Below are positions 1-42,746 of a stretch of DNA of 42,746 nucleotides, one piece after another (positions within the stretch are counted from its first letter, which is position 1; each line of letters begins with the position of its first letter). The DNA comes from an uncultured Bacteroidales bacterium (GTDB lineage: Bacteria; Bacteroidota; Bacteroidia; Bacteroidales; UBA932). Below the pieces are notes generated by a model that saw only the letters and a program-made list of their open reading frames with translations, searched no databases and was not told the origin of the DNA. Location of the stretch: NCBI GenBank assembly GCA_900318355.1, contig ONKE01000008.1:1-42746 (forward strand). Reading direction: 5' to 3'. Both the position numbers and the translations under genes were made by a program.

Positions 1-105
1 ACAGGTTGGCCATATAAGTGTCTTTACTATGGTTCAAATCTTAATCCTACAAATTTAGCGATTTTTATTGATACTTATGGGAGGAACTATCCTGTGTTTT
101 TATAA
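1..105 (+). CDS. 3' end of an unidentified gene entering from the left edge
   Basis: From base 1 one frame stays open for 34 codons and ends in TAA at 103-105. The peptide is rich in Tyr, Asn, Leu and Phe and ends NYPVFL, which looks like a genuine protein C-terminus rather than random translation. Codons are strongly A/T-ending (aat, tat, ttt, tta), unlike the GC-rich dcw genes that follow, so this gene may be accessory or transferred. No start lies in the window and I recognise no family. It could also be chance, because 34 codons is short. Confidence 0.45.
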   Translation, partial: TGWPYKCLYYGSNLNPTNLAIFIDTYGRNYPVFL

Positions 106-168
106 CTTATTGAATGAACGGTCGTTAAATAATTGCCTTCCACTTCAAATTTGATTAATTTACATAAA

Positions 169-228
169 AACCTCCCTCAATCGCAGGAACTTCCCCGAAG
201 GGGTTCCGAAGCGGCGGGGTGGGAGGTT
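169..228. repeat. 60-bp palindromic element with 8-bp terminal inverted repeats
   Basis: AACCTCCC (169-176) is the exact reverse complement of GGGAGGTT (221-228). Between them sits a second hairpin in which GGAA (186-189) and CCCC (193-196) pair with GGGG (200-203) and TTCC (204-207) around a GAA loop. The nested structure and GC-rich core in an AT-rich spacer resemble a small palindromic repeat (REP or MITE-like). It could also act as a terminator for the gene ending at 105. It lies just upstream of the mraZ promoter. Confidence 0.5.
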
Positions 229-241
229 GTTGAAAGATTTG

Positions 242-276
242 TGGAAAAAATTGTAAAAGTATGGAAGAAAATGGAA
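242..276 (+). promoter_or_regulatory. Probable MraZ operator: 10-bp-phased TGGAA repeats
   Basis: TGGAA occurs at 242, 262 and 272, with TGTAA at 252, so four units start exactly 10 bp apart immediately upstream of the -7 box. In studied bacteria MraZ binds short direct repeats of the type TGGGN separated by 5 nt, in front of its own gene. The spacing and base content match that pattern, with A replacing the third G. A further TGGGA lies at 220, out of phase. Inference: MraZ autoregulates the dcw cluster here. Confidence 0.55.
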
Positions 277-285
277 AATTATGTG

Positions 286-293
286 TACCTTTG
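286..293 (+). promoter_or_regulatory. -7 promoter element of the dcw cluster (TACCTTTG)
   Basis: TACCTTTG is a perfect match to the Bacteroidota housekeeping -7 consensus TAnnTTTG, 34 bp upstream of the mraZ ATG. No clear TTTG-type -33 box is visible at the normal spacing, because that stretch is occupied by the phased TGGAA repeats. Confidence 0.6.
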
Positions 294-327
294 TAGCTAC
301 AGCGTGAAAGTAAAGTAATTTGGTTTT

Positions 328-777
328 ATGACAAAGTTCCTCGGCGAATATGCGGCCAAGATCGACGACAAGGGAAGGGTGGTCTTCCCGTCGGCGCTGA
401 AGGCCCTTGTGCCCGAAGGAAGTGAGTTCATCATCAAGCGGAATCGGTTCGCCCCCTGCCTGGATGTATTCACTTCCTCCGAATGGGAACGTCAAAGCGA
501 AGAACTCCGCTCACGGCTGGACACATTTTTCAATCCGGAAGATGAAATGTTCTGGCGTGACTATACGAGAGGCACCGCTACCGTTGTCCCCGACGGGAAG
601 CTGGGCCGCATCTCGGTGCCCAAGCGGCTGCTGGAGCATATCGGTGCTTCCAAGGAAGTGGTATTCTCGGGCAGCGGCTACAAGATCGAGATCTGGAGCA
701 GGGAGAACTTCGAAAAGAATGAACTATCCGACCAGCAATTCAACGCCATCGCCCAGAGACTGTCCCAGAAAAGATAG
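328..777 (+). CDS. mraZ: Transcriptional regulator MraZ
   Basis: 149 aa, the usual length for MraZ. It holds two SpoVT-AbrB-like swapped-hairpin halves: the first begins GEYAAKIDDKGRVVFPSALK (about residues 6-25), and the second carries VVPDGKLGRISVPKRLLEHI (about residues 86-105). MraZ forms a ring-shaped DNA-binding oligomer that controls the dcw promoter. The gene heads the cluster, preceded by a -7 box and phased repeats that are its likely operator. The ATG at 328 has an AT-rich leader and no Shine-Dalgarno, as is normal for Bacteroidota. It is followed after 11 bp by rsmH. Confidence 0.95.
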   Translation: MTKFLGEYAAKIDDKGRVVFPSALKALVPEGSEFIIKRNRFAPCLDVFTSSEWERQSEELRSRLDTFFNPEDEMFWRDYTRGTATVVPDGKLGRISVPKRLLEHIGASKEVVFSGSGYKIEIWSRENFEKNELSDQQFNAIAQRLSQKR

Positions 778-788
778 GAGGGCGGAAC

Positions 789-1703
789 ATGTCGGAATAC
801 CATACGCCCGTCTTGCTTGAAGAAAGCATCTCGGCTCTGTTAGGGGATTTATCAGGAACTTATATCGATGTCACTTTCGGAGGCGGTGGACACGCCGCCG
901 AGATTCTTTCACGCTTATCCCCCGGGGGTAAACTCCTCGCCTTCGATCGTGACAGCGACGCTTTGGGCAACCGGATCGACGATCCGCGTCTTACGCTTAT
1001 ACACAACAATTTCCGTTTCATCCACAACTACGTTCTCGCACTCGGGTGCGGCAGCGTGGACGGAATCATCGCCGACCTCGGAGTGTCGTCCCACCAGTTC
1101 GACACGGCCGGCAGAGGCTTCTCCTTCCGCTTCGACTCCCCTCTCGACATGCGGATGAACCGCGAGGGTGGGCGCACGGCCGCCGACATCGTCAACACGG
1201 CTTCCGCCGAGGAACTGGAGCGCATCCTCCGGCTTTACGGCGAAGTGGACGGCGCCCGCAACGTGGCCAGGCTGATAGTCTCGGCGCGCGACAAGGAACC
1301 AATCGTCACCACCGGACAGCTCGACGCCGCCATCGAAAAGGCCATCCCGCGCCAGGCCGCACACAAGTCCCTCGCCCGCATCTACCAGGCCCTCCGCATC
1401 GAGGTCAACCAGGAAATGCGCTCGCTGGAGAAGATGCTGCAGGGCGCGGCCGAAAGCCTCAAACCCGGAGGACGGCTGGTGGTCATCACCTACCATTCGC
1501 TCGAAGACCGCATGGTGAAAAACTTCATCCGCACCGGCAACGTCGACGGACGCGAGGAAAAGGACATCTACGGACGCATCCACGCCCCTCTGGAGGCGGT
1601 CGGCCGCAAACCCGTCGTACCGGAAGAATCGGAAATCGCAGGCAACACCCGGGCCCGCAGCGCAAAGCTCCGCGTGGCCGTCAAAAAGGAGGAAGAAGCA
1701 TGA
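789..1703 (+). CDS. rsmH: 16S rRNA (cytosine1402-N4)-methyltransferase RsmH
   Basis: 304 aa, standard length. RsmH (MraW) N4-methylates C1402 in the ribosomal P site using S-adenosylmethionine. The SAM-binding motif YIDVTFGGGGHAAEIL is near residue 25, then FDRD, IADLGVSSHQFD and the C-terminal VVITYHSLEDRMVKNF; all are hallmarks of the family. An AGGAGGG at 776-782 sits 6 nt before the ATG, an unusually good Shine-Dalgarno for this phylum. The stop overlaps the next start in ATGA, so translation of the ftsL-like gene is probably coupled. Confidence 0.96.
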   Translation: MSEYHTPVLLEESISALLGDLSGTYIDVTFGGGGHAAEILSRLSPGGKLLAFDRDSDALGNRIDDPRLTLIHNNFRFIHNYVLALGCGSVDGIIADLGVSSHQFDTAGRGFSFRFDSPLDMRMNREGGRTAADIVNTASAEELERILRLYGEVDGARNVARLIVSARDKEPIVTTGQLDAAIEKAIPRQAAHKSLARIYQALRIEVNQEMRSLEKMLQGAAESLKPGGRLVVITYHSLEDRMVKNFIRTGNVDGREEKDIYGRIHAPLEAVGRKPVVPEESEIAGNTRARSAKLRVAVKKEEEA

Positions 1704-2032
1704 AACGCATTTGGGAAATCATACGCAACATTTTCTCGGCCATCCTGCACGGAGAGCTGATGATGCGTCTCCACCTGGACAAATACTTCCTCCATATCGC
1801 CTGGACATTCTTCCTCATCTGGATGCTCATCTGGACGGGTTACAAGGCGGAAGGTACCATGGCGAAGGTCGAAAAAGGCAAGGCCGCGCTCGCCGACATG
1901 AAAATATACCATGCCCAGAAGACCGTACAGCTCGTGAGCATGGGACGCATAAGCACCCTGGAGCGCCTCCTCCAGGAAAAGGAATCGGAAGTCGGGCTTC
2001 CCGAAAAACCCGCAGACAGGATAACGAAATAA
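1700..2032 (+). CDS. ftsL: FtsL-like division protein
   Basis: 110 aa, starting at the ATG of an ATGA overlap with rsmH. It has a short cytoplasmic N-terminus, one hydrophobic segment at about residues 27-46 (YFLHIAWTFFLIWMLIWTGY), and then a charged stretch that can form a coiled coil and ends in a possible register of hydrophobic residues (STLERLLQEKESEVGL). This is the FtsL layout: a bitopic scaffold that joins FtsQ/FtsB to FtsW/FtsI. Sequence identity in the family is low, so the call rests on size, topology and position between rsmH and ftsI. AGGAGG at 1687-1692 lies inside rsmH codons, 7 nt before the start. Confidence 0.8.
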   Translation: MKRIWEIIRNIFSAILHGELMMRLHLDKYFLHIAWTFFLIWMLIWTGYKAEGTMAKVEKGKAALADMKIYHAQKTVQLVSMGRISTLERLLQEKESEVGLPEKPADRITK

Positions 2033-2035
2033 CGA

Positions 2036-3919
2036 ATGGCGACAAAGCAGAATATGGAACCGCAGAAAAAGCAGCGCGACAGTATAGGAACGGTCCTGTA
2101 CGGTCTGTACCTGCTGTTTCTGCTGCTCTCGGTGGTGGTCCTCGTGAGGATCGCCTATCTGCAGCTGTTCTACAAGCCCGACCCCGCCATCGCAGCATGG
2201 TTCAAGCCCAGGAGCGAAAAGGTCGTGCTGGAGCCCCTGCGCGGCGCGATCATCGCCCGCGACGGCCGCCTGCTCGCAATGTCGACGCCTCTGTACCAGA
2301 TTTTCATGGACTGCACGGTCATGAAGAAGGCCTACAAGGACCAGCCAGAAAAGGAAGCGGAGTGGCGCGAAAAGGCCAAAGCCCTCTCCGTGGGCCTTGC
2401 CGGAATCTTCGGCGACAAGACGTGGAACGCCTACTACGACCTCATCATAAGCAGCCGCGAAGCTGGAAATGCCTACGTCAAGATAGGCCGCAGGGTCGAC
2501 CACGAGACCATGAAGCGCATCGCCGCGCTGCCCCTGTTCGAGGAAGGCCCCAACCGGGGCGGCTTCCTTCCGAAGAAGTTCGACTCCAGGCAATATCCCT
2601 ACGGCTCCCTCGCCCGCCGCACCATCGGCTACGTCAAGGACAACAGCAAATCCTCCGGCAACAGCATGATAGGCCTCGAGGGCCGGTTCGACTACGTCCT
2701 CCACGGCAAGGAAGGCGTGGAATGGATGAAAGTCACCGACAACCGCGACCGCATCCACAACTACGACAGCGTCTACGTGCGCCCGGAAGACGGCCTGGAC
2801 GTCCGCACCACCCTGGACATTGACATCCAGGACATCGCCGACCAGGCCCTGCGCCGCCAGATCGAGGAAAGCCCGAAGGTCGAAGGCGGCTGCGCCATCG
2901 TGATGGACGTAGAGACCGGCGCCATCCGCGCAATGGTCAACCTGCTCCGCGACTCGGTCAGCGGCAAGATGAACGAAAGCTACAACATGGCCATTGGACG
3001 TGCCGGAGAGCCCGGTTCCGTGTTCAAGACCTCCACCCTGATGAGCCTGCTGGAAGACGGCAAGGTGACCCTATCGGACGAAATCCCCACCAACCACGGC
3101 GCCGTAAAGGGCTTCTCGATCGACAACCACATCATCGACTACGAACGTGAAAACAAGACCAACAAGATCAGCGTCCTCCACGGTTTCGAGATTTCGTCCA
3201 ACTACGTTTTCCGCCGCCTGGCGATAGACGCATACGGCAGTTCGCCCAAGGTGATGATAGACAAGCTCTACCGCTACAAGCTCGGCGAAGCCTACGACTT
3301 CGACCTCGACGGATTCACCACTCCGACCATACCCTCCCCCGACTCACGCTACTGGAGCAACACCGACCTTGGTTCCATCGCAATCGGCTACACCGTGGCA
3401 ATCACCCCTCTCCACACCGTAACATTCTACAACGCCATCGCCAACAAGGGCCGCATGATGAAGCCCTACCTCGTCGAGAGCATCGAAGAAAACGGCATCG
3501 TCAGGGAAAAACGCGGTCCCAGCGTACTCAGCGGCAGCATCTGCTCGCGCGCCACGGCCGACACCCTCACCCGTGCGCTGACCATGGTAACGGAAGAAGG
3601 AACGGGCAAGACTCAGCTCGGCGGCGCAAGCTGCCCCGTCGCCGGCAAGACCGGCACGGCGCGAATCGCCCAGTCGGGCGGCTACACCAACGAAAAGGGC
3701 CAGATCCAATACCAGGGCACTTTCGTGGGCTTTTTCCCCGCGAACGCCCCGAAATATACGACCATCGTAGTACTGTACTCAAACCCGGGCACGGGCATCC
3801 TCTACGGCGGCACCATGCCGGCCAAGGCCTTCCGCGAAATCGTCGACAAGGTCTACGCCCTCGACTCCGCCAACGGAACGGTGCTCTCGGCTAAGGCCCC
3901 GATGCCTAAATGGAACTAA
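2036..3919 (+). CDS. ftsI: Septal peptidoglycan transpeptidase FtsI (PBP3-type, class B PBP)
   Basis: 627 aa. One N-terminal membrane anchor (about 18-44) is followed by the PBP dimerisation region (LRGAIIARDGRLLA, about 67-80) and the transpeptidase domain. The three penicillin-binding motifs are visible: SVFK with nucleophile Ser328, SSN at 387-389, and KTG at 538-540. It cross-links septal glycan made by FtsW. The protein stops about 90 residues after KTG with no PASTA domain, whereas many Bacteroidota FtsI proteins are near 700 aa with one. The ATG lies 3 bp after the ftsL stop and is clearly in the operon. Confidence 0.95.
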   Translation: MATKQNMEPQKKQRDSIGTVLYGLYLLFLLLSVVVLVRIAYLQLFYKPDPAIAAWFKPRSEKVVLEPLRGAIIARDGRLLAMSTPLYQIFMDCTVMKKAYKDQPEKEAEWREKAKALSVGLAGIFGDKTWNAYYDLIISSREAGNAYVKIGRRVDHETMKRIAALPLFEEGPNRGGFLPKKFDSRQYPYGSLARRTIGYVKDNSKSSGNSMIGLEGRFDYVLHGKEGVEWMKVTDNRDRIHNYDSVYVRPEDGLDVRTTLDIDIQDIADQALRRQIEESPKVEGGCAIVMDVETGAIRAMVNLLRDSVSGKMNESYNMAIGRAGEPGSVFKTSTLMSLLEDGKVTLSDEIPTNHGAVKGFSIDNHIIDYERENKTNKISVLHGFEISSNYVFRRLAIDAYGSSPKVMIDKLYRYKLGEAYDFDLDGFTTPTIPSPDSRYWSNTDLGSIAIGYTVAITPLHTVTFYNAIANKGRMMKPYLVESIEENGIVREKRGPSVLSGSICSRATADTLTRALTMVTEEGTGKTQLGGASCPVAGKTGTARIAQSGGYTNEKGQIQYQGTFVGFFPANAPKYTTIVVLYSNPGTGILYGGTMPAKAFREIVDKVYALDSANGTVLSAKAPMPKWN

Positions 3920-3925
3920 AAAGAA

Positions 3926-5377
3926 ATGAGATATTTAAGTGAAATACTGAAGGCCATTGAGCCGCTCGAGACCATCGGCAACACCGACGTTGAGCTCAGC
4001 TCCATCTGCAGCGACTCCCGCAAAGTGACTCCGGGCGCCCTTTTCGTCGCCGTCCGCGGCTACGCCAGCGACGGCCACGCCTACATCGCCCAGGCCATCG
4101 CCGCCGGCGCCGCGGCAGTCATCTGCGAAGAGCTGCCGGAGCAGACGGGCAACGCGACGTTTATCCGGGTCGAGAGCAGCCGCAAGGCAGTTGCCCTTGC
4201 CGCAGACGCGTTCTATGGCCATCCTTCAGCCAAACTGACCCTCGTGGGAATAACCGGCACCAACGGAAAGACGACCACCGTCACGCTCCTCTACAACCTG
4301 TTCCGCAGCCTGGGCTATCCCTGCGGCCTTCTGTCGACAATAGCCAACTACGTGGGAGAGAAGCGTCTGGAGACAGCCAACACCACTGCCGACCCCATCA
4401 CCATCAACTCGCTCCTGGGCGAAATGGTCGAAGCCGGATGCGCCTACTGCTTCATGGAAGTCAGCTCCATCGGCGTCGAGCAGGACCGCGTGACCGGGCT
4501 GAAATTCAAGGCAGGAATCTTCTCCAACCTCACCCACGACCACCTCGACTACCACAAGACCTTCGCAGAATACCTCCGCTGCAAGAAACTCTTCTTCGAC
4601 AACCTCCCCGCCGACGCATGGGCCATCATCAACATCGACGACAAACACGGCCGCGTCATGGTGCAGAACACCCGCGCAAAGGTGGTCACCTACTCCTGCA
4701 GGAGCATAGCCGACCATACCTGCCGCATCATGGAGGAGAGCTTCGAGGGCATGCAGCTGCGCATCGACGGCCGCGAGACCTGGACCCGCCTCATCGGCCA
4801 GCACAACGCCTACAACCTGCTCGCCATCTACACGACCGCCATCCTGGTCGGAGCATCGGAGGAGGAAGCCCTCGTGGCGCTGAGCAACCTATCATCGGCA
4901 TGTGGCCGCTTGGAAACCATCCGCGGACCGCACGACCTGACCGCCGTCATCGACTACGCCCACACGCCGGACGCCCTCGAAAACGTGCTCAAAACCCTCA
5001 AGGACATCTCCTGCGGACGTCAGATCATCTGCCTGTTCGGCTGCGGAGGCGACCGCGACCGCACCAAGCGTCCGGAAATGGCGAAAGTCGCCGCACAGTA
5101 CGCCGACCGCATCATCGTCACTTCCGACAACAGCCGCACCGAACGCACCGAGGACATCATGGACGACATCCGCGCCGGATTCTCCCGCGAAGACGCCGCC
5201 AGGGTCCTCTACATTTCCGACAGGAAGGAAGCCATCCGCACCGCCATCCTCACGGCACCGGACGGGGCGTGCATCCTGCTTGCCGGCAAAGGCCATGAAA
5301 CCTACCAGATCATCGGAACCGAGAAGAGGCATTTCGATGAAAGAGAAATAGTTAACGACGTGTTTAAGACCCTGTAA
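3926..5377 (+). CDS. murE: UDP-N-acetylmuramoyl-L-alanyl-D-glutamate ligase MurE
   Basis: 483 aa. This ATP-dependent Mur ligase adds the third, diamino acid to UDP-MurNAc-L-Ala-D-Glu. The P-loop GTNGKTTT lies at 111-118, preceded by the MurE N-terminal domain ([21 protein letters not shown]). The amino acid specificity motif reads D401-N-S-R404. meso-diaminopimelate enzymes usually have DNPR; here Pro is Ser but the Arg that contacts the DAP carboxylate is kept, so meso-DAP is the likely substrate. The gene starts 6 bp after ftsI and ends 5 bp before mraY. Confidence 0.95.
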
Positions 5378-5382
5378 CCACC

Positions 5383-6684
5383 ATGCTTTACCATCTTTTC
5401 GACTACCTTCAGCAATTCTATGACATCCCCGGACAGAGGCTTATGTCCTACCTGTCCTTCAGGGCCATCCTGGCCAGCGTAACGGCCATGCTCATAGCCC
5501 TTTGGGCCGGAAAGGGCATCATCGGCCTGCTCCAGCGCAAGCAGATCGGAGAGACCATCCGCGACCTCGGACTGGAAGGCCAGATGCAGAAGAAAGGCAC
5601 CCCCACCATGGGCGGAATCATCATCATCCTGGCCATAGTGGTCCCGGTGCTGCTTTTCTGCAACCTCACCAACATCTATGTCATACTCCTGCTGGTCACC
5701 ACGCTGTGGTGCGGTGCCATCGGCTTCACCGACGACTATATCAAGGTGTTCAAGGGCCGCAAGGAAGGCATGAGCGAAAAGGGTAAGCTTCTCCTCCAGA
5801 TCGCCCTGGGCTTCGTAATCGGCCTTACGGTGTGCTACAACCCCGATATCGTGGTCCGCGAAAAGGTGCTTGGCGAGGATGTCGAATACATCTCCGAACA
5901 CAGCGACTCGGTCGACGTCAACGCCCAGAGGGTCATCACCTCGGCACAATGGAAGGACGAAGACGTCGTCAAGAGCACCAAGACGACCATTCCCTTCGTG
6001 AAGAGCCACGAATTCGACTACCGTTCCCTCTCCCCCTTCAAGGGCGCATGGGGCTGGTACGCAAAATGGGCCATCTACGTGCTGATGATCATCCTCGTGA
6101 TAACCGCCTGTTCCAACGGCACCAACCTGACCGACGGCATGGACGGTCTGTCGGCCGGGACCTCGGCCATAGTCGGCGTCGTGATAGGAATCCTGGCGTG
6201 GCTGAGCGGCAACCTCGTCAACTCCAACTACCTCAATATCATGTATATCCCTGGCACCGGCGAGATTGCCATCTTCATGTCGGCCTTTGTCGGAGCCCTT
6301 ATCGGCTTCCTGTGGTATAACTCCTACCCGGCCCAGGTGTTCATGGGCGACACCGGAAGCCTCACCATAGGCGGCGTCATCGGCGTAGCGGCGATTCTCA
6401 TCCGCAAGGAGCTGCTGCTCCCCATCCTCTGCGGCATCTTCCTCATCGAGAGCCTGTCGGTGCTGATGCAGCGCTTCTACTTCAAATACACGCGCAAGAA
6501 ATACGGCGAAGGACGGCGCATCTTCAAGATGGCACCGCTCCACCACCACTACCAGAAGGAAGGCATCCCGGCGTTGATCAAAAAGCCGGTGAGGGCCATC
6601 CCGGAAAACAAGATCGTGGTTCGCTTCTGGATCGTAGGCCTGATACTGGCCGTATCGACCCTGGCACTCCTCAAACTTAGATAA
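5383..6684 (+). CDS. mraY: Phospho-N-acetylmuramoyl-pentapeptide transferase MraY
   Basis: 433 aa polytopic membrane enzyme that moves phospho-MurNAc-pentapeptide from UDP to undecaprenyl phosphate, giving lipid I. Signature motifs are [15 protein letters not shown] (catalytic Asp pair), NLTDGMDGL (third catalytic Asp) and the MAPLHHHY histidine loop near the C-terminus. It is longer than the roughly 360-aa proteobacterial enzyme because of a hydrophilic insert of about 70 residues between transmembrane segments (roughly residues 150-225), a feature I associate with Bacteroidota MraY. Confidence 0.96.
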
Positions 6685-6707
6685 CAAACTGAAAATCATC
6701 ATATAAA

Positions 6708-8048
6708 ATGTCAAGAATAGTAGTTTTAGGCGGCGGCGAAAGCGGGGTTGGATCCGCGGTGCTTGCAAAAGTCAAAGGTTTCGATGTATTTCTCTCCGAC
6801 AAGGGCGAAATCGCGCCGGCATATGCCGAAACCCTGCGCAAATGGGACATTCCCTTCGAACAGGGCCAGCACACCGAGGAGCTGATCCTCTCGGCCGACG
6901 AAGTCGTAAAGAGCCCAGGCATTCCGAGCGAAGTGCCCATGGTCCAGAAGATTATGGACAAAGGCATCCATGTCATCTCCGAAATCGAATTCGCCGGACG
7001 CTACGACAGCGCCAAGAAGATCTGCATAACTGGAAGCAACGGCAAGACCACCACGACCTCGCTCATCTACTACCTGATGCGAAACGCCGGGCTCAACGTC
7101 GGTCTCGGCGGCAACATCGGCAAGAGCTACGCCTACCAGGTGGCGACCGAGCATTTCGACTACTACGTGCTGGAAATCAGCAGCTTCCAGCTTGACAACT
7201 GCTACGATTTCCACCCGGATATCGCCATCATCACCAACATCACCCCCGACCATCTCGACCGCTACGGCTACGACTTCGAAAACTACGTCAGGGCCAAGTT
7301 CCGCATCACGCAGAACCTCTCCCCCGACGACTGCTTCATCTTCGACTCCGACGATGAGATTACGGTCGGCCACCTGGGCAAAATCGTGATGCAGGCCAAA
7401 CGTCTGCCGTTCACCCAGAAGGGCGAAGTCGAGCAGGGCGCCTTCCTCAAGGAAGACAAAATCGTCGTCCGCTACGAAAAGGAAGAGTGCGACATCTACC
7501 TCAAGGAGCTCGCCCTCGGCGGCAAACACAACATCTACAACTCCATGGCCGCGGCCCTTGCAGCCAAGGCCTCCGGCATATCCAACAAGGTGATCCGCGA
7601 GTCCCTCGAGACCTTCCAGCCCGTCGAACACCGCCTCGAGCCGGTGCTCAGCGTCGGCGGCGTCCTCTACATCAACGACTCCAAGGCCACCAACGTCGAC
7701 TCGGCCTGGTACGCCCTCGAGTGCCAGAAGAAGCCCGTCGTCTGGATCGTCGGCGGAAAGGACAAGGGCAACGACTACAGCGTCCTCGACTCCCTCGTCA
7801 AGGAAAAGGTCAAAGGCATCGTCTGCCTCGGCGTCGACAACGCCAAGATCCACGCCCATTTCGACCCCATCGTCGGCGCCGAAAACACCGTCGACGCCAA
7901 GAGCGCCCTCGAAGCAGTCCAAAAGGCCAGCAAAATGGCCTCCGACGGCGACGTCGTCCTGCTCAGCCCCTGCTGCGCCAGCTTCGACCTTTTCACCAGC
8001 TACGAAGATCGCGGCCGCAAATTCAAAGAAGCCGTCCGTAGCCTATAG
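6708..8048 (+). CDS. murD: UDP-N-acetylmuramoylalanine-D-glutamate ligase MurD
   Basis: 446 aa. Adds D-glutamate to UDP-MurNAc-L-Ala. The N-terminal Rossmann-like motif VVLGGGESGVGSA opens the protein, the P-loop GSNGKTTT is at 109-116, and the Mur ligase central and C-terminal motifs are present (EISSFQLD, NITPDHLDRY, HRLEPV, NDSKATN). Length and order are normal. It is followed not by the next gene but by a 355-bp noncoding repeat array, which is unusual inside this cluster. Confidence 0.96.
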   Translation: MSRIVVLGGGESGVGSAVLAKVKGFDVFLSDKGEIAPAYAETLRKWDIPFEQGQHTEELILSADEVVKSPGIPSEVPMVQKIMDKGIHVISEIEFAGRYDSAKKICITGSNGKTTTTSLIYYLMRNAGLNVGLGGNIGKSYAYQVATEHFDYYVLEISSFQLDNCYDFHPDIAIITNITPDHLDRYGYDFENYVRAKFRITQNLSPDDCFIFDSDDEITVGHLGKIVMQAKRLPFTQKGEVEQGAFLKEDKIVVRYEKEECDIYLKELALGGKHNIYNSMAAALAAKASGISNKVIRESLETFQPVEHRLEPVLSVGGVLYINDSKATNVDSAWYALECQKKPVVWIVGGKDKGNDYSVLDSLVKEKVKGIVCLGVDNAKIHAHFDPIVGAENTVDAKSALEAVQKASKMASDGDVVLLSPCCASFDLFTSYEDRGRKFKEAVRSL

Positions 8049-8066
8049 CGGAGGGTCTGTGCGGAA

Positions 8067-8343
8067 GCGGAGGAAAGGTTTGGTGCGGAAAACTGTGGCC
8101 GCCCATGGCCACATGAATGGGAGGGGCGAAACTTGGTGGGAGATAGCGGAGGAAAGGTTTGGTGCAAAGACTTTGGCCGCCCATGGCCACATGAATAGGA
8201 GGGGCGAAACTTGGTGGGAAATAGCGGAGGAAAGGTTTGGTGCGGAAAACTGTGGCCGCCCATGGCCACATGAATGGGAGGGGCCCAACTTGTTGGGAGG
8301 GACGAAGCGAAGCGGAGGTTTTCCGCACTAAACCTTTCCGCAG
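8067..8343. repeat. Three tandem 78-79-bp repeats plus an inverted partial copy
   Basis: Near-identical units begin at 8067, 8146 and 8224 with the block GCGGAGGAAAGGTTTGGTGC (spacings 79 and 78 bp). Each contains the inverted repeat TGGCC-GCCCAT-GGCCA. After the third unit, 8317-8343 is an inverted copy of the unit's first 25 or so bases, so the whole array can fold back on itself; 8284-8297 adds a short hairpin. The array fills the murD-ftsW gap inside an essential operon. Frames through it on either strand (up to 141 codons) only translate the repeat. I saw no other copy in this window. Confidence 0.85.
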
Positions 8344-8403
8344 CGAAATTTAACAGATAAGAATTAGATTTATAATAGTTTAGAAAAAAAATAAGATACC
8401 ATA

Positions 8404-9756
8404 ATGGCAAAGAAATCGGCAACAAAGGCGGGGTTCTGGAACTTCGTGGACAGTTTCAAGGGTGACAAGGTCATCTGGATGATTGTCCTTATGCTGATCA
8501 TGTTGTCGATTATCGCCGTATCGTCATCCACCTCACTCCTCGCCGTCCAACAACACGTCACCCGCTCCGCGATCATCAAGGAACAGCTCATCGTATCGCT
8601 CGTTAGCCTCATACTGATAATAGGCATATACAACATACGCAACATCAAGGTGTTCAGGGCGTTGGCCAAATGGGGATTCGCCGGGTCGGTGTTCCTGCTG
8701 GCATGCCTCGACCTCCACGTCAACCTGCCGTTCTTCAAGGCGCTGTACATCAACAGCGCATGGCGCATCATCAAGGTGTTCGGCTTCCAGCTCCACGTCT
8801 TCGAGGTCGTGAAAATCGCCATGATCCTGTATCTGGCCTGGGCCGTGGAAGCCTACAAGACCCATAACTTCAAGATAGCCAACTGGTTGTCGACAAAGAA
8901 GAACTTCGCTTGGATCGGGAAGGACATCTGGCAGAAAATAATCTACATTTATGCGCCGATCCTCATCGTCTGCGTTCTGATTGTCGGCGGCAGCCTCTCG
9001 AGCGCCCTCATCATCGGGGCGACGCTCGCCGTGGTCATCATAGTGGGAGGCATACCGGTCCGCGAGCTGATACCGTTCATCCTGGTCGGCGTCATCGGAC
9101 TTGCCGGGGTCATCGGCATCAACAAACTCTCGAACGGAAAATACTTCTCCCACCTTGGAACCGCCGTAGCGCGAGTGTTCTTCTCGCCGGAGCAGGAACT
9201 CGAAGAGGCCATCGGAACGCCTGATTTCCAGAAGGTTCTCGACAAGGTCCGCCAACCCATCAGCGCAAAGATTGCCGTCAGCGAGGGGCCGAAAGGCATA
9301 GGAAAGAGCACCCAGAAATACGTCGTGCCCATCATGTTCGAAGACTACATGTTCGCCTTCATACTGGAAGAATACGGCCTGCTCGGCGCGATCGTGGTAC
9401 TGCTGCTGTATGGCAGTCTGCTGGCCAGAGGGTCGTTCATAGTGAGGGGAACGCCCGAGATTTTCGCGAAGACCACCGTGGCCGGCCTCACCATCCTCAT
9501 ATCGTGGCAGGCCATGATGCACATGATGATAAACGTCGGGCTCGGCCCGCTCACAGGACAGACTCTGCCGATGATAAGCCACGGCAAATCGTCGATGATA
9601 GTTTTCAGCATAGCCTTCGGTATCATCCTGGCTATCAGTCGGATGGCGAAGGAAAGCATAGACAAGGCAACCGAAGATGCCGCACCAATCGTCTCGGCAA
9701 GGCCGGACGACGACGTAAAGGCCGGACTGGACGAATTGGACGCAATGGATATATAA
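8404..9756 (+). CDS. ftsW: Septal peptidoglycan glycosyltransferase FtsW (SEDS family)
   Basis: 450 aa with about ten hydrophobic segments, from MIVLMLIMLSIIAVSSSTSL near the N-terminus to the last segment before a charged tail. SEDS motifs are visible, including the catalytic-loop region KSTQKYVVPIMFEDYMFAFI with the following EEYGLLGA, and near the C-terminus GPLTGQTLPMISHGKSSMI, matching the family's GLxPxTGLxLPFxSYGGSS. FtsW polymerises lipid II at the septum together with FtsI. The 61 bp upstream are AT-rich with no perfect TAnnTTTG, so it probably relies on read-through across the repeat array. Confidence 0.94.
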   Translation: MAKKSATKAGFWNFVDSFKGDKVIWMIVLMLIMLSIIAVSSSTSLLAVQQHVTRSAIIKEQLIVSLVSLILIIGIYNIRNIKVFRALAKWGFAGSVFLLACLDLHVNLPFFKALYINSAWRIIKVFGFQLHVFEVVKIAMILYLAWAVEAYKTHNFKIANWLSTKKNFAWIGKDIWQKIIYIYAPILIVCVLIVGGSLSSALIIGATLAVVIIVGGIPVRELIPFILVGVIGLAGVIGINKLSNGKYFSHLGTAVARVFFSPEQELEEAIGTPDFQKVLDKVRQPISAKIAVSEGPKGIGKSTQKYVVPIMFEDYMFAFILEEYGLLGAIVVLLLYGSLLARGSFIVRGTPEIFAKTTVAGLTILISWQAMMHMMINVGLGPLTGQTLPMISHGKSSMIVFSIAFGIILAISRMAKESIDKATEDAAPIVSARPDDDVKAGLDELDAMDI

Positions 9757-9760
9757 ACAT

Positions 9761-10912
9761 ATGGAATACAAACCTATACGCGCGATTATCAGTGGCGGCG
9801 GCACAGGCGGCCACATTTTCCCGGCGGTATCGATAGCCGGGCAGCTCAAGGCATGCAACCCCAGCACCGAAGTCCTATTCGTGGGTGCGGAAGGGAAAAT
9901 GGAAATGGAAAAAGTCCCTGCCGCGGGCTATGAGATTGTCGGACTGCCCATCGTCGGACTGCAGCGCCAACTTAACCTCCGCAACATAATCAACGATATC
10001 CAGGTGCCCTTCAAGGTGGTCGCAAGCCTCCTCAAGGCAAGAAAAGTGATACGCAAGTTCCGCCCCGACATCGCCATCGGAGTGGGCGGATATGCCAGCG
10101 CTCCCCTGCTCTGGTCGGCCCAGGCGATGGGCATTCCGACCCTCATCCAGGAGCAGAACGGATTCGCCGGCCTGGCAAACAAGACCCTCGGCAAGAAAGC
10201 CGGAAGCATCTGCGTGGCCTATGAGGGCATGGAGCGATTCTTCCCGAAGGAGAAAATCGTCCTCAGCGGCAACCCCATCCGCAGCCAGATAGTGCCCGTG
10301 ACGCCTGAAATGAAGGCCGAAGGACTCGCGTTCTACGGCATGAACCCCGACAAAAAACACATCCTCATCGTTGGCGGAAGCCTCGGAAGCGGCACCCTCA
10401 ACCGGGCGATGCGCAAATGGATCGAGGACGGCTGCACCGGAGGGGAAGACGTTGAAATCCTCTGGCAGTGCGGCAAATACTACAAGGCCGACACCGACGC
10501 CTTCATGGCCGGACGCGACCTTCCGGGCATCACCCACACCGATTTCATCGCAAGGATGGACCTGGCCTACGCGATGGCCGACCTGGTGATTTCCCGTTCC
10601 GGGGCGAGCACCGTCTCCGAACTCTGCGCCGCGCACAAGGCCGCAATCTTTGTCCCGTCGCCCAACGTAGCCGAAGACCATCAGACCCACAACGCAATGG
10701 CGCTGGTCCGCAAGGGCGCCGCCATGCTGGTAAGGGACGACGAGGCGGTGGAAAGCCTCATGGCAACGGCTCTTTACACGCTGAAAGACAGCCGCAAGAT
10801 CGCTGCGATGGAGGAAGCCGCGGGTGCCCTGGCCCTGCCCGATGCAGCCCAGACCATCGTGGACGAAGTGTACAGGGTAATCGGCGAAAACAACCCAGAC
10901 TATGGACTATAA
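9761..10912 (+). CDS. murG: Lipid II synthase MurG
   Basis: 383 aa GT28 glycosyltransferase that adds GlcNAc to lipid I on the inner face of the membrane. The N-terminal glycine-rich loop ISGGGTGGHIFPA is at 10-22. The central IGVGGYASAP, the acceptor-side LIQEQNGFAG and the UDP-GlcNAc-binding C-terminal domain (VGGSLGSGTLN, ISRSGASTVSEL) are all in place. The ATG is 4 bp after ftsW. The last 11 bp overlap the start of murC. Confidence 0.96.
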   Translation: MEYKPIRAIISGGGTGGHIFPAVSIAGQLKACNPSTEVLFVGAEGKMEMEKVPAAGYEIVGLPIVGLQRQLNLRNIINDIQVPFKVVASLLKARKVIRKFRPDIAIGVGGYASAPLLWSAQAMGIPTLIQEQNGFAGLANKTLGKKAGSICVAYEGMERFFPKEKIVLSGNPIRSQIVPVTPEMKAEGLAFYGMNPDKKHILIVGGSLGSGTLNRAMRKWIEDGCTGGEDVEILWQCGKYYKADTDAFMAGRDLPGITHTDFIARMDLAYAMADLVISRSGASTVSELCAAHKAAIFVPSPNVAEDHQTHNAMALVRKGAAMLVRDDEAVESLMATALYTLKDSRKIAAMEEAAGALALPDAAQTIVDEVYRVIGENNPDYGL

Positions 10913-12248
10913 AAACATATATTTCATCGGCATCGGCGGCATCGGCATGAGCGCCATAGCCCGATACTACAAGCGAAAAGGCTTTGCCGTAGGCGGTTAC
11001 GACCGCACGCCCTCCCCGCTGACACGTCAGCTGGAGGCCGAGGGCATTGCCGTGCATTATGAAGACAACGTCGACTACATCCCGCTGGACGTCGACCATA
11101 CCATGGTCGTATATACCCCGGCAGTCCCCGAAGAACTCGAAGAGCTGCGCTATGTCCGCGAAAACGGCTATCCGCTCGTCAAGCGCTCCCGCATGCTGGG
11201 CGAAATCACCGCCGGGCAGCGCTGCCTCGCAGTGGCCGGCACCCACGGAAAGACCACCACAAGCACCCTTACGGCACATATCCTCACCGAGAGCGAAGTT
11301 GGCTGCTCGGCATTCCTGGGCGGCATCTCGAAGAATTACGGTTCCAACCTGCTCGTGGGCGAGAACGACATCGTGGTGGCGGAAGCCGACGAATTCGACC
11401 GTTCGTTCCTCCAGCTCCATCCCGAGAAGGCCGTCATCACGGCCATGGACGCCGACCATCTCGACATCTACGGCACACTGGAAGCCTATCAGCAGGCTTT
11501 CCGCGACTTCGCGTCACAGGTCAGCAAACTCCTGATAGTCAAGGCCGGCCTGCCGCTTTCCGCGGCCGACACCCCGGCAAAAATCACCACCTACGGCATC
11601 GAGGAAGGCGACTGGCACGCAAGCAACCTCCGTCCCGACTCACTGGGCCACTACACCTTCGACCTCGTCACTCCCAACGGCGTCGTCGCCGACATCCGCG
11701 TCGGCGTTCCGGGACTTCTGAACGTCGAAAACAGCATTGCCGCGGCCGCCCTCTGCCTCGAAAGCGGTGTCCGCCCGGAAGAGCTGCGCAAGGCCATCGG
11801 CTCATTCGCCGGAGTCCAGCGCCGCATGGACGTCCAGGTCAACAAGCCCGGATGCACCTACATCGACGATTACGCCCACCATCCGGCTGAAATCGCCGCT
11901 ACGCTGCACTCCATCCGCAGCATGTTCCCCGGAAGGAAGGTCACGGCCATTTTCCAGCCCCATCTCTACACCCGTACCCGCGACTTCGCGCCGGAGTTCG
12001 CAAAGGCGCTCAGCCTGGCCGACCAGGTGGTGCTCCTGCCCATCTATCCCGCCCGCGAAGAGCCCATTGAGGGCGTCACTTCGGAGCTGATTTTCAAGGA
12101 TTTGACCGCGCCCGAGAAGATTCTCATCGAGAAAGAGGAACTCATGGAGTGGCTCGGAGAGGAATACATCGATGTGCTCGTCACCTTCGGAGCGGGCAAC
12201 ATCGACCGCTACGTGACCCCTATCGCAGAAATGCTTAAAGACAGATGA
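10902..12248 (+). CDS. murC: UDP-N-acetylmuramate-L-alanine ligase MurC
   Basis: 448 aa. First Mur ligase of the pathway, adding L-alanine to UDP-MurNAc. The N-terminal YFIGIGGIGMSAIARYY is typical of MurC, the P-loop GTHGKTTT lies at 113-120, and EADEFDRSFL, DADHLDIYG and the C-terminal DDYAHHPAEIAATL and FQPHLYTRT motifs follow. It overlaps murG by 11 bp and ftsQ by the ATGA at 12245-12248, so the three genes are very likely coupled. Confidence 0.96.
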   Translation: MDYKNIYFIGIGGIGMSAIARYYKRKGFAVGGYDRTPSPLTRQLEAEGIAVHYEDNVDYIPLDVDHTMVVYTPAVPEELEELRYVRENGYPLVKRSRMLGEITAGQRCLAVAGTHGKTTTSTLTAHILTESEVGCSAFLGGISKNYGSNLLVGENDIVVAEADEFDRSFLQLHPEKAVITAMDADHLDIYGTLEAYQQAFRDFASQVSKLLIVKAGLPLSAADTPAKITTYGIEEGDWHASNLRPDSLGHYTFDLVTPNGVVADIRVGVPGLLNVENSIAAAALCLESGVRPEELRKAIGSFAGVQRRMDVQVNKPGCTYIDDYAHHPAEIAATLHSIRSMFPGRKVTAIFQPHLYTRTRDFAPEFAKALSLADQVVLLPIYPAREEPIEGVTSELIFKDLTAPEKILIEKEELMEWLGEEYIDVLVTFGAGNIDRYVTPIAEMLKDR

Positions 12249-13030
12249 AACGCTCCTGGCGCATAGGCCTCGGCATAGCGACACTGCTTGCCGCCATCGT
12301 CGTCCTCGTAATCCTGGGACGGCGCAGCGACGAGGAGCGCCTGCAGACCGCATGCACCGGCATAGATGTGGCCGTACTGGACAGCGCAAGCCTCTCCTTC
12401 GTCTCGAAGGAAGACGTCATCCAGGCCATCCAGCGCGACTACGGCACATTCATGGGACAGCGCATCGACAGCGTCAACCTCCGCAAAATCGAAGTCGCCC
12501 TGCGCGGCCGAAGCGCCATACGGGAGGCCGAAGCCTATGTCACCGGCGACGGAATCCTCCACGTGGAGATACTCCAGAGGGAGCCTTCAGTCCGTTTCCT
12601 CAAGGGGACGGAAGGGTTCTACGCCGACGAGTCCGGCTTCATTTTCCCGCTTCATCCCGGCTACACGTCCGACGCCCCGCTGGTGGAAGGCGACATCCCG
12701 CTGAGCGCCGACGGTCACTTCCGCGGCTACCTCGACAACCCGGCCGAAAAACGCTGGCTGGGCGGCGTAGTGGCGCTTGTCGCGTATGTCCGCGACCACA
12801 AGGAATGGAACGGCTGGCTGAAGGAGATAAAAGTCGAAAAGGGCGGAACGATCACGGTCATCCCGTCCAAGGGCAAGGAGCGCATCATTTTCGGACAGCC
12901 GGACGCCCTGAAGGAGAAATTCGCCCGCCTGGAGGAATACTACCGCATCATAGCCCCTTCCAAGGAGGAAGGCTGGTACAGGACGGTTGATGTCCGCTAC
13001 CAGGGCCAGATAATCTGCAAAAGAAAATAA
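12245..13030 (+). CDS. ftsQ: Cell division protein FtsQ
   Basis: 261 aa. Short basic N-terminus, one transmembrane segment at about residues 6-22 (GLGIATLLAAIVVLVIL), then an extracytoplasmic region with a POTRA-like part (SKEDVIQAIQ...SVNLRKIEVALRGRSAIREAEAY) and the FtsQ beta domain. It scaffolds the FtsQLB-type complex that activates FtsW/FtsI. Family identity is low; topology, length and location between murC and ftsA carry the call. Confidence 0.88.
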   Translation: MKRSWRIGLGIATLLAAIVVLVILGRRSDEERLQTACTGIDVAVLDSASLSFVSKEDVIQAIQRDYGTFMGQRIDSVNLRKIEVALRGRSAIREAEAYVTGDGILHVEILQREPSVRFLKGTEGFYADESGFIFPLHPGYTSDAPLVEGDIPLSADGHFRGYLDNPAEKRWLGGVVALVAYVRDHKEWNGWLKEIKVEKGGTITVIPSKGKERIIFGQPDALKEKFARLEEYYRIIAPSKEEGWYRTVDVRYQGQIICKRK

Positions 13031-13041
13031 ATCACCGTTTT

Positions 13042-14556
13042 ATGGAAGAAAGATATATAGCCGCCATCGACCTGGGATCGTCCAAGATCGCCCTGACCGT
13101 CGCGAAGGTCTCCGGGCATGACATCCAGGTGCTTTTCTACCGGGAAAAGCCATCCGCCGGCATACGCAACAGTGCCGTTTTCAATCCCCAGAAGGCTTCA
13201 GGACCCATCTGGTCCGTTATCAGCGAGGCCGAAAAAGAGCTGAAAATCAAGATTATGCAGGTGGTCGTGGGGCTTCCCCGCTGCGACGTCCGCCAGGAAA
13301 TCAACCAGGCGAGGGTCGAGCGCACGCACCCCGACGAGAGCATCACGGCCGAAGAGGTCGAGGCGCTCAAGAGCCTTGCCCAGGACGAATATCCGCTTTC
13401 CGACCCTGACAGGGAGGAACTCTACGGAGCCGTGGCCCAGTCCTATTCCGACGACGAGAACTTCCAGATGATTGAGAGCGACATCATCGGAGTGATTAGC
13501 GCCACATTCGAGGGCAATTTCAAGCTCTTCATCGGCAAGAAAAGTTCGGTCAGGACCATCGACAAGGTGTTCAACGACCTCGGTATCGCCGTGGCACGCA
13601 AGTACTTCACGCCTGACGCCATTGCCAGGGCGGTGCTCACGGAAGAGGAAATGAACGGCGGCGTGGCACTCGTCGACCTTGGCGGCGGCGCGACTTCCGT
13701 CACCATCTACAAGGGCAAGGTGATGCGCTACTACGCCAGCATTCCCTTCGGCGGAAAGAACGTCACGACCGACATTCAGTCGGAATGCACCATCAGCGAA
13801 ACGCTTGCGGAAAACATCAAGCTGGCGTTCGGCGCATGCCAGCCAGACAGGCTGCAGAATCTGGGCGAGAAGATAATCCAGATCGAAGGTGATTCCATGG
13901 ACGGACTCAGGCAGATTCCGGTCCAGTACCTCTCAGAAATAATCACTGCCCGCGAGCGGGAAATCGTGGATGCAATTCTCTGGGAAATAGAGCAGAGCGG
14001 CCTGGCCGACAGCCTGCGAAGCGGCATCGTCATCACCGGCGGCGCAGCCGGCATGACCAATCTCGGCAACATGATCCGCGACATTTCCGGCTACACCGTC
14101 CGTCAGGGCCTGCCCCGCCATCTTTTCTCGGCTTCCGGCTGTCCCGGCGTATTCTCGACATCGGCAACGACCTCGCTCGGCATGGTGATAGCGGCCCAGG
14201 ACGACCCTTCCATCAGTTGTCTCGAAGAGCCGCCGGTGCAGGAGGAAGAGGAAGAGCCCGTCGAAGAGGAAGTGGCAGTTGCTGCGGCGGAGGTGGCGGA
14301 GGAGCCCGCGACCGAGGCAGAGGCGCCCGCAGAGCCGGAAGCACCTGCAGCAGAAGAGAATGCAGCAAACGCACCTTCCAGCCTGTTCGGGACTGAAGTG
14401 GAAAAAGAGGTGACGGTGAAGAAGGAGCGCGCCAAGAAACACAAAGAACCCAAGAAGCCCCACCTTTTCTCCATCACCTGGGGCAAACTCACGCAAGTTG
14501 TCGGAAACCTTTACGACAAGTCCGGTAACGATAATCAGGAGGACAATCAGCTATGA
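13042..14556 (+). CDS. ftsA: Cell division protein FtsA
   Basis: 504 aa actin-fold ATPase that tethers FtsZ filaments to the membrane. ATP-binding motifs AAIDLGSSKIALTVAK (about 7-22) and ALVDLGGGATSVTIYKG (about 211-227), and the adenosine motif GIVITGGAAGMTNL, are visible. The C-terminus is long: an acidic Glu/Ala/Pro-rich linker of about 70 residues, then a Lys-rich stretch and a possible membrane-targeting helix (FSITWGKLTQVVGNLYDK). The stop overlaps the ftsZ start in ATGA. It is preceded by 11 bp after ftsQ. Confidence 0.95.
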   Translation: MEERYIAAIDLGSSKIALTVAKVSGHDIQVLFYREKPSAGIRNSAVFNPQKASGPIWSVISEAEKELKIKIMQVVVGLPRCDVRQEINQARVERTHPDESITAEEVEALKSLAQDEYPLSDPDREELYGAVAQSYSDDENFQMIESDIIGVISATFEGNFKLFIGKKSSVRTIDKVFNDLGIAVARKYFTPDAIARAVLTEEEMNGGVALVDLGGGATSVTIYKGKVMRYYASIPFGGKNVTTDIQSECTISETLAENIKLAFGACQPDRLQNLGEKIIQIEGDSMDGLRQIPVQYLSEIITAREREIVDAILWEIEQSGLADSLRSGIVITGGAAGMTNLGNMIRDISGYTVRQGLPRHLFSASGCPGVFSTSATTSLGMVIAAQDDPSISCLEEPPVQEEEEEPVEEEVAVAAAEVAEEPATEAEAPAEPEAPAAEENAANAPSSLFGTEVEKEVTVKKERAKKHKEPKKPHLFSITWGKLTQVVGNLYDKSGNDNQEDNQL

Positions 14557-15806
14557 CGGACCAATTAGAAATCATCCCCAACGACTGGACGCCGGAGCAG
14601 TCAATGATCAAGGTCATCGGCGTCGGAGGCGGCGGCTGCAACGCTGTCACCTACATGTACAACCAGAACATCCAGGGGTGCTGCTTCATCGTTTGCAACA
14701 CCGATTCGCAGGCACTGGCCAAGAGCAATGTCCCGATGAAGATACAGCTCGGCGAAGGCCTCGGCGCCGGAACCAACCCGACCAAGGGACGCAACGCGGC
14801 CTTGGAATCGCAGGAGCGCATTGCTTCCCAGGTACTTGACAATGGGACACAGATGCTCTTCATCACCGCAGGAATGGGCGGCGGCACCGGTACCGGCGCA
14901 GCCCCCGTAATTGCGAAGATGGCAAAAGACAAAGGCATCCTGACGGTTGCCGTCGTGACTTTGCCTTTCCGCAACGAAGGCGACGAGTTCCTTTCAAAGG
15001 CGGTAGACGGCATACACGAACTGGAAAAGAATGTCGACAGCCTCCTGATCATAAACAACGAAAAGCTCTACGAATTCTTCGGCGACCAGTTGGTCCAGGA
15101 CGCTTTCCCCAAGGCTGACGAGGTGCTGGCCACGGCTGTGCGCGGCATCATTGAGATAATCACCAAGTCCGGCTACGTCAATGTGGACTTCGAAGATGTC
15201 AAGACGATGATGCGCTCAAGCGGAATGGCCCTCATGGGCTGCGGCAGCGGTTCGGGGAAAAACAGGCTTGAAGACGCCGTCAAGGGCGCCTTCGAATCTC
15301 CCCTGCTGAACGACTTCGACCTCAAGACCTGTAAGAACCTGCTCCTTAACGTATCCATTCCCCTCAACGAGAAGGGTATGAAGATGGCCGAAATGAACCG
15401 CCTGACGGAAATGATCCAGGAATATACCGGCAGCGTGAGCAAATACAAGAGGGGCATCATCTACGACGACAGTCCGGAAGCTGGCGATACCATCCATATC
15501 ACCGCCATTGCCACCGGCTTCAAGATGAATCTCATCGGTGTAGCCGGTTCCGACCTCGGCAAACTCATCCTCATCGACAAGGACTTCCGCTACGACAGCG
15601 CCCCTAAGTCGGTCGACGGTGAAATCGTGCTGCCCGAGGAGGAGATCATAGTCCAGAAGGTGGGATGGAGCAACACCGAGAATGTGCGCAAGTTCCACTT
15701 CGGCCCGGACGAAAAGCCCTGCCTTATTCTGGAGCCCGGCCAGAGCAAAAGTGAACTGGAAGCCACGGCCGCTATACGGCGCGCGCCCAGAAATTCTCAG
15801 AAATAG
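14553..15806 (+). CDS. ftsZ: Cell division GTPase FtsZ
   Basis: 417 aa tubulin-like GTPase that forms the Z ring. The N-terminal IKVIGVGGGGCNAVTYM, the tubulin signature GMGGGTGTGAAP (about 107-118) and the T7-like synergy loop GYVNVDFEDVK with the catalytic acidic residues are present. After the GTPase core the linker is short, and the end (IRRAPRNSQK) does not show the usual conserved C-terminal peptide (PxxLRR-like) clearly. AGGAGG at 14537-14542 lies 10 nt upstream, inside ftsA. This is the last gene of the dcw cluster; no obvious terminator follows before the gltX promoter. Confidence 0.97.
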   Translation: MTDQLEIIPNDWTPEQSMIKVIGVGGGGCNAVTYMYNQNIQGCCFIVCNTDSQALAKSNVPMKIQLGEGLGAGTNPTKGRNAALESQERIASQVLDNGTQMLFITAGMGGGTGTGAAPVIAKMAKDKGILTVAVVTLPFRNEGDEFLSKAVDGIHELEKNVDSLLIINNEKLYEFFGDQLVQDAFPKADEVLATAVRGIIEIITKSGYVNVDFEDVKTMMRSSGMALMGCGSGSGKNRLEDAVKGAFESPLLNDFDLKTCKNLLLNVSIPLNEKGMKMAEMNRLTEMIQEYTGSVSKYKRGIIYDDSPEAGDTIHITAIATGFKMNLIGVAGSDLGKLILIDKDFRYDSAPKSVDGEIVLPEEEIIVQKVGWSNTENVRKFHFGPDEKPCLILEPGQSKSELEATAAIRRAPRNSQK

Positions 15807-15818
15807 GGAAAAAAGCAG

Positions 15819-15826
15819 TATCTTTG
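15819..15826 (+). promoter_or_regulatory. -7 element upstream of gltX (TATCTTTG)
   Basis: Perfect match to TAnnTTTG, 22 bp before the gltX ATG and 12 bp after the ftsZ stop. A matching -33 box is not clear. It suggests gltX-rpiB-truB is a separate transcription unit with a very short leader. Confidence 0.5.
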
Positions 15827-15848
15827 TCCCCGGAAAACAATTTTTGAA

Positions 15849-17486
15849 ATGGAAAGAAGAACAAGGGTCCGTTTCGCCCCGTCGCCGACGGGTCCGCTCC
15901 ACATGGGCGGCGTGCGGACTGCACTGTACAACTATCTCTACGCCAAGCAGAGGGGCGGAGATTTCATCATTCGAATCGAAGACACCGACTCCCACCGCTT
16001 CGTTCCGGGGGCCGAGGCCTATATAATCGAAGCCCTGCGTTGGTGCGGTATCATCCCCGACGAAGGCGTCGACGCCGACGGCAACGTGGTGGAAGTTCCC
16101 TCGGAGCGCCATCCCCACGCGCCCTACCGCCAGAGCCAGCGCAAGCCCATCTACCGCCAGTATGCCGAGCAGCTCGTCTCCAACGGCTACGCCTACTACG
16201 CATTCGACACACCCGCCGAGCTGGAAGCCAAGCGCGCCGAAGCGGAAGCCGCCGGCCAGACCTTCATCTACAACCAGACCAGCCGCATGACGCTGCGCAA
16301 TTCTCTGACGCTTCCCGCCGAGGAAACGGCCCGTCTCCTTGCCGAAACCACCGGCTGGACCATCCGCTTCAAGATGCCGGAAAACACCGTCGTGGCCATG
16401 GACGACCTGATCCGCGGCCACATCGAAGTCAATACCGACACCCTCGACGACAAGGTGCTCTGGAAGCGTGCCGACGAGCTCCCCACCTACCATCTGGCCA
16501 ACATCGTGGACGACCATCTGATGGAAATCACCGAGGTCATCCGCGGCGAGGAATGGCTCCCGTCCCTGCCCCTCCACTACATGCTCTACAAGGCATTCGG
16601 ATGGCAGGACACCCAGCCCCGCTTCGCCCACCTGTCGCTACTTCTCAAGCCTGTCGGCAACGGCAAGCTGAGCAAGCGCGACGGCGACAAGCTCGGGTTC
16701 CCCGTTTTCCCTCTCCGCTGGACCAACGCCGACGGCGAAACCTCCCACGGCTACCGTGAAGACGGCTATTTCCCCGAGGCTTTCGTCAACCTGCTGGCCA
16801 TGCTCGGATGGAATCCGGGCGACGACCGCGAGCTCTTCACCATGGACGAGCTGATCGAGGCGTTCTCTCTCGACAAGGTCCAGAAGGCCGGTGCGAAATT
16901 CAACCCAGAAAAGGCGAAATGGTACAATAAGGAATATCTCCGCCGCAAGAGCGTCGAAGAGCTCTCCAACCTTTTCGTCCCCATCCTCGAAAGCCATGGC
17001 ATCCAGGTGGTTGACTGTCCGAAATGCGCCCTTACCGCAGGTGCGTCCTTCGCCGGTGCGGGCATCGATTTCGCCAACCATATCGTCACGCGCGAATACG
17101 TGGAGAAGGTGGTCGCCCTGGTCAAGGAGCGCGCAACCTTCGTCGCCGATTTCTGGACCGTGGCCTGGTACCTTTTCGTCCAGCCCGAGGTGTCGTTCGT
17201 TCAGAAGGACGTGGACAAATTCTGGAAGAGCGAAAACGTCGAGATGGCTACTGCCGCCGCCGAGCACGTTCTCTCCGGGTCTTTCCCGATGACCAAGGAA
17301 GCCATCGAGGAGGCCCTGGAAGGCTTTATAAAGGGCAATGAATGGCCCATGGGCAAGGTTATGAACTGCCTGAGGCTGATTCTTGCGGGCTCGGCCAGCG
17401 GTCTTGGCATCGCCGACATCCTCTCCTTCATCGGAAGGGCCGAACTCTCCGCAAGACTCTCCTACGCAAAAGAAAATTTGGGATAA
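15849..17486 (+). CDS. gltX: Glutamyl-tRNA synthetase
   Basis: 545 aa class I aminoacyl-tRNA synthetase that charges tRNA-Glu. The HIGH-type signature is in FAPSPTGPLHMGGVRTAL (H18-M-G-G21) and the KMSKS-type loop is KLSKR at 273-277. Between them is the Glu-recognition region (IRIEDTD). The C-terminal anticodon-binding helical domain is complete. It is slightly longer than the roughly 500-aa norm. It is followed 3 bp later by rpiB. Confidence 0.96.
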   Translation: MERRTRVRFAPSPTGPLHMGGVRTALYNYLYAKQRGGDFIIRIEDTDSHRFVPGAEAYIIEALRWCGIIPDEGVDADGNVVEVPSERHPHAPYRQSQRKPIYRQYAEQLVSNGYAYYAFDTPAELEAKRAEAEAAGQTFIYNQTSRMTLRNSLTLPAEETARLLAETTGWTIRFKMPENTVVAMDDLIRGHIEVNTDTLDDKVLWKRADELPTYHLANIVDDHLMEITEVIRGEEWLPSLPLHYMLYKAFGWQDTQPRFAHLSLLLKPVGNGKLSKRDGDKLGFPVFPLRWTNADGETSHGYREDGYFPEAFVNLLAMLGWNPGDDRELFTMDELIEAFSLDKVQKAGAKFNPEKAKWYNKEYLRRKSVEELSNLFVPILESHGIQVVDCPKCALTAGASFAGAGIDFANHIVTREYVEKVVALVKERATFVADFWTVAWYLFVQPEVSFVQKDVDKFWKSENVEMATAAAEHVLSGSFPMTKEAIEEALEGFIKGNEWPMGKVMNCLRLILAGSASGLGIADILSFIGRAELSARLSYAKENLG

Positions 17487-17489
17487 GAT

Positions 17490-17918
17490 ATGAAAATCGG
17501 AATCTGCAGCGACCATGCCGGCGTCGCATACAAGGCAAAACTCATTGCCTGGCTCGGCAAGAAAGGATATGAAATGGTAAATTTCGGTACTGATTCTACC
17601 GAAAGCATGGACTATACCGACGTGGCCCATCCGCTGGCCAATGCGGTGGAGGAAGGCAAGGTCGATCTCGGCATCGCCCTCTGCGGCACCGGCAACGGCA
17701 TGGCCATGACCCTCAACCACCACAAGGGCATCCGCGCAGGACTCGCCTGGAACACCGCCATCGGCACCCTGGTCAAGGAACACAACAACGCCAACGTGCT
17801 CGTGATGCCGGCCCGTTTCATCTCCTATGCCATGGCGCAGCACATCGTCCGCGCATGGCTCGAGACCGAATTTGCCGGCGGCCGCCATCAGCGCCGCATC
17901 GACAAGATTCCCGTCTAG
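17490..17918 (+). CDS. rpiB: Ribose 5-phosphate isomerase B
   Basis: 142 aa, the standard RpiB length. Interconverts ribose 5-phosphate and ribulose 5-phosphate in the non-oxidative pentose phosphate pathway. The N-terminal GICSDHAGVAYK and the catalytic loop GIALCGTGNG, with Cys65 as the expected acid/base residue, are diagnostic. It also has the family's C-terminal HQRRIDKI. The next gene, truB, starts at the base directly after the stop codon, so the two are co-transcribed. Confidence 0.95.
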   Translation: MKIGICSDHAGVAYKAKLIAWLGKKGYEMVNFGTDSTESMDYTDVAHPLANAVEEGKVDLGIALCGTGNGMAMTLNHHKGIRAGLAWNTAIGTLVKEHNNANVLVMPARFISYAMAQHIVRAWLETEFAGGRHQRRIDKIPV

Positions 17919-18866
17919 ATGCTGGTAGCGGGAAAGGCAACCCCGCGCTTGTCCAGGGACCTTGGAGACTATCCGGAAGGGATAGTCATTCCCGTCGACA
18001 AGCCGTTCCGGTGGACGTCGGCCGACGTTGTCCGGAAGGTCAAGTACGCCGCTTTCCGCCATTTCGGGAGCAAGAAAATCAAGGTTGGGCACGCCGGTAC
18101 GCTGGATCCTCTGGCGACGGGCGTGCTGCTTGTATGCATAGGGAAGGCGACCAAGCAGGCCGAGGCCCTTCAGAGGAGCGACAAGGAATACGTGGCGGGT
18201 ATCACTTTCGGCGCCACGACGCCTTCCTACGACCTCGAGAAGGAGATTGACCGGTTCTACCCGGTCGACGGAGTGTCGAAAGAGGCCCTGCAGGCCGTTC
18301 TGCCGCATTTTCTCGGAGAACAGGAGCAGGTAGCGCCGCTGTTTTCAGCCAAATCCGCGGGTGGCGTCCGCGCCTACGAACTGGCCCGCAAGCGTCTCCG
18401 CCAGGCCCTCAAAGACGGCCTCCCCTTCGAAGACTCCGAGGATCTCCTCACCCGCCAGCAAATCCGCATCGACGCCCTCGAACTCCTCCGCTTCACTCCC
18501 TGTCATTCTGAGCCTGCCGAAGAATCTGCCGTCCCCTGTCATTCTGAGCCCGCCGAAGAATCTGCCGCCCCCTGTCATTCTGAGCCCGCCGAAGAATCTG
18601 CCGCCACCTGTCATTCCGAGCCCGCCGAAGAATCCAACCCATCCTCCCGCATCAACCTCACCAATAACAGCGCCCTGGGCCTGCCGCGGGCGGAAGTCCG
18701 CGTCGCCTGCAGCAAAGGCACGTACATCCGCGCCCTCGCCCGCGACCTCGGCGAAGCCCTCGGGAGCGGCGCCCACCTCGACAGCCTTTGCCGCACCAAA
18801 ACCGGCGGAATCGCCGTCGAAGACGCCTTGTCCCTTGACGAGGCCCTAGCATTACTGAACGAATAA
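17919..18866 (+). CDS. truB: tRNA pseudouridine(55) synthase TruB with an in-frame repeat insertion
   Basis: 315 aa; TruB makes pseudouridine 55 in the tRNA T-loop. The substrate and catalytic motif GHAGTLDPLATGVL carries Asp63, and KGTYIRALARDLGE marks the second half of the catalytic domain. Between residues about 195 and 240 an insert repeats CHSEPAEES four times at 12-residue spacing, with Ala/Pro-rich spacers. It splits the catalytic domain before the strand AEVRVACSKGTYIRAL and is encoded by a DNA repeat (18501-18635). The frame is preserved, so the protein may still be active with a surface loop. The start directly abuts rpiB. Confidence 0.93.
   Translation: MLVAGKATPRLSRDLGDYPEGIVIPVDKPFRWTSADVVRKVKYAAFRHFGSKKIKVGHAGTLDPLATGVLLVCIGKATKQAEALQRSDKEYVAGITFGATTPSYDLEKEIDRFYPVDGVSKEALQAVLPHFLGEQEQVAPLFSAKSAGGVRAYELARKRLRQALKDGLPFEDSEDLLTRQQIRIDALELLRFTPCHSEPAEESAVPCHSEPAEESAAPCHSEPAEESAATCHSEPAEESNPSSRINLTNNSALGLPRAEVRVACSKGTYIRALARDLGEALGSGAHLDSLCRTKTGGIAVEDALSLDEALALLNE
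18501..18635. repeat. Four tandem 36-bp repeats inside truB (TGTCATTCTGAG type)
   Basis: Units starting TGTCATTCTGAGCC begin at 18501, 18537, 18573 and (as TGTCATTCCGAGCC) at 18609, exactly 36 bp apart, each followed by CGCCGAAGAATC or a close variant. From memory, TGTCATTCTGAG...CGAAGAATC is a repeat seen in many bacterial genomes, usually between genes. Here the period is a multiple of three and it reads through without a stop. It is not a CRISPR: the spacers are short and nearly identical. Confidence 0.85.
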
Positions 18867-18878
18867 GAAGCTTTCGCT

Positions 18879-19934
18879 ATGCAACAGCGCACATACCGCG
18901 TGGCCGGACTGGCCTTTACAATCGAGCTGGAATCGCCCTGGCGCTTCATGGAATACACGCCTGCCGTGGCGGAGCGGATAGCCCGCGCAGCGGCCGGAGA
19001 GCCCCTTCCGATAGTGCCTACACGCGCTGGCGACGACGTCCCGGCAAGGACCTTCATCCAGCGCCGCGAAGACCTCCCGGAAAGCCGCACTCCCTTCGAC
19101 CTGGACTTCAGCCAATACGAGCCTTTCCGCACCTCGGACGACGCCGAGACCGTCTTCCGCCTGAAAGTATGCGCCGGCGAGCCCGAATGGGTGGCACGCG
19201 ACATGGAAAACGGCTCCACAAAGCTTCTGATGAAGGTCGACGAACAGATGCCCTGCTACTACATCTACGAAAATGCCGGGCGCACCCTGTTTGAATTCGA
19301 CGCCGACCGCGGCCATATCGCCGGCACCCTATGCATCTCCGAAGACACCCGAAGCGGCGAATATTACCCCAAACCAGGCGTCAGGTCTTATTTGACGCAG
19401 TTTCAGATAAACACCGCCCTGATGATGCTCTACACCTACGCTTGCTGCCGCCGCGGAAAGCTCCTCATGCACGCCTCGGTGATACGCCTCGACGGCAAGG
19501 CCCAACTCTTCCTGGGCCGCAGCGGCACCGGCAAGAGCACCCACAGCCACCTCTGGCTGGACCATATCCCCGGCTGCGACCTCGTCAACGATGACAACCC
19601 CGTCATCAGCGCCGAAGACGGCCACATCTACGTCTACGGAACCCCCTGGAGCGGCAAAACCCCATGCTACCGCAACATCCGCGTCCCGGTCAGGGCCATC
19701 GTCCGCCTCGAACAGGCTCCCGAAAACAAGATCGCTCCCCTCCCCGGACTCCAGGCCTATGCCAGCATCATCGCCTCCTGCTCCAGCATACGCTGGGACC
19801 GCCCGCTGATGGACGCTCTCTGCTCCACCTCGGAAGCCATCGCCTCGCAGATCCCCTGCTACCACCTCGACTGCCTCCCCGACGCCGAAGCCGCACGCAT
19901 TTGTTGCGAAGGCGTGATCGCAAAAATGCTATGA
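18879..19934 (+). CDS. HprK-like (PEP carboxykinase-fold) kinase, orphan
   Basis: 351 aa. The C-terminal half has a Walker A loop GRSGTGKST at 213-221 (Lys219) followed by NDDNPVI (237-243), the arrangement of the HPr kinase/phosphorylase C-terminal domain. The first 190 or so residues are not recognisable to me. No HPr, PqqD-like or peptide-modification partner is next to it. It starts 12 bp after truB and may be in the same operon. Such HprK-related proteins occur in Bacteroidota and in peptide biosynthesis loci; the substrate here is unknown. The gene ends directly in front of a hairpin element. Confidence 0.7.
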   Translation: MQQRTYRVAGLAFTIELESPWRFMEYTPAVAERIARAAAGEPLPIVPTRAGDDVPARTFIQRREDLPESRTPFDLDFSQYEPFRTSDDAETVFRLKVCAGEPEWVARDMENGSTKLLMKVDEQMPCYYIYENAGRTLFEFDADRGHIAGTLCISEDTRSGEYYPKPGVRSYLTQFQINTALMMLYTYACCRRGKLLMHASVIRLDGKAQLFLGRSGTGKSTHSHLWLDHIPGCDLVNDDNPVISAEDGHIYVYGTPWSGKTPCYRNIRVPVRAIVRLEQAPENKIAPLPGLQAYASIIASCSSIRWDRPLMDALCSTSEAIASQIPCYHLDCLPDAEAARICCEGVIAKML

Positions 19935-19937
19935 GCC

Positions 19938-19994
19938 AACAACTTATGCAAAGAGCCTCATTCGTTTTTTGATGAGGCATTTCACGTAAAGATA
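19938..19994. repeat. Hairpin element, copy A
   Basis: The block TTATGCAAAGAGCCTC (19944-19959) is identical to one in copy B at 23137-23152. GCCTCA (19955-19960) pairs with TGAGGC (19973-19978), and the lower stem is degenerate. The right flank GTAAAGA also matches copy B. It lies 13 nt after the stop of the kinase gene, the same distance as copy B from its upstream stop codon. It could serve as a terminator, although no long T-run follows the hairpin. Confidence 0.6.
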
Positions 19995-20076
19995 TATCAC
20001 TCAAGCAATCAGCATCCACGCTAAAAAAATTCCGTTTCAGTTTTTTTAAACGGATAAGGTTTAGCACCTTTGCATC

Positions 20077-21003
20077 ATGGATGCTCATGGGAATAAAACG
20101 CCGATTTGCTATCATGTCTACCAGAGGAGCAACGATGGTGGGCTACTATTTTATTGTGCAAAGGATTTTCTGGTAACCTACACCATTGTAAGCGTTTGTG
20201 CCCGGAAAAGGGGAATCATAGTTCTCGGGTTTTGCCAAATGTTCGACCACATCCACGGATTGTTTGTGGTTCAAACGCCTGAAGAACTGTCAGACTTTGT
20301 CCGGGACTATTCGGCCATGATAGCCAGGGAATTCAATCGGGCAACCGGGCGGACTGGTCCCGTCCTGGAGCATTCTTTCGGCCGCGCGGCCAAAGTTGGA
20401 GACAAAAAAATCAGGACGGCGCTGGCATATCTTTATAACAATCCGGTCGAACGGAAACTCTGTACACGGGCAGAAGATTACCGATGGAATTATCTGGCAT
20501 TCGCTCGATCAAAGTCTCCATTCTCGAGGCCGCTCGTTTTTCGGGATGCCGGTATCCCGATGCGGAAAGCTATCCGGGAGGTACAGTATGTCCATCGTTC
20601 AGGAGCATTCCTCAACCACACGCTACTGTCACGACTGTTCCGGAGGCTGGATTCTCAAGAGATTAATCAGTTGACTGACTGGATTATCGATCTCTGGAGT
20701 TTTATTTCCTACGATTCAGCCATCCGCTATTATGGATCATTCGATCAGATGATTCTGGCGTTTGCTAGCAACACCGGCAGCGAATACGATATTCGTGAAT
20801 CATTCGACGCTCGCTCAGATCAGGTTTATCTGAAAATGACCTTACTTCTGATGAAAGCTTTTCCTACGCTCGATCCAATTTCTGTATCAGCCATGGACAT
20901 CAGTAAAAAGATTTCCCTCTACTGGTGGTTGCGCGACCGGACAAACGCCAACTCGCGCCAGATCGAGAAATATCTCCACTTGCAAACTATCCGCCGCGAA
21001 TAA
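20077..21003 (+). CDS. REP-associated tyrosine transposase-type protein (Y1/HUH family)
   Basis: 308 aa. The N-terminal half is a Y1_Tnp (IS200-like) domain: the HUH metal-binding motif is MFDHIHGLFV (H58-I-H60), and the nucleophilic Tyr is probably Tyr78 in VRDYSAMIAREFN. YLYNNPVERKLCTRAEDYRWNY is also typical of the TnpA_REP group. The C-terminal 150 residues end in a likely helix-turn-helix region. These proteins nick single-stranded DNA at hairpins (REPs). The gene is AT-richer than its flanks and lies between two related hairpins. Upstream, CCGTTT and AAACGG (20031-20052) form another small hairpin. Confidence 0.85.
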   Translation: MDAHGNKTPICYHVYQRSNDGGLLFYCAKDFLVTYTIVSVCARKRGIIVLGFCQMFDHIHGLFVVQTPEELSDFVRDYSAMIAREFNRATGRTGPVLEHSFGRAAKVGDKKIRTALAYLYNNPVERKLCTRAEDYRWNYLAFARSKSPFSRPLVFRDAGIPMRKAIREVQYVHRSGAFLNHTLLSRLFRRLDSQEINQLTDWIIDLWSFISYDSAIRYYGSFDQMILAFASNTGSEYDIRESFDARSDQVYLKMTLLLMKAFPTLDPISVSAMDISKKISLYWWLRDRTNANSRQIEKYLHLQTIRRE

Positions 21004-21086
21004 ATTCGCCACCCGGCACATACGACAAAAAACCCCGAAGATTACTCATCTTCTCACGAAAGTCATCGTTTATCGAAAACTTTCTG

Positions 21087-21094
21087 TATTTTTG
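21087..21094 (+). promoter_or_regulatory. -7 element for the following lipoprotein gene (TATTTTTG)
   Basis: Perfect TAnnTTTG. It lies 158 bp before the proposed ATG at 21253, giving a long leader. The rest of the 249-bp gap 21004-21252 shows no other feature I can name. Confidence 0.45.
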
Positions 21095-21252
21095 TACAAA
21101 AAAAGGAATAATCTGTTTCGACAAATGGCCGCCATCTGGAGTTGAACGGCGTTTCCGAAGAATCTGACAAACTGTGCACTGTTGCAAAACACGTCCGAAT
21201 ACATATTGAACTCAGCAAAACCGACTTCATCAACAAAGAACAATATCCGACT

Positions 21253-23127
21253 ATGAAAAAATATATCTTTCTCGGACTCATCTCCCTATCGTTTTTCTCC
21301 TGTGGGAAGAATACTAATGGAAGCAGCTCTACGCCAAAAGAATGCAGCCTTCAAGGTTTTGCACAGAAAGGCCAGTTCACCAAAGGATCCCAGGTAACGG
21401 CGTTTGCCGTTGGGCCAGACCTGGTGGCAACCGGAGAAAGCTTCCCCTCCAACATCTCCGATGATCTGGGCTCATTCAGCATTTCCGGCAAAACGACGGC
21501 TCCTTTCCTTGAACTCCGTGCCGAAGGATACTATTTCAATGAGCTGGAGGGGGCCATCTCCCACAGCCCGCTTTATCTCGAAGCCTTTGTAAAGGCTGAC
21601 GATATTGAAGCCAATATCAACTTGATGACTACGGCCATCCGCCCTCGCGTAAAAAAACTTATCCGGGAAGGAAAATCTTTTCAAGCAGCTGTCTCCCAGG
21701 CTCAAAATGAATTCCTCAATGCATTTGGATTCTCCGGGGATGCTGACAGTTTCGACCACCTGGACATCACCGGCACCTCGGAATCTGACGGTATGCTTCT
21801 AGCTTTTGCCTGCATGGTCCAGAATGGCCGCAGCGCCGCAGAAGTCACCACTCTTATCCAAGAAATCGCCTCGGATCTGGAGAACACTGGAGACCTGACA
21901 CCATCCGTATTTGACAAGACTTTTTCAAAGGCAAAGACAGTCAATCCTTTCGCCGTCATTGAGAATATGGCCCGGTACTATTCTGAAAAACGACTCGCAG
22001 TCAACACCGTACCACCCTTCTGGAAATATCTCGACAGCAACTACAATGCACCTTTCCTATTGGTTGACCACGAATCTTTCCCCTTCCTCCCTGAACCCGT
22101 AAATGTCGTTTCAAGTCCATTTAAATCCGCGGATGCAATATCTGGCGAGTTGGATGCTCTCTCCTCCATCAATTTCACCGTCGAGGCGGATATCCCGGGC
22201 GCCACTGCCACAAAGCAACAACTCTTCGGGCCGGCATACCATATAACATTCCGGATACCGGCCAATGAAAGCATGGAAGAACGCACGGCGCATATCATTT
22301 TCAAAGATGCCCGTGGCAATATCCTAGCCCAGCGGGAATACGTCCAAGGCGCTGGTCTACAGTACCTTATCCTACAAGAGCCCGAAACGACCAAAGCAAC
22401 AACCACTGGATGGATAAGTCCATTTCACGAGGACATTGAACTATCTGTGAACGGAATATCATATCGGACACAACGATTCAGAGATCTAGGCTATGCGCTT
22501 GGCGTCGCTGTTACTCCCGCTGAATCTTATATCGTGAGCTATCCCGCCGGAAAGGTCCTCTATGGCGAGCACATCATCCGGGTCAGGACGACCATCGAAT
22601 CGAACCAGTCCCTATCGCAGGAAATGTATTACTGTGGAGCCCTAGCCCCGTATGACGGAATATCTGTCCCCAATCCCGCCAAGGTCTTTTTGGAACCATG
22701 TCTTGCTGCGGTAAAGATTGTTCCTCATCAAGCCGTCAGACACGTTGAGTTCGGTGCTTCAATGCCCCTATCCGGAACGGCATCTTTTGTTGTCAACCCA
22801 AAGAATCTCTCTTATTTCCCGGACGTCAACCCGAATATTTTATTCGACGACGGCACGGGGGGAAATATCTCAATTGATGTACCTTACGGGGCTGAATCTA
22901 TCTTTTGCGTCACTTTCCCCCAAGTTATTGAATCCGGCCTTCGCATAAACTATACTATCAATGCAGATGGTATCATAATTCAGAATAGTTATACAGCTAT
23001 TGACTTAACTGAACTGCAAGCGGGAAACCTGTACACATTTTACTTCGGTCTAGACGAGGTAAGATATACTATCAGCAAGTACGTCCCGGAGGACGACACA
23101 ACTATTGCAATTACCAAAGTGCAATGA
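21253..23127 (+). CDS. Large surface lipoprotein of unknown function
   Basis: 624 aa from the ATG at 21253; an in-frame ATG at 21142 is also open, but only the later start gives a signal peptide. MKKYIFLGLISLSFFSC places the lipobox Cys at residue 17. A beta-rich, carboxypeptidase-regulatory-like stretch follows (GQFTKGSQVTAFAVG, about residues 40-55), then a helical section, then beta-sandwich-like sequence to the end. The last 35 residues (LQAGNLYTFYFGLDEVRYTI) recall the end of fimbrillin-type domains, but weakly. Codon use is AT-richer than the housekeeping genes. It sits with the transposase gene between two matching hairpins and may be part of a transferred segment. Confidence 0.75.
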   Translation: MKKYIFLGLISLSFFSCGKNTNGSSSTPKECSLQGFAQKGQFTKGSQVTAFAVGPDLVATGESFPSNISDDLGSFSISGKTTAPFLELRAEGYYFNELEGAISHSPLYLEAFVKADDIEANINLMTTAIRPRVKKLIREGKSFQAAVSQAQNEFLNAFGFSGDADSFDHLDITGTSESDGMLLAFACMVQNGRSAAEVTTLIQEIASDLENTGDLTPSVFDKTFSKAKTVNPFAVIENMARYYSEKRLAVNTVPPFWKYLDSNYNAPFLLVDHESFPFLPEPVNVVSSPFKSADAISGELDALSSINFTVEADIPGATATKQQLFGPAYHITFRIPANESMEERTAHIIFKDARGNILAQREYVQGAGLQYLILQEPETTKATTTGWISPFHEDIELSVNGISYRTQRFRDLGYALGVAVTPAESYIVSYPAGKVLYGEHIIRVRTTIESNQSLSQEMYYCGALAPYDGISVPNPAKVFLEPCLAAVKIVPHQAVRHVEFGASMPLSGTASFVVNPKNLSYFPDVNPNILFDDGTGGNISIDVPYGAESIFCVTFPQVIESGLRINYTINADGIIIQNSYTAIDLTELQAGNLYTFYFGLDEVRYTISKYVPEDDTTIAITKVQ

Positions 23128-23130
23128 ATT

Positions 23131-23188
23131 AGCAGCTTATGCAAAGAGCCTCCCCTGAATTCAGAGGAGGCTCTTTGCGTAAAGAACA
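23131..23188. repeat. Hairpin element, copy B (also a likely bidirectional terminator)
   Basis: A perfect 13-bp stem, GCAAAGAGCCTCC (23141-23153) with GGAGGCTCTTTGC (23166-23178), encloses a further palindrome CTGAATTCAG. Flanks AGCAGCTTAT and GTAAAGA match copy A at 19938. It separates the convergent lipoprotein gene and nuclease sequence. The stem could terminate both, though neither side has a long T-run. Confidence 0.7.
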
Positions 23189-23215
23189 AGATGTCAGCTT
23201 ACTAGCAAAAACAGT

Positions 23216-24043
23216 CTACCAGGACGATGCTGTGGCTTTTATCAGTTGCGCCTGCGACTCGCCGACTTTGGAAGCCAGGTTGGCGAAGAAGGTCATGCCA
23301 GTCTTCTTTTCGACTTCGGTCACGCTCACGCGGGCGCTCATGTCGAAGGAGTCGGCGCTAAGCTCGCCGTCAAGGTAGGCGAAATGGTCGTAGATGTAGG
23401 CGCAGGAGGTGTACGAACCGTTCTTGAGCCGGAGGAGAGCCTTGTAATAATGCGTCGGGACGGTGATGCGCATACCGGTGTTGCGGTCGGTGGTGGAGCG
23501 GGTGCTTCCCTCGACGATGCAGCCTGTCACTACATAGAGCGTGTCGCAGCCTTTCGCCCAGTAACGGACTTGACTCTCGAGCTGTGCCCAGAGATTGTTG
23601 TTGAAATCGTGGCACTGCGGAGTCATGTTGGTGCTGTAGAAGGTGGAGGCGTTGGCGGCGTAGCTGCTCAGGCGGTCGGCCGAAGGGAGTTGATGGCCCC
23701 TGGCGTAGGATGTGCTGCCGGTGTAGGTCGAGGTGACGTCTGGCTGCTGAGAGGACGGCAGAAGCGGATCGTAGCCCCAGGCGTCGGTCCGGTCGACATT
23801 TGCCTCGAGAATGCTGGCGTAGAGCGGATAGGCTACCCAAAGGGAAACCTTGTTGGAGGCATCCCAGAGGAAAGACCAGTTGCGCACCGTCTTTCCGCCA
23901 AGCTGCAGATCGTTGTGGGTGTAGAACGCCCCGGCATCGCTGCGGGCAGGCATTTCCATCCACCCTGCATAGGTCTGTGAGCTCTCACTCCCGGAACCAC
24001 CTCCGGAGGGGTTGTCCCCTCCGGAGCCGGAACCGGAGCCACT
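23216..24043 (-). pseudogene. DNA/RNA non-specific endonuclease domain cut off by an in-frame TGA
   Basis: This stretch is in the same frame as the upstream giant lipoprotein and follows its TGA (24044-24046) directly: 28 codons of Gly/Ser-rich linker, then 247 more from the first Met at 23959. The enzyme part is of the NUC1 (Serratia nuclease-like) type: YARGHQLPSADR carries the catalytic His (H89 of the Met-started piece; the usual DRGH Asp is Ala), NMTPQ follows, and FNNNLWAQLE supplies the metal-binding Asn (N120), then LYVVTG. On its own it has no signal peptide and no visible ribosome site, so it is best read as the C-terminal domain of the upstream protein, separated by a nonsense change or expressed by read-through. 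Confidence 0.7.
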
Positions 24044-27000
24044 TCACTCGTTGGTCACGGAAACATTTTTAATCTCCCAGGTGCCAGCCTTTTTGGCTGT
24101 AGACACATACTTGAAGGCGAACTGGCACTTCTTTCCTGCAAAACTGCTCAAACTGACCTTTGTATCGACCCAGGTCCAGCTAGTTCCGGTAGGATAGGCT
24201 GACATGGTTGCCTGAGACCAGGTACCATTCTCTTCCCGAACCATCACGGCAATCTCATTCTGCATCGTACCGAAGTACCGACCAGCCTGCTGAAAAGCAA
24301 GGGTCGCTGCATCTTCGTTGGTTAAGTCGATGACCGGAGAAATCAGCCACGATTCAGCAGCATAGTTAGTATTATTGATGTATGCCGTAACTTTTGCGCC
24401 ATAGCTCGAGTTGAATCCCCAAATAGATGTTGCCCCGGACGGGAGGGTAACATTATCGATGGTAAACTCCCCTTGAGTTGTCATTGTGGACTCGAACAGG
24501 GTCGTAGCCGTCGGCACGTCGCCCTCTGAAGTAATGGTGATATCATCCATTCCCCAAAGCGTTATTTGATGATCGGAATTATGTTTACTCGGAAAACCAA
24601 TAGCATCAAAAACAGCATTTGCATTCAGCTTGACAGTTGCCTGCGGATAGAAGACAAACTCATTGGATCCCTGCTTGAAAGTCAGATTGGCCTTGGAAGC
24701 GTTTACGGCGCTCTCCGTCGTCAAACCGGTGACCTTGATACGCATGCCGACATAGGCGTCGAAGTTGGCGTTGAGCTGGGCGAGGGTAACCTCGTGCAGA
24801 GGAATGGCGGTCGTGGTCGTAACGGTTGCCTGGGAGACATCGATGTCGGTGACTTCGAGAAGGCCGTTGTAGATCTTGCCCTTGCCGGAAACGGCGCCGT
24901 TGATCACCTGGCCGGCCACGAGGCCGTGGTTGTTCTTATAGATGGTGATACCTTCGGTACCATCTTCAATATAAGCGTAGCGGGTATCGGACGCAGGGGC
25001 GTAGGTGACGACCCAGTCCTTGACAGTACCGGAGAAGGCGACATCGTTAGTGGCTTCACCAATCGTGGTCTTAACGGCGGCAAGGGTGAGGGTGGGTGTC
25101 TGAGGATCGGGATCCGTGGGGGTAGTGCCTTCCTTGACCGTCACCGTGAAGGAAGCGGTCGCAGGCTTGTAGGTGTCGTTGCCTTCAAAGGTCAGCGTAA
25201 AGACAGCCGTACCGGCCTCCTTGGCCACGATGATTCTTTCGCCGGTCTGGGCGACCGTGACGTCCGCGACGTCCGTTTTGTCGGAAACCGGGTTCAGGCC
25301 GGAAACTGCCGAACGCGCTGCAGACGGTCCTACCCAGGGAGTCGGGAGATTTATCGTCTCACCGACCGTCATTTCGAAGGAAGCGGGGTCGTAGGAAAGC
25401 GACACTTCGGTGCGGTTGTCGGTCTGCTCCTTGACCGTCACGAAATCCTGGCCATAGACGCTGAACTGATAGGTCGTGCCGGAAGAAGTGGTATAGATGG
25501 CCGGGAAACCAATCACATCCACGGTAGCTCCGGCGGCGATTTCCAGCGTCGTGGCGACATTGAGACGGCCCGAGATCTGGCGCTGTCCCTGCTCGATGGT
25601 AAAGTTGCCCTTCTTGTTGGTCAGGGCGACGGCTTCCGGGATGGTGGCGTCGACAATCTTGACATACATGCTCTCGTAGGCAAGATAGTCGTCCAGGATC
25701 TGAGCCACGGTCGCCTCGGTGGGAACGGGGGCCGAGTCCGCATCGGTGATGACGACGTCATCGCCGAAGGTGACGGACTTGATCTCGCGGAGGCCGCTGT
25801 AAATGTCCGTCGTACCTGAAATCGTACCGCTGATGACCTTGCCGGCGGTCAGCTGGGCGGAATTGCCGTACATCAGGATAGCGCCCGTCTCATCCTCCAG
25901 ATAGACGTTACCGCCATTGACATAGGTCACGACAATATCCTTGACCGTAACGGTGAACGTTTCACCGGCTTCGGCGCACCACGCCTTGAGGTCGGCGACG
26001 GTCGAATAGGTGATTTCCGCAGACATGACCTTGACGGGAACCACGATTGAAGCGGGCTTGTAGGTGTTGTCGCCAGCATAGGTGATGGTGATTTTGCCGT
26101 TGCCGGGAGCAATACCCTTGATGGCGCTCGGATCTTCGGTGTAGCTGAAATATTCTTCGCCTTCGACGGAGACGGAGAGCTTTTCGCCATCCAGCTCATC
26201 GGAAACATCCTTGCCGTCAGTTGTCGTTACCGAGAGGGCGAATCCTTCAACAGTTTCGCCGACCTTGACTACGACTTCTGCAGGGGTGGCGGTGAAGGTA
26301 ATGGCAATACGCTCGTCGACAGGGCCGACCTCGCCGGCCTTGCGGTAGAGGGCGATGGCTTTCTGTCTGCTGTAGGAAGATGACTTGTAATAGCGGAAAC
26401 GCTTCTGGTCGGAGGCCGAATTGAAGCGCAGATAGGCCCCGCCGCTGACGATGTCGGCATTTCCATCCGCTGTGATGCTGATGGAATTGGCAATCGCCGT
26501 CTCGCCCTCCACAAGGCCGTTGGCATCGGACGTCTGACCGATATACTTGCCGGAAGCACTCTGGATGGTCCAACCGTCCGTAACTTCCGCCAGCGAGAAG
26601 GAGAACGCATCCACCGTCCCGGAAGAAAGGATGCCGTCGTCAGTAATGGTAACTTCCTTGTAGTCATTGCTGGCATCCAAAGTCTCAAGGCTTCCGTCCA
26701 TCGCAAGACTACCGTCTTCGTAGACAATCAGATACTGACCGGCAAGGAGCTCGTCGTCACTGTCGACCTTGACATAATATACGCTGCCAGACGGCTGGGG
26801 ATTGTCTTCCTCCTTGCCAAGCTGGGTGAAGACAAATTCCTGGGCCTCGGTATCGGCGGCGGTGAAGGTCACCTTGCCGGTGCGGGACTCCTTGGAAGTG
26901 TTTTCCTGGATGGTGATCCTGAAGATGTGCTCGGCCATGGCCTTGGTCTGGACGGCGGTGGCCCAGTCTACGTCGACCGCGGCGGTCACATCGACGTTGG

Positions 27001-28540
27001 AGGAAATGACATAATCGATCTCCTGCGCTTCTGCGCTGTATTCGGCATCGGGCTCGGAAAGGACGATGGCGTTGTCCTGAAGCTGGCTGACGGTGATTTC
27101 GTAGGCCTTGCCGTTGGGATCGGTGAAGGTTACGACAGCGTTGCGGGACTCGTGGGAGTCGTTGGCTTTGACGATGACGGTGTTGACAGCCTCATCGCTT
27201 ACGGAGATCCAGTCTACACCTTCCGGGATGGAGATGGTGTAGGTCACGCCCGCCTTGAGCTGGACGGCGATGGTGCCGCCGGTGGCGTCGACGTCGTAGG
27301 TGGTCTGGTAGGAACCGTCGGGCTGGATCTTGATGGTCTTGACGAAGGTGGAGTAGTCGGAACCTTCGAGGATGAAGAGGATCTTGGCGACCTTCTCGAT
27401 CACTGCCGGGGCGGTGATGGTCACGACCTGCGCCTTTTCGTCGATGACGACATCCCAGCCGTCGGGCTCGTAGGTGTTGAACACTACGTCGACGCCTTCG
27501 GGAGCTACGATCGTGTAGGGAACTTCGATGGTGGCACCGGCCTTGAGGGTTGCGAAGACAGTCTCGTCAAACTCGAGATGGAGCTTTACGGGCTCTGCAG
27601 GCTCGGTCCAGTAGGGGCAGTTGATTACGGTGCCGTTGTTGAGCACGAATTCAACGTAGTCGTCTTTCGGGGTGCAGGTGGAGATGACGGAGGTCACGGT
27701 CACATTGGCCTGGGAAACGCCGAGTGCGATCCACTCCACGTCGCCGTTGTAGCGGTAGTACCACCAGTCGTTGTTGTTGTCGTCGGGGTTGGGAGCGATC
27801 TTGAACTCGGGAGTGCGGCCGTCGGCGCCGTCTTTGCCGTCTTTGCCGTCTTTGCCGGCAGGACCCTGCTCACCCTGAGGACCCTGGACACCCTGCTCGC
27901 CTTGAGGGCCCTGAGGACCCGTCTCGCCCTGGGGCCCCGTGGCGCCGGGTTCACCCTGCTCACCCTGAGGACCCTGGACGCCCTGCTCGCCTTGAGGGCC
28001 CTGAGGGCCCTGGGGACCCGTGGCGCCGGGTTCACCCTGCTCACCCTGAGGACCTTGAGGACCCTGAGGACCAGTGGCGCGGACAGGATTGCCGGAGGCA
28101 TCCTTCATGGGCTCGCCGTTAAGATACCAGTAATAGAGGCCGTCTGCCTCCTGAACGAGGGTCACGACAGGGGTTACGCCGTCGTCGCCCTTGGCGCCAG
28201 TTGCGCCGGTCTCGCCCTTCTCACCACGCTCACCTTTGGCGCCGTCCTGGCCGTTGATACCCGGCACGCCGTTATGGATTTCAATGGGATCACCGCTGTT
28301 GAAAGTAATCCTGTAACCATTGTTGATCGGTTCTACGCCGGTCACAAATACCTTTCCTTCAACCATTCCACGGACTGTGGTCAGCTCCGTGTTAAGTTGC
28401 TTGTACTGGCTCTCCAGGGATGAGATACGGGTCTCGTGGTCGTCGAGACGCTTCTCAATCGGAGACAAATCGGTCGTCGAGCAGCCGAATGCCAACACGG
28501 CAGCGACTGCAACAGAGAAGAACGAGTTGAACTTTTTCAT
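24044..28540 (-). CDS. Giant lipoprotein with collagen-like stalk (BACON, Ig-like, DUF5689-like, choice-of-anchor J domains)
   Basis: 1498 aa. Signal peptide with lipobox AFGC (Cys20); probable coiled coil at 25-60; collagen-like Gly-X-Y runs at 91-121 and 157-241; two BACON-like domains at about 415-487 and 493-576; an unassigned beta domain at 585-736; Ig-like domains at about 745-838 and 1045-1136; two DUF5689-like (OB-fold) domains at about 846-1036 and 1150-1336; and a choice-of-anchor J/jelly-roll domain at 1345-1497. It ends at TGA in front of an in-frame Gly-Ser linker and nuclease domain. BACON and DUF5689 are common in surface proteins of gut Bacteroidales. Inference: originally one protein of about 1774 residues holding a nuclease away from the cell on a stalk. 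Confidence 0.8.
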   Translation of the reverse strand: MKKFNSFFSVAVAAVLAFGCSTTDLSPIEKRLDDHETRISSLESQYKQLNTELTTVRGMVEGKVFVTGVEPINNGYRITFNSGDPIEIHNGVPGINGQDGAKGERGEKGETGATGAKGDDGVTPVVTLVQEADGLYYWYLNGEPMKDASGNPVRATGPQGPQGPQGEQGEPGATGPQGPQGPQGEQGVQGPQGEQGEPGATGPQGETGPQGPQGEQGVQGPQGEQGPAGKDGKDGKDGADGRTPEFKIAPNPDDNNNDWWYYRYNGDVEWIALGVSQANVTVTSVISTCTPKDDYVEFVLNNGTVINCPYWTEPAEPVKLHLEFDETVFATLKAGATIEVPYTIVAPEGVDVVFNTYEPDGWDVVIDEKAQVVTITAPAVIEKVAKILFILEGSDYSTFVKTIKIQPDGSYQTTYDVDATGGTIAVQLKAGVTYTISIPEGVDWISVSDEAVNTVIVKANDSHESRNAVVTFTDPNGKAYEITVSQLQDNAIVLSEPDAEYSAEAQEIDYVISSNVDVTAAVDVDWATAVQTKAMAEHIFRITIQENTSKESRTGKVTFTAADTEAQEFVFTQLGKEEDNPQPSGSVYYVKVDSDDELLAGQYLIVYEDGSLAMDGSLETLDASNDYKEVTITDDGILSSGTVDAFSFSLAEVTDGWTIQSASGKYIGQTSDANGLVEGETAIANSISITADGNADIVSGGAYLRFNSASDQKRFRYYKSSSYSRQKAIALYRKAGEVGPVDERIAITFTATPAEVVVKVGETVEGFALSVTTTDGKDVSDELDGEKLSVSVEGEEYFSYTEDPSAIKGIAPGNGKITITYAGDNTYKPASIVVPVKVMSAEITYSTVADLKAWCAEAGETFTVTVKDIVVTYVNGGNVYLEDETGAILMYGNSAQLTAGKVISGTISGTTDIYSGLREIKSVTFGDDVVITDADSAPVPTEATVAQILDDYLAYESMYVKIVDATIPEAVALTNKKGNFTIEQGQRQISGRLNVATTLEIAAGATVDVIGFPAIYTTSSGTTYQFSVYGQDFVTVKEQTDNRTEVSLSYDPASFEMTVGETINLPTPWVGPSAARSAVSGLNPVSDKTDVADVTVAQTGERIIVAKEAGTAVFTLTFEGNDTYKPATASFTVTVKEGTTPTDPDPQTPTLTLAAVKTTIGEATNDVAFSGTVKDWVVTYAPASDTRYAYIEDGTEGITIYKNNHGLVAGQVINGAVSGKGKIYNGLLEVTDIDVSQATVTTTTAIPLHEVTLAQLNANFDAYVGMRIKVTGLTTESAVNASKANLTFKQGSNEFVFYPQATVKLNANAVFDAIGFPSKHNSDHQITLWGMDDITITSEGDVPTATTLFESTMTTQGEFTIDNVTLPSGATSIWGFNSSYGAKVTAYINNTNYAAESWLISPVIDLTNEDAATLAFQQAGRYFGTMQNEIAVMVREENGTWSQATMSAYPTGTSWTWVDTKVSLSSFAGKKCQFAFKYVSTAKKAGTWEIKNVSVTNE
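27830..28080. repeat. GC-rich tandem DNA repeats encoding the collagen-like stalk
   Basis: Nine-base Gly-X-Y units (GGTCCTCAG, GGTGAGCAG types on the coding strand) are arranged in larger near-copies: the segments reading GEQGEPGATGPQG and [13 protein letters not shown] each recur. Because every unit is a multiple of 9 bp, gain or loss of units changes stalk length without shifting the frame. Confidence 0.75.
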
Positions 28541-28571
28541 ATAAGATGGGTTAAATATTTTTCAGCGTCCA

Positions 28572-28579
28572 CAAAGTTA
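28572..28579 (-). promoter_or_regulatory. -7 element of the giant lipoprotein gene (TAACTTTG)
   Basis: Read on the - strand, TAACTTTG matches TAnnTTTG exactly, 31 bp before the ATG at 28540. No TTTG-type -33 box is visible at the right spacing. It lies between the 47-aa lipoprotein gene and this gene, so the giant gene has its own promoter. Confidence 0.5.
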
Positions 28580-28631
28580 CGCAAAAAACTGATACGGGAC
28601 ACCCACCTTGGTGAAAAGTTATCAACAACTT

Positions 28632-28775
28632 CTACATTTGTTCGGGAGAAGGACGTTCGGTGATTTCAACGTTGCCGGGAACCTTTTCTGGCTCCGGTTC
28701 GGGATCGGCCACGGGCGGATTGCAGGAAGATGCCAGCAGGATCACGAAAAACAGCGGAATGAGGATCTTTTTCAT
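28632..28775 (-). CDS. 47-aa lipoprotein coupled to folD
   Basis: [18 protein letters not shown] is a clear lipoprotein signal with Cys18, leaving a mature peptide of about 30 residues rich in Pro and Glu (DPEPEPEK, ITERPSPEQM). The ATG overlaps the folD stop as ATGA, so translation is probably coupled. No family is recognised. Very small lipoproteins are common in Bacteroidota but usually missed by annotation because of length. Confidence 0.65.
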   Translation of the reverse strand: MKKILIPLFFVILLASSCNPPVADPEPEPEKVPGNVEITERPSPEQM

Positions 28776-29638
28776 AGCGCGGACTTCTTGCGGAGGAACG
28801 CTTCGACGGTATTTTCCAGGAGGCATGCTATCGTCATGGGACCGACGCCGCCCGGAACGGGCGTAATGACGGAAGCCTTGGGAGCGACGGAGTCGAAGTC
28901 GACGTCGCCGCACAGTTTGCCGGTGGAAGGGTCGCGGTTGACTCCAACGTCTATCACCACCACCCCTTCGCTGACCATGTCGCCGGTGACAAAGCGCGGA
29001 CGGCCTATGGCAACGACCAGGACCTCGGCCTCGCGGGTAACGGCGCCAAGGTCTTTTGTGCGTGAATGACAGATGGTTACGGTGGCATGACGGTCGAGCA
29101 GGAGCTTGGCCGTGGGAAGACCCACTATCTGGCTGCGGCCTATTACGACCGCGCGCTTGCCCTTGAGCTCCACCCCGGCCTCGTCGAGGAGGCGCAGGAT
29201 GCCCTTGGGAGTGCATGCGACGGTGCAGGGACGCTTCATCCAAAGCCCGGCCACATTCAGGGGATGGAACCCGTCGACATCTTTTTCCTTGTCGATGGAC
29301 TCGATGATGGCGGCCTCGTCAATCCCCTCTGGCAGAGGTAGTTGAACCAGTATTCCATCGACTTCCGGGTCGGCATTGAGGGAGGCTATGCGGGAGAGCA
29401 GTTCCTCCTGCGTCGTTTCGGCGGGAAGGCGGAAGGTGGAATTGCGGATGCCGACAAGCTCGCAGGCCTTTTCCTTGCCGCGGACATAGGTCTGGCTGGC
29501 AGGGTCGTCCCCCACCAGGATAACGGCAAGATGCGGAACGCGGCCATATCGCTCCGGGAAATCCGCCAGCCTTTCCTTCAGGCCGGCCTTGATCTTGTCG
29601 GAAAGAGCCTTGCCGCTCAGTATCACTCCATTGTCCAT
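28772..29638 (-). CDS. folD: Methylenetetrahydrofolate dehydrogenase/methenyltetrahydrofolate cyclohydrolase FolD
   Basis: 288 aa, the normal length. Bifunctional NADP-dependent enzyme of one-carbon metabolism, converting 5,10-methylene-THF to 10-formyl-THF. The catalytic loop is Y51-VRG-K55, followed by [14 protein letters not shown], the Rossmann motif [18 protein letters not shown], and the C-terminal [18 protein letters not shown]. The first 16 bp overlap the end of cysS, and the stop overlaps the start of the small lipoprotein gene. Confidence 0.96.
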
Positions 29639-31185
29639 TCAGCTCCGTTTTTGGTGTCTTTGACTGTGATGCCCAGGGCTTTGAGATGGTCCCTGATGGC
29701 ATCGCTGCGCGGCCAGTCCTTTGCCGCCTTTGCCGCCGCCCTTTCTTCGAGCACCATGTCCATCAGCCCGGCAACGACGGCCTGGCTGCTGTCGGCGGCT
29801 ACGCTTTCGTCCTTGAGGCCGAGAACTCCGAACACCACGTCGTCGAAAAGACGCAGCAGCATGGAATATTCGTCGGCCGAGAAGGTTTCCTTGCCCTCCT
29901 TGACGATGTTGATCCGGCGGACGGCTTCGTAGAGGTGGGCGATGGCGACGGGGGTGTTAAGGTCGTCGCACAGAGCCGTGTAGACATCCTCGACGAGGGC
30001 TGCGATGCCCTGAGGGTCGGCCACGGCTTCGGGGGCGACGTCGTCGATATATTCCCCGTAGGCGAGCGAGGAAGCCTTGTTGCCGGCAGTGCCGCGGACG
30101 GAAGACTCAACACCGGCCTTGGCGGCAAGCGCGACGAGGTCCTTATAGGCCTGCATCAGCTTGCGAAGTCCCTTTTCGGCCGCGCCGAGCGCATCGTTGG
30201 AGAAATCCAGCGTGCTGCGGTAGTGGGCCTGGAGGATGAAGAAGCGTATGGTCATCGGGCTGAAAGCCTGGGAAAGCTTGGGATGGGTGCCGGCGAAAAG
30301 CTCCGGCAGGGTGATGAAGTTGCCCAGGGACTTGCCCATTTTCTGTCCGCCGATGGTGATCATGTTGTTGTGGACCCAGTAGCGGACGCCCTGAGTGCCG
30401 CGCGAGGCGACATTCTGGGCTATTTCACATTCGTGATGGGGGAACATCAGGTCCATGCCTCCACCGTGGATGTCGAATTCCTTTCCGAGATACTTCTCCC
30501 CCATCACCGAGCACTCGAGGTGCCAGCCCGGGAAGCCTTCGCCCCACGGCGACGGCCACTTCATGATGTGCTGCGGCTCGGCTTTTTTCCAGAGGGCGAA
30601 ATCCTGAGGAGCACGCTTGTCGCCCTGGCCGTCGAGGGCGCGGGTGCCTTCGAGGGTGTCGTCCAGGGTGCGGCCGGAGAGAATGCCGTAACGGTGGTCA
30701 CGGTTGTATTTCTCCACGTCGAAATATATGCTGCCGCCGCTCTCGTAGGCATATCCTGCGTCGAGAATCTTCTTTATCACCTCGATCTGCTCGATGATAT
30801 GGCCGGAGGCGTGAGGCTCTATCGAAGGCGGAGCCACATTGAGCTCACGCATGGCCTCATGGTAGCGGAAGGTGTAGGTCTGGACCACTTCCATGGGCTC
30901 CAGCTGCTCGAGGCGGGCCTTCTTCGCTATCTTGTCTTCGCCTTCATCGGCGTCATGCTCGAGGTGTCCCACGTCGGTGATGTTGCGCACATAGCGGACC
31001 TTGTAGCCCAGATGGCGCAGAAGGCGCTGGAGGACGTCATACGTAACTCCGGGACGGGCATGGCCCAGATGGGCGTCGCCGTAGACGGTAGGGCCGCAGA
31101 CATACATTCCGACATGTCCGGGATGAATCGGCTCGAATTTCTCTTTCCGGTGGGAAAGCGTGTTGGTCAGGAATAAATCTCTCAT
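29623..31185 (-). CDS. cysS: Cysteinyl-tRNA synthetase
   Basis: 520 aa from the ATG at 31185 (a GTG one codon upstream is also possible). The class I synthetase motifs are [19 protein letters not shown], where Cys30 is a zinc ligand and HLGH (39-42) is the HIGH box, and KMGKSLGNF, the KMSKS loop. The C-terminal helical region is complete. It charges tRNA-Cys. It overlaps folD by 16 bp downstream and lies 12 bp from the lipoprotein gene upstream, inside a five-gene - strand operon. Confidence 0.96.
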
Positions 31186-31197
31186 CACGAGTATTAA

Positions 31198-32097
31198 TCA
31201 ATAATATAACTTGTACGTTCGCACCAGCAGCACTTCCGTGCCACAATAGTCGGTGCGGGTAGCGGACTGTATATCTCCGTCGGCATCAAGCTGGTAGGCG
31301 ATTTTTGCGGACACCGGCGAAGCGACGTTGCCGTTGCGCCAGGTCATACGCGAGACCAGATGACGGTTGCCCGGAAGTTCCTTGGCATACCAGACGGGCA
31401 GTTCACAAGGGAACAAATATACGGCAAAATTTTGATTATCCTCGTCTGCGGAGTACTCAAGTTCGAGAATTGCCGAGGTCGGAGCCGTTTTCAGGGTCGT
31501 GCTCGTACCCTTGGCGGAAATGGAAGTGCCGATTTCCGCTGCCGTGACGTCGCCGCCCGAGACGGTGTATTTTTCACGGTAGGCCAGCTGCGAGCTGTAT
31601 TGGCCGCGGGTGGCGCTGAACTCCGAATCGACCGAGGTGGAAACGACGGTGCCGTCGGCGTCAAAGGCCGTTACCATCGGCCACGCGCCGCGCCATGAGC
31701 CCTGATAGGAAACGGTGTTTTCCTTAGGGTCGATGACCACGGTAACGTTCCTGCTGCTGGAAGTGTAGTAGTAGCGACCTTCGATACGCATCTCAGTGGG
31801 CGACAGGTATTTATACTTCAAGTCCAGGAGTTTGTTGCCGCCGATTTCATCGGTACGGACCATGGAAGTGACCCGGTTGAAGACGTCGTAGGTGTATTCG
31901 AAGGTCTCAATCAGTTCCTCCCCATTGTACACTTCCACCTTGCTCACGGGGTAATTGCGCATTTTCCAAAGGGAAGAGGCGCCGTCGTCGGTGTTTCCCC
32001 CGTTCTGTCCGGAGCCCGATCCGTTGCCTCCGCATGATACCAGGGCGCCGACAATGGCCAGCGCGAAGAAAAAGTATTTGCTTACGCTTTTCATCAT
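31198..32097 (-). CDS. Lipoprotein with DUF4595-like YD-type beta repeats
   Basis: 299 aa (or 298 from the second Met). The signal peptide ends at the lipobox LVSC (Cys22), followed by a Gly/Ser/Asn-rich tether. The mature part opens with KVEVYNGEELIETFEYTYD and continues with alternating Tyr-rich strands, resembling the DUF4595-like lipoproteins of Bacteroidales. Function is unknown. The start codon overlaps the stop of the upstream MBL-fold gene (ATGA), so these are co-translated. Confidence 0.7.
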   Translation of the reverse strand: MMKSVSKYFFFALAIVGALVSCGGNGSGSGQNGGNTDDGASSLWKMRNYPVSKVEVYNGEELIETFEYTYDVFNRVTSMVRTDEIGGNKLLDLKYKYLSPTEMRIEGRYYYTSSSRNVTVVIDPKENTVSYQGSWRGAWPMVTAFDADGTVVSTSVDSEFSATRGQYSSQLAYREKYTVSGGDVTAAEIGTSISAKGTSTTLKTAPTSAILELEYSADEDNQNFAVYLFPCELPVWYAKELPGNRHLVSRMTWRNGNVASPVSAKIAYQLDADGDIQSATRTDYCGTEVLLVRTYKLYY

Positions 32098-33332
32098 TTG
32101 TAGAGGGTAAAGGATTCACCGCAGTCCGTGGCAATGTAGAGCGGATAACTGAAGGAAGAATTGCCAAGGGCGCCGGTATTGTTGTACATGAAGGAGAATG
32201 GAACGCGGTGATCGACAGTGTGATGCCACTCGTTCTCGTGGATATTGACGTAGATCTGGTCGATATTCAGGGGGTTGGGAGCCGCCATTGTGTGGGTGAA
32301 AAATGCGACGTTGCCCTGGAAAACGGGGGAAATCACTATGTCGGCACGGTTATGGTTTTCGTAGAAGGCCTCGTTCTCGTGCTTGGAGTTGTCGCCGATA
32401 TGGGCAACGCGCCAGCCGTCGAGTTCGATAAGATAGAGGAGGCACGGCTCGTCACCCTGGCCTGACATATAGGCCTGGGTCTTGACGCTGCCCGTCGTGG
32501 TCATCGGGTCGGCCGGGGCTGAATTCTCGTCCCAGAGGAAGAGTTTGCTGCCCTTGAGACTGCTGTAGGAGGTAAGGTGCTTTTCCATGGTACTGGGAGC
32601 AACGACAATCTTTCCAAGGTCAAGCATGCGCCTCAGAAGGGGGATGTCGTAATGGTCGCCATGGGCATGGGTGACATAAACCACGTCCAGCGCCTGGGCG
32701 AGTTCGTCGCGGCGCTCTCCGTCGTATGTCCCATCCTGATAGCAGATATCGATGCCGATGCATGCGCCCTTGGTGCGGCATACGACGCCGGAGCTATAGA
32801 GCTTGAACATCTGCATGCTGCCGTCAGTTGGCGCGGGAGCCGACAAAAACTGGAAGAACTCGCTGCGCTTGTGCTGCAGCCACTGCTTGTTGGCCTCGTG
32901 GAAAGCCGCCGCCTGGCCACCCTCGGGAGAAATGGCCTCTTCCTTAACGTCCGACACCTGATGCATGGGATAGTCGCGCAGCAGGAGGAGCTGACGGCGG
33001 ATACGGTCGTATTTGTCTTCCGTACCGACCGAAGGATGGCCGAGCGAGGCGGGATACATGTTTTCCGCCAGGCTGATGAAACGGTGGACCTGACCGACCC
33101 AGGCGTAAGGCTTTTCCTTATGGACCGCCTGGATCTCAAGCATCAGGTTCTGGGCCATGAAATAGATCGGCTCTCCGATGAGGTCGGTCTGAAGGGTGCG
33201 CAGGTTGCGCATCATCGAGGTGTACAATGCTTCGTTCGAAACGGCATCGTAACCATAGGCGCTTGCAGCAAACGCTTCCGTCCCAAGAAGGACGGAAGCG
33301 ACTGCCGTAAGCAATAAATGCTTGAATTTCAT
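32094..33332 (-). CDS. Secreted metallo-beta-lactamase-fold hydrolase
   Basis: 412 aa from the ATG at 33332, chosen because it starts a Sec signal peptide (MKFKHLLLTAVASVLLGTEAFA); the frame is open 30 bp further upstream. The first 150 or so mature residues are helical and unassigned. The MBL motif THAHGDHYD supplies the metal ligands, and HIGDNS and the late His-rich NIHENEWHH may complete the site. MBL-fold proteins include many hydrolases, and the substrate cannot be told. It is the first gene of the operon leading to cysS and folD. Confidence 0.78.
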   Translation of the reverse strand: MKFKHLLLTAVASVLLGTEAFAASAYGYDAVSNEALYTSMMRNLRTLQTDLIGEPIYFMAQNLMLEIQAVHKEKPYAWVGQVHRFISLAENMYPASLGHPSVGTEDKYDRIRRQLLLLRDYPMHQVSDVKEEAISPEGGQAAAFHEANKQWLQHKRSEFFQFLSAPAPTDGSMQMFKLYSSGVVCRTKGACIGIDICYQDGTYDGERRDELAQALDVVYVTHAHGDHYDIPLLRRMLDLGKIVVAPSTMEKHLTSYSSLKGSKLFLWDENSAPADPMTTTGSVKTQAYMSGQGDEPCLLYLIELDGWRVAHIGDNSKHENEAFYENHNRADIVISPVFQGNVAFFTHTMAAPNPLNIDQIYVNIHENEWHHTVDHRVPFSFMYNNTGALGNSSFSYPLYIATDCGESFTLYK

Positions 33333-33336
33333 TAGT

Positions 33337-33447
33337 TTACAGAATAATACTACAGACCCCAAACAAGTTTGGCATTGTTGGAGCGGCTGGGATCGCCGCC
33401 AGCCCGAGGACCAAAAGCACAGTTTTGAACAGTTTTTTAAGCGTCAT
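33337..33447 (-). CDS. Possible 36-aa secreted peptide
   Basis: A frame starting MTLKKLFKTVLLVLGLAAIP looks like a Sec signal peptide and then gives only about 15 more residues (PTMPNLFGVCSIIL) before TAA. It lies 73 bp after a perfect -7 box and immediately upstream of the MBL-fold gene. It may be a true leader peptide, a remnant of a decayed gene, or chance. Confidence 0.35.
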   Translation of the reverse strand: MTLKKLFKTVLLVLGLAAIPAAPTMPNLFGVCSIIL

Positions 33448-33485
33448 AACGTCGTTCCAGTTGATAAGCGATAAAAACGTTTTAA

Positions 33486-33513
33486 TAATTATCGTGCACG
33501 AGCACAATAATTA
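33486..33513. promoter_or_regulatory. 28-bp imperfect palindrome in a divergent promoter region
   Basis: TAATTAT-C-GTGC (33486-33497) pairs with GCAC-A-ATAATTA (33502-33513) around ACGA, with a single mismatch. It lies just downstream of the - strand -7 box and about 38 bp upstream of the + strand one. A dimeric repressor site is a reasonable guess. Confidence 0.4.
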
Positions 33514-33520
33514 ACAAGTT

Positions 33521-33528
33521 CAAATGTA
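33521..33528 (-). promoter_or_regulatory. -7 element for the MBL-fold/cysS/folD operon (TACATTTG)
   Basis: On the - strand TACATTTG matches TAnnTTTG exactly. The transcript would include the palindrome at 33486-33513 and the possible 36-aa peptide before the MBL-fold gene. Confidence 0.5.
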
Positions 33529-33550
33529 AAAATAATTTCTGAAAAATTAG

Positions 33551-33558
33551 TAAGTTTG
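33551..33558 (+). promoter_or_regulatory. -7 element for xth (TAAGTTTG)
   Basis: Perfect TAnnTTTG, 28 bp before the xth ATG. It is divergent to the - strand -7 box, with 22 bp between the two. Confidence 0.5.
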
Positions 33559-33586
33559 CAAAGCAAAATTTAAAGTAAAAAATAAC

Positions 33587-34339
33587 ATGAAATTAATCTC
33601 GTGGAACGTCAATGGATTACGTGCCGTTTGCGGAAAAGGCTTCTCAGATATTTTCGCCGCCCTTGACGCCGACTTCTTCTGCCTGCAGGAGACAAAACTT
33701 CAGGAGGGACAGCTCGACCTTTCCTTCCCCGGCTACAACTCCTGGTGGAACTACGCCGACAAGAAAGGCTATTCGGGCACGGCCGTTTTCTCCCGGATCG
33801 AACCCGTTTCGGTCCGCTACGGCATCGGTGTAGACGAGCATGACCACGAGGGACGGGCGGTGACGCTGGAGATGCAGGATTTCTTCCTCGTATGCGTATA
33901 TGTCCCCAACTCCCAGGACGGGCTGCGGCGACTCGACTACCGCATGCGCTGGGAAGACGATTTCAGGGCCTACCTCGGCTCGCTGAGGGCGGAAGGGAAA
34001 GGCGTCATAGTCTGCGGCGACCTCAACGTCGCCCATCAGGAAATAGACCTCAAAAACCCGTCCACAAACCATTTCAACGCCGGTTTTTCCGACGAGGAAC
34101 GGGAACGTTTCTCGCGTCTTCTGGATTCCGGATTCGCCGATTCATGGCGGCGGCTCCACCCCGACGAGGTGAAATATTCATGGTGGTCCTATCGCGGACG
34201 CGCAAGGGAAAACAACGCTGGGTGGCGCATCGACTATTTCCTCGTATCGGAGGATCTCGTCCCGCGTATCGTCTCGGCCGACATCCACAACGAAATCTTC
34301 GGCTCGGACCACTGCCCGGTCGAGCTGGTTATCGGCTGA
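33587..34339 (+). CDS. xth: Exodeoxyribonuclease III (AP endonuclease, ExoIII/APE family)
   Basis: 250 aa, typical size. Repairs abasic sites and blocked 3' ends. All expected catalytic residues are visible: Asn7 in SWNVNGLR, Glu35 in QETK, Tyr105 in VYVPN, Asp145 and Asn147 in CGDLNV, the Asp in WRIDYFLVS, and His242 in GSDHCPVEL. The final 11 bp overlap the end of the convergent flippase-like gene. Confidence 0.95.
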   Translation: MKLISWNVNGLRAVCGKGFSDIFAALDADFFCLQETKLQEGQLDLSFPGYNSWWNYADKKGYSGTAVFSRIEPVSVRYGIGVDEHDHEGRAVTLEMQDFFLVCVYVPNSQDGLRRLDYRMRWEDDFRAYLGSLRAEGKGVIVCGDLNVAHQEIDLKNPSTNHFNAGFSDEERERFSRLLDSGFADSWRRLHPDEVKYSWWSYRGRARENNAGWRIDYFLVSEDLVPRIVSADIHNEIFGSDHCPVELVIG

Positions 34340-35372
34340 AAGCTTCTTTCAGATAGGAAATCCCTCCCAGAAGCAGCTGGACGAGGGTCGACGACTCGTG
34401 GGAAAGGGTGGCAAAGAGGAGCCCGATATCCTGCGGGACGCCGTACATTGCCTGCAAAGTGATCATTATCAGGTAGTGGTAGGCGCCGAAACCACCCGGG
34501 ACCGGCACCAGCGAGCTGACCACGCCGACCATCATTATGAAAAGGCCGTCGAGCAGCGAGAGGTTGCCAATGGCGGCAAAGCCTGCGGCCATCTCGGGAT
34601 GAAGCCCCGAAGTGTCGACTCCGCGGAACGACAGTATGATAAACTGGACGGCGACCCAGAAAAACACCCATGCGACAACGGTCCAGGCCACGAACTTCCA
34701 GCCGTGGTGCATACGCAGACAGGAGGCGAGCCCGTCCCCTATGCCGCGGAAAAAGCCCCAGACCTTGCCCAGGAAGGCATTGCTGTCGTGGTAGCGCCAC
34801 AGCAGCCAGAGGAAAACGGCCAGCACCGCCACGAGGCCGAGCAATATCCACACGAGGCCAAGCTTCGACGAGGCAGGCCCGAGGACGCGGCTGAGGAAGA
34901 ACTCTCCGTAGCGGTTCCACAAAATGGCGAGGAAGGCGACGATCATCAGGCCCATGAAGACGCCGTCCCAGATGCGGTCGATGAGCATGGTGCCGAAGAC
35001 TTTGTCGAACGGGGCCTTTTTCCTGCCGTCCTGACCTTCGACCGAATGTTCGGAGATGATGCCGGTACGGACAATGCCGCCCACGCGCGGGAGCACAAGG
35101 TTGACAAGATTGCCGACGTTGCAGGCGTGGACGCAGTCGGAAGCCTTGATTGAAGGGTCGAACGGCTCGATTAGCATGCGCCAGCGGACGCCTCTGGCGA
35201 TAAACGGGACAACCGCGGCGAGCATCGACAGGGCGACGAACTCCCAGCGGCAGGCACGCAGGCCTGCTGCGAAATCGTCCCAGCCGACGCCGCGGAAAGA
35301 CAACCAGAGAAGGACTGCCGCCACACCGAGCGACAAAACCGTGCGAATGATATTCGACCTTTTCTTTTCCAT
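34329..35372 (-). CDS. Flippase-like integral membrane protein (LPG synthase TM-domain family)
   Basis: 347 aa with about eight hydrophobic segments. Conserved pieces of the lysylphosphatidylglycerol-synthetase transmembrane/UPF0104 family are present: the ARGVRWRMLIEPF loop, the NLVLPRVGGIVRTGIISEH block and the VPVPGGFGAYHYL motif. The catalytic tRNA-dependent domain of MprF is absent, so this is a stand-alone flippase-like protein, probably moving or handling lipids; the substrate is unknown. Its 3' end overlaps xth by 11 bp, tail to tail. Confidence 0.85.
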   Translation of the reverse strand: MEKKRSNIIRTVLSLGVAAVLLWLSFRGVGWDDFAAGLRACRWEFVALSMLAAVVPFIARGVRWRMLIEPFDPSIKASDCVHACNVGNLVNLVLPRVGGIVRTGIISEHSVEGQDGRKKAPFDKVFGTMLIDRIWDGVFMGLMIVAFLAILWNRYGEFFLSRVLGPASSKLGLVWILLGLVAVLAVFLWLLWRYHDSNAFLGKVWGFFRGIGDGLASCLRMHHGWKFVAWTVVAWVFFWVAVQFIILSFRGVDTSGLHPEMAAGFAAIGNLSLLDGLFIMMVGVVSSLVPVPGGFGAYHYLIMITLQAMYGVPQDIGLLFATLSHESSTLVQLLLGGISYLKEAFSR

Positions 35373-35380
35373 CTGTTCTG

Positions 35381-35388
35381 CAAAAATA
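35381..35388 (-). promoter_or_regulatory. -7 element for the flippase-like gene (TATTTTTG)
   Basis: On the - strand TATTTTTG matches TAnnTTTG, 8 bp from the ATG. The leader would therefore be extremely short or absent. Confidence 0.45.
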
Positions 35389-35420
35389 CAGCAATTCCCC
35401 CGAATTAACGATAATTTTTG

Positions 35421-35428
35421 TAAATTTG
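35421..35428 (+). promoter_or_regulatory. -7 element for the PfkB-family kinase gene (TAAATTTG)
   Basis: Perfect TAnnTTTG, 27 bp before the ATG at 35456. It forms a divergent pair with the box at 35381-35388. Confidence 0.5.
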
Positions 35429-35455
35429 TGCCTTGTCCAATAATACCCTTCAGAC

Positions 35456-36457
35456 ATGAAATCCATCCTCGGCATCGGCAACGCCCTGACTGACATCCTC
35501 GCCGTCCTCCCCGACGACAGTCTCCTGACCCGTTTCCATCTGCCCCTGGGCAGCATGCAACACGTCGACATGGAGACCGGCGACCGCATCTGGGAAGCCC
35601 TCAAGGACTACGGCGTGAAATATGTCCCCGGCGGCAGCGCGGCCAACACCATAACCTGCGCCGCCATCTTCGGCATGGACGCCGGCTTCCTCGGCAAGAT
35701 CGGCAACGACGACCTGGGCAACCTCTTCAAGAGCACCATGGAGCAATATGGCGTCAAGACGCAGATGCTCTACAGCAAGAAATCCAGCGGCCGCTGCATG
35801 GTATTCATAACCGGTGCCAACGCCGAGCGCACATTCGCCGACTACATGGGCGCCACCCTGGAGCTCGGGCCCGACGACCTGCGTCCCGAATACTTCGAAG
35901 GCTACGACTATTTCCATATCGAAGGCTATCTGGTCCAGAACCAGGAACTTATCTCCAAGGCTGCGCGTCTTGCCAAGGCCGCCGGCTGCAAGATTTCCAT
36001 AGACATGGCGTCTTACAACGTCGTGGAGTCGAACGACGCCTTCTTCCACAACCTCGTGGAAAACTATGTCGACATCGTATTCGCCAACGAGTCGGAGGCC
36101 AAGGCCTACACCAAGCTTGAGCCGCGCCAGGCCATCGACGAGCTGGCCAAGCAGTGCGAAATCGCCGTCGTAAAGGTGGGAAAGCAGGGCTCAATGGTAC
36201 GCAGCGGCGACGAATACCATTTCATCGACCCCTGGCCGGCCTACCCTATCGACGCGACCGGCGCCGGCGACACCTATGCCGCAGGTTTCCTCTACGCCCA
36301 TTCCCTCGGCATGCCCCTGCGCGTATGCGGCGAGGTCGGTTCCATCATCGCTGCGAAGGTAGTGGAAGTAATCGGCACCAAGATTGACATTCCCCGCTGG
36401 CGCGACGCCAAGCAGGAGATCCGCGACCTCATTGCCGCCAACCAGCCCAAGCAGTAG
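35456..36457 (+). CDS. PfkB-family sugar/nucleoside kinase (adenosine kinase-like)
   Basis: 333 aa ribokinase-fold kinase. The N-terminal GIGNALTDI and VPGGSAANT (about 57-65) form the substrate side. The C-terminal signature DATGAGDTYAAGFLY carries the catalytic base Asp272 and the anion hole. Overall it resembles the adenosine kinase-like branch common in Bacteroidota, but the sugar or nucleoside substrate cannot be fixed from sequence. It is followed 3 bp later by the DUF6913-like gene, with which it probably forms an operon. Confidence 0.85.
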   Translation: MKSILGIGNALTDILAVLPDDSLLTRFHLPLGSMQHVDMETGDRIWEALKDYGVKYVPGGSAANTITCAAIFGMDAGFLGKIGNDDLGNLFKSTMEQYGVKTQMLYSKKSSGRCMVFITGANAERTFADYMGATLELGPDDLRPEYFEGYDYFHIEGYLVQNQELISKAARLAKAAGCKISIDMASYNVVESNDAFFHNLVENYVDIVFANESEAKAYTKLEPRQAIDELAKQCEIAVVKVGKQGSMVRSGDEYHFIDPWPAYPIDATGAGDTYAAGFLYAHSLGMPLRVCGEVGSIIAAKVVEVIGTKIDIPRWRDAKQEIRDLIAANQPKQ

Positions 36458-36460
36458 CCT

Positions 36461-36997
36461 ATGTTCGAAGGGATCCTAAATTTCTTCCGCCAGCGCGCCC
36501 TGAAAAAATACAGCAGCGACGTTCCCACATCCATCCTGCCCGTCGGCGAAATCCACTCCGCCGTCGCCTTTATCGACGTGGAAGACACGTCCTTCGATGC
36601 CTGCAAGGCCGCCCTTCAGGCCTTCTTCAGGGACAACGGCATCAAAGGTGACATTTTCTTTTTCGACTTCCGGAAAATCGGCAAGGAGGAAAGGCTCATA
36701 ACCAGCATCACCACCACCATCCTGCGCCGCGACCTGAATTTCTACGGCAAGCCCGCGCAGGAAAAGGTCAACCTCATGCTCGGCGCCGACGCCGACCTTT
36801 TCATCTCCCTTATCCGCGGAGGCGACTTCCCCATCGAGTTCATGGCCAAGTGTTCCCGCGCTCGCTTCAAAATCGGCCGCCAGCAGCTTCCTGGCGACAC
36901 TTTCGACATGGTCGTTTCCGAGCCGGAAGACAAGGTGTTTTCGCAGGAGGAAGTCTTCTCCGGCATCCGCGACTATCTCAAGTTTATCGAGAAATAG
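36461..36997 (+). CDS. DUF6913-like conserved protein
   Basis: 178 aa, with no signal peptide or membrane segment. It opens with a basic helix (ILNFFRQRALKKY) and contains DIFFFDFRKIGKEER and LMLGADADLFISLIRG, features I associate with the small DUF6913 family of Bacteroidota. Function is unknown. It is co-directional with the kinase gene and ends back to back with the next gene: TAG and the reverse-strand TAG abut as TAGCTA. Confidence 0.7.
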   Translation: MFEGILNFFRQRALKKYSSDVPTSILPVGEIHSAVAFIDVEDTSFDACKAALQAFFRDNGIKGDIFFFDFRKIGKEERLITSITTTILRRDLNFYGKPAQEKVNLMLGADADLFISLIRGGDFPIEFMAKCSRARFKIGRQQLPGDTFDMVVSEPEDKVFSQEEVFSGIRDYLKFIEK

Positions 36998-37474
36998 CTA
37001 TTTTACCAGCGAGATGGCGCCGAAGACGCCAAGGGAGGCCGCGAGCATGATGACGCCGGCAAGAAGGACGCCGAGCATCACGAAGAGCACGCTCTTGCGG
37101 AAGTCCATGTCAAGAAGCGCAGCCGCAAGGGTGCCGGACCAGGCTCCGGTGCCGGGCAGCGGAATGCCCACAAACAGCATCAGGGCCACGTACAGCCCCT
37201 TTCCGGCCGAGGCCTCGAGTTTACGCCCGGCCTTCTCGCCCTTTTCCAGGCACCAGCGGAAGAATCCGCCTATGTATTTTTTGTCGCTCCCCCACTCGAG
37301 CAGTTTCCGGCCGAAAAGGAAGATGAACGGCACGGGCAGCATGTTGCCGAGGATGGCGATGACATAGGAAGGGACGAGCGGCAGTTCGAAACCTACCGCA
37401 TAAGGGATGGCCCCGCGGAGTTCAATCAGCGGGACCATCGATATGAGGAACACAATCAGGTATTTGCGAAGCAT
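36998..37474 (-). CDS. Small multidrug export-family (COG2426) membrane protein
   Basis: 158 aa with about four hydrophobic segments. The N-terminal MVPLIELRGAIPYAVGFELP and the GIPLPGTGAWSGTLAAALL motif are characteristic of the Sm_multidrug_ex family. The family name is historical; transport activity is not established in general. It starts 4 bp downstream of the Big_2 lipoprotein stop, so the two are probably co-transcribed from the promoter at 39995-40024. Confidence 0.85.
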   Translation of the reverse strand: MLRKYLIVFLISMVPLIELRGAIPYAVGFELPLVPSYVIAILGNMLPVPFIFLFGRKLLEWGSDKKYIGGFFRWCLEKGEKAGRKLEASAGKGLYVALMLFVGIPLPGTGAWSGTLAAALLDMDFRKSVLFVMLGVLLAGVIMLAASLGVFGAISLVK

Positions 37475-37478
37475 ACGT

Positions 37479-39968
37479 TTAGAAGTAGCAGATGGGAAGT
37501 ACGTAGCCGCTCGAGCCGAATTTGTCTTCGCTCTTTACAGTCATCGTACCGTCGGCGGAAATGTTGACCTGAGGCGCTTTTTCCGCGTCGACCTGCTGGG
37601 AAGCCCACCAGTTATAGCCACTGAATGTCAGGGTCTGTCCGCTGAACGCTTTGGCCGAATGTACAAGGACCGCAACTTTTTCCTTTATAACCGCCTTGTC
37701 GGCCGAGGAGGAGGTCGTCGCCACAAGCGTAGACGGGACCGTGCCGAGGAAGATGCTGTAGAAGTCCGCAAGCGTAGGGAACAGCCAGGGCGATGTGAAG
37801 ACCGTATGGCTGTCACTTCCATTGTCTACCTGCTTGGCGTTGAAGGTGCAGCCTGTGCCGCCTTCCTTGAAGCTGCCGTAGAAATAGTATTTTCCCTTGC
37901 TGAAATCCTTATGGCTTTCCCCCGCGTCCTGGCTGATCTTGATCAGGGCTGGAGTGTTGCTGAAGAAGTTGGCCGGGTACACTTCATGGCTGGCGCCGCA
38001 AGGGGCGTTGCGATAGATAAGGGCGGCAGTGTTGGTGTAGGCCGTATGGGCGCGGGATGATGACGCCAGCACCTTTTTATCGCTCAGCCATTTGGGAATG
38101 TCGCTCGAATTAAGCAAGTTGTCGTCTTCGCCGGAGAACTGCTCTCCGGAGGCCTTGGTAACATTATACAGCCTGTCGGCGTTGACAGGAACTGCAATGC
38201 CGTGGTAGCCCTTAGAGACTGGCTCAAGACCCGTCGCCCCCGACTTCTTGTATTGGGGATCTTCCGTCAGGTGGTCATTGCCCAGCCACGCTATGATGGC
38301 ATAGACCTGGGATTTGACCCCGCCGTAGATAGGGTTTTCATAGACGCCGTTGCCGCGATAGCCGCTGTCAACGACTGAATATTCGAAGAGGTGATGATCC
38401 TTCATACTCCATATGCCGTCGCCGGGTTTGGGCTGGTAGGGGTCGTATACGGAGGCCTTGAAGGTGAACCTCTGCGTATTTCCTCCGGGCATGCCGAGGG
38501 TGATGTAGCCCTCACGGTTTCTGGTTGACGTACTTGCAGTCTGGGTGACGGGGCAGGTAACCTTAAGCTCGTTGCCATCGATGGCGACATCGAACATAAT
38601 GGTGCTGACCGAACGTTTTTCCACCTTCCCGGGCAGCAGTCGACTTCCGGTCGAGGAGGAGAGCGTCATTTTGAAAGTCTGCGTGCAGCCGATGCCGATA
38701 TATTCGCTGGCGCGGGAACGGTCAGTCGTCGGATATCCACGAAAGACATTGGATTCGTAGACAGAGAGTTCAATCTTGTCAGGCTTGTCGTAGATGCTGA
38801 CAGCCAGCCGGGCATTGACATCGGGATTGGCCTTGGAGCGGACTCCGACATACCTCTTGGAAGAATTCGATTTCTTCAGCGTGAATTTTCCGGAAGCATC
38901 GACAGAGATGTAGTCCTGCGAACTGCTTTCTACATAGAACTCATACTCGTCGTCCGCCTCGGCCGGCTCGGTAGCGACCCCGAGAGTAAACGAATCCCCG
39001 ACGCAGAAGCGGTATTCGCCGGATTCGGCGTCATATTCGGAGGAACTCGTGGAGGGAGAGGTGATCGAGATGGCAGAGAAGGCCTGGACAACCCGCACGT
39101 TTACGGAGGCCTCGAAGCCGCCGTCTTCAGTCTTGACGGAGATTACGGCGGTGCCACGGCTCTTGCCGGTCACAACACCTTTTTCGCTGACCGTAGCGAT
39201 ACCGGTGTCGCCGGAACTCCACGTCACCTTCCTGTTGGTGGCGTCGGCGGGCTTGAAAACGGCCTTGAGAGTCAATGTCTCGCCGGTTTTGATTGTCTGG
39301 TCGTCCGACGGGGAAATCGAGACTCCCTCCACCGGGATTTCCTTTTCCTGCACCCTTACGGAGAGGGTTGCGCTTGCTCCGGCGCCGTCGAGGGCATAGA
39401 CCGTAACCTTCGCCGTACCGACCGCCAGGCCCTTCACGAGGCCGTCTTTGTCGACCGACGCGACCTCAGGCTTGTCGATTTTATAACCGATTGCCGCATT
39501 TGCAGCGTCGGTCGGCGTGATCGTAGGCTCTATCTGATATTCGGCGCCGATGATGAGCGAAACCTCGCTTTCCGGGATGGTGATCTTCTTGACGTATATC
39601 GTGCTGACTTCCACGTCGCATGTCGCCGTCAGGAGTCCGTCGACCGTGGTAACCTTGATTACGCTGGTTCCGTCGCCGACAGCCGTGACGAGGCCGTCCT
39701 TGACGGTGGCAACGGATTTATTCGAACTTGTCCACAGGACGGTTTTGTTTTCGGCATCGTCAGGCTTGACGGTGGCCTTAAGCTGGATTTCCTGTCCCTT
39801 GCTCAGGGTAACGCTCGTCTTATCCAGCGTCACGCCGGTGACCTTTTTGTCACCGCTGCCGCTGTCGGGGGTAGAGTGATCATCCGGTTTTTCCTGCTTG
39901 CCGCAAGAAATAATACACGTTGCCGCAACTGCGACCACACTGAACAAACGAAGCAAACGGGTATTCAT
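37479..39968 (-). CDS. Lipoprotein with three Big_2 domains and an unassigned C-terminal half
   Basis: 829 aa. Signal peptide with lipobox CIISC (Cys22) and a Ser/Gly/Asp tether. Three bacterial Ig-like (Big_2) domains lie at about 43-121, 126-206 and 213-294, each with the SVATV or IATV-type core and a G-x-A/S-x-I/V ending. Residues 300-829 contain further beta domains. The very end (LFPTLADFYSIFLG, WWASQQ, GYVLPICYF) resembles FISUMP/DUF1566-type lectin-like modules. Probably outer-membrane anchored and surface exposed; the ligand is unknown. Confidence 0.8.
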   Translation of the reverse strand: MNTRLLRLFSVVAVAATCIISCGKQEKPDDHSTPDSGSGDKKVTGVTLDKTSVTLSKGQEIQLKATVKPDDAENKTVLWTSSNKSVATVKDGLVTAVGDGTSVIKVTTVDGLLTATCDVEVSTIYVKKITIPESEVSLIIGAEYQIEPTITPTDAANAAIGYKIDKPEVASVDKDGLVKGLAVGTAKVTVYALDGAGASATLSVRVQEKEIPVEGVSISPSDDQTIKTGETLTLKAVFKPADATNRKVTWSSGDTGIATVSEKGVVTGKSRGTAVISVKTEDGGFEASVNVRVVQAFSAISITSPSTSSSEYDAESGEYRFCVGDSFTLGVATEPAEADDEYEFYVESSSQDYISVDASGKFTLKKSNSSKRYVGVRSKANPDVNARLAVSIYDKPDKIELSVYESNVFRGYPTTDRSRASEYIGIGCTQTFKMTLSSSTGSRLLPGKVEKRSVSTIMFDVAIDGNELKVTCPVTQTASTSTRNREGYITLGMPGGNTQRFTFKASVYDPYQPKPGDGIWSMKDHHLFEYSVVDSGYRGNGVYENPIYGGVKSQVYAIIAWLGNDHLTEDPQYKKSGATGLEPVSKGYHGIAVPVNADRLYNVTKASGEQFSGEDDNLLNSSDIPKWLSDKKVLASSSRAHTAYTNTAALIYRNAPCGASHEVYPANFFSNTPALIKISQDAGESHKDFSKGKYYFYGSFKEGGTGCTFNAKQVDNGSDSHTVFTSPWLFPTLADFYSIFLGTVPSTLVATTSSSADKAVIKEKVAVLVHSAKAFSGQTLTFSGYNWWASQQVDAEKAPQVNISADGTMTVKSEDKFGSSGYVLPICYF

Positions 39969-39994
39969 GGCACTATATGTTTTTTCACTGATTG

Positions 39995-40024
39995 CAAAAT
40001 TACATTTTTTTTACAACTTACAAA
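39995..40024 (-). promoter_or_regulatory. Promoter of the Big_2 lipoprotein gene
   Basis: On the - strand TTTG (40024-40021) is followed after 18 bp by TAATTTTG (40002-39995), a good -33/-7 pair. The -7 box ends 26 bp before the ATG. Confidence 0.6.
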
Positions 40025-40063
40025 TAATGAAAAATAGTGATTCTTTCCGTTTATCGCCCCGGA

Positions 40064-40095
40064 TTTGCAAATTCTCCCGATAAAACGTATCTTTG
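40064..40095 (+). promoter_or_regulatory. Promoter of tRNA-Arg
   Basis: TTTG (40064-40067), a 20-bp spacer, then TATCTTTG (40088-40095): a full consensus Bacteroidota promoter 33 bp before the mature tRNA 5' end. It probably also drives the panE-like gene downstream. Confidence 0.65.
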
Positions 40096-40128
40096 CAAAC
40101 CGTTTCCTATCCGGGAAACCGTCGCGTC

Positions 40129-40202
40129 GGTTCCGTAGCTCAGCTGGATAGAGCAACAGCCTTCTAAGCTGTGGGTCTTGGGTTCGAATCCCAACGGAAT
40201 CA
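40129..40202 (+). tRNA. tRNA-Arg, anticodon TCT
   Basis: 74 nt that fold as a cloverleaf. Acceptor GGTTCCG pairs with CGGAATC (one G-T pair); the D arm is GCTC...GAGC; the anticodon stem ACAGC/GCTGT encloses CTTCTAA with anticodon TCT (AGA codons); the T arm is TTGGG-TTCGAAT-CCCAA. The discriminator is A, and CCA is not encoded (CAA follows). Confidence 0.95.
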
Positions 40203-40211
40203 CAAACTGTC

Positions 40212-41219
40212 ATGAACATGAGAAGTATGATTTATGGCGCAGGGTCCCTCGGAACCATTTTGGGGGCATATCTGAGCCGTGATGGAATTGAAATCGATCT
40301 TGTCAACCGCAACGCGGCCCACGTCAAGGCCCTTCAGCAGAGCGGAGCCCATATAACCGGAACCGTAGATTTTGTCCAGCGAGTCAACGCCTTTACGCCT
40401 GACTGCATGGAAGGGACATACGACATTATCTTCCTGATGACCAAGCAGCAGAACAACCGCGAAGTCGTCAATTACCTCAACGGCTACCTTGCCGCCGACG
40501 GCGTCATCGTGACGCTGCAAAACGGCCTTCCGGAGCAGGGAATCGCTGAAATCGTCGGCGAAGACCGCGTCCTGGGCTGCACCGTGGCATGGGGCGCGAC
40601 CATGCTGGGCCCGGGCGTATGCGAACTCACCAGCTCGCCCGACAGCCTGACCTTCTCGCTTGGCTGGATATCAAAGAAGCCCCACAAATATCTCGGCGAG
40701 GTGAAGTCGCTGCTCTCCCACATGGGCGAAGTCACCGTGGAGGAAAATTTCATCGGCACCCGCTGGAGCAAACTGCTGATCAATTCGGCATTTTCCGGGA
40801 TGAGCACCGTCCTGGGCTGCACGTTTGGCGAAGCTGCCGCCGACATGCGCTCGCGCAAAATCGTCCTCGCCCTCATCAAGGAATGCATCGACGTCTGCAA
40901 GGCCGCCGGAATCCGCATCGAACCCGTTCAGGGAAAGGATGCCGTGAAGCTTCTGGACTACAACAATCCGCTCAAGAAGCAGCTCTCGCTTTTCATCCTT
41001 CCTATCGCCATCCGCAAGCACGCCCGGCTCAAGGCCAGCATGCTCCAGGACATCGAAAAAGGCAAGAAGACCGAGGTCGACGCCATCAACGGCGCCATTG
41101 CCGCTTTCGGCCGGAAAATCGGCTGTCCCACCCCGATGAACGAGACCGTCACCAACATGATCCACGCCATCGAAGAAGGCCGCCTCAAGCCCTCATTCGA
41201 GAATATTTCACTGCTTTAA
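40212..41219 (+). CDS. panE: 2-dehydropantoate 2-reductase-like protein (ApbA/PanE family)
   Basis: 335 aa; a second Met two codons on is an equally good start. It would reduce ketopantoate to pantoate with NADPH in pantothenate and CoA synthesis. The N-terminal Rossmann motif is YGAGSLGTILGAYL. NGLPEQ, the catalytic Lys in GTRWSKLLIN, and the conserved KTEVDAINGAI with the active-site Glu are in place. The family also has members with other 2-oxo acid substrates, so the exact substrate is inferred. It starts 9 bp after the tRNA. Its last 12 bp overlap the convergent YiiX-like gene. Confidence 0.85.
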   Translation: MNMRSMIYGAGSLGTILGAYLSRDGIEIDLVNRNAAHVKALQQSGAHITGTVDFVQRVNAFTPDCMEGTYDIIFLMTKQQNNREVVNYLNGYLAADGVIVTLQNGLPEQGIAEIVGEDRVLGCTVAWGATMLGPGVCELTSSPDSLTFSLGWISKKPHKYLGEVKSLLSHMGEVTVEENFIGTRWSKLLINSAFSGMSTVLGCTFGEAAADMRSRKIVLALIKECIDVCKAAGIRIEPVQGKDAVKLLDYNNPLKKQLSLFILPIAIRKHARLKASMLQDIEKGKKTEVDAINGAIAAFGRKIGCPTPMNETVTNMIHAIEEGRLKPSFENISLL

Positions 41220-41825
41220 ACCGGTCCAGGACATGACCGGATCGAGGACGCCGTCGTCGAACATCCCCTGCGGCGACGTCCCGGGTTCGCCCTGCGGAAT
41301 CGGCTCGCCGAAGTCCGCGAACAGTTTCTGCCAGAACTCCGGCATGGTGCCATCCGGCCCGGCGAAATTCATCGGACGGAGCGGAAAAACGCCCTCGTAG
41401 CACTCCTGCACCAGCTCGCTGCAATAGAACGCGCCGTTGTCCTGGCGGAAATGCCAGTCGTATGGAAGGCCGATAAACGTCTTCGCCTTCCTCACCGCCG
41501 CATAGGCAATCCTCCTGTCTTTGAGGCGTTTAACGTGGAAAACAGCCACGCCGTCCGCCGTAAAATCGGCAATCAGCGTGTCCAGCGGATGCCTGTCAAC
41601 GCCCCGCCGGCCCGTCGCGTCGATGACGAAGATCTTGCCGCAAGATACTTCCAAGATGGCCACATGGGTGACCCGGCCCGTCGCCGAAGCGATGGCTGCC
41701 CCCATCGAGGCACTGTCTGCGGCCTGTTCCTCCACAAACAACAAGTCGCCGGAGCGGAGACCGTCCCGGCAGCATGAAGTCAAAGCCAGCACCATGGCCG
41801 GCAGAATCGTCAGAAGCCTTTTCAA
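41208..41825 (-). CDS. YiiX-like permuted papain-fold (NlpC/P60-superfamily) lipoprotein
   Basis: 205 aa, starting at TTG (41825), which overlaps the upstream stop as TTGA. This start gives a clean lipoprotein signal, KRLLTILPAMVLALTSC (Cys18). RSGDLLFVE opens the domain. The catalytic pair is likely His54 in VTHVAILE and Cys135 in FYCSELVQ, the permuted order of YiiX/YebB-type peptidases. IGLPYDWHF also fits. Possible roles are cell wall or amide hydrolysis. The TTG start and the overlap suggest strict coupling to the upstream gene. Confidence 0.8.
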   Translation of the reverse strand: MKRLLTILPAMVLALTSCCRDGLRSGDLLFVEEQAADSASMGAAIASATGRVTHVAILEVSCGKIFVIDATGRRGVDRHPLDTLIADFTADGVAVFHVKRLKDRRIAYAAVRKAKTFIGLPYDWHFRQDNGAFYCSELVQECYEGVFPLRPMNFAGPDGTMPEFWQKLFADFGEPIPQGEPGTSPQGMFDDGVLDPVMSWTGLKQ

Positions 41826-42361
41826 ATCTTGCCGTTCTTGAACGGGATATTCATCTTCAGGCTGGAAACCAGGATGTTGAAGTCCGACTTGGATACGTAT
41901 GTAGCCAGATAGACTCCGTCCCGCTCGATGGCAAATTCAAGCCTGCGGCCAAAAAGAGCCTTCTTCGTAGTGACCTTGACGGTCTCATTGTTGCCGTCGG
42001 GAAGCAGCGGCGCATAGTTGCCGGCAAGTTCGGTTTCGGTGCCCGGCGCCTTCTTGAACTGAGCCTTCAAAATTTCGACATTGGTCATCACCTCGTCACG
42101 CGTCTCTCCCAAGGGGATGAACAGCCGGGTGACAGGGTCGATGACAATCTGAAGCACCTTGTCGCCGGCGCCGAGGGTACCGACATTCAGGAAATAGATC
42201 TTCTTCCCGTCCAGGACATAGGAAAAAACGCCCAGCTCCACAAGGTCGGACTCGCTCTCAACCTGCGCAATCTCGACAACCTGGGGAAAGCCGGACTTCT
42301 GCTGCGCAAATGCCGGAGCGGAAAGCAGCAGGACCGCAATGGCGATGATAATCTTTTTCAT
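41822..42361 (-). CDS. Secreted protein of unknown function
   Basis: 179 aa from the ATG at 42361, chosen because it gives a Sec signal peptide (MKKIIIAIAVLLLSAPAFA, cleavage about residue 19); upstream in-frame Mets lie in the promoter region. The mature part is a small alpha/beta domain (VVEIAQVESESDLVELGVFSY, FIPLGETRDEVMTNVEILKA) that I do not recognise. It is the first gene of a two-gene unit with the YiiX-like lipoprotein gene. Confidence 0.7.
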   Translation of the reverse strand: MKKIIIAIAVLLLSAPAFAQQKSGFPQVVEIAQVESESDLVELGVFSYVLDGKKIYFLNVGTLGAGDKVLQIVIDPVTRLFIPLGETRDEVMTNVEILKAQFKKAPGTETELAGNYAPLLPDGNNETVKVTTKKALFGRRLEFAIERDGVYLATYVSKSDFNILVSSLKMNIPFKNGKI

Positions 42362-42374
42362 GGTCTTGAATTTT

Positions 42375-42388
42375 TGTTCCATGGAACA
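42375..42388. promoter_or_regulatory. 14-bp perfect palindrome in the leader (TGTTCCATGGAACA)
   Basis: TGTTCCATGGAACA is its own reverse complement and lies between the -7 box and the ATG of the secreted-protein gene. This is a typical position for a repressor operator. No regulator gene is adjacent. Confidence 0.4.
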
Positions 42389-42411
42389 GCAACAACCATT
42401 CCACAGGATTA

Positions 42412-42443
42412 CAAATATAGCTGAATTCCCCGTAACACGCAAC
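42412..42443 (-). promoter_or_regulatory. Promoter of the secreted protein/YiiX-like operon
   Basis: On the - strand GTTG (42443-42440), a 20-bp spacer, then TATATTTG (42419-42412), a perfect -7 element 50 bp before the ATG. Confidence 0.55.
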
Positions 42444-42561
42444 CCCCAACGCCCCATAACACACAATAATAGTCCATTCGCAAAACGGAACCCCAGGCAC
42501 AAGGTCACAAACTGTTAATTTAACAATTGTAAAATAACGCACGGCCCGGGACGCCTGAAAA

Positions 42562-42600
42562 GCACAAAAAACAGGACATCTCCGAAGAAATGTCCTGCGC
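42562..42600 (-). terminator. Intrinsic terminator reading on the - strand
   Basis: On the - strand CAGGACAT and ATGTCCTG (42572-42579 and 42590-42597) pair, extended inward by TTC/GAG around a TTCG tetraloop, and are followed by TTTTTT. This is a strong rho-independent design. It would end a - strand transcript arriving from beyond the right edge. Confidence 0.65.
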
Positions 42601-42746
42601 AGTAGACGAAACACTCCGAATCTCGAACCTCGCATTCATCGTAGGGCTGCTCCAACTTAAATCATTCATTGATAAGCTTGACCGAGAAAATGGAATCTAT
42701 CTGCCAATCAACGAGTGAAGCCTGAAAGAGAAATAACCTTTGCCAT
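42590..42746. other. Right edge: ambiguous short reading frames
   Basis: Two frames look protein-like. On - from the edge (42745) to TGA at 42662-42664 there are 27 codons ending FSVKLINE, which would fit a gene tail in front of the - strand terminator. On + an ATG at 42590 opens 42 codons (to TGA at 42716-42718) ending NGIYLPINE, but this ATG lies inside the terminator stem. I cannot choose between them; the - strand reading agrees better with the terminator. The stretch 42444-42560 shows nothing else. Confidence 0.25.

What the first reader, a model, noticed from the sequence alone, without database searches (positions are those of the whole stretch)
23216..28540. A single in-frame TGA at the start of a Gly-Ser linker cuts a secreted nuclease off a giant lipoprotein
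The 1498-residue lipoprotein ends at TGA (24044-24046). The next 28 codons, in the same frame, encode a linker of alternating Ser and Gly, then a NUC1-type nuclease with its catalytic His and metal-binding Asn. If the TGA were GGA, one base different, the linker would be an unbroken Gly-Ser run. TGA is an ordinary stop in this genome (rsmH, murC and ftsA end in it with ATGA overlaps), so global recoding is unlikely. The nuclease piece alone has no signal peptide or ribosome site. Either this is a very recent nonsense mutation, with the rest of the frame still intact, or read-through makes a small fraction of nuclease-bearing protein.
Basis: partly seen in the sequence, partly recalled or inferred. 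Interest (0 to 1): 0.75.

Follow-up and report, generated by a model that had tools for sequence, protein, structure and literature searches.

The report
Leaky stop codon feeding surface nuclease
[quoted passage not shown] this has not been shown by experiment.

Summary
The window's lipoprotein (1498 aa) ends at TGA 24046-24044, followed in frame by a Gly-Ser linker and a complete Endonuclease_NS nuclease without a signal peptide. The same layout occurs, unbroken, at 75 further places; with the window that makes 68 of 400 genus genomes, including a second locus in the window's genome. The upstream lipoproteins differ, most of all at their ends. The stop is always TGA. A stem-loop starts 6-7 nt after it, with compensatory changes (one pair occurs as CG, AU, GC and UA); a shorter helix follows. 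The downstream frame is under purifying selection (dN/dS 0.07-0.27 in 19 measurable pairs). No tRNA-Sec reached the cut-off in 18 genomes and no UCA-anticodon tRNA was seen among those typed in two; TGA is an ordinary stop here. Best explanation: programmed UGA readthrough stimulated by 3' RNA structure, giving mostly plain lipoprotein and some nuclease-bearing lipoprotein. Nuclease cassettes are exchanged between lipoproteins at the TGA/hairpin. Four loci have another RNA class. The window's own hairpin is a displaced, weakly scoring version. All evidence is from sequence; there is none from protein. I found no description in the searches made.

The parts
24044..28540 (-). Lipoprotein ORF, 1498 aa, signal peptide with lipobox (...AVLAFGCS, by eye), DUF4988, collagen-like repeats, BACON, choice-of-anchor J; stop TGA included
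24044..24046 (-). In-frame TGA, proposed leaky stop; preceding codon GAG
   Evidence: TGA in all 73 compiled junctions
24001..24026 (-). Stem-loop CTCCGGAGGGG-ACAA-CCCCTCCGGAG, 11 bp, 17 nt after the TGA (in the relatives 6-7 nt); proposed readthrough stimulator
   Evidence: folds; 0 of 1000 synonymous recodings as stable; first of 26 R2 model hits in the window, 13.2 bits, E 0.029, matching model positions 10-44, i.e. without the TGA part; window not in the model
23960..24043 (-). 28-codon Gly/Ser linker in frame with the lipoprotein
23219..23959 (-). Nuclease (Endonuclease_NS / NUC1 type); His of RGH at 23695-23693, Asn of TNMTPQ at 23629-23627 (catalytic roles recalled); stop TAG 23218-23216
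   Evidence: nearest solved relatives 2o3b, 1zm8, 1ql0
23141..23178 (.). Inverted repeat after the nuclease stop, between two converging genes, probably a two-way terminator, so the nuclease would be the 3' end of the lipoprotein transcript
   Evidence: read by eye from the sequence; terminator role inferred, no terminator scan run

Best explanation
The UGA between the lipoprotein and the nuclease is a programmed leaky stop. Most ribosomes terminate there and give a plain surface lipoprotein. A minority, helped by the RNA stem-loop just downstream that presumably slows RF2 action or stalls the ribosome, let a near-cognate tRNA (probably tRNA-Trp) read the UGA and continue through the linker into the nuclease. 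This yields a small amount of outer-membrane-anchored lipoprotein with a nuclease tip. Shown from sequence: same-frame layout, invariant TGA, RNA structure with compensatory changes, purifying selection on the downstream frame, absence of a signal peptide on the nuclease, exchange of cassettes between different lipoproteins at this point. Inferred: that readthrough occurs, its level, the tRNA used, surface display, and the role (degrading foreign or extracellular DNA/RNA for competition, feeding or defence).
For: (1) Recurrence: before any RNA model was used, protein searches gave 18 unbroken junctions, all TGA, and a nineteenth, L177, with a broken frame. Of 30 protein-selected loci the start of the nuclease frame is visible in 17, all TGA (two of them were among the 18). 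In 314 held loci, among frames that a nuclease HMM confirms, those without a signal-peptide-like stretch that directly follow an in-frame ORF of at least 100 aa come after TGA in 65 cases and after TAA or TAG in 0; nuclease frames with a signal-peptide-like stretch follow TGA 18, TAA 33, TAG 15. Many of these loci were fetched because of the RNA model, which includes the TGA. Ordinary ORFs end in TGA in 22 of 71. (2) An RNA model scan of 400 genus genomes listed 91 places at E<=0.02. All 91 were examined: 75 unbroken lipoprotein-TGA-element junctions, 5 with a broken frame (L177, L215, L218, L251, L313), 11 chance. The model looks only at TGA plus hairpins, yet the unbroken ones lead into a nuclease frame wherever the locus reaches far enough (two reach a contig end after 46 codons, one runs off its locus after 510). 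(3) Structure: helix I 98.9% paired, helix II 74.6%; 88 cells changed on both sides against 32.5 in shuffles, 0/500 as high; pair 15-25 seen as CG/AU/GC/UA. RNAalifold predicts helix I unprompted. Against synonymous recodings of the linker 72 of 73 junctions are more stable than average (median z -1.42); control medians: upstream +0.65, further downstream -0.17. (4) dN/dS 0.07-0.27 in 19 of 22 pairs (dS not computable in 3). (5) In 21 of 22 pairs with matching cassettes the last 150 aa before the TGA are only 0.15-0.30 identical. In genome G391 two lipoproteins with different ends share a cassette 100% identical from the T of TGA to the contig end, 141 nt. (6) tRNA-Sec over cut-off in 0 of 18 genomes; no TCA anticodon among the tRNAs typed in G000 and G251.
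Against: No proteomic, ribosome-profiling or reporter evidence. The window's own hairpin starts 17 nt after the TGA instead of 6-7 and scores weakly with the model (E 0.029). Helix II fails at two of its four pairs in about half the sequences, and RNAalifold does not return it. The excess stability over synonymous recodings is large in only part of the set (24 of 73 with z<-2; 6 of 73 beaten by none of 200), and in the first five tested it was clear in two. The base after TGA is A 40, C 21, G 10, T 2 of 73, so the leaky UGA-C context recalled from other systems is not the rule. The loci are related to one another, and half of the pairs of upstream proteins are too, so shuffle counts are not probabilities. 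L133 has the TGA split with no clear hairpin. The tRNA surveys are incomplete: three weak hits of G000 gave no ARAGORN call, and 9 of 39 hits of G251 were not typed.
Confidence: 0.8

Rival explanations
1. The TGA is a true terminator and the downstream nuclease is a silent reserve cassette, as in polymorphic toxin systems; DNA recombination at the palindromic element sometimes joins it to an open frame.
For: Cassettes are exchanged between lipoproteins with the breakpoint at the TGA/hairpin; direct fusions without the stop exist in the genus; one locus (L303) carries a second, truncated cassette piece downstream.
Against: In G391 the shared cassette includes the TGA, so recombination at this point would not remove the stop. 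Strict frame and purifying selection in different species need frequent translation. The structure is kept by compensatory changes, and two different structures serve the same place.
Confidence: 0.1
2. UGA is decoded by a dedicated tRNA: selenocysteine with a SECIS-like hairpin, a UCA suppressor tRNA, or general reassignment of UGA.
For: UGA followed by a hairpin resembles a bacterial SECIS in outline (recalled).
Against: tRNA-Sec over cut-off in 0 of 18 positive genomes; the two best sub-cut-off hits are tRNA-Leu(taa) and tRNA-Ser(tga). No TCA anticodon among the tRNAs typed in G000 and G251; G251 has a tRNA-Trp(cca) with a 5-pair anticodon stem, the top pair G-U. TGA ends 22 of 71 ordinary ORFs. 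SelA/SelB genes were not searched for.
Confidence: 0.04
3. Ribosomes reinitiate after the TGA and make the nuclease as a separate protein.
For: Some nuclease frames hold an ATG or GTG near the domain start (window 23959, L035 7989).
Against: The product would lack export signals and be a free cytoplasmic nuclease. The linker between the TGA and the domain stays open in frame in the 73 compiled junctions, which reinitiation would not require.
Confidence: 0.04
4. A recent nonsense mutation or an assembly error in a formerly fused gene.
For: Direct lipoprotein-linker-nuclease fusions without a stop exist in the genus (L123, L124).
Against: 75 other unbroken junctions share TGA at the same boundary; downstream dN/dS well below 1. 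True decay looks different: extra stops or frame breaks in L177, L215, L218, L251 and L313.
Confidence: 0.02

Closest known systems
RNA phage Q-beta coat/A1 readthrough
   Same: A UGA at the end of an abundant protein, in-frame extension giving a minor longer protein in bacteria (passage and reference entry of PMC8310308 seen; the A1 details recalled).
   Different: Phage RNA, not chromosomal genes; here a conserved 3' stem-loop and exchangeable enzyme cassettes.
Alphavirus and murine leukaemia virus readthrough with a 3' RNA stimulator
   Same: Stop codon followed by a structure that raises readthrough: a conserved stem loop 3' of the alphavirus UGA, and a pseudoknot 8 nt after the MuLV UAG (passages of PMC8310308).
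   Different: Eukaryotic ribosomes and release factors; here bacterial, with a short hairpin 6-7 nt after UGA.
Bacterial selenocysteine insertion (UGA plus SECIS)
   Same: UGA followed by an RNA hairpin.
   Different: No tRNA-Sec over cut-off in 18 genomes; the UGA lies at a domain/linker boundary, not at a redox site.
Endonuclease_NS / NUC1 nucleases (Anabaena NucA, Serratia nuclease, EndoG, EXOG; organism names partly recalled)
   Same: Full domain; (R/K)GH or similar xGH after residue 100 in 70 of 73 downstream frames; PDB relatives 2o3b, 1zm8, 1ql0 at 4.5e-21 or better.
   Different: No export signal of its own; attached to a lipoprotein through a stop codon.
Polymorphic toxin systems with exchangeable C-terminal cassettes (recalled)
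   Same: C-terminal nuclease modules exchanged between carriers.
   Different: Stop codon at the boundary; no neighbour gene common to the 22 loci examined.

Membership tests
Programmed stop-codon readthrough with 3' RNA stimulator | Single stop between two coding regions in one frame | tested here: met
   Window and 75 other unbroken junctions
Programmed stop-codon readthrough with 3' RNA stimulator | Stop codon conserved in kind | tested here: met
   TGA in 18 of 18 protein-selected unbroken junctions and 65 to 0 against TAA/TAG in a scan of held loci with HMM-confirmed nucleases
Programmed stop-codon readthrough with 3' RNA stimulator | Protein-coding selection after the stop | tested here: met
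   dN/dS 0.07-0.27 in 19 of 22 pairs; dS not computable in 3
Programmed stop-codon readthrough with 3' RNA stimulator | Conserved RNA structure close after the stop | tested here: met
   Helix I 98.9% paired with compensatory changes over 72 sequences; RNAalifold agrees. For the window itself the hairpin is displaced and scores weakly
Programmed stop-codon readthrough with 3' RNA stimulator | Extended product made in cells | not testable with these tools
   Needs reporter or proteome
Bacterial selenoprotein (UGA + SECIS) | tRNA-Sec in the genome | tested here: not met
   0 of 18 genomes over the gathering score; drafts 57-98% complete
Genomes with UGA reassigned | UGA not used as an ordinary stop; UCA-anticodon tRNA | tested here: not met
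   22 of 71 ordinary ORFs end in TGA; no TCA anticodon among typed tRNAs of two genomes
Endonuclease_NS (PF01223) | Full domain with catalytic His | tested here: met
   Window 1.3e-40; 10 of 10 other downstream frames scanned; xGH motif in 70 of 73
Polymorphic toxin system | Exchangeable C-terminal toxin module | tested here: met
   Cassettes shared by carriers with different ends
Polymorphic toxin system | Adjacent immunity gene | tested here: inconclusive
   No neighbour family common to 22 loci, but three loci (L295, L297, L298) share a converging 776-855 aa neighbour and three other pairs matched; many loci end within about 1 kb

The most novel reading that the evidence does not exclude
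A large genus of gut Bacteroidales has a dedicated cis-acting RNA readthrough signal (UGA, 6-7 nt, tandem hairpins; plus a second, structurally different class) that travels as the 5' end of nuclease cassettes. By landing at the 3' end of different lipoprotein genes, it turns each into a two-form product: mostly plain, with a set minority carrying a surface nuclease. It would be a chromosomal, modular, programmed UGA readthrough system in bacteria that does not use selenocysteine.
Probability: 0.72. Interest if true: 0.93.

Novelty: new variant of a known kind. Interest (0 to 1): 0.9.

Why it matters
Programmed readthrough of a stop codon into a long functional domain is well known in viruses and some eukaryotes. 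In bacteria I know only phage Q-beta and selenocysteine/pyrrolysine insertion (recalled; the review passages seen name no chromosomal non-Sec bacterial example, which is not proof of absence). If true, gene finders would cut these proteins in two and report the nuclease as an orphan fragment. It would also offer a short, portable RNA element that sets readthrough on a bacterial ribosome, with many natural variants and compensatory pairs to test, and would show how a surface nuclease can be dosed by translation.

Tried and rejected
Selenocysteine was tested by tRNA-Sec search and rejected; SelA/SelB were not searched. A suppressor tRNA was looked for by typing tRNA genes of two genomes and not found; both surveys are incomplete. 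The element outside the genus: a scan of 334 genomes drawn over the order gave 3 genomes at E<=0.001, the window's own and G465 and G409; the surroundings of those two have no such frames, so I treat them as chance; the scan used strict filters. Rfam: in 7 loci one weak sub-threshold match, away from the element. Immunity gene: none common to 22 loci. I first wrote that the upstream lipoproteins are mostly unrelated; a check showed otherwise and I changed it: of 946 pairs of 44 complete upstream frames, 477 have a BLAST hit at 1e-5 and 160 a hit over half of one of them, while only 31 hits reach the last 50 residues of both. Literature: seven searches on readthrough (one search returned none), one on 3' stem-loop readthrough and one on the genus name I guessed showed no report of this; only listings with the starts of abstracts, and passages of five papers, were seen. 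PMC9308784 uses the word for transcription only. PMC13092985 (passages) reports that a tRNA-Trp(cca) with a 4-pair anticodon stem raises UGA readthrough in E. coli; G251's tRNA-Trp has five pairs. My first translation of loci ignored strand for minus-strand matches and was redone. One search was a useless alignment (wrong reference). One search counted some elements as ordinary ORFs and was replaced. One search used a motif to recognise nucleases and listed artefacts; redid the count with an HMM.
Full report
The observation. On the minus strand of the window a lipoprotein ORF runs from ATG 28540 to TGA 24046-24044 (1498 aa). The frame continues for 275 codons to a TAG at 23218-23216: 28 linker residues rich in Gly and Ser, then a complete Endonuclease_NS domain (1.3e-40, profile 20-221 of 223). 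After the TGA lies a stem-loop of 11 GC-rich pairs (24026-24001). The first 45, 60 and 75 nt after the TGA each fold more stably than all of 1000 recodings that keep the amino acids. Of the other four junctions in that test, L111 was equally clear at 45 nt (0 of 1000), while L110, L130 and L131 were matched by 29, 129 and 99 of 1000 at 45 nt.

The same arrangement elsewhere. A protein search for the nuclease in the genus and in named genomes gave, at first, two more cases: L035 (= L110, a roe deer rumen MAG, RGIG4901) and L010 (= L111). In both a different lipoprotein ends ...Glu-TGA-Ser and an in-frame Gly/Ser linker leads into the nuclease. Reading 20 loci gave two further ones, L114 and L118. 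A search with the nuclease of L130 (a longer stretch of the L114 place) and 20 more loci gave 13 more. These 18 were chosen by protein alone, and all 18 stops are TGA. In one search, seven of the 20 loci were not unbroken junctions: L171, L175 and L180 have their own N-terminal hydrophobic segment; L178 is a long frame with no stop at the junction; L179 and L181 run to a contig edge; L177 has the element but its frame is broken.

The element. Aligned from the TGA, 16 junctions show a hairpin whose first paired base is the 7th nucleotide after TGA. It pairs in 98.3% of cells against 90.9% in shuffles (0 of 500), and one pair occurs as CG, AU, GC and UA. A covariance model (R1) was scanned over 400 genomes of the genus: 79 genomes had a match at E<=0.02, with 91 places listed. 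I read all 91. Seventy-five are unbroken lipoprotein-TGA-element junctions. Five have a broken frame: L177 (frame break at the element), L215 and L313 (a second stop just after the TGA), L218 (downstream frame closes after 73 codons) and L251 (upstream frame only 85 codons). Eleven are chance matches with no such frames. With the window this makes 76 unbroken junctions in 68 genomes (69 counted, less the one whose only case is L251). Of the 73 junctions compiled (window, L218 and L251 included), the downstream frame is closed and at least 200 aa in 69; two reach a contig end after 46 codons (G391a, G391b), one runs off its locus after 510 (G092), and L218 closes after 73. The five further ones have 387-521 codons. 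Upstream, 45 of the 73 frames are complete in their locus: 38 match a lipobox pattern, six more show a lipobox by eye, and the last is L251; the other 28 run off the fetched stretch. The window's own genome has a second junction, L247 (G000:C1), with a 1110-codon upstream frame and a 518-codon downstream frame.

On the 72-sequence alignment (window left out because its hairpin is displaced), helix I is 98.9% paired and a second helix is 74.6% paired; by eye it is often closed by a GNRA-like loop. In about half the sequences two pairs of the second helix fail. Over both helices 88 cells have changes on both sides, against 32.5 in shuffles (0 of 500), and slid structures fall to 34-58% paired. 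RNAalifold, not told the structure, returns helix I only. Against synonymous recodings 72 of 73 junctions lie below the mean (median z -1.42; 24 of 73 below -2), while upstream and further-downstream controls have medians +0.65 and -0.17. Scanned over the whole window without having been trained on it, model R2 ranks the window's own junction hairpin first of 26 hits, though only at 13.2 bits, E 0.029, and without its TGA part. So the window is a divergent member: same stop, linker type and nuclease subfamily as L110 and L111, with the stem moved.

Stop and context. In 314 held loci, nuclease frames confirmed by an HMM, with no signal-peptide-like stretch in their first 100 residues and directly following an in-frame ORF of at least 100 aa, come after TGA in 65 cases and after TAA or TAG in none. 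Nuclease frames with a signal-peptide-like stretch follow TGA 18, TAA 33 and TAG 15 times. Many of the loci were fetched through the RNA model, which includes the TGA; the 18 of 18 above and 17 of 17 protein-selected loci with a visible frame start were not. Ordinary ORFs in the loci end in TGA in 22 of 71. The codon before TGA has A in second place in 72 of 73 junctions, against 31 of 71 ordinary ORFs; this may be part of the signal or a preference of these protein ends.

Coding after the stop. In 22 disjoint pairs with protein identity of at least 0.62, dN/dS of the downstream frame is 0.07-0.27 in the 19 where dS could be computed. All ten other downstream frames given to Pfam are Endonuclease_NS; an xGH motif is present in 70 of 73. 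Ten upstream frames given to Pfam show varied adhesin-like or Ig-like domains (Big_2, BACON, fn3, Mfa2, DUF6359, chitobiase C-terminal; some below the curated cut-off) or nothing.

Exchange of cassettes. The upstream proteins are a diverse but partly related set: of 946 pairs of 44 complete frames, 477 have a BLAST hit at 1e-5 and 160 a hit covering half of one of them, but only 31 hits reach the last 50 residues of both. In 21 of the 22 pairs above, the last 150 residues before the TGA are only 0.15-0.30 identical; only G069/G335a share the whole gene. In G011 and G064 the DNA is 97% identical from 7 nt after the TGA to the end of the G011 contig; the roughly 460 nt before the TGA differ, and further upstream the genes are again 92.5% identical, so the lipoprotein's own C-terminal part has also been exchanged there. 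In G391 two lipoproteins with different ends in one genome share a cassette that is 100% identical from the T of the TGA to the contig end, 141 nt. In that case the shared cassette includes the TGA and the hairpin.

A second class. Four loci found by protein (L135, L147, L153, L159) have TGA, a short linker (S-x-TPQAT type), a repeat and the nuclease, but a different hairpin with an internal loop; in L135 its outer stem is changed on both sides, by eye. L133 has TGA and a short linker without a clear hairpin. Two unlike structures at the same place argue that what is selected is a structure after UGA, not a particular DNA site.

Decoding. No tRNA-Sec reached the cut-off in 18 genomes with the junction. 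tRNA genes typed in G000 (42 hits, three without an ARAGORN call) and G251 (30 of 39 hits) include no UCA anticodon. G251 has a tRNA-Trp(cca) with a five-pair anticodon stem; none was seen in the draft G000. Readthrough by an ordinary near-cognate tRNA is the simplest reading. In-frame hopping over the stop, raised as a possibility in PMC5009743 (passages), would give nearly the same product and is not excluded.

Spread. Within the order, a strict-filter scan of 334 genomes found only the window's own element plus two weak hits without such frames. The genus is not named by the tools; the size of the group and the named relatives (several from ruminant guts) suggest Cryptobacteroides, which is a guess from memory.

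Judgement. The comparative evidence for programmed readthrough is of the kind used for viral and animal readthrough genes (conserved stop, coding conservation beyond it, conserved 3' structure), and several alternatives were tested and failed. The level, the inserted residue and the biological role are not known. I give 0.8 to programmed readthrough as the explanation of the set, slightly less for the window's own displaced hairpin. I found no report of it in nine literature searches, nor in Rfam for seven loci.

Noticed in passing
L186 (G391:C97) and L214 (G391:C164): Two lipoproteins with different ends in one genome carry an identical cassette from the first base of the TGA; both contigs end inside it, as repeats do in short-read assemblies.
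   Followed up: partly
L135, L147, L153, L159: A second class of TGA junction with another hairpin (outer 5-6 bp stem, internal loop, 6-7 bp inner stem), followed further on by a GCAA-capped hairpin.
   Followed up: partly
L202 (G011:C95) and L212 (G064:C7), about 460 nt before the TGA: The two lipoprotein genes are 92.5% identical up to this point and then differ up to the cassette: the protein's C-terminal part was exchanged as well.
   Followed up: no
L303 (G102:C120), about 0.2 to 1.3 kb after the nuclease: A second, truncated copy of the cassette's repeat region downstream of a complete cassette.
   Followed up: no
L177 (G232:C9), L215 (G032:C12), L218 (G294:C46), L251 (G189:C13), L313 (G365:C18): Junctions with a broken frame: a frame break, extra in-frame stops near the hairpin, a truncated nuclease, an interrupted upstream frame.
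   Followed up: partly
73 junctions, codon before the TGA: The last sense codon has A in second position in 72 of 73 cases; it may belong to the signal.
   Followed up: partly
L123, L124 (G016, G060): Long lipoproteins directly fused to a related nuclease through a Gly-rich linker with no stop; other open frames of 736-1129 codons appear.
   Followed up: partly
window 23141-23178: Inverted repeat between two converging genes, probably a two-way terminator.
   Followed up: no
L002 (G000:C48), L003 (G000:C31), L004 (G000:C30): Three further nuclease homologues in the window's genome with other gene layouts.
   Followed up: no
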